Program-made: the position numbers and the translations under genes
From: a virus
DNA length: 40,088 nt
Reading direction: 5' to 3' (one strand)
Virus record (IMG/VR): IMGVR_UViG_3300042894_000659
Coordinates: 1 to 40,088 of that record
Notes under the pieces: generated by a model
What the model was told of the DNA's origin: nothing
What the model saw: only the letters and a program-made list of their open reading frames with translations
Databases searched by the model: none
Part shown: positions 1-40,088 of the stretch, one piece after another
Position numbering within the stretch: position 1 is the stretch's first letter
How the letters are laid out: each line of letters starts with the position of its first letter

Positions 1-127
1 TAATAGAGACCCGTTAACTACTAAGGGTGACCTCTATACCTTCTCTACAACCGATGATCGCCTAGCTGTCGGAGCCAATGGGGAAACTCTCGTAGCAGAT
101 AGTTCCACTTCAACAGGCTTGCGCTAT
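1..127. repeat. Direct repeat, copy 1 (tail-fibre 5' shared block)
   Basis: These 127 bases are identical to 39255-39381. The first difference is at base 128 (c) against 39382 (a). The block encodes the linker that follows the N-terminal base domain of the tail fibre. The contig therefore starts inside sequence it also carries near its other end. That fits a circular genome in which the fibre gene exists in two versions, or a tandem gene duplication. Confidence 0.97.
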
Positions 128-1057
128 CAAGCGACACAGGCGGCTGGCAAAAATGCACTTATTAACGGTGGCTTCGACATTTGGCAGCGTGGCACAAGTT
201 TTACTTCATCTCTTGTTTATGGGGCTGACCGCTGGTTTGAATACTTTGGAAGCGGTACTTTTACTTATGCAAGAACTACAAGCAACCTTCCTGATGGATT
301 TCAGTATGGTATGCAGATTACATCTAATTCTACAACTGCTTCTGCTGAACTTTATCAAACAATGGAAACTGCTAATTGCATAAGATTTGCTGGCAAAACT
401 ATTGTTGTTTCAGGTTGGGTTCGTTCAAGCAGCAACGTTACAGCCACAGTTTTAATGGGTTCTTCAACTGCTACAGATGAACCGCAAAGTGGAACTTTTA
501 GCAGTATTTCGGGTACTGGTACATCTTGGGCTACAACAGGAACTGCAACAAGATTTTCAGCAACTTTTGTAATTCCATCTACTGCAAAATCTTTACGCTT
601 TGGCTTACAAACTGGTTCATTGGCATCAGCAGCAACCTTTACTGTAACTGGATTACAGATTGAGGAAGGCAACGTTGCTACTGGCTTTATGCGTACTGGC
701 GGAACAATTCAAGGAGAATTAGCCGCTTGTCAAAGGTATTACTTCCGTTGGACTGCAACAGACCTTTATAGTCCTTTTTCTCAAGGAATTAGCACCACAA
801 CAACAAATGCGCAAATTTTTGTTCAATATCCTGTAACTATGAGAACAAAACCAACTGTTTTAGAGTTTAGTACCTTAGTGATTAGCGATATTGGTTCTTA
901 CAATCTTGCAATTAGCGCGATAACTTTGAGTAATGGTTCTTCAAATGTTGCTGAAATCGGTTGTACAAATGCTGCAACTGCAACTGCAAACAGAGCGGCT
1001 TTTATTCGGTCAAATAACTCAGCGTCAGGATACTTAGCGTTTGGAGCAGAACTATGA
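2..1057 (+). CDS. Tail fibre / receptor-binding protein, variant A (5' partial)
   Basis: The frame is open from the first bases of the window. A TTG at 119 could be read as a start, but the reading frame continues upstream and matches the interior of the gene at 39097, so it is not the real start. Residues read a KGDLYTFSTTDDRLAVG linker, then NALINGGFDIWQRGTSF and ADRWF, the usual opening of a jelly-roll, carbohydrate-binding-like module in phage fibres. Next comes GGTIQGELAACQRYYFRW and a C-terminus ending YLAFGAEL, typical of fibre tips. If the ends are joined at the 127-base repeat, 39097-39254 plus 1-1057 gives 1215 nt, an intact 404-residue protein in one frame. The likely role is binding the host surface. 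The central part is richer in A and T than neighbouring structural genes, which suggests module exchange. Confidence 0.85.
   Translation, partial: NRDPLTTKGDLYTFSTTDDRLAVGANGETLVADSSTSTGLRYQATQAAGKNALINGGFDIWQRGTSFTSSLVYGADRWFEYFGSGTFTYARTTSNLPDGFQYGMQITSNSTTASAELYQTMETANCIRFAGKTIVVSGWVRSSSNVTATVLMGSSTATDEPQSGTFSSISGTGTSWATTGTATRFSATFVIPSTAKSLRFGLQTGSLASAATFTVTGLQIEEGNVATGFMRTGGTIQGELAACQRYYFRWTATDLYSPFSQGISTTTTNAQIFVQYPVTMRTKPTVLEFSTLVISDIGSYNLAISAITLSNGSSNVAEIGCTNAATATANRAAFIRSNNSASGYLAFGAEL
696..768. repeat. Direct repeat (tail-fibre 3' shared block), copy 1
   Basis: These 73 bases match 40016-40088, the last bases of the window, with one mismatch (t709 against c40029). They encode GGTIQGELAACQRYYFRW and the following residues. 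Between the two shared blocks the fibre variants differ: 568 bases here (128-695) against 634 bases at the other end (39382-40015). Confidence 0.95.
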
Positions 1058-1197
1058 GCAAAAATAAAATAATTACAGATATGTACGGCATTGAACACAT
1101 TATCATTGACAGAGGCAACGGGGAATATACCTCAATGCCAAAGACAGAATACGACCGCCAACAAGCGGAACAATCCACACCGAACCTAGCTGATTAG
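1054..1197 (+). CDS. Small hypothetical protein (47 aa) after tail fibre
   Basis: The start codon overlaps the fibre stop (ATGA), a sign of translational coupling. The 47-residue product begins MSKNKIITDMYGIEHIIIDR and ends in a charged, Gln-rich stretch with TPNLAD. It has no membrane segment or recognised motif. Small proteins coupled behind fibres are often chaperones or tip accessories, but nothing in this sequence proves that. Confidence 0.6.
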   Translation: MSKNKIITDMYGIEHIIIDRGNGEYTSMPKTEYDRQQAEQSTPNLAD

Positions 1198-1212
1198 TGC
1201 TAGGATCTGCCT

Positions 1213-2013
1213 ATGGAACTTATACCCTTAGAGCAGATAGCCGAGCAGCTACATAACAGATACCGCACAAGTGGGTACTCTGAGCAACTGTTCAAGCAGG
1301 ATATGCAGATCATTAGACGGCTGGGTGTTCACCCTGCTCTAGCAACTTACGAGGACCTAGAGCGGGTGATACTCCAGGCTACCAGGCAGTCTACCAAGGC
1401 TACCTATGTAGCCCGTCTGAGGAGTATCTACAAGTCCTTGAACAAGATGAACCTTGTCAATGGTCACAACCCTGCTGAACAACTGCCACAGGTCAAGCCA
1501 GGGCGTGGTGTGCCTAAGCCTGTAACCAAGGGTGAGTATCAGAAGCTGCTGGCTGAGGCTAAGAACCCAACGCTACGCAACTGGTTTATCTTAGGTGGCA
1601 CAGCAGGACTTCGTGCAATGGAAGTAGCCAACATCAAAGGCTCAGACCTAATAGAGCACGAGGATGGGTACTCTCTACGAGTACAGGGCAAAGGTGGAAC
1701 AGACTTGATTGTCCCAGTATCTCCAATCGTCTCAGATATGGTTAGGTCATACGGAACTCTTGGCAGACTATGGCAGGTAACGCCTAATAAGTTATCTAGT
1801 AGAGCTGCCAATGAGATGCGTCGCATCCTTGGTGAAGACGCTAAGCATTTCCACAGCCTTCGACATTACTTTGCAACGACGATGCTTGAGAAATCAGGCG
1901 GAGATCTGATTGCTGTTAAAGAACTTATGCGCCACACAAGTGTGGCTACAACCCAGATTTATACACAGCTAGCCCAAGGACGCACTAGATCGCTGGTGAA
2001 CCTTTTAGAATAA
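1213..2013 (+). CDS. int: Tyrosine recombinase / phage integrase
   Basis: This 266-residue protein has all the catalytic residues of tyrosine recombinases: Arg134 in AGLRAMEVAN, Lys160 in the QGKGG hairpin, His214 and Arg217 in HSLRHYF, His241 in LMRHTS and nucleophile Tyr250 in TTQIYTQ. Residues 1-95 resemble a SAM-like core-binding domain. No extra arm-binding domain is obvious, so it is short for a phage integrase and closer to XerC/D size. It should integrate and excise the phage genome, making the phage temperate. It lies between tail genes, transcribed in the same direction, with only a weak AGGAT-like ribosome site. No attP could be identified from sequence alone. Confidence 0.93.
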   Translation: MELIPLEQIAEQLHNRYRTSGYSEQLFKQDMQIIRRLGVHPALATYEDLERVILQATRQSTKATYVARLRSIYKSLNKMNLVNGHNPAEQLPQVKPGRGVPKPVTKGEYQKLLAEAKNPTLRNWFILGGTAGLRAMEVANIKGSDLIEHEDGYSLRVQGKGGTDLIVPVSPIVSDMVRSYGTLGRLWQVTPNKLSSRAANEMRRILGEDAKHFHSLRHYFATTMLEKSGGDLIAVKELMRHTSVATTQIYTQLAQGRTRSLVNLLE

Positions 2014-2022
2014 GGAGAATAG

Positions 2023-3933
2023 ATGCCATACGGATCAGACATAACGGAACCGATACCCTATGTACTATCCAATCCTTCAGGTGCTACTACCTATGCAGGC
2101 ACCGGTGAGGCATACGATGTGGCTATTGCAGGTCTACCGTTCTTCTTGCTTAACTCAGATGATGCACCATATCGTCGTGTAACAGCCCAGTATCGCAAGC
2201 AACAGATTGACCAGACACGTGAGGCTGGAGAGCAGACTCTGACTGGTTGGTGGCTACGCAGCCAATCATCCTTTCACCTTGGCGCTGGTATTAAGTTCTT
2301 TGAACCACAGCAAGAAGAGTCGCTACGCTTCCAGTACACAGAGTCTAAGGGCTTAGATGTATGGACTAGAGGACAGGCTACCCTGCTCTATGACACAGCC
2401 AGCTTCTATGCTGGCGCTGCACCTGCCCAGTTAATCGGTGTTAACGATGGTACCAATGACTGCATCTTTGTAACAGATGGCACTGCACTCAAGAAGATTA
2501 CAACTGGTGGTACCAATACAACTATCTCTCAGGCTGGTACGGCTTCGACTATCTTTAGTCTTACAACTGATGGCTCTAACTATTACTTTATCAATGGCAC
2601 ACACGTTCACAAGGGTTCAGTAGGTGCAACTCCTGCCGATGCTGAGATCTATGCAGCAGCAGCTACAACAAGAGGCACTATTCGCTATGTTAAGCAACGC
2701 CTTATCCTGGCTAAAGAAAATGTTTTGTATGAATTAAACGCTAACGCTACAGGTGCTGCAGCTTTACCTACTGCTTTGTATACACACCCTAATCCTAACT
2801 GGGTCTGGTCATCTATTGCAGAAGGTCCACAGGCTATCTATGTCTCAGGCTATGCACCTAACGGTTCATCATCTGCAGTCTTTAAGATTACTTTAGATGC
2901 CGCAGTTCCTAATACTCTTGGTTTCCCAACACTTAATACTCCTACAGTTATTATTGATATGCCTAATGGTGAGCGTATCAATGACTTTGATGTCTACCTT
3001 GGTGTCTATGCAGTCCTTGCAACAAGTGCAGGATTTCGCGTAGGTGTGGCAGATAACAATGGAGATATCCAATATGGACCAGTGCTCTTTGATGATGCAC
3101 CGTGTAATGCTATTGCCTTCAAGGACCGCTTTGCCTACCTTACAACTTTAGTAGATGGCGCAGCAGGACTTGTACGAGTAGATCTATCTACAATAGTCCT
3201 TGCTAATTCTCTGTTCTTTCCTTGGGCTTGGGACTTGGTTGCAACAGGAACTACTACCACTGCTAGCCAGATTGCCTTCTTTGGTAACTCAGACAGGGTT
3301 GCATTTACCAATGGCAATAATACCTGGGCAGAATCTACAACCAACCTTGTACCAAGTGGCTACTTGCGTACTGGTTACATCCGATACAACACACTAGAGG
3401 CTAAGATCTTTAAGTTGATGCAAGCTCGTGTGGATACCACTAACGGTGGCGTTACTATCCAATCAGTAGATGCCTCTGATAACTTCTATACTATCGGTGT
3501 CTTTGGTCAAGAATCTGCTGTACCTCAGATCAATATTAACTACCCACAAACTGCCCAAGAGTATCTTGGCTTTAAGTTCACACTGACTCGCTCTAGTACT
3601 GATTCAACTAAGGGACCATTGTTTACTGGTTACCAGTTACGTTCACTACCTGCAACACCACGTCAGCGACTTATCCAGTATCCATTGTCTTGCTTTGACC
3701 ACGAGACAGACCACTTCGGAGTTGAGGTTGGCTTTGAAGGTGCAGCCTATGATCGTATGTCACAACTAGAGTTAATAGAAAACAATGGTGACACCATCCA
3801 GATTCAAGACTTTAGAACTGGTGAGTCATACCTTGGCATCATTGAAGAGATGGATTTTAGAAACAACACACCATCAGATAAGCGATTCACCGGTTACGGT
3901 GGCTTGCTTTTAGTGACAATCAGGACGGTATAA
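2023..3933 (+). CDS. Large tail protein (tail tubular protein B / nozzle-like)
   Basis: A clear ribosome site (AAGGAGAATAG) precedes the ATG. The 636 residues are almost entirely beta-prone with many short Gly/Asn turns, such as TDGSNYYFINGTHVHKG and GERINDFDVYLGVYAV, which suggests a beta-propeller followed by a C-terminal beta domain. Such a protein in the tail block of a genome with a separate adaptor (37755-38657) fits the T7 gp12-like nozzle of podoviruses. A minor tail or hub protein of another tail type is the alternative. There is no signal peptide or membrane segment. It follows the integrase by 9 bases. Confidence 0.6.
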   Translation: MPYGSDITEPIPYVLSNPSGATTYAGTGEAYDVAIAGLPFFLLNSDDAPYRRVTAQYRKQQIDQTREAGEQTLTGWWLRSQSSFHLGAGIKFFEPQQEESLRFQYTESKGLDVWTRGQATLLYDTASFYAGAAPAQLIGVNDGTNDCIFVTDGTALKKITTGGTNTTISQAGTASTIFSLTTDGSNYYFINGTHVHKGSVGATPADAEIYAAAATTRGTIRYVKQRLILAKENVLYELNANATGAAALPTALYTHPNPNWVWSSIAEGPQAIYVSGYAPNGSSSAVFKITLDAAVPNTLGFPTLNTPTVIIDMPNGERINDFDVYLGVYAVLATSAGFRVGVADNNGDIQYGPVLFDDAPCNAIAFKDRFAYLTTLVDGAAGLVRVDLSTIVLANSLFFPWAWDLVATGTTTTASQIAFFGNSDRVAFTNGNNTWAESTTNLVPSGYLRTGYIRYNTLEAKIFKLMQARVDTTNGGVTIQSVDASDNFYTIGVFGQESAVPQININYPQTAQEYLGFKFTLTRSSTDSTKGPLFTGYQLRSLPATPRQRLIQYPLSCFDHETDHFGVEVGFEGAAYDRMSQLELIENNGDTIQIQDFRTGESYLGIIEEMDFRNNTPSDKRFTGYGGLLLVTIRTV

Positions 3934-4139
3934 TGCAGGCACAAGACTACGCAACAGTAGCTGTTGCAGTATGCACAATCATCGGTGGCTTTGCTGCCTC
4001 AGTACGCTGGATGGTTAAGCATTATCTCAATGAACTTAAGCCCAACTCTGGCAGTTCACTCAAAGATTCCGTCATTAGACTGGAAGAAAAAGTAGAAATC
4101 CTTTATCAGATGATGTTACAGCGAGGGAAAAATGAATGA
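3933..4139 (+). CDS. Small membrane protein, holin-like or tail-associated (68 aa)
   Basis: The start overlaps the preceding stop (TAATG). There is one transmembrane segment at about residues 7-27 (YATVAVAVCTIIGGFAASV), then a basic turn and a C-terminal predicted coiled coil (LKDSVIRLEEKVEILYQMML). It sits directly before the peptidase gene, the usual place for a holin or a membrane anchor. One membrane span plus a coiled coil would fit a class III-like holin or a spanin-like helper. The exact role is unproven. Confidence 0.6.
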   Translation: MQAQDYATVAVAVCTIIGGFAASVRWMVKHYLNELKPNSGSSLKDSVIRLEEKVEILYQMMLQRGKNE

Positions 4140-4597
4140 AACCTGTTGCCAAGAAAGCCACGCCTGCCGCTATTGCTGTCCTTCGACAAGCCACAGCGCT
4201 GAAACCATTACGCAAGAAAGCCTCGGATGGACTGTTACCGAGCAAGGCACACATCAGTCAGAGTCCTAACTCAGATCACAATACTGGATATGCAGTAGAC
4301 CTAACCCACGATAAGCTGGGTGGCATTGATTGCTTCCAAGTATTTGAAGAACTCAAAGCAGACAAGCGCGTTAAGTATCTAATTTTCCAAGGCAAGATCT
4401 GGTCAGCAGAGCGTGCCTCAGAAGGGGACCGTGAATACACAGGTTCCAATAAACACAACAAACATCTTCACATCTCCATCAATGACGGATGTGGAGACGA
4501 CACTTCCCCTTGGTTCCCTTGGCTGGGAAAACCAAAGGCTGTCAACAAAGTAAAGGCTGCAATCAAGCCTCTACCTAAGAAGAAGGAGAACCAATGA
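4136..4597 (+). CDS. Endolysin, M15-type (VanY/D-Ala-D-Ala) peptidase
   Basis: The 153-residue product contains the zinc-ligand pattern of M15 peptidases: His48 and Asp55 in SDHNTGYAVDLTHD, and the HNKHLHISI motif with His110/His112. It would cut cross-links in host peptidoglycan at lysis. The N-terminal 30 residues and C-terminal tail are Lys/Ala/Pro rich, perhaps for wall or membrane contact. There is no signal peptide, so a holin is needed for release. It overlaps its neighbours by ATGA on both sides, between two small membrane proteins, forming a lysis cassette. Confidence 0.82.
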   Translation: MKPVAKKATPAAIAVLRQATALKPLRKKASDGLLPSKAHISQSPNSDHNTGYAVDLTHDKLGGIDCFQVFEELKADKRVKYLIFQGKIWSAERASEGDREYTGSNKHNKHLHISINDGCGDDTSPWFPWLGKPKAVNKVKAAIKPLPKKKENQ

Positions 4598-4785
4598 ACA
4601 AGAAGAAGATAGAAGCAATCGCAGCTACGTACCTACGTGCTGGAATTGCAGCAGTAATTGCATTATGGCTCGCAGGCGTAACAGATCCAAAGGCTTTAGC
4701 AACAGCAGGTATTGCTGCTATCGCAGGTCCATTGCTTAAGGCGATTGACCCAAAGGCTACAGAGTTTGGTCGTGGGTCTAAGTAA
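4594..4785 (+). CDS. Holin-like small membrane protein (63 aa)
   Basis: The ribosome site AAGAAGGAGAACC lies just before an ATG that overlaps the endolysin stop. The protein has a basic N-terminus (MNKKK), one hydrophobic segment at about residues 13-28 (TYLRAGIAAVIALWLAGV) and a second moderately hydrophobic stretch at about 34-50 (TAGIAAIAGPLLKAI). The size, two possible membrane spans, charged tail and place after the endolysin all fit a holin. It is the last gene before a strong terminator. Confidence 0.7.
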   Translation: MNKKKIEAIAATYLRAGIAAVIALWLAGVTDPKALATAGIAAIAGPLLKAIDPKATEFGRGSK

Positions 4786-4808
4786 CCCATAGCGCGAGGC
4801 AAACAGGA

Positions 4809-4842
4809 GGTCGGTCCCTACGGGGACCGGCCTTCTTTTTTT
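4809..4842 (+). terminator. Rho-independent terminator after lysis cassette
   Basis: A 10-bp stem (4809-4818 with 4823-4832, one G-T wobble) closes a TACG loop. In RNA this is a C(UACG)G tetraloop, one of the most stable kinds. A T-rich run follows directly (4833-4842). It ends rightward transcription of the tail and lysis genes and insulates them from the leftward HNH gene that ends at 4847. Confidence 0.93.
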
Positions 4843-4846
4843 GTCC

Positions 4847-5197
4847 CTAAAATATGCCAGAGTTTGAATCACCTGATAGATGAGTCTTTAATCTATGACA
4901 GTTAGCGCAAAGAGTTTGTAGGTTAGATGGGTCATTGTTCCACCGGTCACCGTCTTTGTGGTCTACATCTAGCTGAGAGATGTGTACTGGTATGAATCCA
5001 CACTGTTGACATTCTGTGCCTTTATGTCTAGCGTATGGATACTGGTAGTTGATGATGTTGCGTTTGTAGACAGCCTTGCATCTGTACCTACTGGTAAGTG
5101 GATTGGTTTTATCTCGTAGCTTGATCTTAGTGGGGCCACAAACAGAGCACGTGGCAGTACGTTCTTGCTCGTTATAGTCAGTTAGTTTGTGGTGCAT
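4847..5197 (-). CDS. HNH endonuclease
   Basis: The 116-residue protein has zinc-binding CxxC pairs (CSVC near residue 18, CQQC near 63) and an HNH core (DVDHKDGDRWNNDPSNLQTL followed by CANCHRLKT). The DH, N and H residues are all present. It may be a homing-type nuclease or a packaging or takeover nuclease. It is leftward, opposite to both flanking operons, which is usual for a mobile HNH gene. Its start overlaps the end of the upstream zinc-ribbon gene by 20 bases. Confidence 0.9.
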   Translation of the reverse strand: MHHKLTDYNEQERTATCSVCGPTKIKLRDKTNPLTSRYRCKAVYKRNIINYQYPYARHKGTECQQCGFIPVHISQLDVDHKDGDRWNNDPSNLQTLCANCHRLKTHLSGDSNSGIF

Positions 5198-5492
5198 CTT
5201 TGTCTATTGGACAAGGCACAACTACTAGATTACCGCAGTTAATGCAGGTTGCATCAAGGAAGTACCAGACCAGTTCGTAGTCTTCAAAGGAGGCCATAAC
5301 GTTAAAGACCTGAGAGCCACACGGACACACGTGAAGTGGTCCTAAACCCCGCAGATCGGTCCCAAAAGGCTCAGGAAGGGTACTCCTGCGCCATCTAAAC
5401 GATGGCAGGGTTGGTAGACGGAACCGCAGGGTTACTGTACGGTTACTGCTGCGACCCCTAGAGGGTCGCCTGTCCTGTTTAATTCGCCTCAC
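5178..5492 (-). CDS. Zinc-ribbon protein
   Basis: The C-terminal half has two paired cysteine knuckles (CPCGSQVFNV and CINCGNLVVV), a small zinc ribbon. The only start in frame upstream is GTG at 5492, giving 104 residues. The first ~48 residues are Arg/Pro rich and overlap a perfect hairpin (5451-5469), and no ribosome site is visible, so the true N-terminus is uncertain. It reads into the HNH gene as one leftward unit. The role is unknown; nucleic-acid or protein contact is plausible. Confidence 0.65.
   Translation of the reverse strand: MRRIKQDRRPSRGRSSNRTVTLRFRLPTLPSFRWRRSTLPEPFGTDLRGLGPLHVCPCGSQVFNVMASFEDYELVWYFLDATCINCGNLVVVPCPIDKDAPQTN
5451..5469. promoter_or_regulatory. Perfect hairpin in leader of leftward unit
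   Basis: GCGACCC (5451-5457) pairs exactly with GGGTCGC (5463-5469) around a 5-base loop. It lies within the Arg-rich start of the zinc-ribbon frame. It could be an RNA hairpin in an untranslated leader, which would mean the gene begins further downstream, or an operator. No T run follows on either strand. Confidence 0.5.
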
Positions 5493-5509
5493 GGCTCATA
5501 TTGTAGTGC

Positions 5510-5546
5510 CTAGTATGTGTCGCTACGCGACGACACGCCGTACTAG
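5510..5546. promoter_or_regulatory. Extended dyad between divergent operons (candidate operator)
   Basis: Two nested perfect arms are present: CTAGTA (5510-5515) with TACTAG (5541-5546), and GTGTCG (5517-5522) with CGACAC (5531-5536). A smaller hairpin, GTCGC/GCGAC, sits at the centre. The element lies in the 69-base gap between the leftward zinc-ribbon/HNH unit and the rightward replication operon that starts at 5562. This is the natural place for an operator or a 5' RNA structure. I could not assign a confident promoter here. Confidence 0.5.
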
Positions 5547-5561
5547 TGATAGCCTTCCAGT

Positions 5562-6119
5562 ATGACAACAATCGCAGCGATAGAGGGTATTGATTACGCC
5601 GTACTCGTGGCAGATTCACAGATCACCGAGGACAACTTAGTAACGTTAGCCGTTACTACGCCAAAGATTGTTGAGGTTGGTAAGTATCTCATCGGTATCT
5701 CAGGCGATACTAGACCTGGTGACATCCTTGCATACAACTGGAAGCCACCGATCTATCGTGGTGAAGACCCAGCACAATTTATGGGAAAGAAAGTTATACC
5801 TAGTATCAACCAAGCATTTACCGATAACAACTACGACTACAACAAGGTGGACAAAGATGGTGGCTTCGATTATCTCATTGCTTTTAACGGCAATATCTTT
5901 CGTATTGCTTGTGATCTCTCTTTTTTCCAAGCAAATCACGGAGCGTATGGCATTGGTAGTGGGGGTCAGCTTGCTCTTGGCTACCTGTATTCAATCTGCA
6001 AACCTGATATGGAGTTAGCCTACGCAAAGAGACACGCCCGTAAAGCAGTAGAGATTGCTTCGGTACTTGACGCTAATACTGGTAAGCCTTTACAGTTGGT
6101 GGTACAAGAACGGTTCTAG
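5562..6119 (+). CDS. Proteasome/HslV-like Ntn hydrolase
   Basis: The protein starts MTTIAAIEG. Removing Met exposes a Thr, as in HslV and proteasome beta subunits. In Thr1 numbering the next catalytic residues fall at the expected places: Asp17 (VADSQ, residue 18) and a Lys at 34 (TPKIVEVG, residue 35). The family glycine motif is present as GIGSGGQLALGY (residues 131-141), and ASVLDANTGKP (residues 166-176) matches the Asp166/Ser169 region. At 185 residues it is full length with no propeptide. It is predicted to be a self-compartmentalising threonine peptidase. No ATPase partner such as HslU is encoded here. It opens the rightward operon, behind a dyad and without a clear ribosome site. A related Ntn amidohydrolase with another substrate is the alternative. 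Confidence 0.8.
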   Translation: MTTIAAIEGIDYAVLVADSQITEDNLVTLAVTTPKIVEVGKYLIGISGDTRPGDILAYNWKPPIYRGEDPAQFMGKKVIPSINQAFTDNNYDYNKVDKDGGFDYLIAFNGNIFRIACDLSFFQANHGAYGIGSGGQLALGYLYSICKPDMELAYAKRHARKAVEIASVLDANTGKPLQLVVQERF

Positions 6120-6127
6120 GAGGAGCT

Positions 6128-6265
6128 ATGGCAACAAAAAGAATTGGGATAACCAATAAGTATTTTAGTTACGGCTGGATATATGGATTTGGTATTGGGC
6201 TTAACATAAACAGGCACGTTATTGATTTGCAACTTGGGTTCTGGTATATAGGGTTGGAGTTCTAA
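6128..6265 (+). CDS. Small hypothetical protein (45 aa)
   Basis: A good ribosome site (AGGAGCT) precedes the ATG, 8 bases after the Ntn hydrolase stop. The product, MATKRIGITNKYFSYGWIYG and onward, is rich in Tyr, Gly and Ile with a hydrophobic C-terminal half. It could be a small membrane-associated or beta-sheet peptide. Its stop overlaps the next start (TAATG). The role is unknown. Confidence 0.6.
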   Translation: MATKRIGITNKYFSYGWIYGFGIGLNINRHVIDLQLGFWYIGLEF

Positions 6266-6387
6266 TGGAAATTAAAACACAACCAATGACAGATGAATAT
6301 GCTGCTCATTATTTTTATCAGATGGGTTGGATGGCTTGTCGTTTAGCGTACAAACTAGAAGGTGAGAAGAACGATGCCAGTAACTGA
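6265..6387 (+). CDS. Small hypothetical protein (40 aa)
   Basis: It is coupled to the gene before it by TAATG and overlaps the start of the Cas4-like gene by 14 bases. The product is MEIKTQPMTDEYAAHYFYQM followed by GWMACRLAYKLEGEKN, probably one amphipathic helix. Only the coupled arrangement supports translation. Confidence 0.5.
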   Translation: MEIKTQPMTDEYAAHYFYQMGWMACRLAYKLEGEKNDASN

Positions 6388-7321
6388 TCCAAAAGAACTA
6401 CTACTGACTGCACTACGGGCAGGGGACGCAAAGCGTTCACGTTCTACACAGGTACAGATTGGTCCATCAGAGGTAGGTGGCTGTCGCCGTAAGGTGTGGT
6501 ATCGACTTAACGATCAACCTGAAACTAATGACAACGAACTAAAGCTCGCTGCGATTATGGGTACTGCTATCCACGCAGAAATTGAAAGAGCACTAGCAGA
6601 TAATCCAGATGTGCTGATTGAAACAGAAGTTGAATACAACGGAATGAAAGCACACATTGACTGTTTCGTACCTAGTACTGGTGATGTGATTGACTGGAAG
6701 ACAAGCAAGGTCCGGAACCTTTCTTACTTTCCAACCAATCAGCAACGGTGGCAGGTACAGCTATACGGCTACCTCCTAGCTAACAACGGCTATGCGGTCA
6801 ACCGAGTGTCACTGGTAGCAATTGCCAGGGACGGGGACGAAAGAGATGTCAAGGTTCACACCGAAGCATACGATGAGTCCATTGCACTAGAAGCACTCGG
6901 TTGGCTAGCGGCTGTTAAGGAAGCAAAGGAAGCGCCAGCACCAGAGAAAGATGCAACCTACTGTCAACACTACTGCAAGTTCTATGACGCAAGTGGGCAG
7001 ATGGGATGCGTTGGTCTAAAAAAAGAACGTACGTCAGTCAGTGAAGTAATCATTGCTGACGAAGATATTGACAAGAACGCATTGTTATATCTACAGTTAG
7101 CAGCACAGATCAAGGAGTTAGAAGTACAGCAGGATTCTTTGAAGGCATCGCTAGAAGGAGTACTGGGTACTACTAATTCAGGTATCGAAGTAAGTTGGAC
7201 AACTGTTAAAGGACGTGAGTCAGTTGACAGTAGCGAGGTAGAAAAACTATTAGGGTTTGTCCCTAAGAAGGTAGGAGCTGAGAGTCAGCGACTATCCGTA
7301 AAGCAAAGTGGAGGAAAGTAA
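6374..7321 (+). CDS. Cas4/RecB-like PD-(D/E)XK nuclease with Fe-S cysteines
   Basis: I chose ATG 6374 because AGGTGAG stands at a suitable distance before it; a GTG at 6362 is possible. The nuclease core is visible: an early helix with His (MGTAIHAEIE), then AHIDCFVPS, then the DWKTSK catalytic strand and the QVQLYGYLL helix with its Gln. One Cys lies before the core (EVGGCRRK) and three after it (CQHYCKFYDASGQMGC), the arrangement of the 4Fe-4S cluster in Cas4/AddB nucleases. It probably processes DNA ends in replication or recombination. It belongs to the early rightward operon next to ATPase and resolvase genes; no cas genes are nearby. The C-terminal ~80 residues form a separate helical tail. 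Confidence 0.85.
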   Translation: MPVTDPKELLLTALRAGDAKRSRSTQVQIGPSEVGGCRRKVWYRLNDQPETNDNELKLAAIMGTAIHAEIERALADNPDVLIETEVEYNGMKAHIDCFVPSTGDVIDWKTSKVRNLSYFPTNQQRWQVQLYGYLLANNGYAVNRVSLVAIARDGDERDVKVHTEAYDESIALEALGWLAAVKEAKEAPAPEKDATYCQHYCKFYDASGQMGCVGLKKERTSVSEVIIADEDIDKNALLYLQLAAQIKELEVQQDSLKASLEGVLGTTNSGIEVSWTTVKGRESVDSSEVEKLLGFVPKKVGAESQRLSVKQSGGK

Positions 7322-7696
7322 ATGGCTACAGAAGGAACAAAGTTTCAAATCAATTACAAGTTAGCTGATGGAACACTTATCAATCTTTATGCAAAAGATG
7401 TCAAAGATTTAGAGACAGGTCTAAACGATCTAGGTATGGTTGCAACACTAATTCGTGCAACAGGTGCTGACCTACACGATGGACAAGCACCAGCACCAAC
7501 AGTTGGAGCAATAGCACAGCAGTTTAATGCGACACCAGTACAGGCAGCACCAGCACCAGCAGGTGGCGCTAACAGTTGCCGTCACGGTGTAATGACACTA
7601 CGTTCAGGCGTAGGACAAAAGGGTCCGTGGTCAGGCTATATGTGTGCAGCACCAAAGGGTGCGCCAGATAAGTGCGACACCATCTGGGTCCGATAA
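7322..7696 (+). CDS. Conserved hypothetical protein with C-terminal Cys/His motif
   Basis: GGAGGAAAG precedes the ATG. The 124-residue protein has an N-terminal alpha/beta domain (residues 1-50), an Ala/Pro linker with repeated PAP (55-82) and a C-terminal motif with Cys, HG, GPWSGYMC and a final Cys-x5-W near the end. That suggests a small zinc site. It sits between the Cas4-like nuclease and WhiB. Linker-plus-knuckle proteins at this place in actinophages are usually of unknown function; single-strand DNA binding is only a guess. Confidence 0.65.
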   Translation: MATEGTKFQINYKLADGTLINLYAKDVKDLETGLNDLGMVATLIRATGADLHDGQAPAPTVGAIAQQFNATPVQAAPAPAGGANSCRHGVMTLRSGVGQKGPWSGYMCAAPKGAPDKCDTIWVR

Positions 7697-7699
7697 CTA

Positions 7700-7975
7700 A
7701 TGCGGGAGCCAAGTCAATACGAAGCTCCTAGTTGTGCAACTATCGGTGGCGACTTCTGGTTCCCCGATAATGAATCTGGTATCCCTGGCGCATCTACAGT
7801 TGATGCTAACTTTGCAAAGAACATCTGCAAGAGATGTCCTCACCGTAGAGAGTGTGCTGAATGGGGTATTAAGAACGAGGCTCACGGTATCTGGGGCGGT
7901 CTGGCGATTAGAGATCGTCAACGCATCAGACGTGAGCGAGGAATCAAAATCTATCAGGAGGACGACGTTGCTTAA
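7700..7975 (+). CDS. whiB: WhiB-family transcription factor
   Basis: The four cluster-binding cysteines are Cys12, Cys43, Cys46 and Cys52, the last three in CKRCPHRREC. They are followed by the family GIWGG turn (63-67) and a basic C-terminus (RDRQRIRRERG). WhiB proteins bind a 4Fe-4S cluster and the host sigma factor region 4 to alter promoter choice. A phage copy could redirect host RNA polymerase or block host genes. It begins 3 bases after the preceding stop, and its end overlaps the ATPase start. It is the best marker for an actinobacterial host. Confidence 0.96.
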   Translation: MREPSQYEAPSCATIGGDFWFPDNESGIPGASTVDANFAKNICKRCPHRRECAEWGIKNEAHGIWGGLAIRDRQRIRRERGIKIYQEDDVA

Positions 7976-8816
7976 TCTTTCCCGCGCTTGGAGTGGAGTG
8001 CTTACCAAAGCCACACCACTGCCTGATGTGTGGAATGGGTTAGCAGTAGAAGGTATTAAGTTTCGCAGAGGCCAGGTATGTATGGTAGCTGCTGCACCTA
8101 ATGCTGGTAAGTCTATGTTCTCTTTGATCTATGCAATCAAAGCCAAGGTTCCTACACTTTTCTTCTCCGCAGATACTGATACCACTACTGTAATGATGAG
8201 GTCTGTATCGCATCTATCTGGTCACTCACAAGTGACAGTCGAAGCAAACCTGTCTAACGATAGTAAGTATTACAATGCACACTTAGACAAACTTTCACAC
8301 ATCAAGTGGGTCTTTGATTCATCTCCAAACATTGATGATTTGGAGTTAGAGATCAGGGCTTACGTTGAACTCTATGGACATCCACCTGAGTTGATAGTCA
8401 TTGATAACTTAATGAACATCACCGCTGAGACGGACAACGAATGGGCAGGACTTAGAGCAATTATGATGGAGCTTCACGATATGGCACGCAAGACTGAGGC
8501 CTGTGTAATGGTGCTTCACCACGTATCAGAACAGTCAGAGTATGGGTCACCTAGTAACCCACCTCATCGCAGAGCAATTCACGGAAAGGTCAGTCAGTTA
8601 CCTGCACTGATACTTACATTGGGCTATGACCCAGGACAAGGAATACTTAAGGTAGCACCGGTGAAGAACCGCTTTGGCGCACACACTGCTGATGGAAGCA
8701 AATATGCACAGCTACTGGTAAACTACGCAGCAGTACAGATCTCAGATCAAAATGAGTTCGGTTGGATGCTAAGGAAAGATACGATTGCAGGATACCAAGG
8801 AGGGTATAATGTCTGA
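7968..8816 (+). CDS. RecA-fold ATPase, DnaB/RepA-like helicase
   Basis: I chose TTG 7968 because CAGGAGG lies just before it and it overlaps the WhiB stop; frame upstream of it only shadows whiB. The 282-residue protein has Walker A APNAGKS (residues 43-49) preceded by a hydrophobic strand, a Walker B strand ELIVIDN near 142, and a conserved VMVLHHVSE strand as in DnaB/RepA-type ATPases. It is most likely the replicative helicase or helicase loader. It lacks a DnaB N-terminal domain, so it is a core-only version. A RecA/Sak4-like recombinase is the alternative. Confidence 0.75.
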   Translation: MLNLSRAWSGVLTKATPLPDVWNGLAVEGIKFRRGQVCMVAAAPNAGKSMFSLIYAIKAKVPTLFFSADTDTTTVMMRSVSHLSGHSQVTVEANLSNDSKYYNAHLDKLSHIKWVFDSSPNIDDLELEIRAYVELYGHPPELIVIDNLMNITAETDNEWAGLRAIMMELHDMARKTEACVMVLHHVSEQSEYGSPSNPPHRRAIHGKVSQLPALILTLGYDPGQGILKVAPVKNRFGAHTADGSKYAQLLVNYAAVQISDQNEFGWMLRKDTIAGYQGGYNV

Positions 8817-9021
8817 AGAACAGTTATCAAATAAGTACCGAGACAATCTTAAGGTAGATGGATTGCGTGCAGATGTTGATGCACTCAAGGTAGACCTAAC
8901 CAACTTCGTTGGTGCGTTACTGCAATCTGGTATCGTCGAGTTAGTTAAAGATGAAGAAGGCAACATCATCTATAAAATCAACAAGGTTGTATTGGTAGAT
9001 GAGTCAGTACAACAAGACTAA
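8809..9021 (+). CDS. Small hypothetical protein, coiled coil (70 aa)
   Basis: ATG 8809 follows AAGGAGGG and overlaps the ATPase stop. The product is acidic and helical at first (KYRDNLKVDGLRADVDALKV) and ends in a short beta stretch with KDEEGNIIYKINKVV. A helicase accessory role is possible from its place only. It overlaps the next gene by 23 bases. Confidence 0.6.
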   Translation: MSEEQLSNKYRDNLKVDGLRADVDALKVDLTNFVGALLQSGIVELVKDEEGNIIYKINKVVLVDESVQQD

Positions 9022-9349
9022 AGGTTCTCAGTTTGAGACAGATGTAATGAAGTGGTTACGCAATAAAGGCGTAACTGCAGAGCGTCTGTCTAAAGCTGGG
9101 GCAAAGGATGAGGGCGATATCGTTACTGTTATCGCGGGAGAAACCTATATCCTTGAACTCAAGAACAGGGCAACCCTATCGTTGCCTGAGTTCTGGAGAG
9201 AAGCACAAGTTGAGGCGCTTAACTATGCAAAGGCACGCGGTATCGGGGAAGTACCACTGTCATATGTAATAGTTAAGCGTCGCAACGCATCAATAGATCA
9301 GGCTTGGGTCATCCAAGACTTAACTCAATGGTTAAAGGAGAAACAGTAA
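8999..9349 (+). CDS. Holliday junction resolvase-like PD-(D/E)XK nuclease
   Basis: The 116-residue protein follows the archaeal Hjc/VRR-like pattern: KGSQFETDVMKWL helix with Glu, then GAKDEGDIVTV with Asp, then YILELKN with Glu-x-Lys, and a late RRNASIDQAWVI strand. These form the metal site of the restriction-endonuclease-like fold. It probably resolves branched DNA in replication or before packaging. It sits in the replication operon with starts and stops overlapping its neighbours. Confidence 0.8.
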   Translation: MSQYNKTKGSQFETDVMKWLRNKGVTAERLSKAGAKDEGDIVTVIAGETYILELKNRATLSLPEFWREAQVEALNYAKARGIGEVPLSYVIVKRRNASIDQAWVIQDLTQWLKEKQ

Positions 9350-9453
9350 TGCCAGTTCCAGAAGGTAACATCACAACATCAGAGATACTTGTACCAGTAG
9401 TAGAAGAAGTAGCTGAGGAAACAACAGAGGAGGAAACAAAAGATGAAGCCTAA
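9349..9453 (+). CDS. Small acidic protein (34 aa)
   Basis: The start overlaps the preceding stop (TAATG). The product is MPVPEGNITTSEILVPVVEE and then a run of Glu and Thr. It is very acidic, with about 10 Glu. It is supported only by tight coupling between its neighbours. It may be a DNA-mimic-like or disordered peptide, but nothing shows this. Confidence 0.45.
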   Translation: MPVPEGNITTSEILVPVVEEVAEETTEEETKDEA

Positions 9454-9610
9454 TGAGTTTGCACACATTATCGCAGACCTTTTAATTGATCCAGAAGATC
9501 CAGATAACCCACACCCAGAACATAATGCCTACAACTGGGGTTTAATTGATGCTCAAAGAGCATTACAAGGTGTATCAATAGATGTTATTAAGGAACACAG
9601 ACCGAAATGA
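9443..9610 (+). CDS. Small hypothetical protein (55 aa)
   Basis: GAGGAGGAAAC lies just before the ATG. The product is acidic, MKPNEFAHIIADLLIDPEDP, with a DNPHPEHNAYNWGLIDAQRAL segment that looks like a compact helical fold. It overlaps both neighbours by a few bases. The role is unknown. Confidence 0.6.
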   Translation: MKPNEFAHIIADLLIDPEDPDNPHPEHNAYNWGLIDAQRALQGVSIDVIKEHRPK

Positions 9611-9786
9611 TTTGCCAGAACTGTCATAAGGCAGGAGAAGAGAACACTCTTGCTCACTACAAGCGTTCATCTCATTGGCACGACAAGTGTGATGATAAGG
9701 GGTGTGTATGCCAACACAAGACTGGTCCAGGGTACGTAAAGCGGGCAGGTTCAAAGGTGCCGTTGATGCAAACACAATCCCCATAG
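9607..9786 (+). CDS. Small Cys/His zinc-binding protein (59 aa)
   Basis: The ATG overlaps the previous stop (ATGA). Residues 3-37 contain CQNC, HYKRSSHWH and CDDKGCVC, enough ligands for one or two zinc ions. The second half overlaps the primase zinc-finger gene for 79 bases, so its C-terminus may be a by-product of that overlap. A nucleic-acid-binding finger is plausible. Confidence 0.55.
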   Translation: MICQNCHKAGEENTLAHYKRSSHWHDKCDDKGCVCQHKTGPGYVKRAGSKVPLMQTQSP

Positions 9787-10085
9787 GGGCAATTGTTTCC
9801 CACTTCGGAGGTGAAGTACGTGAAGGCAAGAGTGCTTCGGTTCGTTGCTGTTTACATAGTGACAGTAGACGCTCAGCAGTTATCAATACTTATGACAATT
9901 TATATTTCTGCCATACCTGCGGTAAGGGTGGCAATGCAGCTAACCTAGTGTGCATACTAGAGAACTTGGAGTTTAACGATGGCCTCAAACGCGCAGTCGA
10001 AATTGCTGCTGGAAGCGGCGCAGCAATACGCCCAAGCAATAAGTCCAGAGGCTCTAGCCGTACTCGAAGGACGTGGGATCTCTGA
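9708..10085 (+). CDS. DNA primase, zinc-finger (CHC2-like) part
   Basis: I chose ATG 9708, with AAGGGG upstream; a GTG at 9702 is possible. The 125 residues hold a CHC2-type zinc ribbon: Cys47-x2-His50 in RCCLHSD and Cys68-x2-Cys71 in YFCHTCGKGGN, with the typical GGN turn. It should recognise DNA at primer start sites. It ends shortly after this domain, and the TOPRIM part is encoded by the next frame, overlapping for 107 bases. The two frames differ by +1, so a programmed frameshift or two subunits are both possible. Confidence 0.82.
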   Translation: MPTQDWSRVRKAGRFKGAVDANTIPIGAIVSHFGGEVREGKSASVRCCLHSDSRRSAVINTYDNLYFCHTCGKGGNAANLVCILENLEFNDGLKRAVEIAAGSGAAIRPSNKSRGSSRTRRTWDL

Positions 10086-10629
10086 AGAGACAGCAGGACT
10101 GTTTCAGTTAGGAACTATTACCAACCCAATCAATGGTCACGAAATGTATGAAGGGTGGCTATCTATCCCATACATCACAGCTTCCGGTGGTTGTGTTGGC
10201 TTTAAGTTTCGCAGACTAGATGATGCTAAGCCTAAGTATGGTTCACCTACTGGGCAGAAGGCACACCTGTTTAATGTCTGCGACATCACCGTTGATTCAC
10301 CACACATCGTTGTATGTGAAGGTGAACTAGATGCGATAGTTACTAGCGGTGAGCTTGGTATCCCAGCCGTGGGTGTACCAGGTGTAGCTGCTTGGAAGCC
10401 ACACTTTCCTAAGCTATTTGCGGGGTACGAAACTATCTTTGTTGTTGGTGACAATGACATCAAAGAGGACGGGTCTAACCCTGGCGCTGAGTTTGCTAAG
10501 CGCGTGGCTAACGAGGTAATGAACTCACAGATTGTTACACTACCGCCAGGTATGGACATCAATGATTACTACTTGGCTAATGGAATTGATGCCACAAGGA
10601 AGCTACTGATAGGGGAGTCGAATGTATGA
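9979..10629 (+). CDS. DNA primase, TOPRIM catalytic part
   Basis: The 216-residue protein has the TOPRIM core: VVCEGELDAI with Glu114 and Asp118, then VVGDND with Asp158 and Asp160. The upstream YITASGGCVGFKFRR strand pair and KYGSPTGQKAHLFN segment are typical of DnaG-like primases. The first 40 residues (LAVLEGRGISEETAG) match the start of a DnaG catalytic core. It lacks a helicase-binding tail. It pairs with the zinc-finger frame 9708-10085. Confidence 0.85.
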   Translation: MASNAQSKLLLEAAQQYAQAISPEALAVLEGRGISEETAGLFQLGTITNPINGHEMYEGWLSIPYITASGGCVGFKFRRLDDAKPKYGSPTGQKAHLFNVCDITVDSPHIVVCEGELDAIVTSGELGIPAVGVPGVAAWKPHFPKLFAGYETIFVVGDNDIKEDGSNPGAEFAKRVANEVMNSQIVTLPPGMDINDYYLANGIDATRKLLIGESNV

Positions 10630-11038
10630 TGATGACAAGAAGCGAGTGGGACACGATGCTACAGACTTTGCAGCATTTGGGCTTCCAGATCCTTTCCGTG
10701 GATACGCAAAGCGAAACAATAACAATAAGACCGATACCGACCCGATAGATTTTAACCAGGTAAAGTTTGTTACTGATATGTGGGAAGTGTTAGATGCAGC
10801 AGGCAACCTGCTCATCAAGAAGCACAAAGACTACGGCCCAACTAACATCAGTCTCTCACCTGGTGGACCACTCAATGGTTTGCGTGTGCGTATGCACGAC
10901 AAGACTGCACGCATCAACCACTTGATTGATAGCGGTGCAACACCAGAGAACGAGTCACTACGAGATAGCTTCATTGATCTACTGAACTATAGTGCTATCG
11001 CACTTATGGTCTTAGATGGTAAGTGGCCTCGTGACTGA
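10622..11038 (+). CDS. Nmad1-like (DUF1599) protein
   Basis: The conserved stretch is KHKDYGPTNISLSPGGPLNG, followed by RMHDKTARINHLIDSG and SLRDSFIDLLNYSAIALMVL. This matches my memory of the nucleotide-modification-associated domain 1 family, an all-alpha protein linked to phage base-modification gene sets. Residues 1-40 are charged and likely disordered. It overlaps the primase by 8 bases and the methyltransferase by 8 bases, so it may serve nucleotide or DNA modification. The biochemical role is not established. Confidence 0.7.
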   Translation: MYDDDKKRVGHDATDFAAFGLPDPFRGYAKRNNNNKTDTDPIDFNQVKFVTDMWEVLDAAGNLLIKKHKDYGPTNISLSPGGPLNGLRVRMHDKTARINHLIDSGATPENESLRDSFIDLLNYSAIALMVLDGKWPRD

Positions 11039-11495
11039 AGGGTTCTATAAGACTGACACGTTCAAGACATCTAACGATGACACTTGGACTACACCCAGAG
11101 ATTTCTTTGACAAACTTAACAAAGAGTTTAACTTTGGTTTAGATGCAGCAGCTCTTGCTTCATCAACCTTAGTACCTGATAACTGGTATGGTCCTGACCA
11201 TACAGAAGAAGGCAAGCGTGATGCGCTTATCATTGATTGGAACCACAACTCACGCGGCAAACCTATTTGGTTGAACCCACCTTATGGTAGAACTATTAAA
11301 GATTGGGTGCGTAAAGCTGACAGTATTGCTAAGGCAGGTGGTGTAGTGGTGTGCTTAGTGCCTGCACGCACCGATACTTCTTGGTGGCACGAGCATTGTA
11401 TCCATCACGAGATTAGATTTATTAGAGGCAGATTAAAGTTTGGTAATCAAAAGAACTCAGCCCCATTTCCTAGTGCAGTAGTGGTGATGCGATGA
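11031..11495 (+). CDS. Phage DNA N6-adenine methyltransferase (Dam-like)
   Basis: The protein has the order of phage Dam-like enzymes: DTWTTPRDFFDKLNKEFNF, then FGLDAAA, then the catalytic WLNPPYGRTI (NPPY) motif and late VVCLVPARTDTSWWH. It should methylate adenine at N6 using AdoMet, perhaps to protect phage DNA from host restriction or to mark replication. GTG 11031 overlaps the preceding gene; an in-frame ATG at 11016 would add five residues. It ends at an ATGA overlap with the sigma-like gene. Confidence 0.88.
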   Translation: MTEGFYKTDTFKTSNDDTWTTPRDFFDKLNKEFNFGLDAAALASSTLVPDNWYGPDHTEEGKRDALIIDWNHNSRGKPIWLNPPYGRTIKDWVRKADSIAKAGGVVVCLVPARTDTSWWHEHCIHHEIRFIRGRLKFGNQKNSAPFPSAVVVMR

Positions 11496-12124
11496 CTGAA
11501 CTGCACCCAGTAATCTATGACCTAGTGCCTAGTGTTGCTAACACTATTCATCGTAGGTATAACAAGTATCTTGAGAAAGATGACATCAAGCAAGAGCTGA
11601 TGGCGTGGGCTATGACTAGGGTAGAGGATCACACAGTTGATCTAATGGAACCTATCGAAGAGCGACGCAAGCACAATGAGCAGCGCATAGCCTGGCAGAT
11701 GAAGCGTGCAGGAGAACGCTATGCACGCAAGGAGAAGGCTGCTAAGTCTGGCTATCAGACCAATGATGAAGCCTACTACGAGTCAGCAACTCTTGGTCAG
11801 TTGCTACCCTTTGTTATTGCATCAGTCATAGATGGCACAGTATTAGAGCAAGCGCAAGAGATGATTAAAGATGGGCAACCTAAAGGTTCATCATCTCCAG
11901 CAGAAGGTGGCAACCTGCTTGCTAACCTCATTGACATCAAGCGTGGCTTTCTTAAACTAGAACAAGAGGACCAGGCTATCTTGCGTATGCGTCATCACGA
12001 GAGCTTTACCTTGCAACAGATAGCACAGGTATTAGAGTGCGCTATCTCTACTGCAGATCGTAGATGTTCTCAGTCCTTGCGTAGATTACAGGATAATCTA
12101 GGTGGGGTTAGTCCCTGGCAATGA
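11492..12124 (+). CDS. Sigma-factor-like protein (ECF type)
   Basis: The 210-residue protein ends with a sigma-70 region-4-like helix-turn-helix: FLKLEQEDQAILRMRHHESF and then TLQQIAQVLECAISTADRR and SLRRL. An N-terminal helix (YLEKDDIKQELMAWAM) resembles region 2. The middle is Lys/Arg rich and helical. It could steer host RNA polymerase to late phage promoters, or bind DNA as a regulator. Region 2.4 and the -10 binding residues are not clear, so sigma activity is inferred. Confidence 0.7.
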   Translation: MTELHPVIYDLVPSVANTIHRRYNKYLEKDDIKQELMAWAMTRVEDHTVDLMEPIEERRKHNEQRIAWQMKRAGERYARKEKAAKSGYQTNDEAYYESATLGQLLPFVIASVIDGTVLEQAQEMIKDGQPKGSSSPAEGGNLLANLIDIKRGFLKLEQEDQAILRMRHHESFTLQQIAQVLECAISTADRRCSQSLRRLQDNLGGVSPWQ

Positions 12125-12504
12125 ACGAAGAGTTATTATTTACCTTCTTGCGTGAGAGTTTGTATCCAGATTTAGTAAAGTCTGAGGGCATCTTTGATGC
12201 CTATGACTGTATCTCTAGGCAAGCAGGTCACTACATAGAGTTAAAGTGCAGGGCTACACACTACAACACCTTGCTGATTGAAGAGATGAAGTATCGCAAG
12301 CTCATCACCCAAGCAGCAGAGCGTGACCTTGTTCCCTTCTACATTAACTCTACTCCACAAGGTATCTTCTCCTTTGACCTATTGGATTTACCAGAACCAG
12401 TATGGTTTAATCACCAGATGCCAGCGACTACCGAGTTTGATAGGGTTGAGAAGGTTGAGAAGTTAGTAGGTTATCTACCTATAGAGGAAGGGGTGCAGCT
12501 CTAA
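12121..12504 (+). CDS. Hypothetical protein, possible PD-(D/E)XK fold
   Basis: The 127 residues read FDAYDCISRQAGHYIELKCR, a strand turn that resembles the D-x(n)-E-x-K catalytic core of restriction-type nucleases, followed by a helix with basic residues (EEMKYRKLITQAAERD) and a FYINSTPQGIFSFDL strand pair. It overlaps the sigma-like gene by ATGA and the zinc-ribbon gene by one base. Family membership is a pattern match and not certain. Confidence 0.6.
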   Translation: MNEELLFTFLRESLYPDLVKSEGIFDAYDCISRQAGHYIELKCRATHYNTLLIEEMKYRKLITQAAERDLVPFYINSTPQGIFSFDLLDLPEPVWFNHQMPATTEFDRVEKVEKLVGYLPIEEGVQL

Positions 12505-12677
12505 TGCAGTATGACTATCGTTGCCCTGATTGCAATACAGTATTAACTATCGAACGTAGTATCCACGAGGAACCACGTGAGCCTTCTTGCTTTGACTGCC
12601 ATATCCCAATGATACGTAAGTGGGACTCACCTGGTGTCACCTTCAAGGGTAAAGGGTTTTACTCTACTGGTGGATAG
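12504..12677 (+). CDS. FmdB-like zinc-ribbon protein (57 aa)
   Basis: The N-terminus YDYRCPDC, then ERSIHEEP, then CFDCHIPMIRKW is the FmdB/putative regulatory zinc-ribbon pattern. It has two CxxC pairs, then a Gly/Phe tail (TFKGKGFYSTGG) usual in this family. The start overlaps the previous stop. It is the last gene of the rightward operon before the bidirectional terminator. Confidence 0.85.
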   Translation: MQYDYRCPDCNTVLTIERSIHEEPREPSCFDCHIPMIRKWDSPGVTFKGKGFYSTGG

Positions 12678-12724
12678 TGTTATGATTAAGTTCTCGGTAG
12701 GCAATCCCGCCTATGAGTGCTAGC

Positions 12725-12758
12725 AAAAAGCCCCCGCCAGTTACGGCGAGGGCTTTTT
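12725..12758. terminator. Bidirectional rho-independent terminator
   Basis: A 14-bp stem with one mismatch (12725-12738 with 12745-12758) has an A5 run on its left edge and a T5 run on its right edge, so it can end transcripts on both strands. It lies between convergent operons: the rightward replication operon and the leftward small-gene operon that ends with the cytosine methyltransferase at 12775. Confidence 0.92.
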
Positions 12759-12774
12759 GTTTGCCAGGAAAGGG

Positions 12775-13416
12775 TTAGAAACCCAGCACATCTATTAGTT
12801 GCTTACCTATAGTCCGAGTATATACAGGTGGGATAGCTTCAACAAGTTCTCCCCAGATCATCCAATCAATTCCCATTGCTTCTCGCGCCTGCTCTATAGT
12901 CTTTGCGGTATGCCCCCCCCCCGGAATTTCATCACGCATAGATCCGTAGATACCTACTGGCTTTCCCTGCTTCTTGTGGTCACATACTGAACCTGTTAAT
13001 TGCAGGTTAGACTCAAAGAGTCTATGTCTGCGTACCTTTAGATCAAAAGATGAGCCACAAAATTGCACCGGGTTAATCAATGGAGCACCCGGTACGTTCT
13101 CAATCACGTAAGGTATACCACTAGCAATCAACGCCTCTCGTGTCTGAGGTATCAGATCTACTTTGTCCGTGCTCTTACCCTGAGCGTTGCGTAGATGCTG
13201 AGTGCGTGAGTGTGTCTGACAAGGTGGGCTAGCTGCAATCACATCAAAGGTACGCAAGTAATCTAAGTCTTGCAGTATCTCCAAGCAGTCTGTTTGTATA
13301 AACTCAAAGGGATAACGCTTCTGCTTCTTGATGTCAATACCAGTAACCTCAAAGCCAGCATCAGCGTATCCTTTGCTCGCTCCTCCAGCCTTGCAGTAAA
13401 GATCAAGTAGTCTCAT
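12775..13416 (-). CDS. DNA (cytosine-5) methyltransferase, phage-type
   Basis: The 213 residues have motif I (LDLYCKAGGASKGYADAGF), catalytic motif IV (ASPPCQTHS, Cys66), motif VI (VIENVPG, Glu106) and a final motif X-like stretch (PPVYTRTIGKQL). It is short because the target-recognition region is reduced, as in many phage enzymes. It methylates cytosine C5, probably to resist restriction. A run of ten G in coding sense (12913-12922) encodes Pro-Gly-Gly-Gly at residues 165-168. A one-base slip would shift the frame and remove motif X. It follows the transglycosylase gene by a TGATG overlap and ends the leftward operon. Confidence 0.92.
   Translation of the reverse strand: MRLLDLYCKAGGASKGYADAGFEVTGIDIKKQKRYPFEFIQTDCLEILQDLDYLRTFDVIAASPPCQTHSRTQHLRNAQGKSTDKVDLIPQTREALIASGIPYVIENVPGAPLINPVQFCGSSFDLKVRRHRLFESNLQLTGSVCDHKKQGKPVGIYGSMRDEIPGGGHTAKTIEQAREAMGIDWMIWGELVEAIPPVYTRTIGKQLIDVLGF
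12913..12922. repeat. Homopolymer C10/G10 tract inside methyltransferase gene
   Basis: Ten consecutive C on the plus strand are G10 on the coding strand. It is the longest G/C run noticed in the window. Runs of 8 or more G/C inside genes are classic slippage sites for phase variation. The frame is intact in this assembly. Confidence 0.9.
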
Positions 13417-13856
13417 CAGTACCAGCCGACTCTATCGGAGTGCCGGAGAGCACTGCAGAAACTTCCTCGATAACGGTGTTGAGTGTATCGTACAGCGTGA
13501 AGGATTTGTAGTTCAGGTTCTCCACTACGTTCTCTAAGGAGCTGAGCAATTCCGAAAGCTGAGCTAATTGGTTTACCCGAAGCGTCTCTTGGGCGAGCCA
13601 AGTGGTCGAAGCGGGATTCACGGGTCCAAAGTGTGACCGCACACTCTCTCTGTTGTGCGTTGTAACCGAGTGCTCTAAGGAAACTAATCGCAAGTGCTTT
13701 GTTCTCACGCTTTTCCTCCATTGTAGCCTTTGTTCTTTCGACTATGCTTAGGTCTTTTGGTAGTTCTTCTTTTACGTTGTGGTCCGGAGCGAGTACCCAT
13801 AGTAACGCTAACACGGGTATTCCTAGCAACCCAATTCTTACCTTCTGTTTGGTCAT
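13416..13856 (-). CDS. Transglycosylase-like wall enzyme with N-terminal anchor
   Basis: GGAGGAG precedes the ATG. Residues 1-24 form a signal-anchor (KVRIGLLGIPVLALLWVLA). The C-terminal domain is lysozyme-like: a glutamate in LWTRESRFDHLARP, then SSAFGIAQLL, then PELQILHAVRYTQHRY and a C-terminal VGWY. This is the pattern of SLT/aggregation-promoting-factor-like domains common in actinobacteria and their phages. It may remodel peptidoglycan from outside the membrane. It is in the leftward early-type operon, away from the lysis cassette. Its start overlaps the upstream gene for 152 bases in another frame. Confidence 0.78.
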   Translation of the reverse strand: MTKQKVRIGLLGIPVLALLWVLAPDHNVKEELPKDLSIVERTKATMEEKRENKALAISFLRALGYNAQQRECAVTLWTRESRFDHLARPRDASGKPISSAFGIAQLLRERSGEPELQILHAVRYTQHRYRGSFCSALRHSDRVGWY

Positions 13857-13992
13857 TCTCTTTCTCCTCCGCTAGCAAGTCTCTATACACGTTAGGATAG
13901 AGGTGAGACAGGCGCACTAGCGCCCGGTCCCTTGCTCGTCTGTAGTTTCGATAGTGAATAGCTTGTTTCCCGCTGACTTCCTTACTCTCCAT
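13705..13992 (-). CDS. Small basic hypothetical protein
   Basis: The 95 residues start MESKEVSGKQAIHYRNYRRA and continue RDRALVRLSHLYPNVYRDLL, a helical, Arg/Tyr-rich stretch that recurs in actinophage small proteins. The C-terminal third is Lys/Arg rich and lies over the signal-anchor coding part of the next gene, so its exact end is less sure. The start overlaps the gene before it. Confidence 0.6.
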   Translation of the reverse strand: MESKEVSGKQAIHYRNYRRARDRALVRLSHLYPNVYRDLLAEEKENDQTEGKNWVARNTRVSVTMGTRSGPQRKRRTTKRPKHSRKNKGYNGGKA

Positions 13993-14065
13993 TGATCTTG
14001 TCCTCCCACACTATAAGCACATAGACTATCACCATTATCACCGCTATCCCTAACCAGTAACTCAT
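13982..14065 (-). CDS. Very small membrane peptide (27 aa)
   Basis: Its ATG overlaps the preceding stop (ATGA), and its stop overlaps the next gene's start region. The product is almost one transmembrane helix: MSYWLGIAVIMVIVYVLIVW followed by EDKINGE. It fits the tightly packed pattern of this operon. The role is unknown; a membrane-targeted host-takeover peptide or a wall-enzyme helper is possible. Confidence 0.55.
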   Translation of the reverse strand: MSYWLGIAVIMVIVYVLIVWEDKINGE

Positions 14066-14358
14066 AAGCTCGCTGCCCTTACTATCTCGGTTATGTCGAG
14101 GGTCTGCCCCACTAAGTGAGCGTCCTCTTCGTCACTATCCCACGCAGATACCAGCACTCTACTGCCACTAGGTGCAAGGCTTAGCCACTGGATACAGTGC
14201 TCAGCGTTAGCCCCGCCCCACTCGTTCTCTCCTTCAGGTGTAAGCACCTCATAGAATAGAATCAGGTCAGACTTCTTGGGGTGTATGGTATAGATGTTGT
14301 CATCTCCCATAAACTTAGTTCCATTATCTAGTATGCGTAGCACTCTACCGTCACTCAT
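14062..14358 (-). CDS. Hypothetical protein (98 aa)
   Basis: The start overlaps the upstream stop (ATGAGTGA). The product begins MSDGRVLRILDNGTKFMGDD and has mixed alpha/beta content with a WGGANAEHCIQWLSL helix and a VLVSAWDSDEED strand-turn. It is acidic overall. I recognise no family. Confidence 0.6.
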   Translation of the reverse strand: MSDGRVLRILDNGTKFMGDDNIYTIHPKKSDLILFYEVLTPEGENEWGGANAEHCIQWLSLAPSGSRVLVSAWDSDEEDAHLVGQTLDITEIVRAASL

Positions 14359-14509
14359 TCTCCTCCTCCTCGAACCCGAATAGCTGCGACAGGGCAGAAT
14401 TAGCCCGTCGTAGGTTAGCGATAGCTCGCGCTATCTCCTCTTGCTGAAGGTCTATCTCAGCTTGATTAAGGCATAGGTCTACCTTAGCCTCTAAGTATTC
14501 TCTATTCAC
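14351..14509 (-). CDS. Small coiled-coil protein (52 aa)
   Basis: I chose GTG 14509, which lies just after GGAGACGAGA and overlaps the previous stop. An upstream in-frame ATG would overlap that gene by 65 bases. The product (VNREYLEAKVDLCLNQAEID and so on) is one long helix with heptad-like Leu/Ile and an acidic end (FGFEEEENE), so it probably forms a coiled coil or dimer. Confidence 0.55.
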   Translation of the reverse strand: MNREYLEAKVDLCLNQAEIDLQQEEIARAIANLRRANSALSQLFGFEEEENE

Positions 14510-14645
14510 TCTCGTCTCCTTTCGGACAGTCTGCATACGGGTTCTCTTGTCCTTCATTATCTTCACATAGGCAGAAGTTAAAGTGCTCTACCTGAGTGAC
14601 GTGAGTTAGTTCTGCTAACTCTGACCAGCTTAGATCTCTACTCAT
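14502..14645 (-). CDS. Small Cys-containing protein (47 aa)
   Basis: The product is MSRDLSWSELAELTHVTQVE and then HFNFCLCEDNEGQENPYADC. It has CxC plus a later Cys and acidic residues. The start overlaps the preceding stop (TAATG). It is supported by coupling and a GGAGGTAGCG ribosome site. Confidence 0.55.
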   Translation of the reverse strand: MSRDLSWSELAELTHVTQVEHFNFCLCEDNEGQENPYADCPKGDESE

Positions 14646-14779
14646 TACGCTACCTCCTCTACTACTACATCGTCATAACCTAAGTCTTTCCATACCTTAA
14701 CAATTTTAAGCGCTTGTGAGTGTGATAATAGATTGCTACTCATCTCACTACCGCCTACCCATACTGTCCACTTACTCAT
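14645..14779 (-). CDS. Small hypothetical protein (44 aa)
   Basis: The N-terminus MSKWTVWVGGSEMSSNLLSH has the TVWVGG strand pattern that I associate with many actinophage small proteins; an Ala/Lys helix (ALKIVKVWKDLGY) and DDVVVEEVA strand follow. It could be a small alpha/beta fold. GGAGAGGATA precedes its ATG. Confidence 0.6.
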   Translation of the reverse strand: MSKWTVWVGGSEMSSNLLSHSQALKIVKVWKDLGYDDVVVEEVA

Positions 14780-14903
14780 TATCCTCTCCCTCTAGTAGTT
14801 CCTTGTCGTTGCACTTCTCGCACCACTTACGCATATTCTTCTCCGGGTAAAACCACATATCACACTCCGGACATCTCATCTCGTCCCACGTATCCATCTT
14901 CAT
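14772..14903 (-). CDS. Zinc-ribbon protein (43 aa)
   Basis: MRCPECDMWFYPEK and KWCEKC give two CxxC knuckles 19 residues apart, a minimal zinc ribbon. An acidic tail follows. It is one of a run of three short zinc-ribbon genes in this operon. Confidence 0.65.
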   Translation of the reverse strand: MKMDTWDEMRCPECDMWFYPEKNMRKWCEKCNDKELLEGEDNE

Positions 14904-15022
14904 TAGTAGCTCCCATCTTTCCCGGAGTTCCACCCACATCTATCGCAGGTAACCTTACCCTCTACTGTCTGGCTATCTCCACTCATTAGGCAACCACATA
15001 CCCAACACTTACCGTAGCTCAT
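14903..15022 (-). CDS. Zinc-ribbon protein (39 aa)
   Basis: CWVCGC and CDRCGW supply two cysteine pairs separated by an SGDSQTVEGKVT hairpin. The start follows GGGAGGTAGTGGG. Its stop overlaps the next start. It probably binds nucleic acid or a host protein. Confidence 0.6.
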   Translation of the reverse strand: MSYGKCWVCGCLMSGDSQTVEGKVTCDRCGWNSGKDGSY

Positions 15023-15149
15023 AGCCCACTACCTCCCACGCACTATTTAACTTAGCCTCTTGCCACTCTCCACAATGCTCGCAAGAATAGTCTGCATTGA
15101 TAGTAGATAGCACTAGCCCACGTAAGCCACAGTATCTGCACTTATCCAT
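15009..15149 (-). CDS. Zinc-ribbon protein (46 aa)
   Basis: CRYCGL and CEHCGEW make a two-knuckle ribbon around a GLVLSTINADYS beta hairpin. GGAGGTGGCG stands before the ATG. The gene overlaps its downstream neighbour by 14 bases. Confidence 0.65.
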   Translation of the reverse strand: MDKCRYCGLRGLVLSTINADYSCEHCGEWQEAKLNSAWEVVGYELR

Positions 15150-15418
15150 TACGCCACCTCCACGTGTACCGGCGGAAACTCTCCAAAACTACCTAGCTCT
15201 ATCTCTTCATCATCTAGTAATAAAGTAACGGTTATGTCGTTGATGATCGTCTCGTCTATCTTGCCGATCTCGTCCTCTATGTTATTCATACCGTTAATCG
15301 TGGCTTGCTCGTATGCTTCATCACTTAGGTTTCCCGTAGTATCGTCTAGCTCTAGGCATACGTTAGTGGTAATCGTTAGATAATCGGTTACGAAAGTAAC
15401 GCGGTAGTCGTAGCTCAT
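15149..15418 (-). CDS. Hypothetical protein (89 aa)
   Basis: ATG 15418 was chosen because GGAGAGGGA precedes it and it abuts the upstream stop; a start at 15436 would add six residues. The product is acidic and beta-rich, MSYDYRVTFVTDYLTITTNV, with a central helix and a DITVTLLLDDEEIELGSF hairpin. Unrecognised family. Confidence 0.65.
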   Translation of the reverse strand: MSYDYRVTFVTDYLTITTNVCLELDDTTGNLSDEAYEQATINGMNNIEDEIGKIDETIINDITVTLLLDDEEIELGSFGEFPPVHVEVA

Positions 15419-15591
15419 TACTCTCCCTCTCCACACTCACAATAGTGACCGTCCGTGTAGCAGACATAGAGCCCGCTAAAGTGAGTACGGTAACCGTAGC
15501 TACGGTATCCCTCACTATCTTGTACGTAATATCTCCCGTGCATATCTTGTTTAGCGCCGGCTATCTCGCGCTCTCTCTCTAGTGTGCTCAT
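15418..15591 (-). CDS. Small Tyr-rich protein (57 aa)
   Basis: MSTLEREREIAGAKQDMHGR is a charged helix; then a Tyr-rich segment (YYVQDSEGYRSYGYRTHFSG) and a C-terminal CYTDGHYCECGEGE with three Cys and one His that could bind a metal. It is packed between coupled genes. Confidence 0.55.
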   Translation of the reverse strand: MSTLEREREIAGAKQDMHGRYYVQDSEGYRSYGYRTHFSGLYVCYTDGHYCECGEGE

Positions 15592-15749
15592 TAGGCTACC
15601 TCTACTATCGTGTATTTAGCGTGCTTCAATAGGTCATACATAGCTTCATCGAAAAAACACTCTCTCGCATATTCTCTAGCCTTATCTTCACTCTCTCCCT
15701 CTACCTCATAAGCTACCGGTAGTAGTTCGATCTCTATTCTGTAACGCAT
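15591..15749 (-). CDS. Small hypothetical protein (52 aa)
   Basis: The product MRYRIEIELLPVAYEVEGES, then EDKAREYARECFFDEAMYDL and KHAKYTIVEVA, looks like a beta-alpha-beta fold with a helix of alternating acidic and basic residues. A GGTTAAAG spacer precedes the ATG. The 94 bases upstream hold no gene and may carry a promoter, but no clear hexamers were found. Confidence 0.6.
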   Translation of the reverse strand: MRYRIEIELLPVAYEVEGESEDKAREYARECFFDEAMYDLLKHAKYTIVEVA

Positions 15750-15843
15750 AGCTTTAACCCTTTCATTAGTTACCTTACTAACCTTTAGTAAAGTAGTACC
15801 TTACTCTACCGTACTAGGATAGAGCAAGATACTACGCCACTAA

Positions 15844-16443
15844 CTAAATGACACGCATAGGCATAAGTAAAGCTCTCCACTCTACTTTAGTAACAGGTAA
15901 GTGAATCATCATAGGCTTACCCTTACCCATAAACTCCACGCGTACCGCGTTACCCTTACCGGCTATCTTGCCATAGTCAGCGAATAGCGCCGGGTTAAAT
16001 GCGATCTCACCTAATGGCTCTCTCTCGCTCTTGTTAAGTAGGTCATCAAAAGTAGCCGGGTAATTAGCCTCTAATAGTTGCACGGTGATAGAGCTACCGC
16101 TCACGCTCACGGTTAGTAGGTCACCGATACGGTTAAGAGTTACACGGGACACCTTGTTAGACTTAGCTAACTCTATAACCCGCTTAACATCACTTAGTGA
16201 GAGTAGGCTCTTAGATAGTTGCCCGTGCTCTACCTCTATCTTCCCCTCTATTAAGCGGTATCTATCGGTAGCACGTGCCACGAGATAACCCGCTCCCTCT
16301 CCCTCTAGTTGCACGCTGTTGAGCGCGTATAGGCTCTTATCCTTGCTTGAATGCGTGCTCGCTCCCTCTAATAGCTCCACGAGAGCGCTATTCTCAAGCT
16401 CTACCGTGTCGGTCACGCTCTTAGTCTCTTGTACTGTACTCAT
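15844..16443 (-). CDS. DNA sliding clamp-like protein (DnaN-like)
   Basis: The 199 residues match the later part of bacterial beta clamps: YLVARATDRYRLIEGKIEV (clamp TDxxRL signature), then DVKRVIELAKSNKVSRVTL, YPATFDDLL and a final PVTKVEWRALLMPMRVI ending like the clamp C-terminus (MPMR). It is about half of the ~370-residue host clamp, so it may form a larger ring or a PCNA-like assembly. It would hold a polymerase on DNA. The phage has no polymerase gene of its own, so the host replicase is the likely partner. A GTTAAG leader and hairpins (16471-16517) lie upstream. Confidence 0.75.
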   Translation of the reverse strand: MSTVQETKSVTDTVELENSALVELLEGASTHSSKDKSLYALNSVQLEGEGAGYLVARATDRYRLIEGKIEVEHGQLSKSLLSLSDVKRVIELAKSNKVSRVTLNRIGDLLTVSVSGSSITVQLLEANYPATFDDLLNKSEREPLGEIAFNPALFADYGKIAGKGNAVRVEFMGKGKPMMIHLPVTKVEWRALLMPMRVI

Positions 16444-16470
16444 AACTTAACCCTTATTCTCTTAGTAAAC

Positions 16471-16517
16471 CCGGCTAGGTGCCGGCTACCGCTCTCTCAC
16501 CGTTAAGCAAGAGAGCG
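16471..16517. promoter_or_regulatory. Paired inverted repeats in gap before clamp gene
   Basis: Two perfect stems occupy the gap between the small membrane gene and the clamp gene on the minus strand: CCGGC/GCCGG (16471-16475 with 16481-16485) and CGCTCTCT/AGAGAGCG (16490-16497 with 16510-16517). No T run follows, so a terminator is less likely than an RNA processing, attenuation or operator site in front of the clamp gene. Confidence 0.5.
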
Positions 16518-16525
16518 ATAGTCAC

Positions 16526-16684
16526 TCACCTAGTGAACTCTTCACCTAAACACTCACTCATTGATCCGGGACAGTATCCCTCTCCCGTCCACCATAGGTT
16601 ACCGCTAAGCCAGATTAGCCCGGCGATTAGTAGGCCGATAGCGATACCGGCGACAAGGTTACCGCGCTTAGATAGCTCTCTCAT
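16526..16684 (-). CDS. Small membrane protein (52 aa)
   Basis: I chose the ATG at 16684, which overlaps the upstream stop (TAATG); a longer frame upstream only shadows the previous gene. The protein has a basic N-terminus (MRELSKRGN) and one strong membrane span (LVAGIAIGLLIAGLIWL), then an exported-side tail with two Cys (GEGYCPGSMSECLG). Confidence 0.6.
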   Translation of the reverse strand: MRELSKRGNLVAGIAIGLLIAGLIWLSGNLWWTGEGYCPGSMSECLGEEFTR

Positions 16685-17046
16685 TAGAGCCACGCTTGCT
16701 TTAACACGTAACCGGCACGCTCTTGCCCGTGGAATAGTACGCTTGAAAGATTGTAGACAAGGTGGAAACCCATATCCATACCGCACCCGTTTACGCGGAT
16801 AGCTCTATGACCCTTGCTCTCTATTAGCTTATCGCCTAGGGCTTGTGCTGCATAATATGTTATGTCTGCAATATCGTTACCGTCTGCAATTACTAGCGAT
16901 ATATTGCGAGACATACCGCTAGAGCTTACGTGGCGCAGAATCGTGTAAACCTTAGTGCCGGGCTTTACGTAGTAAGTTAGTAGTCTTTCGATAGCATAGT
17001 CACGATCTAATTGCTCTTGCGCTCTCTTGCTTAGTGTCTTAGTCAT
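16684..17046 (-). CDS. Conserved hypothetical protein (120 aa)
   Basis: ATG 17046 follows AAGGGTTAAGACT; upstream in-frame codons are unlikely to be used. The core YTILRHVSSSGMSRNISLVI with GCGMDMGFHLVYNL matches a hypothetical family that I associate with actinophages and actinobacterial plasmids. A helix (KRAQEQLDRDYAIERLLTYY) leads it. It is the first gene of the leftward operon. Function is unknown. Confidence 0.7.
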   Translation of the reverse strand: MTKTLSKRAQEQLDRDYAIERLLTYYVKPGTKVYTILRHVSSSGMSRNISLVIADGNDIADITYYAAQALGDKLIESKGHRAIRVNGCGMDMGFHLVYNLSSVLFHGQERAGYVLKQAWL

Positions 17047-17141
17047 AGTCTTAACCCTTATCCGTAGAGCTTGATTAGGTAAGTGATTAGCTCCACGGGA
17101 TAAACATACACGACTATTCCCTATAGTACAATTCTTAACGG

Positions 17142-17170
17142 TCATACTTTATCGGTGACCGGTCAGGCAA
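17142..17170 (-). promoter_or_regulatory. Candidate leftward promoter with palindromic operator
   Basis: On the minus strand TTGCCT (17165-17170) stands 17 bases before GTATGA (17142-17147), a weak -35/-10 pair. The spacer contains the 10-bp palindrome TGACCGGTCA (17156-17165). It lies about 100 bases before the first leftward gene (start 17046). The -10 fit is poor, so this is a candidate only. Confidence 0.28.
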
Positions 17171-17393
17171 CATCGTGGACAGTAAGAGCGGTTATGTCTA
17201 GGATCTAATAGCTATGCAATAGTCGGGAGAGATAGGGCAAGGTCACCGGGTTAGCCGGGTTAGGTCATAGCTTTACGGGCTAAGGCTATAGGTTAGGTAG
17301 AGAGTTAGAGTTAGAGCGGTTACTTAATTAGTTAGAGCTTAAGGGTTAGGGTAGCCGGTGCGGTAGTGCGCCCCGTACAGTTTTCTAACACGC

Positions 17394-17418
17394 TAGACAG
17401 TAACCGCCAGACTGTCTA
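17394..17418. repeat. 8-bp perfect inverted repeat
   Basis: TAGACAGT (17394-17401) and ACTGTCTA (17411-17418) flank a 9-base spacer. No T run follows. The spacing suits a dimeric DNA-binding protein, such as a repressor or an origin-binding protein, or an RNA hairpin. Confidence 0.6.
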
Positions 17419-17646
17419 ACCCTTAGCCGTACGGTTAGCCTACCGCGCAGGAACGAGCACCCCCCCATTTAAGTTTTGCCGTCGGCTAGGTATATACTCC
17501 CCAACAAAAAATATTTGCTAAAGTCAAAGCTGCGATCTGGCCTCTGACCTGCGGTTTTAGTACTGTGATGTAACTCACATTAGGAAAGCGAGAAATCCAG
17601 TCCTTTTCCTGCCTTATATATAGTAGGGGAGTAAAACGGGGAGAGT

Positions 17647-17721
17647 ATGTTTTACGACCCTTGGTTGGCCTCTAGCGAGGCCCCTAGGCCGAGTACTGAC
17701 TTACCCCTCACTTCGCTGTAG
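17647..17721 (+). CDS. Possible leader peptide (24 aa)
   Basis: ATG 17647 follows a strong GGGGAGAGT. The frame reads MFYDPWLASSEAPRPSTDLP and stops at 17721, just before the TCGGGC/GCCCGA hairpin. It may be a translated leader that controls the virion operon. It overlaps the hairpin 17667-17682, so it might equally be chance. Confidence 0.3.
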   Translation: MFYDPWLASSEAPRPSTDLPLTSL

Positions 17722-17743
17722 CTCGCTCGGGCGTTAAGCCCGA
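17667..17743 (+). promoter_or_regulatory. Cluster of RNA-type hairpins before virion operon
   Basis: Perfect stems are GGCCTC/GAGGCC (17667-17672 with 17677-17682) and TCGGGC/GCCCGA (17727-17732 with 17738-17743). A 7-bp pairing, AGTACTG (near 17692) with CAGTACT (near 17750), can enclose the second stem. The set could form a branched 5' RNA or mark a packaging site near the terminase gene. It does not fold as a tRNA. Confidence 0.45.
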
Positions 17744-17831
17744 ACTGCCCAGTACTTTTAGTGGGGATAGCTCTATCTCTAATAGGAAGATCATACTCAA
17801 CCTAGTAAATATGAAATGAGCATCCGCGCCG

Positions 17832-17999
17832 ATGATACGCAACTATACCGAAGAAGAGTTATATCTCCAGGCTACCTCCAGTAGAAAATTCTGGAAGCAG
17901 TACAAGGCAGAGCGAGAGTCCCGTCGCTTAGAAATGCGCCGCCAGATTGCGGCGGCAATTCTAGTAGAAGAGATGAGACGAGAAACCAGTGGCCGATAA
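17832..17999 (+). CDS. Small hypothetical protein before terminase (55 aa)
   Basis: The product MIRNYTEEELYLQATSSRKF is followed by a charged Arg-rich helix. It ends 11 bases inside the terminase start, so the two are probably coupled. A small terminase subunit would stand here, but 55 residues is short and no clear helix-turn-helix is seen. The ribosome site is poor. Confidence 0.45.
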   Translation: MIRNYTEEELYLQATSSRKFWKQYKAERESRRLEMRRQIAAAILVEEMRRETSGR

Positions 18000-19848
18000 C
18001 AGCGCCGACATCGCCAAGAGAATCATCCTTGGCTGTGTAGCAGAGGGTATGACCATCGAGCAGGCTTGTGCCTCGGCTGGTAAATCCATTAAGACTTACG
18101 AGTACTACCGACGCACCGATAAGGTCTTTACAGACAAGGTTGACCGAACACGCCTAGGTCTAAAGGACAAGAGCTTTGCATCAGGTGATGTACACGACTT
18201 AACCTTTGCCGAGTTCCGCGAAAAGTTCCTCCACTCTAAGACCTTCCCACACCAGCAAAACCTGGTAGATATGATCGAAGGTAGAGAACCTGGTTGGCTA
18301 CACCCTTCTATGAAGTATGAGCCAGGGCTAGCATCTAATAGAATTTTATTGAACATCCCGCCCAACCACGCCAAATCTATTACGATCACGGTGGACTATG
18401 TAACCTGGCAGGTAGTACGTAACCCCAACTTTAGAGTTTTGATTGTTTCCCAGACCCAGCAGTTAGCTGCCGACTTTCTCTACGCCATCAAGCAACGCCT
18501 GACACATCCGATGTATGAATCACTCCAACAGGCTTACGCGGCTGGCGTAGGGTTTAACTCTAAGTCAGCTTCCTGGCAGGCAACCCGCGTCACCTTTGGT
18601 TCCGAGTTACGTGAGTCTAGCGAAAAAGATCCAAACATCGAAGCCATTGGTATCGGTGGTCAGATCTACGGTAAGCGTGCAGATATGATTATCGTAGACG
18701 ACGCTGTTACCTTAAAGAACGCTAACGAGTTTGAGAAACAGATTCGCTGGTTAACCCAGGACGTACGCTCTCGTTTGAACCCTACGGGTAAACTTGTAGT
18801 TATCGGTACCAGAGTTTCGGCGATGGACCTATACCGCGAGCTACGCAACGAAGACCGCTACCCAGGTGGACTGGTCCCGTGGAAGTACTTGGCTATGCCA
18901 GCGCTTTTGACAACAGATGATAACCCTGACAAGTGGGAGACTCTCTGGCCTGCATCCGATGCACCCTTTGATGGTCAGACAGAAACAGATTTGAACGAAG
19001 ACGGCCTCTACCCTAGATGGAATGGTCGCAACCTTTACAATGAACGCCAAGCTATGGATGCAAGTACCTGGGCTTTGGTCTATCAGCAACAAGACATCTC
19101 AGATGATGCCATCTTTGATCCGGTATGTGTGCGAGGTTCTATAGATGGTATGCGTAAAGCAGGTCGCTTGGTTCCTGGTAACCCAGGCCATCCGCGTGAT
19201 GTTAATGGCTTTTCTTTTATTTGTGGTCTTGATCCCGCTATGGTTGGTGATACAGCCGTCGTTTGTTACGCTGTTGATAGGGCTACACATAAACGCTATA
19301 TCGTTGATGCTATTAAAATTACTAGGCCAACGCCTGCTGCAATACGCCAACTAATCTTTGACTGGACTTCCCTGTACCAGCCCAGTGAGTGGATAGTAGA
19401 AAAAAATGCTTTTCAATCATTCCTTACGCAAGATGAGGGCATCCGCCAGAACCTTGCCTCACGGGGTGTGTTACTGCGAGAACACCATACTGGAACCAAC
19501 AAGTGGGACTCCGGTTTCGGTGTTGCTTCTATGTCCACCTTGTTCGGCACAAAACAATTCGACGGTAAACACCACCGCGACAACCTTATTCATTTACCTA
19601 GTGACCAAACTGAAAACGTCAAAGCTCTTATCGAGCAATTGATTACGTGGTCACCTACTACTAAAGGCAAGACCGATATGGTGATGGCACTTTGGTTCTG
19701 TGAGATCCGCGCACGCGAGATGCTCAACCAAGGTATGCACAAGACCCACCATATGAAAAACCCATTCCTATCTCGTTACGAGGTAGGCAAGCGAACGGTT
19801 ATCAATATAGATGAACTGCTCGCCGAAAAAGATCGCACGTTCATCTAA
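17989..19848 (+). CDS. terL: Terminase large subunit
   Basis: The 619-residue protein starts with GTG. Residues 1-45 form a helix-turn-helix-like region (EGMTIEQACASAGKSIKTYE), normally part of a small subunit. The packaging ATPase has a Walker A-type NIPPNHAKS (about 122-130) and Walker B ADMIIVDDAV (about 231-240). The nuclease domain begins at FICGLDPAMVGDTAVV with Asp415. It cuts concatemeric DNA and pumps it into the prohead through the portal. The N-terminal DNA-binding fusion could explain why no separate small subunit is clear. Confidence 0.93.
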   Translation: MADNSADIAKRIILGCVAEGMTIEQACASAGKSIKTYEYYRRTDKVFTDKVDRTRLGLKDKSFASGDVHDLTFAEFREKFLHSKTFPHQQNLVDMIEGREPGWLHPSMKYEPGLASNRILLNIPPNHAKSITITVDYVTWQVVRNPNFRVLIVSQTQQLAADFLYAIKQRLTHPMYESLQQAYAAGVGFNSKSASWQATRVTFGSELRESSEKDPNIEAIGIGGQIYGKRADMIIVDDAVTLKNANEFEKQIRWLTQDVRSRLNPTGKLVVIGTRVSAMDLYRELRNEDRYPGGLVPWKYLAMPALLTTDDNPDKWETLWPASDAPFDGQTETDLNEDGLYPRWNGRNLYNERQAMDASTWALVYQQQDISDDAIFDPVCVRGSIDGMRKAGRLVPGNPGHPRDVNGFSFICGLDPAMVGDTAVVCYAVDRATHKRYIVDAIKITRPTPAAIRQLIFDWTSLYQPSEWIVEKNAFQSFLTQDEGIRQNLASRGVLLREHHTGTNKWDSGFGVASMSTLFGTKQFDGKHHRDNLIHLPSDQTENVKALIEQLITWSPTTKGKTDMVMALWFCEIRAREMLNQGMHKTHHMKNPFLSRYEVGKRTVINIDELLAEKDRTFI

Positions 19849-19863
19849 ATAGGAGATAATACA

Positions 19864-20160
19864 ATGGCATCATCACGTAGAAAAATTATGGATATGGAAC
19901 GTAAGTTAAATCTTACTAAGTCAACAACTGGAAAGTCAGAGCGCATTGCTTCTGCACTAGCAAAGCCTGCTAAGTTGAAGCCAAGCGAAAAGGCAGCAGC
20001 AGCAGCAGTTATTAACCCACGCCGTGTACTAGACCAGTCACGCGCCCTTGCTCGCGCAAAGGGTTCAGTTGCTCGTGCAGAAAAGAAAGCAACCGCTGCC
20101 AAGATGCTCAAGGCTACTACTGGTGGGACTGCAGCAAAGAAGAAGACAGGCAAGAAGTAA
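19864..20160 (+). CDS. Basic Ala/Lys-rich protein (98 aa)
   Basis: TAGGAGATAATAC precedes the ATG. The protein has a helical start (SSRRKIMDMERKLNLTKS), then Ala/Lys repeats (KPSEKAAAAA) and a KKKTGKK tail. It is strongly basic with no zinc or membrane motif. It resembles histone H1-like tails and may bind DNA in the virion. It lies between terminase and portal. Confidence 0.6.
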   Translation: MASSRRKIMDMERKLNLTKSTTGKSERIASALAKPAKLKPSEKAAAAAVINPRRVLDQSRALARAKGSVARAEKKATAAKMLKATTGGTAAKKKTGKK

Positions 20161-20615
20161 TGGCACAAATGAGAAAGTCTGGACCTGCTAAGCCAGCATA
20201 TAAAGCAGGAAAACCAGCAGCACGCAAAAAGGCTGGACTAGCCCAAGGAGCACTTGTCGGCTTATCACTTCTTCCTGCAGGTCGTGCTGTTAGAGGTATA
20301 GCAACTGCGGCAAAGGCTGCATCAACAGCAAAGAAAACAACTGCTACTGCTAGAGCAGCTCAAGGTGCAAAGATTACCGCACAGCAGAAAGCAACAGTTG
20401 CTAGTAAGACAAAAGTGTCTTCCTTAGAAAAGCAAATTAAAGAAATTGAAGCACAGATGAAAGCAAATGCAGCAAGAGCAAAAGAAATAGCAAATTCTAA
20501 AAGAGCACCTGGTGCTCCAGCTCGTGACTTGTATCTGCTTGATGCTAATAAAAAGTTAGCAGCAGACCTTAAGAAAATTCGCCAGTCATATTACGACGCA
20601 AAATCAAATTGGTAA
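20160..20615 (+). CDS. Basic helical virion-region protein (151 aa)
   Basis: The start overlaps the preceding stop (TAATG). The first 90 residues are Ala/Lys/Gly rich with one apolar stretch (GLAQGALVGLSLLPAG), then a coiled coil (VSSLEKQIKEIEAQMKANAA). The C-terminus is YYDAKSNW. It could be a structural or DNA-contact protein. No family is recognised. Confidence 0.6.
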   Translation: MAQMRKSGPAKPAYKAGKPAARKKAGLAQGALVGLSLLPAGRAVRGIATAAKAASTAKKTTATARAAQGAKITAQQKATVASKTKVSSLEKQIKEIEAQMKANAARAKEIANSKRAPGAPARDLYLLDANKKLAADLKKIRQSYYDAKSNW

Positions 20616-20628
20616 TTAGGAGATAGTA

Positions 20629-20781
20629 ATGCCTAATATGAAGAAGCCTGCGCCTAAGAAGCCAGCAGTTAAGCGTCCAGGTGCTAAGCCAGCACCGCTT
20701 CCAAAGAAGCCAAAGATGACTCCTCAAGATGCAGCAATGAAAAAAATTCTTGAAGGCAAATACGGCAAGATTTACGGATAA
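20629..20781 (+). CDS. Small Lys/Pro-rich protein (50 aa)
   Basis: TTAGGAGATAG stands before the ATG. The first 33 residues are mostly Lys, Pro and Ala (KKPAPKKPAVKRPGAKPAP), then a helix (TPQDAAMKKILEGKYGKIYG). It is very basic and unstructured at the start. It sits directly before the portal gene. Confidence 0.65.
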   Translation: MPNMKKPAPKKPAVKRPGAKPAPLPKKPKMTPQDAAMKKILEGKYGKIYG

Positions 20782-20790
20782 GGAAAACAA

Positions 20791-22548
20791 TTGTTATCAG
20801 TCAAAGAAGTTGACGCTAAGCTAGCACGCTTACGTACTCGCTCATCAGCGCGAGATCAACGTATGCGTGATGTGCTCTCGGTGCGTCAGGGAGATATCTC
20901 TAAGGTATACCCTGCAATGTTTTCAGAGGAATATCCAAAGCCTCTGGTTGCAAACTTCATTGACGTAGCAGCACGTGACCTAGCAGAAGCAATGGCACCA
21001 CTGCCATCCTTTAACTGCTCAGCAACCAATATGGTTTCAGATGCAGCACGGAAAGCTGCCGATACTAGAACTCGTATTGCAAACTTTTATGTAACAAACT
21101 CTGACCTACAACTGCAGATGTACACAGCAGCAGACTGGTATAACACCTATGGTCTTGGTATCGGTATGGTTGAGATGGACTTTGAGGACAACAACCCTCG
21201 TATCCGTATGCTCAATCCATTTGGTACATACCCAGAGTTAGATCGTTATGGTCGTGTTATGTCTGTAACTCAGGTCATCGTTACCGATGCAGAAACATTA
21301 GCTGCACAGTACCCAGAGTACTACGACATAATCCTAGGTAAAAACCAGTACGCTCTATCTTCTCCTTATATCTCAATGGTCAAGTACCACGATAAAGAAC
21401 AAGACCTTCTTTACTTACCAGAGCGTAAGAACTTAGTTCTATCACGCACACCTAACATCTTAGGTAAGGCAATGGCATCTGTTGTAATGCGTTCATCTCT
21501 TGACGGAGAAGCACGTGGACAGTTTGATGATGTTCTATCTGTACAGCTTGCTCGTGCTCGCTTTGCAGTATTGCAGATCCAAGCAGCAGAAAAGTCTATC
21601 CAAGCACCTATTGCTATCCCACAGGATGTGCAAGAACTTGCTCTTGGTCCAGACTCCATTATGCGTTCTGCTAACCCACAAGGTATTCGTCGTGTTCCAC
21701 TAGAACTACCACCTGGAGTCTTTACAGAATCTGGTGTATTAGAGCGTGAACTACGCCTTGGTGCTCGTTATCCTGAATCTCGTTCAGGTAACATTGACGC
21801 ATCAGTTGTAACAGGCCGTGGTGTGCAAGCACTGCAGGCTGGCTTTGATACACAGATCAAGGCAGCACAGGCACAGTTTGCTCGTATGTTTCAAGAACTT
21901 ATCTCTGTTTGCTTTGAAGCAGATGAGAAAGTATTTGGTGGTATTCCAAAGACCATCAAGGGTTCAGATGATGGAACACCTTACGTTCTAAAGTACACAC
22001 CATCTCGTGACATCAAGGGTGAGTACGGCGTAGATGTACGCTACGGAATTATGTCTGGTATGGACCCTAACCGTGCCATCATTGCTTTACTACAAATGCG
22101 CTCAGACAAGCTCGTATCTCGTGACTATGTACGTCGTGAGATTCCAATGGACTTGAATGTTACGCAGGAGGAACAACGTGTTGATATCGAAGAAATGCGC
22201 GATTCTTTGCGCGTGGCTGTTGCTCAGTATGCTCAAGCCATTCCGGCCCTTGCAGCGCAAGGCCAAGACCCTAGTGAGATTATCACCCGCATTGCATCTG
22301 TTATCCAAGGTCGGCAAAAGGGCCAATCGCTAGAGAGCACAATCGAAAAAGCATTTACACCAGAACCACCTCCTACCCCGCAGATGCCACCAATGGCACC
22401 AGGTATGGAACAACAACTTCCAGCAGCAGGAGCGGCCCCCGCCCCAGCCTCAGCGCAACCTCCACAAGAACAAGGTGGTATGGCCCCTGCTGCTGGTCAA
22501 AGACCCGATATAGCCCAATTACTCGCTGGTATCACCGGCGCAGCTTAA
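20791..22548 (+). CDS. Portal protein
   Basis: TTG 20791 follows AAGGAAAAC. The 585-residue product lies after terminase and before scaffold and capsid genes, the usual portal place. Features are an N-terminal helical region (VYPAMFSEEYPKPLVANFID), a mixed alpha/beta wing (ADWYNTYGLGIGMVEMDFED), a long helical stem (VVTGRGVQALQAGFDTQIKA) and a Pro/Gln/Met-rich disordered tail. The portal ring forms the DNA channel and the base of the tail. Residues 100-200 resemble podoviral and siphoviral portals. Identity is by pattern and place. Confidence 0.82.
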   Translation: MLSVKEVDAKLARLRTRSSARDQRMRDVLSVRQGDISKVYPAMFSEEYPKPLVANFIDVAARDLAEAMAPLPSFNCSATNMVSDAARKAADTRTRIANFYVTNSDLQLQMYTAADWYNTYGLGIGMVEMDFEDNNPRIRMLNPFGTYPELDRYGRVMSVTQVIVTDAETLAAQYPEYYDIILGKNQYALSSPYISMVKYHDKEQDLLYLPERKNLVLSRTPNILGKAMASVVMRSSLDGEARGQFDDVLSVQLARARFAVLQIQAAEKSIQAPIAIPQDVQELALGPDSIMRSANPQGIRRVPLELPPGVFTESGVLERELRLGARYPESRSGNIDASVVTGRGVQALQAGFDTQIKAAQAQFARMFQELISVCFEADEKVFGGIPKTIKGSDDGTPYVLKYTPSRDIKGEYGVDVRYGIMSGMDPNRAIIALLQMRSDKLVSRDYVRREIPMDLNVTQEEQRVDIEEMRDSLRVAVAQYAQAIPALAAQGQDPSEIITRIASVIQGRQKGQSLESTIEKAFTPEPPPTPQMPPMAPGMEQQLPAAGAAPAPASAQPPQEQGGMAPAAGQRPDIAQLLAGITGAA

Positions 22549-22565
22549 GCAGAGGAGGTGTAAAT

Positions 22566-22706
22566 ATGAACAAGGGATCTCGCGCAGCAGCGCCAATGTC
22601 AAAGCCAGTAGAAGGCAAGAAGGACACATCTAAGCCAGCAGGTGGCAAGGTAGTTCCATCAATGATGCCAGCAGGCCGTCGTGGCAACGCAGTAAAAAAG
22701 GGATAA
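22566..22706 (+). CDS. Small basic protein (46 aa)
   Basis: GAGGAGGTG precedes the ATG. The product MNKGSRAAAPMSKPVEGKKD is disordered, Lys/Pro/Met rich and ends RRGNAVKKG. It is similar in character to the basic proteins at 19864 and 20629. Confidence 0.6.
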   Translation: MNKGSRAAAPMSKPVEGKKDTSKPAGGKVVPSMMPAGRRGNAVKKG

Positions 22707-22734
22707 TAACTTTTAATGGGAGGAGCACTGGGCG

Positions 22735-22950
22735 ATGAAAGATAAAAACTACATTTCTCGTCCAGTGCGCTTTCTTGACTTTGTTGTTATCGGTGTAGGT
22801 TTTTTACACAACATTGCTTCATCTGTTGAAACATTAACAGGTGAGCTAATGGAATTATCAATTTATCAATCAAATCATCTTACTCAAACCAATAGGGCTT
22901 GGGAAGATATGGCAGCAGACTTAGAAAAATTAGAGGAGGAACAACAGTGA
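22735..22950 (+). CDS. Small hypothetical protein (71 aa)
   Basis: GGGAGGAG lies about ten bases before the ATG. The product has an apolar stretch (FLDFVVIGVGFLHNIASSVE) and an acidic coiled-coil end (WEDMAADLEKLEEEQQ). It could contact the membrane or the internal face of the capsid. It overlaps the next start. Confidence 0.6.
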   Translation: MKDKNYISRPVRFLDFVVIGVGFLHNIASSVETLTGELMELSIYQSNHLTQTNRAWEDMAADLEKLEEEQQ

Positions 22951-23351
22951 GTATGATGAATCCACTGGCTGGACCAGCAGGTCCAGGTAAATTCTCCACA
23001 CGTACCGATAAATTAGAATTAGGTTCTACCGCATACGGCGAAGGCGTTGAGACACAGGCTATTAAGTCTGGCGCTCCGCTTGCCAAGACTGGTGATGTAC
23101 GCCCTGCTCGTGCAGGAGATGTACGCGAAGCCGCTGAACAAGGACCTCTAACAGAATTATTTGCACCATCACAGCGACCAACTGAAGACATTATGGTTGG
23201 TAATAGGTTAGGTCCTGGCCCTGGTCCAGAAGTACTAGGTATGAATCCAGCAACTGAAAAACTATCTGATGTATTAGCAAAAATGATTCCTTACGATCAA
23301 ACCGGTGAAATTGCAATTTTGTATCAGCGAGCTGCATCACGAGGTCTATAA
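22947..23351 (+). CDS. Hypothetical virion-region protein (134 aa)
   Basis: GTG 22947 overlaps the preceding stop and follows GAGGAGGAAC. The first half is Gly/Pro rich and disordered (MMNPLAGPAGPGKFSTRTDK), with PLAKTGDVRPARAGDVREAAE in the middle. The end (LSDVLAKMIPYDQTGEIAIL) is helical. No family is recognised. Confidence 0.6.
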   Translation: MSMMNPLAGPAGPGKFSTRTDKLELGSTAYGEGVETQAIKSGAPLAKTGDVRPARAGDVREAAEQGPLTELFAPSQRPTEDIMVGNRLGPGPGPEVLGMNPATEKLSDVLAKMIPYDQTGEIAILYQRAASRGL

Positions 23352-26300
23352 ATGGCGCAGAATAATTTAATTGCTGCGGCAGCACAAGCTGGTCTTAATC
23401 CATCACAAAAGTCACAAGTTGATGGTTTAGCAAAACTTCTTGATTCTCACAAGACCTTACTTGCTCTACCTGCACCAGTTGCACAACAGAAGTTTGGTCA
23501 AATGACTCAAGACCAACAGAACGCTCACCTTGCTATGTTTGGCGAATCAGAAGATGCGCCACCTGAGCAAAAGCGTGGTTGGTTTGGAACAGCATTTCAT
23601 TACGCAACAGCTCCTATTAAGGCTGTCATTGGTGGAACCTTTGCTGCATTAACTGAAGTATCAGATGCGATGACTCGCTTGTATCGTACTGGTGCTATTG
23701 CAGCAGACCAAGGCGTAAATATCGGTAAAGCCTTTGAGATTGCTAACGATAAAGGCGATATGGTCTTTAGCCCAGATCGTATTTCACGTGCTAAAAAAGA
23801 ATTTGGTAATGACTTAATCAATGTTGCTATGAAGGTAGCAGGTGGTACGCCACTTGATAAGATTATTGCAGAAGGCACTGAGATTGAAAAGCAGATTGCA
23901 CGTCGTGCAGATCTACGCTATAGCACAGAAGAAGATATTAAAGATTTCCAAAATGCGCTAGATAAGGTCAATGCTGCCAAGTATTCTCCTGGTCGCGCTC
24001 TTGCAAACATATTGCTTCCAGGTTCAATGGAAGGTTCAGGCTTTCTATATAAAGGTATATCTGGACTTGGAGATGCAACATATCGCATTTTTGCTGACCC
24101 AACACTAATACTAGGTAAGGCGAAGAAGGCATATGATGCCGGAGACTTCCTACTATTTAATGTTATTGGTAAAGAGAAGTTTACCTATGGTCGTAATCTA
24201 TTTGCTGTTGTTGGAAATACACAACGACTAGATAAAGTATTTGAGCAAAAGGGTGTAGTAGATTTCTTTAATCTCTATGGTGAAAAACTAGACGAACTAA
24301 GTAAGATACGTAATACAACTAGAGATCTACGTGCTCAGGTTGCTGTTAGTGATGAACTACGTCGTATTGCACCAGAGTTTGGTCCAGCAGCTATAGATGA
24401 GTTTATTAAAGCTGGCGTTAAAGACGCAGCAACTGCAAGAAATTATCTACTAAATGTGGTAGATCTAAAGAGCATTGTTAGTGGACAAGCAGCACGTATG
24501 ACTCCACTTGTGCCTACACTTAGTCCTGCACGCAAGGCACGTATTGCTACATTTAGAACAGCAAACAAAGTTTTTAACATTGACGAAGTTGGTCAAAAGA
24601 TTGTTGATGCCTTCTATGGTACTAACACAATCCAATATGAAGATATTGCTGCTGGATTAACAGATGATGTTGCAGACCTTGCAGGTTTAGAACGTCAAGT
24701 TGGTCGTATCAAAGGTTCTGACGGAGCCACACGTATGCCTCTGCGTCAGATCCAAGGACGCATTGACCGCTTTGCACGTAAGTTTTCAACTATCCCGTTC
24801 TTTCGTGATAACCAATTCAATGTACTAGCAGATGACGCATCAACACAGGTATATCGTCTAGCTCGTCTTGCTAACTCTCGTTACCACGCAAAGATTATTG
24901 CAGAAGCATTTACTGCAGGCAACGAAGGTCAACGCAAGCAAATCTACGAAGGTGTTTGGTACACACTTGCAACTATTCGTGGTGTAGATAAGTCAGAAGC
25001 TGGAAGAACATTCCTGCGTAACTTTGGTAGTAAGGGCGTTCCAAAGGCTTATGCCTCACCTACTATCGTTCGTGAGATTGATGAAGCAGGTAATGAGATT
25101 ACCAAGCGCATTAACCCTGATGAGTTGCCTAATGGACAGCGCTCAGCATTGTTTAACTTTCAACTATCTGAGACTATCTCAACTCCTAGTATTCAAGACT
25201 TAGATCGCTTAGCTGCACGCTCTGGAATCATTGATAATGTTATGGGTCTATCCCAACAGAAGTGGGCAGATGACCTAACAAGCGGTTGGGTTCTTGGAAC
25301 TCTAGCCGGTCCTAAGTTTCCAGTACGTAACGCTGCTGAAGATTTAATGCTTCACCTTGCAGTTGGTGATTCTCCTTGGGGAATCGTAAAAGGTCGTTTG
25401 CTGTCAACACGTTTGCGTGTTGCATCAGGCCAAGGCAAACTAGGTTTTATTAACAAGATTGTTCGTAAAAAAGAAGTAGATACTTTTAATGCAAAGATTA
25501 AAGCAGCAGCAGAAGCTGGTGATGTCAATGCAGCACAGACTGTTATGGCAGAAGCAATCCTTGACTCTATGGTCGGAAAGTTTCTTGATCCACAAGCAGC
25601 AGAGTTTTTAACAGAGTTTGCAAAGTTTGGTCGCTTAGATGAAACTATGCGTATCATTGGTGAAGGTGGCAAGAACGGCCTTCGTGGTGCAGATCAATTT
25701 ATGGCAGCAACAGATGATGTTGCAAAGTATGGCGAAATGGCTGCATTAACCTATGACGGAACTGCATACAAGCAAGCCTATGGCAAACGTTCATATGCAC
25801 CATTTAGCCCAATCGCAAGCACAGAGAGTCGCCTAGGCTGGCTAGTACAGATTAGTCGTGTAGCAAATGATGAAATTGGTAGTCTTGCTATTGCTAACCT
25901 TAATGATGAAGGTAAAGCAATTGATGAAATTGTTACTTATCTAAAGAGTCTAACTCAACAAGAACGTGAGCGCTTTCAGCTTTACAGTATCCCTGGTGAA
26001 ACAGAACAGAACCACGCACAGCGTGCTTTCCAGGCTGTTAAGAATCTCTTGTCTAAGGAAAATGGTGATGTTAACCAGGACCTACTAAGCAAGATCCGAT
26101 TCACAGATGGACTTGGAAAAGTAAAAGTATCTGCAAATAACCTTGGATTAGATGATTTACCAGGACTTGATGACATTGCTCTTGCTCCTAGGTGGATCAA
26201 TGGTCCAGTACTTGTACCAGTTACCGAAGGTAACCAGTTTGCTGCTGGAATTATGGAAAAACTATGGGGCTATATGGGAGAAGCTAACGCTAGATTCTCA

Positions 26301-28082
26301 CGTGAGCCATTAGTCATCTACCAGTTAACACAGATTCGCAAGAATATGCGTGCCACAGGCTTTGAGAAGTCTATTATGGACCGCTTTACTGTAGGTTTAA
26401 CAGGCGAAGCACTTGAAAAGGGTAAGGAAAAGGCAACTCGTCACCTAGTTGACATTGCAGAAGACCTTGCTCGTGAGCGAGTCCTAGCATTTGTTGACAA
26501 TCCTGCAGTGCGTAGCCAGTTAGCTATGTCTGGTCGTAACTTTGCACGCTTCTATCGTGCTACTGAAGACTTCTATCGTCGTATTGCACGCACAGTGAAG
26601 TACAACCCAGAGGCTTTGTCTCGTGCAGCACTTACTTATGAGGGTATTTCACACTCTGGCTTCGTACAGACAGATGATAATGGCGAGCAGTACTTCTTCT
26701 ATCCAGGATTAGAGCCTGTATACAAGGCAGTCAATGGAATAATGAAAGCATTTGGAGTAGAAACAGCGTTTCAGATTCCAATGCCAGTAGAGTTCTCAGG
26801 TAAGTTGAAGATGATTACACCTTCTATGAACCCTGACTCATTGTTTCCTACGTTTGCAGGTCCATTAGCAGCGTTTCCAGTTAAAGTAATGGGTAACTTA
26901 ATACCTCAGTTTGCTGAATTGGAAAGAGCTTTCTTAGGTGAGTATGGCGAAGATGCGCCTATGATAAACGCTGTATTACCTGCACACGTTAACCGTATCT
27001 TGGGTGCATTAAACAAGGATGAGCGATCATCTCAGTACGCATCTGCTTTTCGTAAGGGTGTTACCTACCTAGAGGCTGCAGGCTATAGCCCAAAGTCTCG
27101 TATTGAGATTGTTAATGGCCAAGAGGTAGAGGTTCCACCTACACCTGGTGAACTACAAGAATACAAGGACAAGTTGCAGTCTGCAACGCTAAGCGTTCTA
27201 GCACTTCGTGCGGTGTTTGGCTTCATTGCTCCAGCATCACCACAAGTTACACTCAAGTCTGATATGGCTAAGTGGGTACGTGACAATGAGCGCACAAACT
27301 TTAAGCAAGTATTTAACAATTTATTGCAGTCATACAATGGTGACATTGATAAGACTACAAAAGAGTGGATTAAACTTTATCCAAACCAAATGCCATTTAC
27401 AGTATCTGAATCAGAGCGCAATACAGTAGCTGTGGTTCGTGCAGTAGATGGTGCAGATACTTGGATTCAAGAGAACAAGCCACTACTTGAGAAGTATAAG
27501 GAAGGCGCTCCATTCCTTATTCCTACAAAGGGTGACTTTAATTTTGATGCTTACAAGATTATCTTCCAGGCAGGTCTGAAGAAGAGCAAGACTCTTGATG
27601 ATTACCTCAAAGAAGTTGGTGCTGCCAAGGATATTCAGTACTACTACAGCCAAAAGGAACTATACGAGGCAGATCTAGCAGGTACTCCTTCAGATGAAGG
27701 AAAGCGCTTGATTCGTCAACAATGGAATACTTGGGCGGACCAGTACAAGAATACACGTCCAGTGCTGCAAGAAGAACTAGGTACAGGTGGTGCAGGTCGT
27801 CAGATCCAGCGCCAACGTGCATACCAAGACCTAGTGAATATGCTCAGTGACAAGTCTGTAATAGCACAGCCAAAGACTCGTGCGTTACTTTCTAAAATGG
27901 TCAATGAGTTTGAAGCCTATAAGACTGCTCGTGATTCTATTACTGGTAACGGTGATACACAACAAAACTACAAAGACTTGTTGCGTCAAAGCATCAAAGT
28001 AAAATTGTTAGAAATCGCAGGGGCAAACCCAAATGCTAAATCAGCATACGATGTATTATTCTCACGATTGATTGGAGACTAA
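23352..28082 (+). CDS. Very large virion protein (1576 aa), possible internal/ejection protein
   Basis: This is the largest gene in the window. It is mainly helical, with long stretches such as VTYLKSLTQQERERFQLYSI and a segment NFARFYRATEDFYRRIARTV near residue 1060. An apolar region near residues 90-110 (YATAPIKAVIGGTFAALTEV) could touch a membrane. No lysozyme, protease or polymerase motif is evident. Its size and its place between portal and scaffold fit a podoviral internal virion protein that is ejected with DNA, like T7 gp16. A tape measure is less likely because this genome has no siphoviral tail cassette, but it is not excluded. Confidence 0.6.
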   Translation: MAQNNLIAAAAQAGLNPSQKSQVDGLAKLLDSHKTLLALPAPVAQQKFGQMTQDQQNAHLAMFGESEDAPPEQKRGWFGTAFHYATAPIKAVIGGTFAALTEVSDAMTRLYRTGAIAADQGVNIGKAFEIANDKGDMVFSPDRISRAKKEFGNDLINVAMKVAGGTPLDKIIAEGTEIEKQIARRADLRYSTEEDIKDFQNALDKVNAAKYSPGRALANILLPGSMEGSGFLYKGISGLGDATYRIFADPTLILGKAKKAYDAGDFLLFNVIGKEKFTYGRNLFAVVGNTQRLDKVFEQKGVVDFFNLYGEKLDELSKIRNTTRDLRAQVAVSDELRRIAPEFGPAAIDEFIKAGVKDAATARNYLLNVVDLKSIVSGQAARMTPLVPTLSPARKARIATFRTANKVFNIDEVGQKIVDAFYGTNTIQYEDIAAGLTDDVADLAGLERQVGRIKGSDGATRMPLRQIQGRIDRFARKFSTIPFFRDNQFNVLADDASTQVYRLARLANSRYHAKIIAEAFTAGNEGQRKQIYEGVWYTLATIRGVDKSEAGRTFLRNFGSKGVPKAYASPTIVREIDEAGNEITKRINPDELPNGQRSALFNFQLSETISTPSIQDLDRLAARSGIIDNVMGLSQQKWADDLTSGWVLGTLAGPKFPVRNAAEDLMLHLAVGDSPWGIVKGRLLSTRLRVASGQGKLGFINKIVRKKEVDTFNAKIKAAAEAGDVNAAQTVMAEAILDSMVGKFLDPQAAEFLTEFAKFGRLDETMRIIGEGGKNGLRGADQFMAATDDVAKYGEMAALTYDGTAYKQAYGKRSYAPFSPIASTESRLGWLVQISRVANDEIGSLAIANLNDEGKAIDEIVTYLKSLTQQERERFQLYSIPGETEQNHAQRAFQAVKNLLSKENGDVNQDLLSKIRFTDGLGKVKVSANNLGLDDLPGLDDIALAPRWINGPVLVPVTEGNQFAAGIMEKLWGYMGEANARFSREPLVIYQLTQIRKNMRATGFEKSIMDRFTVGLTGEALEKGKEKATRHLVDIAEDLARERVLAFVDNPAVRSQLAMSGRNFARFYRATEDFYRRIARTVKYNPEALSRAALTYEGISHSGFVQTDDNGEQYFFYPGLEPVYKAVNGIMKAFGVETAFQIPMPVEFSGKLKMITPSMNPDSLFPTFAGPLAAFPVKVMGNLIPQFAELERAFLGEYGEDAPMINAVLPAHVNRILGALNKDERSSQYASAFRKGVTYLEAAGYSPKSRIEIVNGQEVEVPPTPGELQEYKDKLQSATLSVLALRAVFGFIAPASPQVTLKSDMAKWVRDNERTNFKQVFNNLLQSYNGDIDKTTKEWIKLYPNQMPFTVSESERNTVAVVRAVDGADTWIQENKPLLEKYKEGAPFLIPTKGDFNFDAYKIIFQAGLKKSKTLDDYLKEVGAAKDIQYYYSQKELYEADLAGTPSDEGKRLIRQQWNTWADQYKNTRPVLQEELGTGGAGRQIQRQRAYQDLVNMLSDKSVIAQPKTRALLSKMVNEFEAYKTARDSITGNGDTQQNYKDLLRQSIKVKLLEIAGANPNAKSAYDVLFSRLIGD

Positions 28083-28083
28083 A

Positions 28084-28782
28084 ATGGCTAAATCTGCTGA
28101 TGAAGCACGTCAAGGAGCTATGCAGACTTGGCAAAGCCAGATAATTCCATCTGGTACAACCATCTCCAATACTGGTGTTAGCGGAGGATATGAAGCTACA
28201 ACAGTAACTGCTAGTCAAGATGCAAGCATTTTGTACAATATGTCAGAACCAGATCGTAAGATCCTTGCTCAAAGATTAAAGAACGCTGGCTACAAGATAG
28301 CGGTTACTGGCAAGTACTCAGATAAGTTACTTTCTGCTTATTCAACAGCTTCTATGAAGGCTGCGCTCCAGAGCCAAATGGTAGGACAGCAGTTTACTGT
28401 AGGACAGTACCTAGACCAAGAAGCAGCATCTAGGATTGCAGAAGGTGCATCAGGTGATGGACCAACCATCCGCAAGGATATCCGTATTGCTGATGAGACA
28501 ACTGCTAGAACTCTTATCAATGCAGTTCTTAAGGATGCACTAGGTCGAGGTGCTACTAAAGAAGAACTAAAGAAGTACACATCAGCATTACAGAAGGCGC
28601 AGAAGGCTGCTCCTACTGTTACAACATACTCAACATCTGGCGATGTTCAAACTGCTACTACAACAGGTGGCATTGACGAGGGGCAGTTCTTGATTCAGCA
28701 AATTGCAGGCACAGATGAGGCTAAGGCCAATAAAGTCTTTAGTTACTACGATGCCTTTAAGAGTGCGTTAGGTGTGCGCTAA
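28084..28782 (+). CDS. Virion-associated protein (232 aa)
   Basis: ATG 28084 follows GGAGAC; an upstream start would add four residues. The product has a helical core (PDRKILAQRLKNAGYKIAVT) and an EEL-KK helix (LGRGATKEELKKYTSALQKA), then a Thr/Ser-rich linker. It ends with an ADEAKANKVFSYYDAFKSAL helix. It resembles, in style, the N-terminal part of the 28782 and 30286 products. I suspect an internal virion protein. Confidence 0.6.
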   Translation: MAKSADEARQGAMQTWQSQIIPSGTTISNTGVSGGYEATTVTASQDASILYNMSEPDRKILAQRLKNAGYKIAVTGKYSDKLLSAYSTASMKAALQSQMVGQQFTVGQYLDQEAASRIAEGASGDGPTIRKDIRIADETTARTLINAVLKDALGRGATKEELKKYTSALQKAQKAAPTVTTYSTSGDVQTATTTGGIDEGQFLIQQIAGTDEAKANKVFSYYDAFKSALGVR

Positions 28783-30281
28783 TGGCTAATGCAATTAAAA
28801 CTAAACTGCAAAAAGTTTCTGGCGAGTATTCAGCCAAGGTTAATGATATCCGTGACCTTAAAGAAAAGAAGAAGAAGCCGTTTGTAACAGATGCTGAAGT
28901 AAAAACAATCAATGAACAGATTAGAGTTCTTGAGCGTGAATCCAAGGCAGCAATGGCAGAACTCAACAGACTTATTAAATTAGAAAAGACTGCTGAAGAA
29001 TACCTAGATCTTAATAAAAAGATCAAAGAAGATCAAGCAAGACTTGCTAAAGCAGAAGCACGTGGAGAAGATACTGCTTCTATTAAGAGAGATATTAACA
29101 AAGCAACAAGCAGAATTGGTGTTATAGCACCAGATGTTGAGCGCAGTTTTCCTGAAATTAAAGTAGCAAAGCCTACAGTTTCTGCTCCTCCTGCTGGCCC
29201 TACAGGACCAGTAGCAACTGCACCTACACAAACTACAGCACCTACGCCTACTCCGACTCCAACACCTACGCCAACACCAAAGCCTACGCCAAAGCCTAAG
29301 CCTGGTACACCAACGCCGGAACCTACACCTACTGAAAAAAAGACATTAACAATTGATGAAATCATTGACCAAGTTGCGAAAAACTATGGTTCTATTGACA
29401 CAATCTTTAAGACTAATCCAGACCTTCAGGCTTTATTACGTAAAGCTATAGGTAAAGATGGCGTTCCTAATACAGATGATGATTTAACAGCAGATCAATT
29501 TGTCAAGGAACTTGAGAATACAAATTGGTTTAAGACAAACGCTAATGCTGTTCGCCAGCGTGGATTCTATAAGCGTCAGTTTGATGACCTAATTAAGACT
29601 GGTTCTAATGCGGATGAACTTCTTAGAACTACCGAATATGGCCGTGGACTTACTTACACAAAACAGGTTATAGCAGATGAAGCTAAGCGCCTTGGTGTAA
29701 CAGTATCTCCAGATGAACTAGATTTAATCTCCCGTGATATCTATGACCTAGGTTATGAGAACCAGCCAGCAATAGTTGCTCAACGCATCAGAGCCAAAAT
29801 TTCATACAAGCCTGGTGGAATAGTAGGCGGTCAAGCAGGAGAGAATCTTGCTGACTTGAGAAAGACTGCCAAAGCAAATGGACTAGACTTAGATAAAAAC
29901 TTTGGTTCTAGTATCCAAGGATGGCTACAAAACCTTGCACAAGGTGAGTCTATTGAAACCTTCAAGCAGATCATTCGTGGCACAGCAAAGCTAGGACTAC
30001 CTGAAAAGGTATCCTCTTTACTTGACCAAGGAGTAGACCTTGATACTATTTACAATCCATACAAGAGACTTATGGCATCTGTACTAGAGATTAACCCAGA
30101 GAGTATTAGCCTTGATGACCAAGTACTTCGCAGTGCTATTGGTCCTGACAAAGAAATGTCTTTGTATGACTATCAGAAGATGTTAAGAAAAGACAATCGC
30201 TGGCAGTACACTAATCAAGCTAAAGAAGAAGTATCTGACACAGCACTTAGAGTCCTTCGTGACTTTGGATTCCAGGGGTAA
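28782..30281 (+). CDS. Virion protein: coiled coil, Pro-Thr linker, helical domain
   Basis: Residues 1-120 form a charged coiled coil (VLERESKAAMAELNRLIKLE). Residues ~140-185 are a (Thr-Pro)n and (Lys-Pro)n linker (TPTPTPTPTPTPKPTPKPKP). The rest is helical, ending MSLYDYQKMLRKDNRWQYTN and DTALRVLRDFGFQG. The end motif recurs in actinophage virion proteins that lie next to the scaffold. Domain order suggests an extended protein that can cross the capsid or pass through the tail. It follows the 28084 product by TAATG coupling. Confidence 0.65.
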   Translation: MANAIKTKLQKVSGEYSAKVNDIRDLKEKKKKPFVTDAEVKTINEQIRVLERESKAAMAELNRLIKLEKTAEEYLDLNKKIKEDQARLAKAEARGEDTASIKRDINKATSRIGVIAPDVERSFPEIKVAKPTVSAPPAGPTGPVATAPTQTTAPTPTPTPTPTPTPKPTPKPKPGTPTPEPTPTEKKTLTIDEIIDQVAKNYGSIDTIFKTNPDLQALLRKAIGKDGVPNTDDDLTADQFVKELENTNWFKTNANAVRQRGFYKRQFDDLIKTGSNADELLRTTEYGRGLTYTKQVIADEAKRLGVTVSPDELDLISRDIYDLGYENQPAIVAQRIRAKISYKPGGIVGGQAGENLADLRKTAKANGLDLDKNFGSSIQGWLQNLAQGESIETFKQIIRGTAKLGLPEKVSSLLDQGVDLDTIYNPYKRLMASVLEINPESISLDDQVLRSAIGPDKEMSLYDYQKMLRKDNRWQYTNQAKEEVSDTALRVLRDFGFQG

Positions 30282-30285
30282 ATAA

Positions 30286-31575
30286 ATGGCGCAAACAGCA
30301 GCTCAAAAGAAAGCACTTGCAGCAGCGCAAGCACTTATTAAAAAGCAACAGGCTAGTTTAACAGAACTTGAAAAAGTACAAAAAGAACTTGATGCTCCGA
30401 ATGTAGCAGATCCTTATTATACAAAGAAGGACTCGCAAGGTAAGACTCAAGCACAACGTGATGCACTTAAAGATGCTTTTGCTACAGCAGCAGGTATCCG
30501 TGATACATCAAAAACTAAATCTGCCTATGTAGATCCAAAGACAGGCAAAGTTGTTACTATGTCTAAAGGAACCCCAGTTGCAGGTGGCGGCGGTGGCGGC
30601 GGCGGTGGTGGTGGAGGCGACGGTGGAGGATCTCCACTTACAACATACACAGCTCCAGATGGCAGAATCTTTACAGACCTTGCTCAATACAATGCCTACA
30701 TTGAACAAACAAAGCAAGAAGAAAAGCGTGTCAAGGGACAGTCTGCTTACGATCTACTATTTGACCGATTTAACGAATATGGAATGGGCGCTCTAGTAGA
30801 GCCGCTTAAGCAGTTTATCCAGCAAGGTTTATCTTCATCAGAATTAACTCTTCGCTTACGAGATACAGATGCCTACAAGAAGCGCTTTGCAGCTAACGCA
30901 CAGCGTGTGGCTAAGGGTCTTCGCGCACTGTCAGAAGCTGAGTACATTGGAAAAGAAGATGCTTACCAAGACATTATGCGTCGCTATGGATTGCCAGAGT
31001 CTTATTACACTCGTGGTGAAATGGGCCGCCAAGAGGGATTTGAAAAAATAATTGCAAATGATATCAGTGATGTAGAACTAGAAGATCGTATCTCTACTGC
31101 ACAAAAGCGTGTACTTAATGCTAACCCAGAAGTAACTCAGGCACTCAAGCAGTTCTATCCTGATATTACTAATGCTGATATCTTGGCTTACACTCTTGAT
31201 CCTAAGAACGCTATTGAGAATATCAAGCGTAAGGTAACCGCTGCAGAAATTGGCGGAGCTGCAATCCAATCAGGATTGCAAACTGGCGTATCTCGTGCAG
31301 AACAATTACAAGCTGCAGGTGTTACTAAGGCTGCAGCACAAGAAGGCTTTGGAACAATCGCTGGTGGATTACAGCGTGGCTCACAACTAGCCTCAATCTA
31401 TGGAGAAAATCCATACACACAGACAACAGCCGAGACAGAAGTATTTAACATTGCTGGTGCTCAAGAAGCACGTAAGCAACGACAAAAGATTACCGGACTT
31501 GAGAAGGCCACCTTCGGTGGTCAATCTGGTCTAACAAGTGGAGCATTAGCACGAGATCGTGCTGGCGCTTACTAA
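30286..31575 (+). CDS. Virion protein with polyglycine linker (429 aa)
   Basis: The N-terminal 90 residues are a Lys/Gln coiled coil. Residues ~102-116 are nearly all Gly, from a GGN repeat, and form a flexible linker. The main domain reads YDLLFDRFNEYGMGALVEPL, then RFAANAQRVAKGLRALSEAE and YGLPESYYTRGEMGRQEGF, and ends with a helical KRKVTAAEIGGAAIQSGLQT. This pattern is familiar from actinophage virion proteins of unknown role. It lies just before the scaffold gene and may be an internal or head-associated protein. Confidence 0.65.
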   Translation: MAQTAAQKKALAAAQALIKKQQASLTELEKVQKELDAPNVADPYYTKKDSQGKTQAQRDALKDAFATAAGIRDTSKTKSAYVDPKTGKVVTMSKGTPVAGGGGGGGGGGGGDGGGSPLTTYTAPDGRIFTDLAQYNAYIEQTKQEEKRVKGQSAYDLLFDRFNEYGMGALVEPLKQFIQQGLSSSELTLRLRDTDAYKKRFAANAQRVAKGLRALSEAEYIGKEDAYQDIMRRYGLPESYYTRGEMGRQEGFEKIIANDISDVELEDRISTAQKRVLNANPEVTQALKQFYPDITNADILAYTLDPKNAIENIKRKVTAAEIGGAAIQSGLQTGVSRAEQLQAAGVTKAAAQEGFGTIAGGLQRGSQLASIYGENPYTQTTAETEVFNIAGAQEARKQRQKITGLEKATFGGQSGLTSGALARDRAGAY

Positions 31576-31587
31576 ATAAAAAGCCTG

Positions 31588-31611
31588 CCACTAGAACGAC
31601 TGGCCTAGTGG
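31588..31611. promoter_or_regulatory. Inverted repeat in gap before scaffold gene
   Basis: CCACTAG (31588-31594) pairs perfectly with CTAGTGG (31605-31611). It lies in the 125-base gap between the 30286 product and the scaffold gene. No T run follows on the plus strand. It could adjust expression of the scaffold/capsid genes. Confidence 0.45.
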
Positions 31612-31700
31612 AGCGACAACAAGACCAGGAGTAGGAGCCATACCGTTTCCCCAAACGAATATGAGGCCTGCGCCAACAACTAATAGGGAGAAGGACCACT

Positions 31701-32171
31701 ATGTCCAATTACGACTACGAGGATGACGACGACTTCGATACGAATGACTCATCAAACGACCTAGTAAAGCAACTACGCAAAGCGTCTAAGCAGAAGGACA
31801 AAGAACTACAAGAGCTTCGTGCTCAGTTCGATGGACTAAACAAAGCGCAGCGCGAACGAGCAATAAAGGATGCCCTCGCAAGTCGCGGGGTAAACAGCAA
31901 AATTGCTTCATTTATCCCACAGGATATAGACCCAACTGAAGAGTCTGTATCTAAATGGCTTGAAGACTATGCCGATGTTTTCGGTATTGAAACAAGCCAA
32001 ACCCAGGCAACACCTAATGTTAATCCAAACGATGCTGCAGCATATAAGCGTATGACTAACTCCGCAGACTCTGGTGTTTCACCAGAACACAACGGAGATA
32101 TTATGCAAAAACTAATGAATGCAAACAGCAAAGAAGAACTGGATGAAGTCATTAGATTGTCTGGACTCTAA
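31701..32171 (+). CDS. Capsid scaffolding protein
   Basis: GGGAGAAGG precedes the ATG. The 156-residue product starts very acidic (NYDYEDDDDFDTNDSS), then a helical coiled coil (QLRKASKQKDKELQELRAQF), and ends with a small helical domain (MQKLMNANSKEELDEVIRLS). It sits directly before the major capsid gene. This is the standard profile of a scaffold that guides prohead assembly and is then lost. No protease motif is present. Confidence 0.8.
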   Translation: MSNYDYEDDDDFDTNDSSNDLVKQLRKASKQKDKELQELRAQFDGLNKAQRERAIKDALASRGVNSKIASFIPQDIDPTEESVSKWLEDYADVFGIETSQTQATPNVNPNDAAAYKRMTNSADSGVSPEHNGDIMQKLMNANSKEELDEVIRLSGL

Positions 32172-32200
32172 TCCGATCCTAACGAAAGGCTAGACTAGAA

Positions 32201-33379
32201 ATGGCAACCCCACAAGGTACCCCTACTAGTACTGGTAACATCACAGCACTTGTGCAGGCAGCATACGATCAGTATGTAAGAATGGCGCTTCGCTCCATTC
32301 CTGTTATGCGTTCACTTGCAGATGTTAAGCCAGTACAGCAAGCAATGCCAGGATCATCAGTTGTTTTCTCAATCTACTCAGATTTGGCACAAGCTACTTC
32401 TACATTGACAGAAACATCAGATGTATCAAGCATTGCTCTAGGTAACCCATCACAGGTTACAGTAACACTGAACGAATACGGTTCAGCAGTTACAACAACA
32501 AAGAAGTTAAACCTAACTTCATTCAACGACGTTGATTCAGCACTTGCTGACATCATCGCGTACAACGCAGCAGACTCAATTGATAACGTTGTAGGTCAGG
32601 TCCTGTCAGCAGGAACTAACGTGATCTACTCAAACGGTCCATCAGGAACTGCTCCAACTTCATCAGCAACAGTTCTACCAGTAGACACAATGACAGTTGC
32701 GGATATCCGCAACGCTGTTGTATCACTACGCACAAACAAGGCATTGCCTCGTATGGGTGAACTATATGCTGCATACCTACACCCACGTCAGTCAGCCGAT
32801 CTTCGCGCTGAAACTGGTACAGGTGGATTCCAGGAACTAACAAAGTACGTTGAGCGTACACCGTTCGTTGCTGGTGCAGTAGGCGTTATCGAAGGCGCTT
32901 TCATCGTTGAGACACCACGTGTCCTAAACGGTCTAAAGCTGTCAACAGGTATCACACCTACAGTTGCAATCACCAACGTTGCTTTGACATCTAACGTAGT
33001 AACAATTACTACAGCAGTTGCTCACGGCCTCGGAACAGGTCAGGTTGTAACAGTTGCTGCTACAACAAACACAGGTGTTAATGGTACATACACCATCACA
33101 GGTGTTACATCAACAACATTTACCTATGCACTAACAGCATCTAACATCACATCAGTTGCTGACACAGGTACTGTTACATTCACCAACAACTACCGTGCGA
33201 TTATCGCAGGTCGTGAAGCATTGGCTGAAGCACAAGCTGCAGACATCTCAACCGTTATCGGTCCAGAGATTGACGCGCTACGTCGTTTCCGCACAATCGG
33301 TTGGTACTACTTCGGAGGCTTTGCACGCCTTCGTGAAGCAGCTCTCTTCCGTATTGAGTCTGCAGCAACAAACGGATAA
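32201..33379 (+). CDS. Major capsid protein, N4 gp56-like, with Ig-like insertion
   Basis: The 392-residue product follows the scaffold. It has an N-terminal helix (VQAAYDQYVRMALRSIPVMR), a VTVTLNEYGSAVTTTKKL strand and ADIIAYNAADSIDNVVGQV helix, and a C-terminal AIIAGREALAEAQAADI. This is the arrangement of HK97-fold capsid proteins of the N4 gp56 family. Residues ~250-330 (about 32948-33190) are an added Thr/Val-rich beta domain (VVTITTAVAHGLGTGQVVTV) typical of Ig-like inserts, probably exposed on the capsid surface. It forms the icosahedral shell. The family name is from pattern and is not certain. Confidence 0.82.
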   Translation: MATPQGTPTSTGNITALVQAAYDQYVRMALRSIPVMRSLADVKPVQQAMPGSSVVFSIYSDLAQATSTLTETSDVSSIALGNPSQVTVTLNEYGSAVTTTKKLNLTSFNDVDSALADIIAYNAADSIDNVVGQVLSAGTNVIYSNGPSGTAPTSSATVLPVDTMTVADIRNAVVSLRTNKALPRMGELYAAYLHPRQSADLRAETGTGGFQELTKYVERTPFVAGAVGVIEGAFIVETPRVLNGLKLSTGITPTVAITNVALTSNVVTITTAVAHGLGTGQVVTVAATTNTGVNGTYTITGVTSTTFTYALTASNITSVADTGTVTFTNNYRAIIAGREALAEAQAADISTVIGPEIDALRRFRTIGWYYFGGFARLREAALFRIESAATNG

Positions 33380-33396
33380 TTCCGCTAGTGCAACGG

Positions 33397-33422
33397 CAGA
33401 GGGTAGGGAAACCTACCCTCTG
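33397..33422 (+). terminator. Strong hairpin after capsid gene (attenuator or processing site)
   Basis: An 11-bp perfect stem (33397-33407 with 33412-33422) closes a GAAA loop. It follows the capsid stop by 18 bases. No T run follows, so full termination is doubtful. It may lower expression of later genes or stabilise the capsid mRNA. Confidence 0.6.
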
Positions 33423-33442
33423 TCACTTAGGAAAGGTTGGAT

Positions 33443-33766
33443 ATGCCATACACATTAGTAACTCCGTACCAGTGGCAAACCTGGGGCGCAGGCTTAAACG
33501 AGTTCACACCGTACTCACGCCTTGCAGGTCGTCGTCTTAATGGTGGAACTATTGATGGCGATATTGCTCCAAGCCTTACAGATGTTCCACGCGGTCAAAC
33601 TTTGATTGTTAATGGAACTCAAGTTATAGCAACATTAACTCCAAGCCAAGATGATCTAGCAGCAGCTAGTTATTATTTCCTCGGTGGTCACGAATACGAG
33701 ATCAGCGATTACCAAGCAGGCGTTCTTACCGCTGCCGGATATGGAAGTTGGATAACTCCAGTATGA
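33443..33766 (+). CDS. Head-region hypothetical protein (107 aa)
   Basis: ATG 33443 follows GGAAAGGTTGG. The product begins MPYTLVTPYQWQTWGAGLNE and has TIDGDIAPSLTDVPRGQTLI in the middle, a small beta-rich domain. It ends HEYEISDYQAGVLTAAGYG. Placed just after the capsid gene, it may be a head-decoration or head-completion protein. Confidence 0.6.
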   Translation: MPYTLVTPYQWQTWGAGLNEFTPYSRLAGRRLNGGTIDGDIAPSLTDVPRGQTLIVNGTQVIATLTPSQDDLAAASYYFLGGHEYEISDYQAGVLTAAGYGSWITPV

Positions 33767-34035
33767 GTTTACATAGACGCACAACGCACCTTGAGTATGT
33801 AGAAGGATGCTTTGGTTGCAAAGTAGGAGAACTAGAGTTGAGCGTAGGTGTGGCAAACCACAGAGGTATACCTACTGCTAAGCAGCACGATAAGGAACTA
33901 CAGTCCTATTACGATGCAACACGACAGGGTATAGAACCACGTTCAACAAAGAGCAAAGATATAGATGCAGCAGTCCAACTTTCCAACGAGGCTGGTAAGG
34001 CTTTCGATGGAATCTCAATGACCTTTAAGGAGTAG
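33763..34035 (+). CDS. Hypothetical protein (90 aa)
   Basis: The start overlaps the previous stop (ATGA). It has an N-terminal pair of Cys (VEGCFGCKVG) that could bind metal, then GVANHRGIPTAKQHDKELQS and a helical end. This Cys-Gly-Cys-Lys pattern recurs in actinophage proteins near capsid genes. Role unknown. Confidence 0.6.
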   Translation: MSLHRRTTHLEYVEGCFGCKVGELELSVGVANHRGIPTAKQHDKELQSYYDATRQGIEPRSTKSKDIDAAVQLSNEAGKAFDGISMTFKE

Positions 34036-34037
34036 CA

Positions 34038-34166
34038 ATGCCAAATGTAAACGGAAAAGAATTCCCATACACAGCAAAAGGTATGGCAATGGCAAAGATG
34101 GAAGCCAAGAAGACTGGCAAGAAAATGATTAAGAAGCAGACTAAGAAGATGGGGAAGAAGAAGTAA
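34038..34166 (+). CDS. Small Lys-rich protein (42 aa)
   Basis: AAGGAGTAGC precedes the ATG. The product is MPNVNGKEFPYTAKGMAMAK followed by MEAKKTGKKMIKKQTKKMGK; it is highly basic. A conserved YT-KGM pattern suggests a real phage family. It may bind DNA or be a minor head protein. Confidence 0.65.
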   Translation: MPNVNGKEFPYTAKGMAMAKMEAKKTGKKMIKKQTKKMGKKK

Positions 34167-34288
34167 TGGAAAACTATTCAGAAGATATCACAAAGTACCC
34201 AACACCTGATAAGCAATACGAAGGTGCAATGAAGTACGAGACATACGAATCAATCCAAACCGGTGCGATGGGCAAGTCTGCTAAGTAA
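34166..34288 (+). CDS. Small hypothetical protein (40 aa)
   Basis: It overlaps the stop before (TAATG). The product is MENYSEDITKYPTPDKQYEG then AMKYETYESIQTGAMGKSAK, a Tyr/Glu-rich peptide. Only the coupled position supports it. Confidence 0.5.
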   Translation: MENYSEDITKYPTPDKQYEGAMKYETYESIQTGAMGKSAK

Positions 34289-34566
34289 TGGCTAAGTCTC
34301 CAGCGTGGCAAAGAGCAGAGGGCAAGAACCCAAAGGGTGGCCTCAACGCAAAGGGTCGTGCCTCTGCCAAAGCGCAGGGGATGAACCTCAAGCCTCCAGT
34401 TAAAAAGGCTGAGGCTGCCAAATCTCCTAAGTCTGCAGGACGACGCAAGTCTTTCTGTGGTCGTATGTGTGGGATGAAGGCCAAGAACACTTCTAGTAAG
34501 ACTGCTAAAGATCCGAACTCAAGAATTAACAAGTCACTTCGTGCTTGGGATTGTAGTTGCAAATGA
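34288..34566 (+). CDS. DUF6321-like small basic protein (92 aa)
   Basis: The start AWQRAEGKNPKGGLNAKGRA, then LKPPVKKAEAAKSPKSAGRR, KSFCGRMCGMK and DPNSRINKSLRAW are features I remember from a widely spread phage family, DUF6321. It is basic, with four Cys (CGRMC and CSC) that might bind zinc. It is coupled on both sides. Its role is unknown. Confidence 0.75.
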   Translation: MAKSPAWQRAEGKNPKGGLNAKGRASAKAQGMNLKPPVKKAEAAKSPKSAGRRKSFCGRMCGMKAKNTSSKTAKDPNSRINKSLRAWDCSCK

Positions 34567-34727
34567 AAAAGAAAGCAGCATTCTGGGATACAAAGAATCC
34601 TAAAGAGAAGTCAAGTAAATTAACGCCAGCACAAAAGGCGGCAGCAAAGGCACGGGCTAAGGCAAAAGGACGACCTTATCCAAACTTAGTAGATAACGCA
34701 GCAGCGTCTCGTAAAAAGAAGAAGTGA
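34563..34727 (+). CDS. Small basic protein (54 aa)
   Basis: The ATG overlaps the preceding stop (ATGA). The product is MKKKAAFWDTKNPKEKSSKL, then LTPAQKAAAKARAKAKGRPY, with a KKKK end. Highly basic and Ala-rich; it fits the group of condensed-DNA-type proteins in this genome. The YPNLVDN motif is typical of small phage virion-region proteins. Confidence 0.65.
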   Translation: MKKKAAFWDTKNPKEKSSKLTPAQKAAAKARAKAKGRPYPNLVDNAAASRKKKK

Positions 34728-34736
34728 GGTAGATAG

Positions 34737-35021
34737 GTGGCACTAGGAGTTTACGGTACAACTTTACTAGCAGAGATGAACAGACTTGCTAATGGTGGCA
34801 CCTATCGAACATCTGCAGAAATGGTAGATATGGCATTGGCTGCTCGCCAATGGGCTGTAGCACGTTCAGTATCAACAGAGTTAACAGACACGGTTGGAGT
34901 ATTAAATGCGATTGCGGGTACGACTAGTGATAATCGTCTTGATTACAATGGTGTATGTAACCTCATCGCTGGTACTTTTCAACTACCTGCAGCGCAAGCT
35001 CTCAGAGCGGTGTCATCTTGA
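34737..35021 (+). CDS. Hypothetical tail-region protein (94 aa)
   Basis: GTG 34737 follows GAGGTAGAT. The product is mostly helical with ALGVYGTTLLAEMNRLANGG and MALAARQWAVARSVSTELTD, then a Thr/Ser-rich turn and LNAIAGTTSDNRLDYNGVCN. It is coupled to the next gene by TTGA. Unknown function. Confidence 0.6.
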   Translation: MALGVYGTTLLAEMNRLANGGTYRTSAEMVDMALAARQWAVARSVSTELTDTVGVLNAIAGTTSDNRLDYNGVCNLIAGTFQLPAAQALRAVSS

Positions 35022-35355
35022 GTGCTAAATATAACTTGGTCTGTGACCAAGCAACTACATTTAACTTTCAGTTCCAGATCCTGAATAACCAGACTCCTTG
35101 GAATCTAACTGGATACACAGGCGTTATGACTATTAGACCATTCGTTGGTGCTACTACTGTAACTACAACGGCATCTACTACCAATGGTGCTATGGTTTTT
35201 GATCCAGGTAATGGACGCATTACAGTTACACTCAGCGCTGCAACTACTGCAGCTATTGTAGCTGGACGCTATGCCTACGACCTAGTACTTGATTCAGGTG
35301 GAACCATTACAAGAATCTTAGAAGGCAAATTTATTGTGACAGGGGCGGTAACAAC

Positions 35356-35359
<4 letters not shown>
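35018..35359 (+). CDS. Tail-fibre-associated beta protein (BppU/Ig-like, 113 aa)
   Basis: TTG 35018 is used because it overlaps the preceding stop. The product is a compact beta domain: [59 protein letters not shown] and [11 protein letters not shown]. This order is typical of the small N-terminal domain of siphophage and podophage baseplate/fibre proteins of the BppU type. It lies directly before the collagen-like fibre, to which it probably attaches. Confidence 0.7.
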
Positions 35360-36681
<1,322 letters not shown>

Positions 36682-36693
36682 TACAATTCTTGT

Positions 36694-37755
36694 ATGAGAT
36701 TTCACGTTATCAGCCTGCCCCATACACAGACAACTAAAGAGTACGTCAACTGTGCCTATACCGAAAAGGTTAGACGCTTTTGTATAATGATGAAGAACCT
36801 TGGTCATACAGTTTACTTGTATGCCAGTGAAGATAATGAAGCACCGGTAGATGAACTAATTACCTGCATCACTAAAGAGCAACAGCAAGAGGCTCTAGCT
36901 GGTAAACACTTTACTGAAGCTGAGTTTAATAATGAGTTACCACACTGGCAGATTTTTAATGGCAAGGCTATTGAAGAACTAGGTAAGCGCCTAGAGCAAA
37001 AAGATTTTATCTGTCTTATCGGTGGAGCATCACAAGAACCTATCGCTAAGGCTTACCCAAACCATATGAGCGTAGAGTTTGGCGTGGGCTATGGTGGAGT
37101 ATTTAGCCAGTACAGAGTCTTTGAATCATACGCTTGGATGCACAGCATCTATGCAATGTTTAAGAACCCAACATCAGTAGATGGCAACTTCTATGATGCG
37201 GTTATTCCTGGTTACTTAGAACCAGAGATGTTTCCGCTGCAAGAGAAGAAAGAAGATTACTACCTCTACGTTGGACGTATGGTAGATCGCAAAGGTATTG
37301 GAATTGCTCAACACGTCTGTAAAGAGATGGGTTTGAAACTTATCTTGGCAGGTCCTGGCAAAGATCCTAAAGTTGAATATGGCGAATGGGTAGGACCAGT
37401 TGGTCCTGAAGAACGAGCAAAGTTAATGGGTGGGGCTACTGCCTTATTTGCACCAACGCTATACATAGAACCTTTCGGTAACGTCGTTATTGAAGCACAG
37501 ACCTGTGGAACTCCAACGATTACCACAGACTGGGGAGCATTTACAGAAACTAATCCCAATGGAGTTACTGGATATCGTTGCAGAAATGCAATGGAGTTTG
37601 CAGCAGCTACAGAGTGGGTGAAGGATTTAGACCCAGTAGCAATACATAAGCGAGCAGTGTCCTTATATTCATTGGATGCTATAGCACCACAGTATGAACA
37701 ATATTTTGCAAGACTCCTTACGTTGTGGGGAGATGGCTGGTATGAGAGGAAATAA
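36694..37755 (+). CDS. GT4-type glycosyltransferase (GT-B fold)
   Basis: The 353-residue protein has the two halves of a GT-B enzyme. The C-terminal half starts YYLYVGRMVDRKGIGIAQHV, has KLILAGPG and ends with the donor motif EPFGNVVIEAQTCGTPTITT followed by DWGAFTE. This matches GT4 glycosyltransferases that use nucleotide-sugars. No signal or membrane segment is seen, so it works in the cytoplasm. It follows the collagen-like fibre after 12 bases, with no clear ribosome site, and precedes the tail adaptor. It may add sugar to the fibre or to a host surface molecule. The target is inference. Confidence 0.9.
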   Translation: MRFHVISLPHTQTTKEYVNCAYTEKVRRFCIMMKNLGHTVYLYASEDNEAPVDELITCITKEQQQEALAGKHFTEAEFNNELPHWQIFNGKAIEELGKRLEQKDFICLIGGASQEPIAKAYPNHMSVEFGVGYGGVFSQYRVFESYAWMHSIYAMFKNPTSVDGNFYDAVIPGYLEPEMFPLQEKKEDYYLYVGRMVDRKGIGIAQHVCKEMGLKLILAGPGKDPKVEYGEWVGPVGPEERAKLMGGATALFAPTLYIEPFGNVVIEAQTCGTPTITTDWGAFTETNPNGVTGYRCRNAMEFAAATEWVKDLDPVAIHKRAVSLYSLDAIAPQYEQYFARLLTLWGDGWYERK

Positions 37756-38657
37756 TGCCAACACTAAATGACCTAGTAGATGAGGTTAAGGCTAACCTGC
37801 AAGGGTATGCACTACGCCAAGATCGCATCACTTACGTTGCCAACCCTGCTGGTCTAACCACTACTAGCACATCAATTACTGTTGGCTCTGGAGGCAACCT
37901 TGCCAAAGGCATCATCGAAATTGATGATGAGTTAATGTGGATTGATAACTTCGCACCAGCTAGCAATACACTCAATGTTATCCCAGGCTTTGGTCGTGGG
38001 TACCAAGGAACTGTAGCATCACCTCACGCACAGTACGCACAAGTAACTCTATCTCCAACCTTCCCACGTAATAACATCAAGAAGGCTATCAACGATACGA
38101 TCAACAGTTTCTATCCTAAGCTCTGGATTATCAACTCTTATACATTTACCTTTAACGCATCTCAGGTTACATATCCACTACCTGATGATGTTGAGGGTGT
38201 TCTATTTATCTCTTGGCAAACTACAGGTTCTAGCCAAGAATGGCTACCAGTAAATCGCTGGCGCTTAGATGGTATGGCAAACGCTGCTACCTTCAACACA
38301 AACAATACACTTAACATCTATGAGAACGTACAGCCTGGTCGTACAATTCAAGTTTGGTACACAGCAACGCCTAACACTCTTGATGCCAACACAGATGATT
38401 TTGCTGACGTATCTGGTTTACCTGATTCTTGTAAGGATGTTGTCGTACTCGGAGCATCATACAAGTTACTGTCTTATCTTGACGCTGGACGAATCAATCT
38501 CTCTAGCGCTGAAGCTGATCTAAACGACAGTAAACTCCCATCATCTGCAGGAGCTGCTGCATCTCGTTATATCTTTGCTCTATACCAGCAACGACTCAAT
38601 GAAGAAGCACTCAAGTTAGCAGACAAGTACCCGATCCGTATTCACTATACCCGTTAA
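37755..38657 (+). CDS. Tail adaptor / head-tail connector (tail tubular A-like, 300 aa)
   Basis: The start overlaps the previous stop (TAATG). An N-terminal helix (LNDLVDEVKANLQGY) is followed by an inserted beta domain at about residues 30-100 (TSITVGSGGNLAKGIIEID, FGRGYQGT). A central NNIKKAINDTINSFYPKLW helix and a SGLPDSCKDVVVLGASYKLL helix are typical of T7 gp11-like adaptors. It probably joins the portal to the nozzle. A hub protein of another tail type is the alternative. Confidence 0.7.
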   Translation: MPTLNDLVDEVKANLQGYALRQDRITYVANPAGLTTTSTSITVGSGGNLAKGIIEIDDELMWIDNFAPASNTLNVIPGFGRGYQGTVASPHAQYAQVTLSPTFPRNNIKKAINDTINSFYPKLWIINSYTFTFNASQVTYPLPDDVEGVLFISWQTTGSSQEWLPVNRWRLDGMANAATFNTNNTLNIYENVQPGRTIQVWYTATPNTLDANTDDFADVSGLPDSCKDVVVLGASYKLLSYLDAGRINLSSAEADLNDSKLPSSAGAAASRYIFALYQQRLNEEALKLADKYPIRIHYTR

Positions 38658-38666
38658 GGAAAACCA

Positions 38667-39050
38667 ATGACCAGTTATTATTCATCAACTAGTATTGCAA
38701 CAACATTGCAATCTGCTATTTCTAGCAGTGGTGCAACATCTATGACCGTGGCTACTGGTACAGGTACTGCTCTTATGGGTGGCGTAACACTTGGTGCTGG
38801 CAATGTAGATGTCTTTACTGTTGCTATTGACGTTGACACAATCAACGAAGAGATAGTATTTATTACCAACCAGTCATCGGACACGATGACCATTGTGCGT
38901 GGTCAGGCTGGCACATCTGCGGTAACACATAGCGCAGGAGCAAGCGTCAAGCACGTGCTTTCATCCTATGACCTAACTAACTTTAGCAATGCTATTGAAA
39001 GCTCAGTACCTGCTCCTGGAACACCAACGATTGATGGCGGTACTCCGTGA
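38667..39050 (+). CDS. Tail protein with adaptor-like beta domain (127 aa)
   Basis: AAGGAAAACC precedes the ATG. Residues ~20-96 (TSMTVATGTG, INEEIVFITNQSSDTMTIVR, GQAGTSAVTHSAGASVKH) match the inserted beta domain of the 37755 product in motif order: TSITV, IDDELM, RGYQGT and H-Q. The C-terminus ends TIDGGTP, as does the collagen fibre at 36681. It lies just before the main tail fibre and may be a fibre attachment or neck piece. Confidence 0.7.
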   Translation: MTSYYSSTSIATTLQSAISSSGATSMTVATGTGTALMGGVTLGAGNVDVFTVAIDVDTINEEIVFITNQSSDTMTIVRGQAGTSAVTHSAGASVKHVLSSYDLTNFSNAIESSVPAPGTPTIDGGTP

Positions 39051-39096
39051 GACTACAACTAAATATATCAGCAACCAACAAAGAAGGAAATAACTA

Positions 39097-40088
39097 ATGC
39101 CTGTACAAACACAGATACTAACAAGACGTGGTACTGCTGCATCCTGGACTTCTACCAACCCTACGTTGGGTGCTGGTGAAATCGGGTATGAAACAGATAC
39201 CGGAAGATTTAAGATAGGTACAGGCGCTGCAGCTTGGGCCTCACTAGGATACTTTAATAGAGACCCGTTAACTACTAAGGGTGACCTCTATACCTTCTCT
39301 ACAACCGATGATCGCCTAGCTGTCGGAGCCAATGGGGAAACTCTCGTAGCAGATAGTTCCACTTCAACAGGCTTGCGCTATAACCCACAAAATGCCTTAG
39401 CCAATCCAGTCATTAACGGCGGTATGGATAACTGGCAACGCGGAACCTCAATCTCGGTTACTGCAAGCGCTGGTTATACATATACCGCAGACCGTTGGTG
39501 TTTAACTACTAACGCAAACCAAGCAATGACAATTTCACGCCAAACAACGGGTGATACAACAAATCTTCCAAACATACAATACGCCTTGCGTTTTCAGCGT
39601 AATTCAGGACAGACGGGTGTCGCGGCACTTTACAATTTTAGTTCTTTTGAGTCTGTTAATTCTATTCCTTTTGCAGGAAAAACAGTCACTATGTCTTTTT
39701 ACGCTAGAGCAGGTGCTAATTATTCGCAGACTTCAAATGGCTTAGGTTGTGGTGTTAATACGGGAACAGGAACAGACCAACAATATTTTAGTATGACAGG
39801 TGCAGCAAGTCCATTAAGTTCAACAGTAACTTTGACAACAACTTGGCAACGATTTGTAGTGACTGGAACAATCGGTGCAACTGCAACACAACTTGCGCCG
39901 TGGTTTACTTTTACACCAACAGGTACGGCTGGGGCTAATGATTACTACGAAGTGACAGGTGTGCAGATTGACCTAGGCACTTATACCGCTTCAACTGCAC
40001 CAAGTTTCCGCAGGTCTGGCGGAACAATCCAAGGAGAATTAGCCGCTTGTCAAAGGTATTACTTCCGTTGGACTGCAACAGACCTTTA
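39097..40088 (+). CDS. Tail fibre / receptor-binding protein, variant B (3' partial)
   Basis: AGAAGGAAATAAC precedes the ATG. Residues 1-50 form an Mtd-N-like fibre base (TRRGTAASWTSTNPTLGAGE, IGYETDTGRFKIG). The shared linker (KGDLYTFSTTDDRLAVGANG) follows, then ANPVINGGMDNWQRGTS, a lectin-like module related to but different from variant A, and the shared GGTIQGELAACQRYYFRW. The frame remains open to the last base. Variant B is 634 bases between shared blocks against 568 in variant A. The gene continues past the contig end, presumably at base 769 of a circular genome. Confidence 0.88.
   Translation, partial: MPVQTQILTRRGTAASWTSTNPTLGAGEIGYETDTGRFKIGTGAAAWASLGYFNRDPLTTKGDLYTFSTTDDRLAVGANGETLVADSSTSTGLRYNPQNALANPVINGGMDNWQRGTSISVTASAGYTYTADRWCLTTNANQAMTISRQTTGDTTNLPNIQYALRFQRNSGQTGVAALYNFSSFESVNSIPFAGKTVTMSFYARAGANYSQTSNGLGCGVNTGTGTDQQYFSMTGAASPLSSTVTLTTTWQRFVVTGTIGATATQLAPWFTFTPTGTAGANDYYEVTGVQIDLGTYTASTAPSFRRSGGTIQGELAACQRYYFRWTATDL
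39255..39381. repeat. Direct repeat, copy 2 (tail-fibre 5' shared block)
   Basis: These 127 bases are identical to 1-127. In variant B they are followed by the alternative lectin-like module. See the copy at 1-127. Confidence 0.97.
40016..40088. repeat. Direct repeat, copy 2 (tail-fibre 3' shared block), at window end
   Basis: These 73 bases match 696-768 with one mismatch at 40029/709. The last 59 bases are identical. The window stops inside the repeat. Confidence 0.95.

Follow-up and report, generated by a model that had tools for sequence, protein, structure and literature searches.

A poly-G tract as a probable phase-variation switch in a phage-encoded C5-cytosine DNA methyltransferase

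Introduction

Does a run of ten G residues inside a phage DNA methyltransferase gene act as a switch, the enzyme being made or not according to the length of the run? The question arises from a 40,088-base virus record of IMG/VR that carries phage genes, the whole of which is called the window here. A preliminary description of this DNA suggested that the methyltransferase might be phase-variable. Poly-G on/off switching of Campylobacter phage receptor-binding proteins has reportedly been shown by experiment (Sorensen et al. 2021, Cell Rep 35:109214). Hypermutable poly-G tracts are described in the receptor-binding-protein genes of Campylobacter phages (PMC10877375, PMC10579305, PMC11868660), a review states that phase variation has been shown to occur in phages (PMC11868660), and bacteria are well known to have phase-variable DNA methyltransferases (phasevarions; for example PMC4889913, PMC9577141). 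Among titles and the opening lines of abstracts in the open-access literature we recognised no report of repeat-driven switching of a phage DNA methyltransferase.

The methyltransferase gene and its G tract

The 213-residue product of the gene (Table 1) matches the PF00145 C5 DNA methylase profile with 24.9 bits (cut-off 22) and the phrog_363 DNA methyltransferase family with an E value of 2.7e-38. The segments S63-P64-P65-C66-Q67 and E106-N107-V108 are invariant across 22 aligned sequences, and the PCQ and ENV that they contain are what we take to be the conserved catalytic motifs of C5 methyltransferases. When the predicted model was searched with Foldseek, 16 of the 17 matches at E <= 0.001 were C5/DNMT-type methyltransferases, M.HaeIII among them, with a TM(query) of up to 0.62. 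By profile, motifs and predicted fold the enzyme is thus assigned to the C5-cytosine DNA methyltransferases, with methylation of DNA as its predicted activity.

Table 1. Positions in the window of the two methyltransferase genes, the G tract and the related sites
Feature	Position	Strand	Remarks
C5-cytosine DNA methyltransferase ORF	12775..13416	-	ATG start, 213 aa; PF00145, phrog_363, model match to solved C5 methyltransferases
Site 1 (CKAGGAS)	13375..13395	-	G8-G11 in other lineages; no tract in window
Site 2 (TREAL)	13129..13143	-	G8 in frame in L035, G9 out of frame in L149; no tract in window
Site 3, G10 tract, proposed slippage switch	12913..12922	-	third base of Pro165 codon through Gly168; in frame here
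PPVYTRTIGKQL, C-terminal helix lost on frameshift	12796..12831	-	residues 196-207; model helix 197-211
Dam-type N6-adenine methyltransferase	11016..11495	+	159 aa; phrog_111, PF05869; mixed codons, no tract in window copy

Across the tract the plus strand reads CCCCCCCCCC, that is C10 there and G10 on the minus strand, where the codons CCG GGG GGG GGG CAT spell P165 G166 G167 G168 H169; the ten-G tract encoding Pro-Gly-Gly-Gly is therefore where it had been placed. It is the sole G/C run of ten or more in the window, where 0.01 such runs are expected on average from 100 dinucleotide-preserving shuffles, and GGG accounts for 26 of the 614 glycine codons in 14 long ORFs of the window. The stretch PPVYTRTIGKQL, presumably a motif-X-like element, lies about 28 residues past the tract. 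Slippage by one base had been said to cut off the motif X region, and the computed products agree: G9 gives 173 residues and G11 gives 183, and in both the native sequence past residue 168 is gone. In the predicted model (mean pLDDT 76.8), the tract lies within a stretch scored below 50 (residues 154-171) that is followed by three helices, so that a frameshift at this position would remove the last three predicted helices, the motif-X-like one included. The window copy, with its G10, is in frame and represents the ON state.

Tract length and reading frame among relatives

Relatives of the enzyme were gathered by a protein-pattern scan of viral contigs, the best 80 of 207 being kept as ranked by tblastn, a ranking that favours intact genes. 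A pattern of the upstream residues plus G7 found 18 contigs in the whole collection, all 18 matches lying inside the C5 methyltransferase gene, and a free-gap pattern over site 3 gave at least 119 matches; L100 and L101 also matched a pattern but proved by tblastn to be unrelated to the enzyme, and were excluded. Pooling gave 139 distinct sequences for the site-3 count, 135 of them parsed and 4 unparsed. Every one of the 118 whose longest G run is 5 or less is in frame, while the frame is lost in 11 of the 17 whose run reaches at least 7; the window is among the other six. These proportions (11/17 against 0/118) lend support to the suggestion of a phase-variable phage methyltransferase. Homologues with mixed codons had been named as a result that would speak against it, and they do occur, 118 of the 135 having no long G run. 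The tract is thus not universal, but such tractless homologues do not refute a switch because the frameshifts occur only where there is a long G run.

Beyond the tract, the OFF contigs of site 3 continue the gene in another frame. All 11 are at -1 and none at +1, unlike site 1 and the Dam-type gene described below; this is more one-sided than random slippage suggests and counts against the switch. The closest ON and OFF relatives at this site are about 92% identical in the gene (they differ by about 8% or more), and three near-identical pairs agree in tract length (L002/L003, L073/L074, L090/L093), a fourth (L069/L070) being cut at the tract. Among the fetched contigs the window's own lineage had no near-identical partner with another tract length. 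The sequence of contig L070/L085 breaks off within the tract after G8, which is how an assembler might behave where lengths are mixed.

Tracts at other sites and in a second methyltransferase

A scan of the whole gene revealed G8-G11 tracts near codon 10 in other lineages (site 1, which we take to be the motif I region) and near codon 93 in two more (site 2). Here the frame was scored from the best frame of the conserved segments on either side of the tract. Of 144 sequences, 91 could be scored at site 1 and 93 at site 2, with 53, 51 and 10 unscored at sites 1, 2 and 3. At site 3 this scoring lacks the OFF contig L069, since L085, its longer twin, stops within the tract, and also L083 and L092, two in-frame contigs with only part of the gene; the site-3 figures are accordingly those of the 139-sequence count. 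Frameshifts are once more absent from genes with short runs, which are in frame in 74 of 74 cases at site 1 and 91 of 91 at site 2. The 17 long runs at site 1 comprise 12 in frame, 4 at -1 and 1 at +1, and the two at site 2 comprise one in frame and one at +1.

A tree built without the site-3 columns calls for at least 8 changes of the site-3 tract, 6 of them forced by well-supported (starred) branches, and for at least 5 changes of the site-1 tract, 4 of them forced, gains and losses being indistinguishable in these counts. Tracts at site 1 and at site 3 never coincide in a row of the tree, and 99 of the 131 rows are tractless at all three sites. Because the tracts occupy different sites, one single origin is excluded; they recur at several sites and in two methyltransferase families.

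The second family, unrelated to the first, is that of the Dam-type enzyme, relatives of which have G7-G11 tracts at an AGG[V/T]VV site. Here too the best 80 by tblastn were kept, with the same preference for intact genes, and these together with matches to a tract pattern yielded 85 distinct scorable genes: 55 of 55 with short runs are in frame, and the 30 with runs of 7 or more divide into 24 in frame, 3 at -1 and 3 at +1. A further 22 of 143 loci were weak and were left out, seven of which are in two segments and may be out of frame too. One contig (L084) has a G11 in its Dam-type gene, out of frame and located about 170 bases before its C5 methyltransferase gene begins, and the C5 methyltransferase tract is out of frame as well, giving two tracts in one phage. 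Elsewhere in the Dam-type gene, L028/L159 have a G8 (GASGGGAVWLNPPYG) that is possibly a second tract site.

G8-G9 runs were also seen in ORFs of a larger C5 methyltransferase (PF00145), namely in L296 (1385 and 1546), L297 (1389), L252, L241 and L269 (minus strand), and one such ORF ends just after its G run. In a frame test of this larger enzyme, none of the 8 distinct loci with both ends present formed one open frame, although 3 of the 8 lack a G7 run. Finally, a short ORF (ELACIGGG), at a distance of about 600-670 bases from where the Dam-type gene match begins and beyond it, has a recurrent run in L222, L251 and L265, G8 in two and G9 in one, perhaps a switch outside the methyltransferases; neither the tract-bearing ORF of L265, to which L222 and L251 have homologous stretches, nor an ORF of L294 had a Pfam match.

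Enrichment of the tracts beyond chance

For the C5 gene, the comparison of gene with flanks covered 73 non-duplicate contigs, all retrieved with protein patterns lying clear of the tracts. A G8 or longer run was present in the gene of 23 contigs (23 runs in 47 kb), as against a single run in 352 kb of flanking sequence; another tally, 38 runs inside and 2 outside, draws in part on contigs retrieved by tract patterns and was kept out of the enrichment estimate. The Dam-type gene gave 20 runs in 34.7 kb and its flanks 11 in 264 kb, and 7 of those 11 sit in or beside ORFs that match the larger C5 methyltransferase. Synonymous resampling of 66 in-frame genes produced a mean of 0.34 genes with G8 or more and a maximum of 3 in 300 runs, compared with the 15 observed, so that amino-acid sequence and codon use do not account for the tracts. 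What these genes contain is, as in a contingency locus, a long simple repeat in the coding frame beyond chance expectation.

Near-identical contigs of different tract length

The best single piece of evidence for switching is a pair of Dam-type contigs, the in-frame L315 with G8 and the out-of-frame L319 with G7. Over 2,881 bp they are 99.93% identical, a single substitution and the missing G being their sole differences. A second Dam-type pair, L343 (G9) and L316 (G10), is 99.49% identical over 1,752 bp, with 8 substitutions besides the tract. At site 1, two contigs of different samples (99.39% over 2,135 bp) have G10 and G9, and another pair (98.83% over 2,645 bp) has G11 and G9, the tract being in each case the only indel; one site-1 cluster contains G9, G10 and G11, its pairs being 98.0 to 98.8% identical over 1.6 to 2.7 kb. 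Thus, both at site 1 and in the Dam-type gene, near-identical genomes differ in tract length in a way that changes the frame. In an unselected tally of all fetched pairs of different contigs that are at least 97% alike over at least 1 kb across the tract, with the loci of one contig collapsed by name, 6 pairs differ in length and 8 agree. Pairs at 99.7 to 100% commonly agree; some of these may be one population sampled more than once.

All of these sequences are metagenome assemblies, and one contig, the L070/L085 mentioned above, stops inside its tract, so it might be argued that G runs of 7 to 11 have simply been miscounted and that the out-of-frame contigs are artefacts of sequencing or assembly. 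We consider this improbable. Miscounting could not give rise to the tracts as such, and these are concentrated in methyltransferase genes and exceed what codon usage predicts; out-of-frame states are found at G7 and G8 and not only at G9 to G11; and the same off length was recovered from separate samples (L073/L074 and L090/L093). Moreover, none of 36 homopolymers of 5-6 bases differed in length in 7 near-identical pairs, a set chosen because most of its members differ in tract length.

Constraint and decay in the OFF state

About as improbable, in our judgement, is that the methyltransferase is dispensable and being lost, its G runs being mutational hot spots with no selection for switching. 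OFF copies are indeed numerous, and some copies of the enzyme have been lost outright, as there is a TAG at codon 38 in the OFF contigs L090 and L093 and another at codon 41 in the tractless L007 and L008. Nevertheless, the gene body and the region past the tract are constrained, even in OFF relatives. Past the tract, pairs that include OFF members give dN/dS values between 0 and 0.16, where these are defined; the nine pairs used for comparison, one of which (L054-L055) has a site-1 tract, give a similar 0 to 0.13. Three relatives, L087, L091 and L095, are all OFF, with the sequence around the tract spelled in three different ways; among them synonymous and nonsynonymous changes number 5:4, 5:3 and 6:1, for about 20 synonymous and 88 nonsynonymous sites. 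The numbers are small, but such constraint fits genes that would spend much of their time ON. Progressive loss also leaves unexplained why synonymous positions have repeatedly turned to G, at three sites and in a second gene.

A frameshift at site 1 falls near codon 10 and one at site 3 far along the gene, yet at every tract site the outcome would be that the full enzyme is lost; this favours an on/off switch over a special short isoform. The least probable of the alternatives is that the -1 state at site 3 is not OFF at all, a ribosome slipping by -1 on G_GGG_GGN, or RNA polymerase slipping, to give both a short and a full protein: the uniform -1 state of the 11 contigs, the heptamer of the XXXYYYZ kind that most of them contain (by eye) and the conserved region past the tract would suit it, but there are +1 as well as -1 members over site 1, site 2 and the Dam-type gene, L095 has only T-G7-A and not an X_XXY_YYZ arrangement, a short product would be useless near codon 10, and, in place of the one fixed frame relation of a programmed -1 frameshift, in-frame, -1 and +1 states occur over the sites (0 and -1 at site 3 alone).

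A switch for methylation of phage DNA

We therefore return to the switch, and regard it as probable that the G10 run is a contingency (phase-variation) locus of the phage-encoded C5 methyltransferase. Slipped-strand replication would add or drop one G in the tract; a genome with G10 would make the full 213-residue enzyme and be ON, one with G9 or G11 would have its native sequence end at residue 168 and be OFF, and the phage population would be a mix of methylating and non-methylating genomes. Methylation would shield such DNA from ordinary restriction and expose it to methylation-dependent (type IV) nucleases. Since methylation would be double-edged in this manner, a mixed burst could infect a mixed host population. 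We infer that slippage takes place within one phage population, that it is reversible, that the OFF state means loss of activity and that the phage benefits. The benefit is likely to be one of hedging, between hosts whose restriction spares methylated DNA and hosts with type IV nucleases, and the diversified progeny DNA may help the phage to withstand restriction.

A phase-variable phage methyltransferase is, we believe, well supported by comparative genomics, and more broadly than originally proposed; tracts at three sites of the C5 gene and in a second enzyme exceed the claim of the preliminary description. Not quite as likely to be right as wrong is a more ambitious proposal, namely that this set of phages, many of them from the same kinds of environmental samples, possesses a combinatorial epigenetic switchboard in which poly-G has repeatedly come to lie in small C5, Dam-type N6-adenine and probably large C5 methyltransferases, sometimes two per phage (as in L084), with bursts of differing methylation as a hedge.

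Were the switch real, phages would share the repeat-slippage bet-hedging of bacteria, one lineage releasing differently marked genomes, and some phage methyltransferase genes that look broken would be in the OFF state and not dead. Tract lengths in existing metagenome reads could then serve to test, in the wild, the trade-off between ordinary and methylation-dependent restriction.

Relation to known systems

The closest precedent is the poly-G switching of phage receptor-binding proteins. The Campylobacter phage system is likewise phage-encoded, with poly-G in a coding gene and an on/off switch of frame; it differs in concerning receptor binding and not DNA modification, in belonging to other phages and hosts, and in having reportedly been shown experimentally. 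Bacterial phasevarions share the switching of a DNA methyltransferase frame by a repeat tract, but the window enzyme is encoded by a phage, among replication and structural genes, and probably has an anti-restriction role. The E. coli K1 system (PMC13001214) also has a phase-variable gene carried by a phage, but there it is the host capsule that is modified and no DNA methyltransferase is involved.

The small C5 methyltransferases of the phrog_363 type, from phages of Mycobacterium, Streptomyces, Paenibacillus, Gordonia, Arthrobacter, Vibrio and Rhodococcus, are homologous to the window enzyme and of about 210 residues, and 294 of the 295 records are less than 60% identical to it. In the four of these records whose DNA was read (isolates L214-L217), there is no run of 6 or more G/C or of 7 or more A/T.

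The phage and its surroundings

The genes of the window include an integrase, a DnaB-like helicase, a primase, RusA-like resolvases, the large subunit of the terminase and a major head protein. The presence of an integrase suggests a temperate phage. Streptomyces phages are the nearest annotated named relatives of the terminase, at about 43% identity, and on that basis an actinobacterial host is our guess. A scan of genome contigs with the C5 enzyme gave no relatives among 47 candidate stretches, and hence no host. A distant blastn of window positions 12500-13900 against named phages gave no match.

Three other features of the window may be recorded. A hairpin with flanking A and T runs (12725-12758, by eye) lies between convergent genes and is likely to be a two-way terminator. 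There is a C7 run (G7 on the minus strand) at 17460-17466, between 17145 and 17989 and outside the listed ORFs of at least 80 aa. Lastly, a collagen-repeat, tail-fibre-like protein (PF01391) is encoded at 35356-36681 and adjoins a glycosyltransferase-like gene at 36694-37755.

Follow-up and report, generated by a model that had tools for sequence, protein, structure and literature searches.

Why should the two ends of one phage contig carry two different versions of the same part of a tail-fibre gene? The stretch of DNA analysed here, the complete IMG/VR record IMGVR_UViG_3300042894_000659 (40,088 nucleotides, hereafter the window), raises this question, since both its first and its last bases lie within such a gene. 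From the comparisons described below we consider it very probable that the two ends represent two versions of a single fibre gene in the sampled population, that the contig was opened at its host-recognition locus and that the versions are exchanged at short linkers.

Results

Repeats at the contig ends and the joined fibre gene

A repeat search over the whole record showed that positions 1–127 and 39255–39381 are exactly identical and that this match stops precisely where the modules diverge (C at 128 versus A at 39382). The second pair, 696–768 and 40016–40088, contains a single mismatch (709 T, 40029 C) followed by 59 exact bases up to the contig end; the coordinates of both repeats and the one mismatch reported in the initial annotation are thus correct. 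Besides these two pairs no further direct repeats of at least 25 nt were found in the 40,088 bases, and a search of both strands of the record revealed neither other nor inverted copies of the repeats or the modules. The 127-nt exact repeat is not a product of chance. As had also been proposed, joining 39097–39254 to 1–1057 yields a single open frame of 1215 nt (404 aa), an intact fibre gene whose first ~50 residues match Mtd_N (PF18454, E 1.6e-11). The features of the locus are compiled in Table 1.

Table 1. Features of the fibre locus and its surroundings in the window (alleles and modules as predicted).
Position	Strand	Feature	Basis
1..127	+	second copy of the V-linker region, forming the k-mer overlap with which the contig starts	exact repeat
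128..695	+	allele A carbohydrate-binding module	AlphaFold2 model, CBM4-2 match
696..1057	+	allele A C-linker and C-terminal domain, ending GYLAFGAEL stop	ORF, repeat
1054..1197	+	47-aa small ORF of the fibre cassette, S-linker in its last codons	ORF
1165..1184	+	S-linker GCGGAACAATCCACACCGAA, 20 nt, DNA-conserved joint of fibre cassette and backbone	exact copies in many phage backbones
1213..2013	+	tyrosine recombinase (PF00589), directly downstream of fibre cassette	Pfam
7700..7975		WhiB-like transcription factor gene	PF02467
37755..38657	+	SU10-adaptor-like protein, a conserved anchor on the upstream side of the locus	PF24175, E 4.2e-08
38667..39050	+	UP, 127-aa putative tail protein directly upstream of fibre gene	PHROG 38058, tail fibre, E 8.6e-17; order kept in relatives
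39097..39254	+	fibre gene 5' part shared by alleles A and B, with start codon and N-terminal domain of Mtd_N type	ORF; Mtd_N match (PF18454, E 1.6e-11)
39255..39381	+	V-linker region, first copy (...KGDLYTFSTTDDRLAVGANGETLVADSSTSTGLRY), final 127 bases before allele divergence	exact repeat of 1–127; linker kept in relatives
39382..40015	+	allele B carbohydrate-binding module	AlphaFold2 model, Foldseek, relatives
40016..40088	+	allele B C-linker start (GGTIQGELAACQRYYFRWTATDL), cut by contig end	repeat of 696–768

Several other genes of the record deserve mention. Just upstream of the fibre locus, positions 35356–36681 encode a 441-aa collagen-like protein (Gly-x-y repeats, PF01391), whose repeats align with those of relatives in many registers. 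A DNA methyltransferase-like ORF is located on the minus strand in a leftward-transcribed region (12775–13416), and another minus-strand ORF (4847–5197) displays, by eye, an HNH-endonuclease-like Cys/His pattern.

Both versions encode a predicted carbohydrate-binding module

The segments between the repeats had been described as versions of one domain, and this reading holds: the modules alone are 34% identical at the amino acid level and both are CBM4-like. BLASTP of the A form against the B form returns a higher value of 56%, because the flanks are identical. AlphaFold2 models, calculated from the window and relative sequences only, reached a mean pLDDT of 88.5 for module A and 85.4 for module B, and both are predicted to adopt a CBM4/16/22-like beta-sandwich. 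Residues 8–181 of the module A model match CBM4-2 (Z 16.1, rmsd 2.6, 156 residues aligned), and the phage tailspikes CBA120 TSP4 and K2-2 likewise score high against this module. For module B the best Foldseek matches are CBM4-2, with E 2.4e-07 to the same CBM group as for A, and relatives with up to 76% amino acid identity occur in other phages. Since both models match family 4 carbohydrate-binding modules best, the former designation "lectin-like domain" is apt insofar as it denotes a beta-sandwich fold of sugar-binding type. The modules may bind glycans of the host surface.

Gene order, circularity and the position of the contig ends

When viral contigs were scanned with the tyrosine recombinase and each of the two modules, 237 loci were obtained. 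By DNA, no near relatives were found in annotated phage records. Viral contigs were also searched exactly for the C-linker extension and the V region of the window; no match was obtained in this search, from which the record of the window itself may have been hidden. In the relatives the order glycosyltransferase, adaptor, UP, fibre, small ORF, tyrosine recombinase and g636 is unbroken. Furthermore, the window is collinear, as a circular permutation, with two relatives, G001 (39,112 bp) and G002 (39,370 bp). The unbroken order across the window ends together with the two permutations supports the earlier suggestion of a circular contig, and the window would accordingly represent one nearly complete genome of ~39.25 kb, either circular or circularly permuted. 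In G001 itself (loci L241–L242) the ends overlap by 306 bp with 97.7% identity, at the place that corresponds to the capsid gene of the window; this record, too, is probably a circular genome, which strain variation kept from being closed.

The length of the exact match to another locus before divergence was determined for each locus terminus. These lengths peak at 127, a value found for seven distinct contigs (L016, L042, L104, L141, L158, L262 and the window), compared with at most three contigs at 121–126 and none at 128–129. Moreover, L016 and L015 share the same 127-nt overlap around the same V-linker. Such a peak is what a de Bruijn assembler run with k = 127 leaves behind, so that the initial interpretation of the 127-base match as a k-mer and graph branch is supported. 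In the relatives, too, contig ends cluster at the fibre locus: at most 1.3 kb upstream of the recombinase there are 29 of 65 left ends, as against 9 of 44 right ends at most 1.3 kb downstream of it. Assemblers have been reported to stop, and contigs to break, at such host-recognition islands (Bellas et al. 2020, PMC7468147), and short reads meet the same assembly difficulty at such regions (PMC6487183).

Both fibre versions would thereby start with a common Mtd-like N-terminus and the V-linker, continue with the CBM4-like module A or B and meet again, at least briefly, at the C-linker. An assembler with k = 127 would have started at the last k-mer shared with allele A, passed round the genome and run out along allele B. 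At the B end the contig stops at 40088, 59 nt past the last mismatch, short of the 127 shared bases (to 40156) which a merge on the 3' side needs at k = 127; allele B may well for this reason continue into a C-terminal half different from that of A.

Module exchange at short linkers in relatives

The comparison with related phages and the search for both modules, which had been recommended as a check, unveiled single-gene and tandem layouts among the 237 loci as well as module exchange at the linkers. The loci L004 and L008, which originate from different metagenomes, are 99.98% identical over 6.3 kb from the C-linker on, and their modules before the C-linker are unlike; L009 and L010 share ~5 kb at 100% with L004 and L008 only from near the S-linker. 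On the other side, L046 and L053 agree at 99.3% over the 2.4 kb that lead up to the V-linker and are dissimilar afterwards. Alternative versions of a receptor-binding gene on near-identical backbones are thus seen in the window (A and B) as well as in both groups of relatives. The proposed swapping of modules between conserved flanks is directly visible in these relatives, which are 98–100% identical up to a linker and unlike beyond it; for the window itself it holds with the restriction that the 3' flank conserved between A and B amounts to only 73 nt in the record.

Over all loci, 84 of 236 unique breakpoints lie at most 60 nt from one of the linkers V, C and S, whereas 500 null draws gave 10 on average and 20 at most. 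This count was de-duplicated for loci and pairs and is to be read as a strong indication rather than as a p-value, since contigs and breakpoint events are not independent. The fibre cassettes of these phages thus meet at three short linkers, V, C and S, which are conserved as DNA.

The S-linker is located in a small ORF for which no Pfam or PHROG match was obtained. Conservation at the DNA level is evident from its codons: Thr is encoded by ACA in 54/54 and Pro by CCG in 54/54 cases (recombinase-selected loci with a recognisable motif; 26 of 80 loci are cut or have no recognisable linker of that form), and CCG accounts for 9% of the Pro codons in the adjacent gene. The exact 20-mer was found in 67 viral stretches. 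The recombinase follows in 40 of them, and in most others the next genes are M15-like or CHAP-like endolysins, further fibre genes, glycosyltransferase or g636-like genes, as named from their translations. Residues before the motif AEQSTPN track the cassette and residues after it track the backbone; 19 upstream and 19 downstream clusters occur in 40 combinations, including nine complete four-combination sets. A short DNA-conserved sequence at a module junction and a free combination of its flanks are consequently both found at the S-linker. In three loci (L021:5811-5970, L025:3299-3494 and L130:2626-2807) two S-linkers lie 142–178 nt apart around one extra small ORF, as if small cassettes had been inserted at the S-linker. 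An inverted repeat following the S-linker (1182–1207, GAACCTAGC...GCTAGGATC), which resembles a recombinase core site, was dropped as a candidate, being kept in neither L012 nor L021.

With respect to these breakpoints, co-infecting phages would exchange receptor-binding modules via homologous recombination at V, at C and, after the small ORF, at S. Such an exchange would change the glycan recognised and keep the virion anchor. Homologous recombination is the likely mechanism at the linkers; the phage encodes exonuclease-like and Holliday-junction-resolvase-like genes.

Alleles, tandem genes and other explanations

The two versions could also belong to two tandem fibre genes of one genome, gene 1 being N-V-B-C and gene 2 (another start)-V-A-C, the gap between 40088 and 1 being lost owing to a V repeat longer than k; in the record itself the two genes are not contiguous. 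Tandem fibre genes are indeed known from the relatives L007, L008, L034, L040, L055 and L060; in L008 a B-like gene precedes an A-like gene next to the recombinase, which is the order of the window, and a repeat of at least 127 nt in tandem genes would produce an identical contig start. Nevertheless, the tandem genes of the relatives carry different N-terminal types, and none of the tandem loci read contained two Mtd_N-type genes with identical linkers. Within contigs, tandem pairs share at most 12 nt exactly at V (15 pairs) and at most 26 nt at C (17 pairs), against 127 and 59 in the window, a comparison weakened by the bias of short-read assembly against contigs with long within-genome repeats; pairs sharing 27–126 nt were not seen, though such pairs would have assembled. 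As the true tandem pairs share far less linker sequence and two loci, L021 and L033, possess one fibre gene only, in the layout of the joined gene, alleles in a mixed population appear much likelier than two genes in one genome, in line with the preference of the initial annotation, and we regard the tandem arrangement as unlikely. A chimeric contig, in which B from another co-occurring phage was fused to the backbone via a shared V-linker k-mer, is very improbable. B-type modules are present in unrelated phages and the V-linker is widely shared, but the shared 127 nt by far exceed ~50 nt, the longest exact match of the window with any other phage found; a donor of B would therefore need nearly the same gene, which leads back to two alleles. 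Programmed variation within one genome has next to no probability. The Mtd_N-type N-terminus recalls the tropism determinant of Bordetella phage, which is varied by a diversity-generating retroelement, yet an RVT_1 search detected no reverse transcriptase in the record, neither strand contains a template or inverted copy of either module, and A and B are of unequal length and diverge along the entire module rather than at scattered positions. An Mtd-type retroelement was accordingly rejected, no template repeat resembling the variable region being present in the record, as was an invertible segment or shufflon, all copies in the both-strand search lying on the plus strand.

A further alternative concerns the mechanism and is compatible with two alleles: the adjacent tyrosine recombinase, rather than general homologous recombination, may catalyse cassette exchange at the S-linker and thus form a receptor-cassette platform. 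Consistent with this, the recombinase starts 28 nt past the S-linker in the window and the linker is duplicated around the extra small ORF in L021, L025 and L130. In addition, a search for close relatives of the recombinase in one genome each of ~85,000 bacterial and archaeal species confirmed none, and hence there is no sign of prophage integration and no host attachment site was found; the record contains no tRNA genes as attachment sites. On the other hand, 27 of the 67 records with the exact S-linker have no recombinase within 1.5 kb downstream (a few are cut by the contig end), and breakpoints are also found at V and C, which lie at a distance from the recombinase. Moreover, 13 of the records without a neighbouring recombinase, two of them 39.1–39.3 kb long, have no PF00589 match at all, so that the recombinase is not needed for the presence of the linker and homologous recombination is the simpler mechanism. 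We consider exchange catalysed by the recombinase improbable. Throughout the phage group the enzyme is fixed beside the fibre cassette.

Discussion

Two alleles of a single fibre gene are the reading we retain, and A and B would then coexist in the source sample. WhiB is a marker of actinobacterial phages, and a WhiB-like gene is present in the window. Phages E7 and F5 of Planktophila share with the window the terminase (46% amino acid identity), portal, capsid, adaptor, UP and g636 as well as ORF 4136–4597 (72% identical). The WhiB gene and this distant kinship suggest that the host is a freshwater actinobacterium, probably from the order 'Ca. Nanopelagicales'. E7 and F5 (OX376640/OX376641) have genomes of ~39 kb, infect freshwater 'Ca. 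Nanopelagicales' and possess a variable fibre island (PMC10202952). The window resembles them in size and in its variable fibre locus, but they are distant, and no match to its fibre family or its tyrosine recombinase was found in E7 and F5.

The system is of a known kind, a host-recognition island with modular fibre exchange, and its most interesting part, the linkers, is seen here in unusual detail. Metaviromic and metagenomic islands combine near-identical backbones with alternative CBM, lectin, C1q or tail-fibre receptor-binding genes (Mizuno et al. 2014, PMC3909814; Bellas et al. 2020, PMC7468147), which is the same pattern of backbone and alleles as in the window. Whereas those studies show coverage gaps or whole-gene variants, the swap points were mapped here to short linkers inside or next to the fibre gene. 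In the phage-mosaicism model short conserved boundary sequences serve as joints at gene or domain boundaries (PMC3233612). Our observations agree with this model in that short DNA-conserved sequences coincide with module junctions; they differ in that the joint is found across many environmental backbones and includes a 20-nt joint inside a small ORF.

In a broader reading, which we offer tentatively and regard as rather doubtful, V, C and S would serve recombination as functional joints whose DNA sequence is maintained throughout a whole community of differing freshwater phages. Receptor modules and, via S, whole fibre cassettes would then move freely between backbones as a shared pool, and the adjacent tyrosine recombinase, where present, may act at S. 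A study from 1998 reportedly, to go by its title, describes adhesin segments exchanged between conserved motifs. The likeness to that case is one of analogy, and no kinship of the fibres is claimed; as far as the title indicates, the present linkers go further in also joining different backbones and downstream genes.

An odd contig end thus lets one see directly how the host-binding proteins of lake phages are varied, and environmental phage contigs classified as linear and incomplete may in fact be complete genomes that were interrupted at the fibre locus. The linkers furthermore bear on the old question whether phage mosaics arise via short conserved joints or by random illegitimate recombination, and exact linker sequences of 20–50 nt are now available for testing it.
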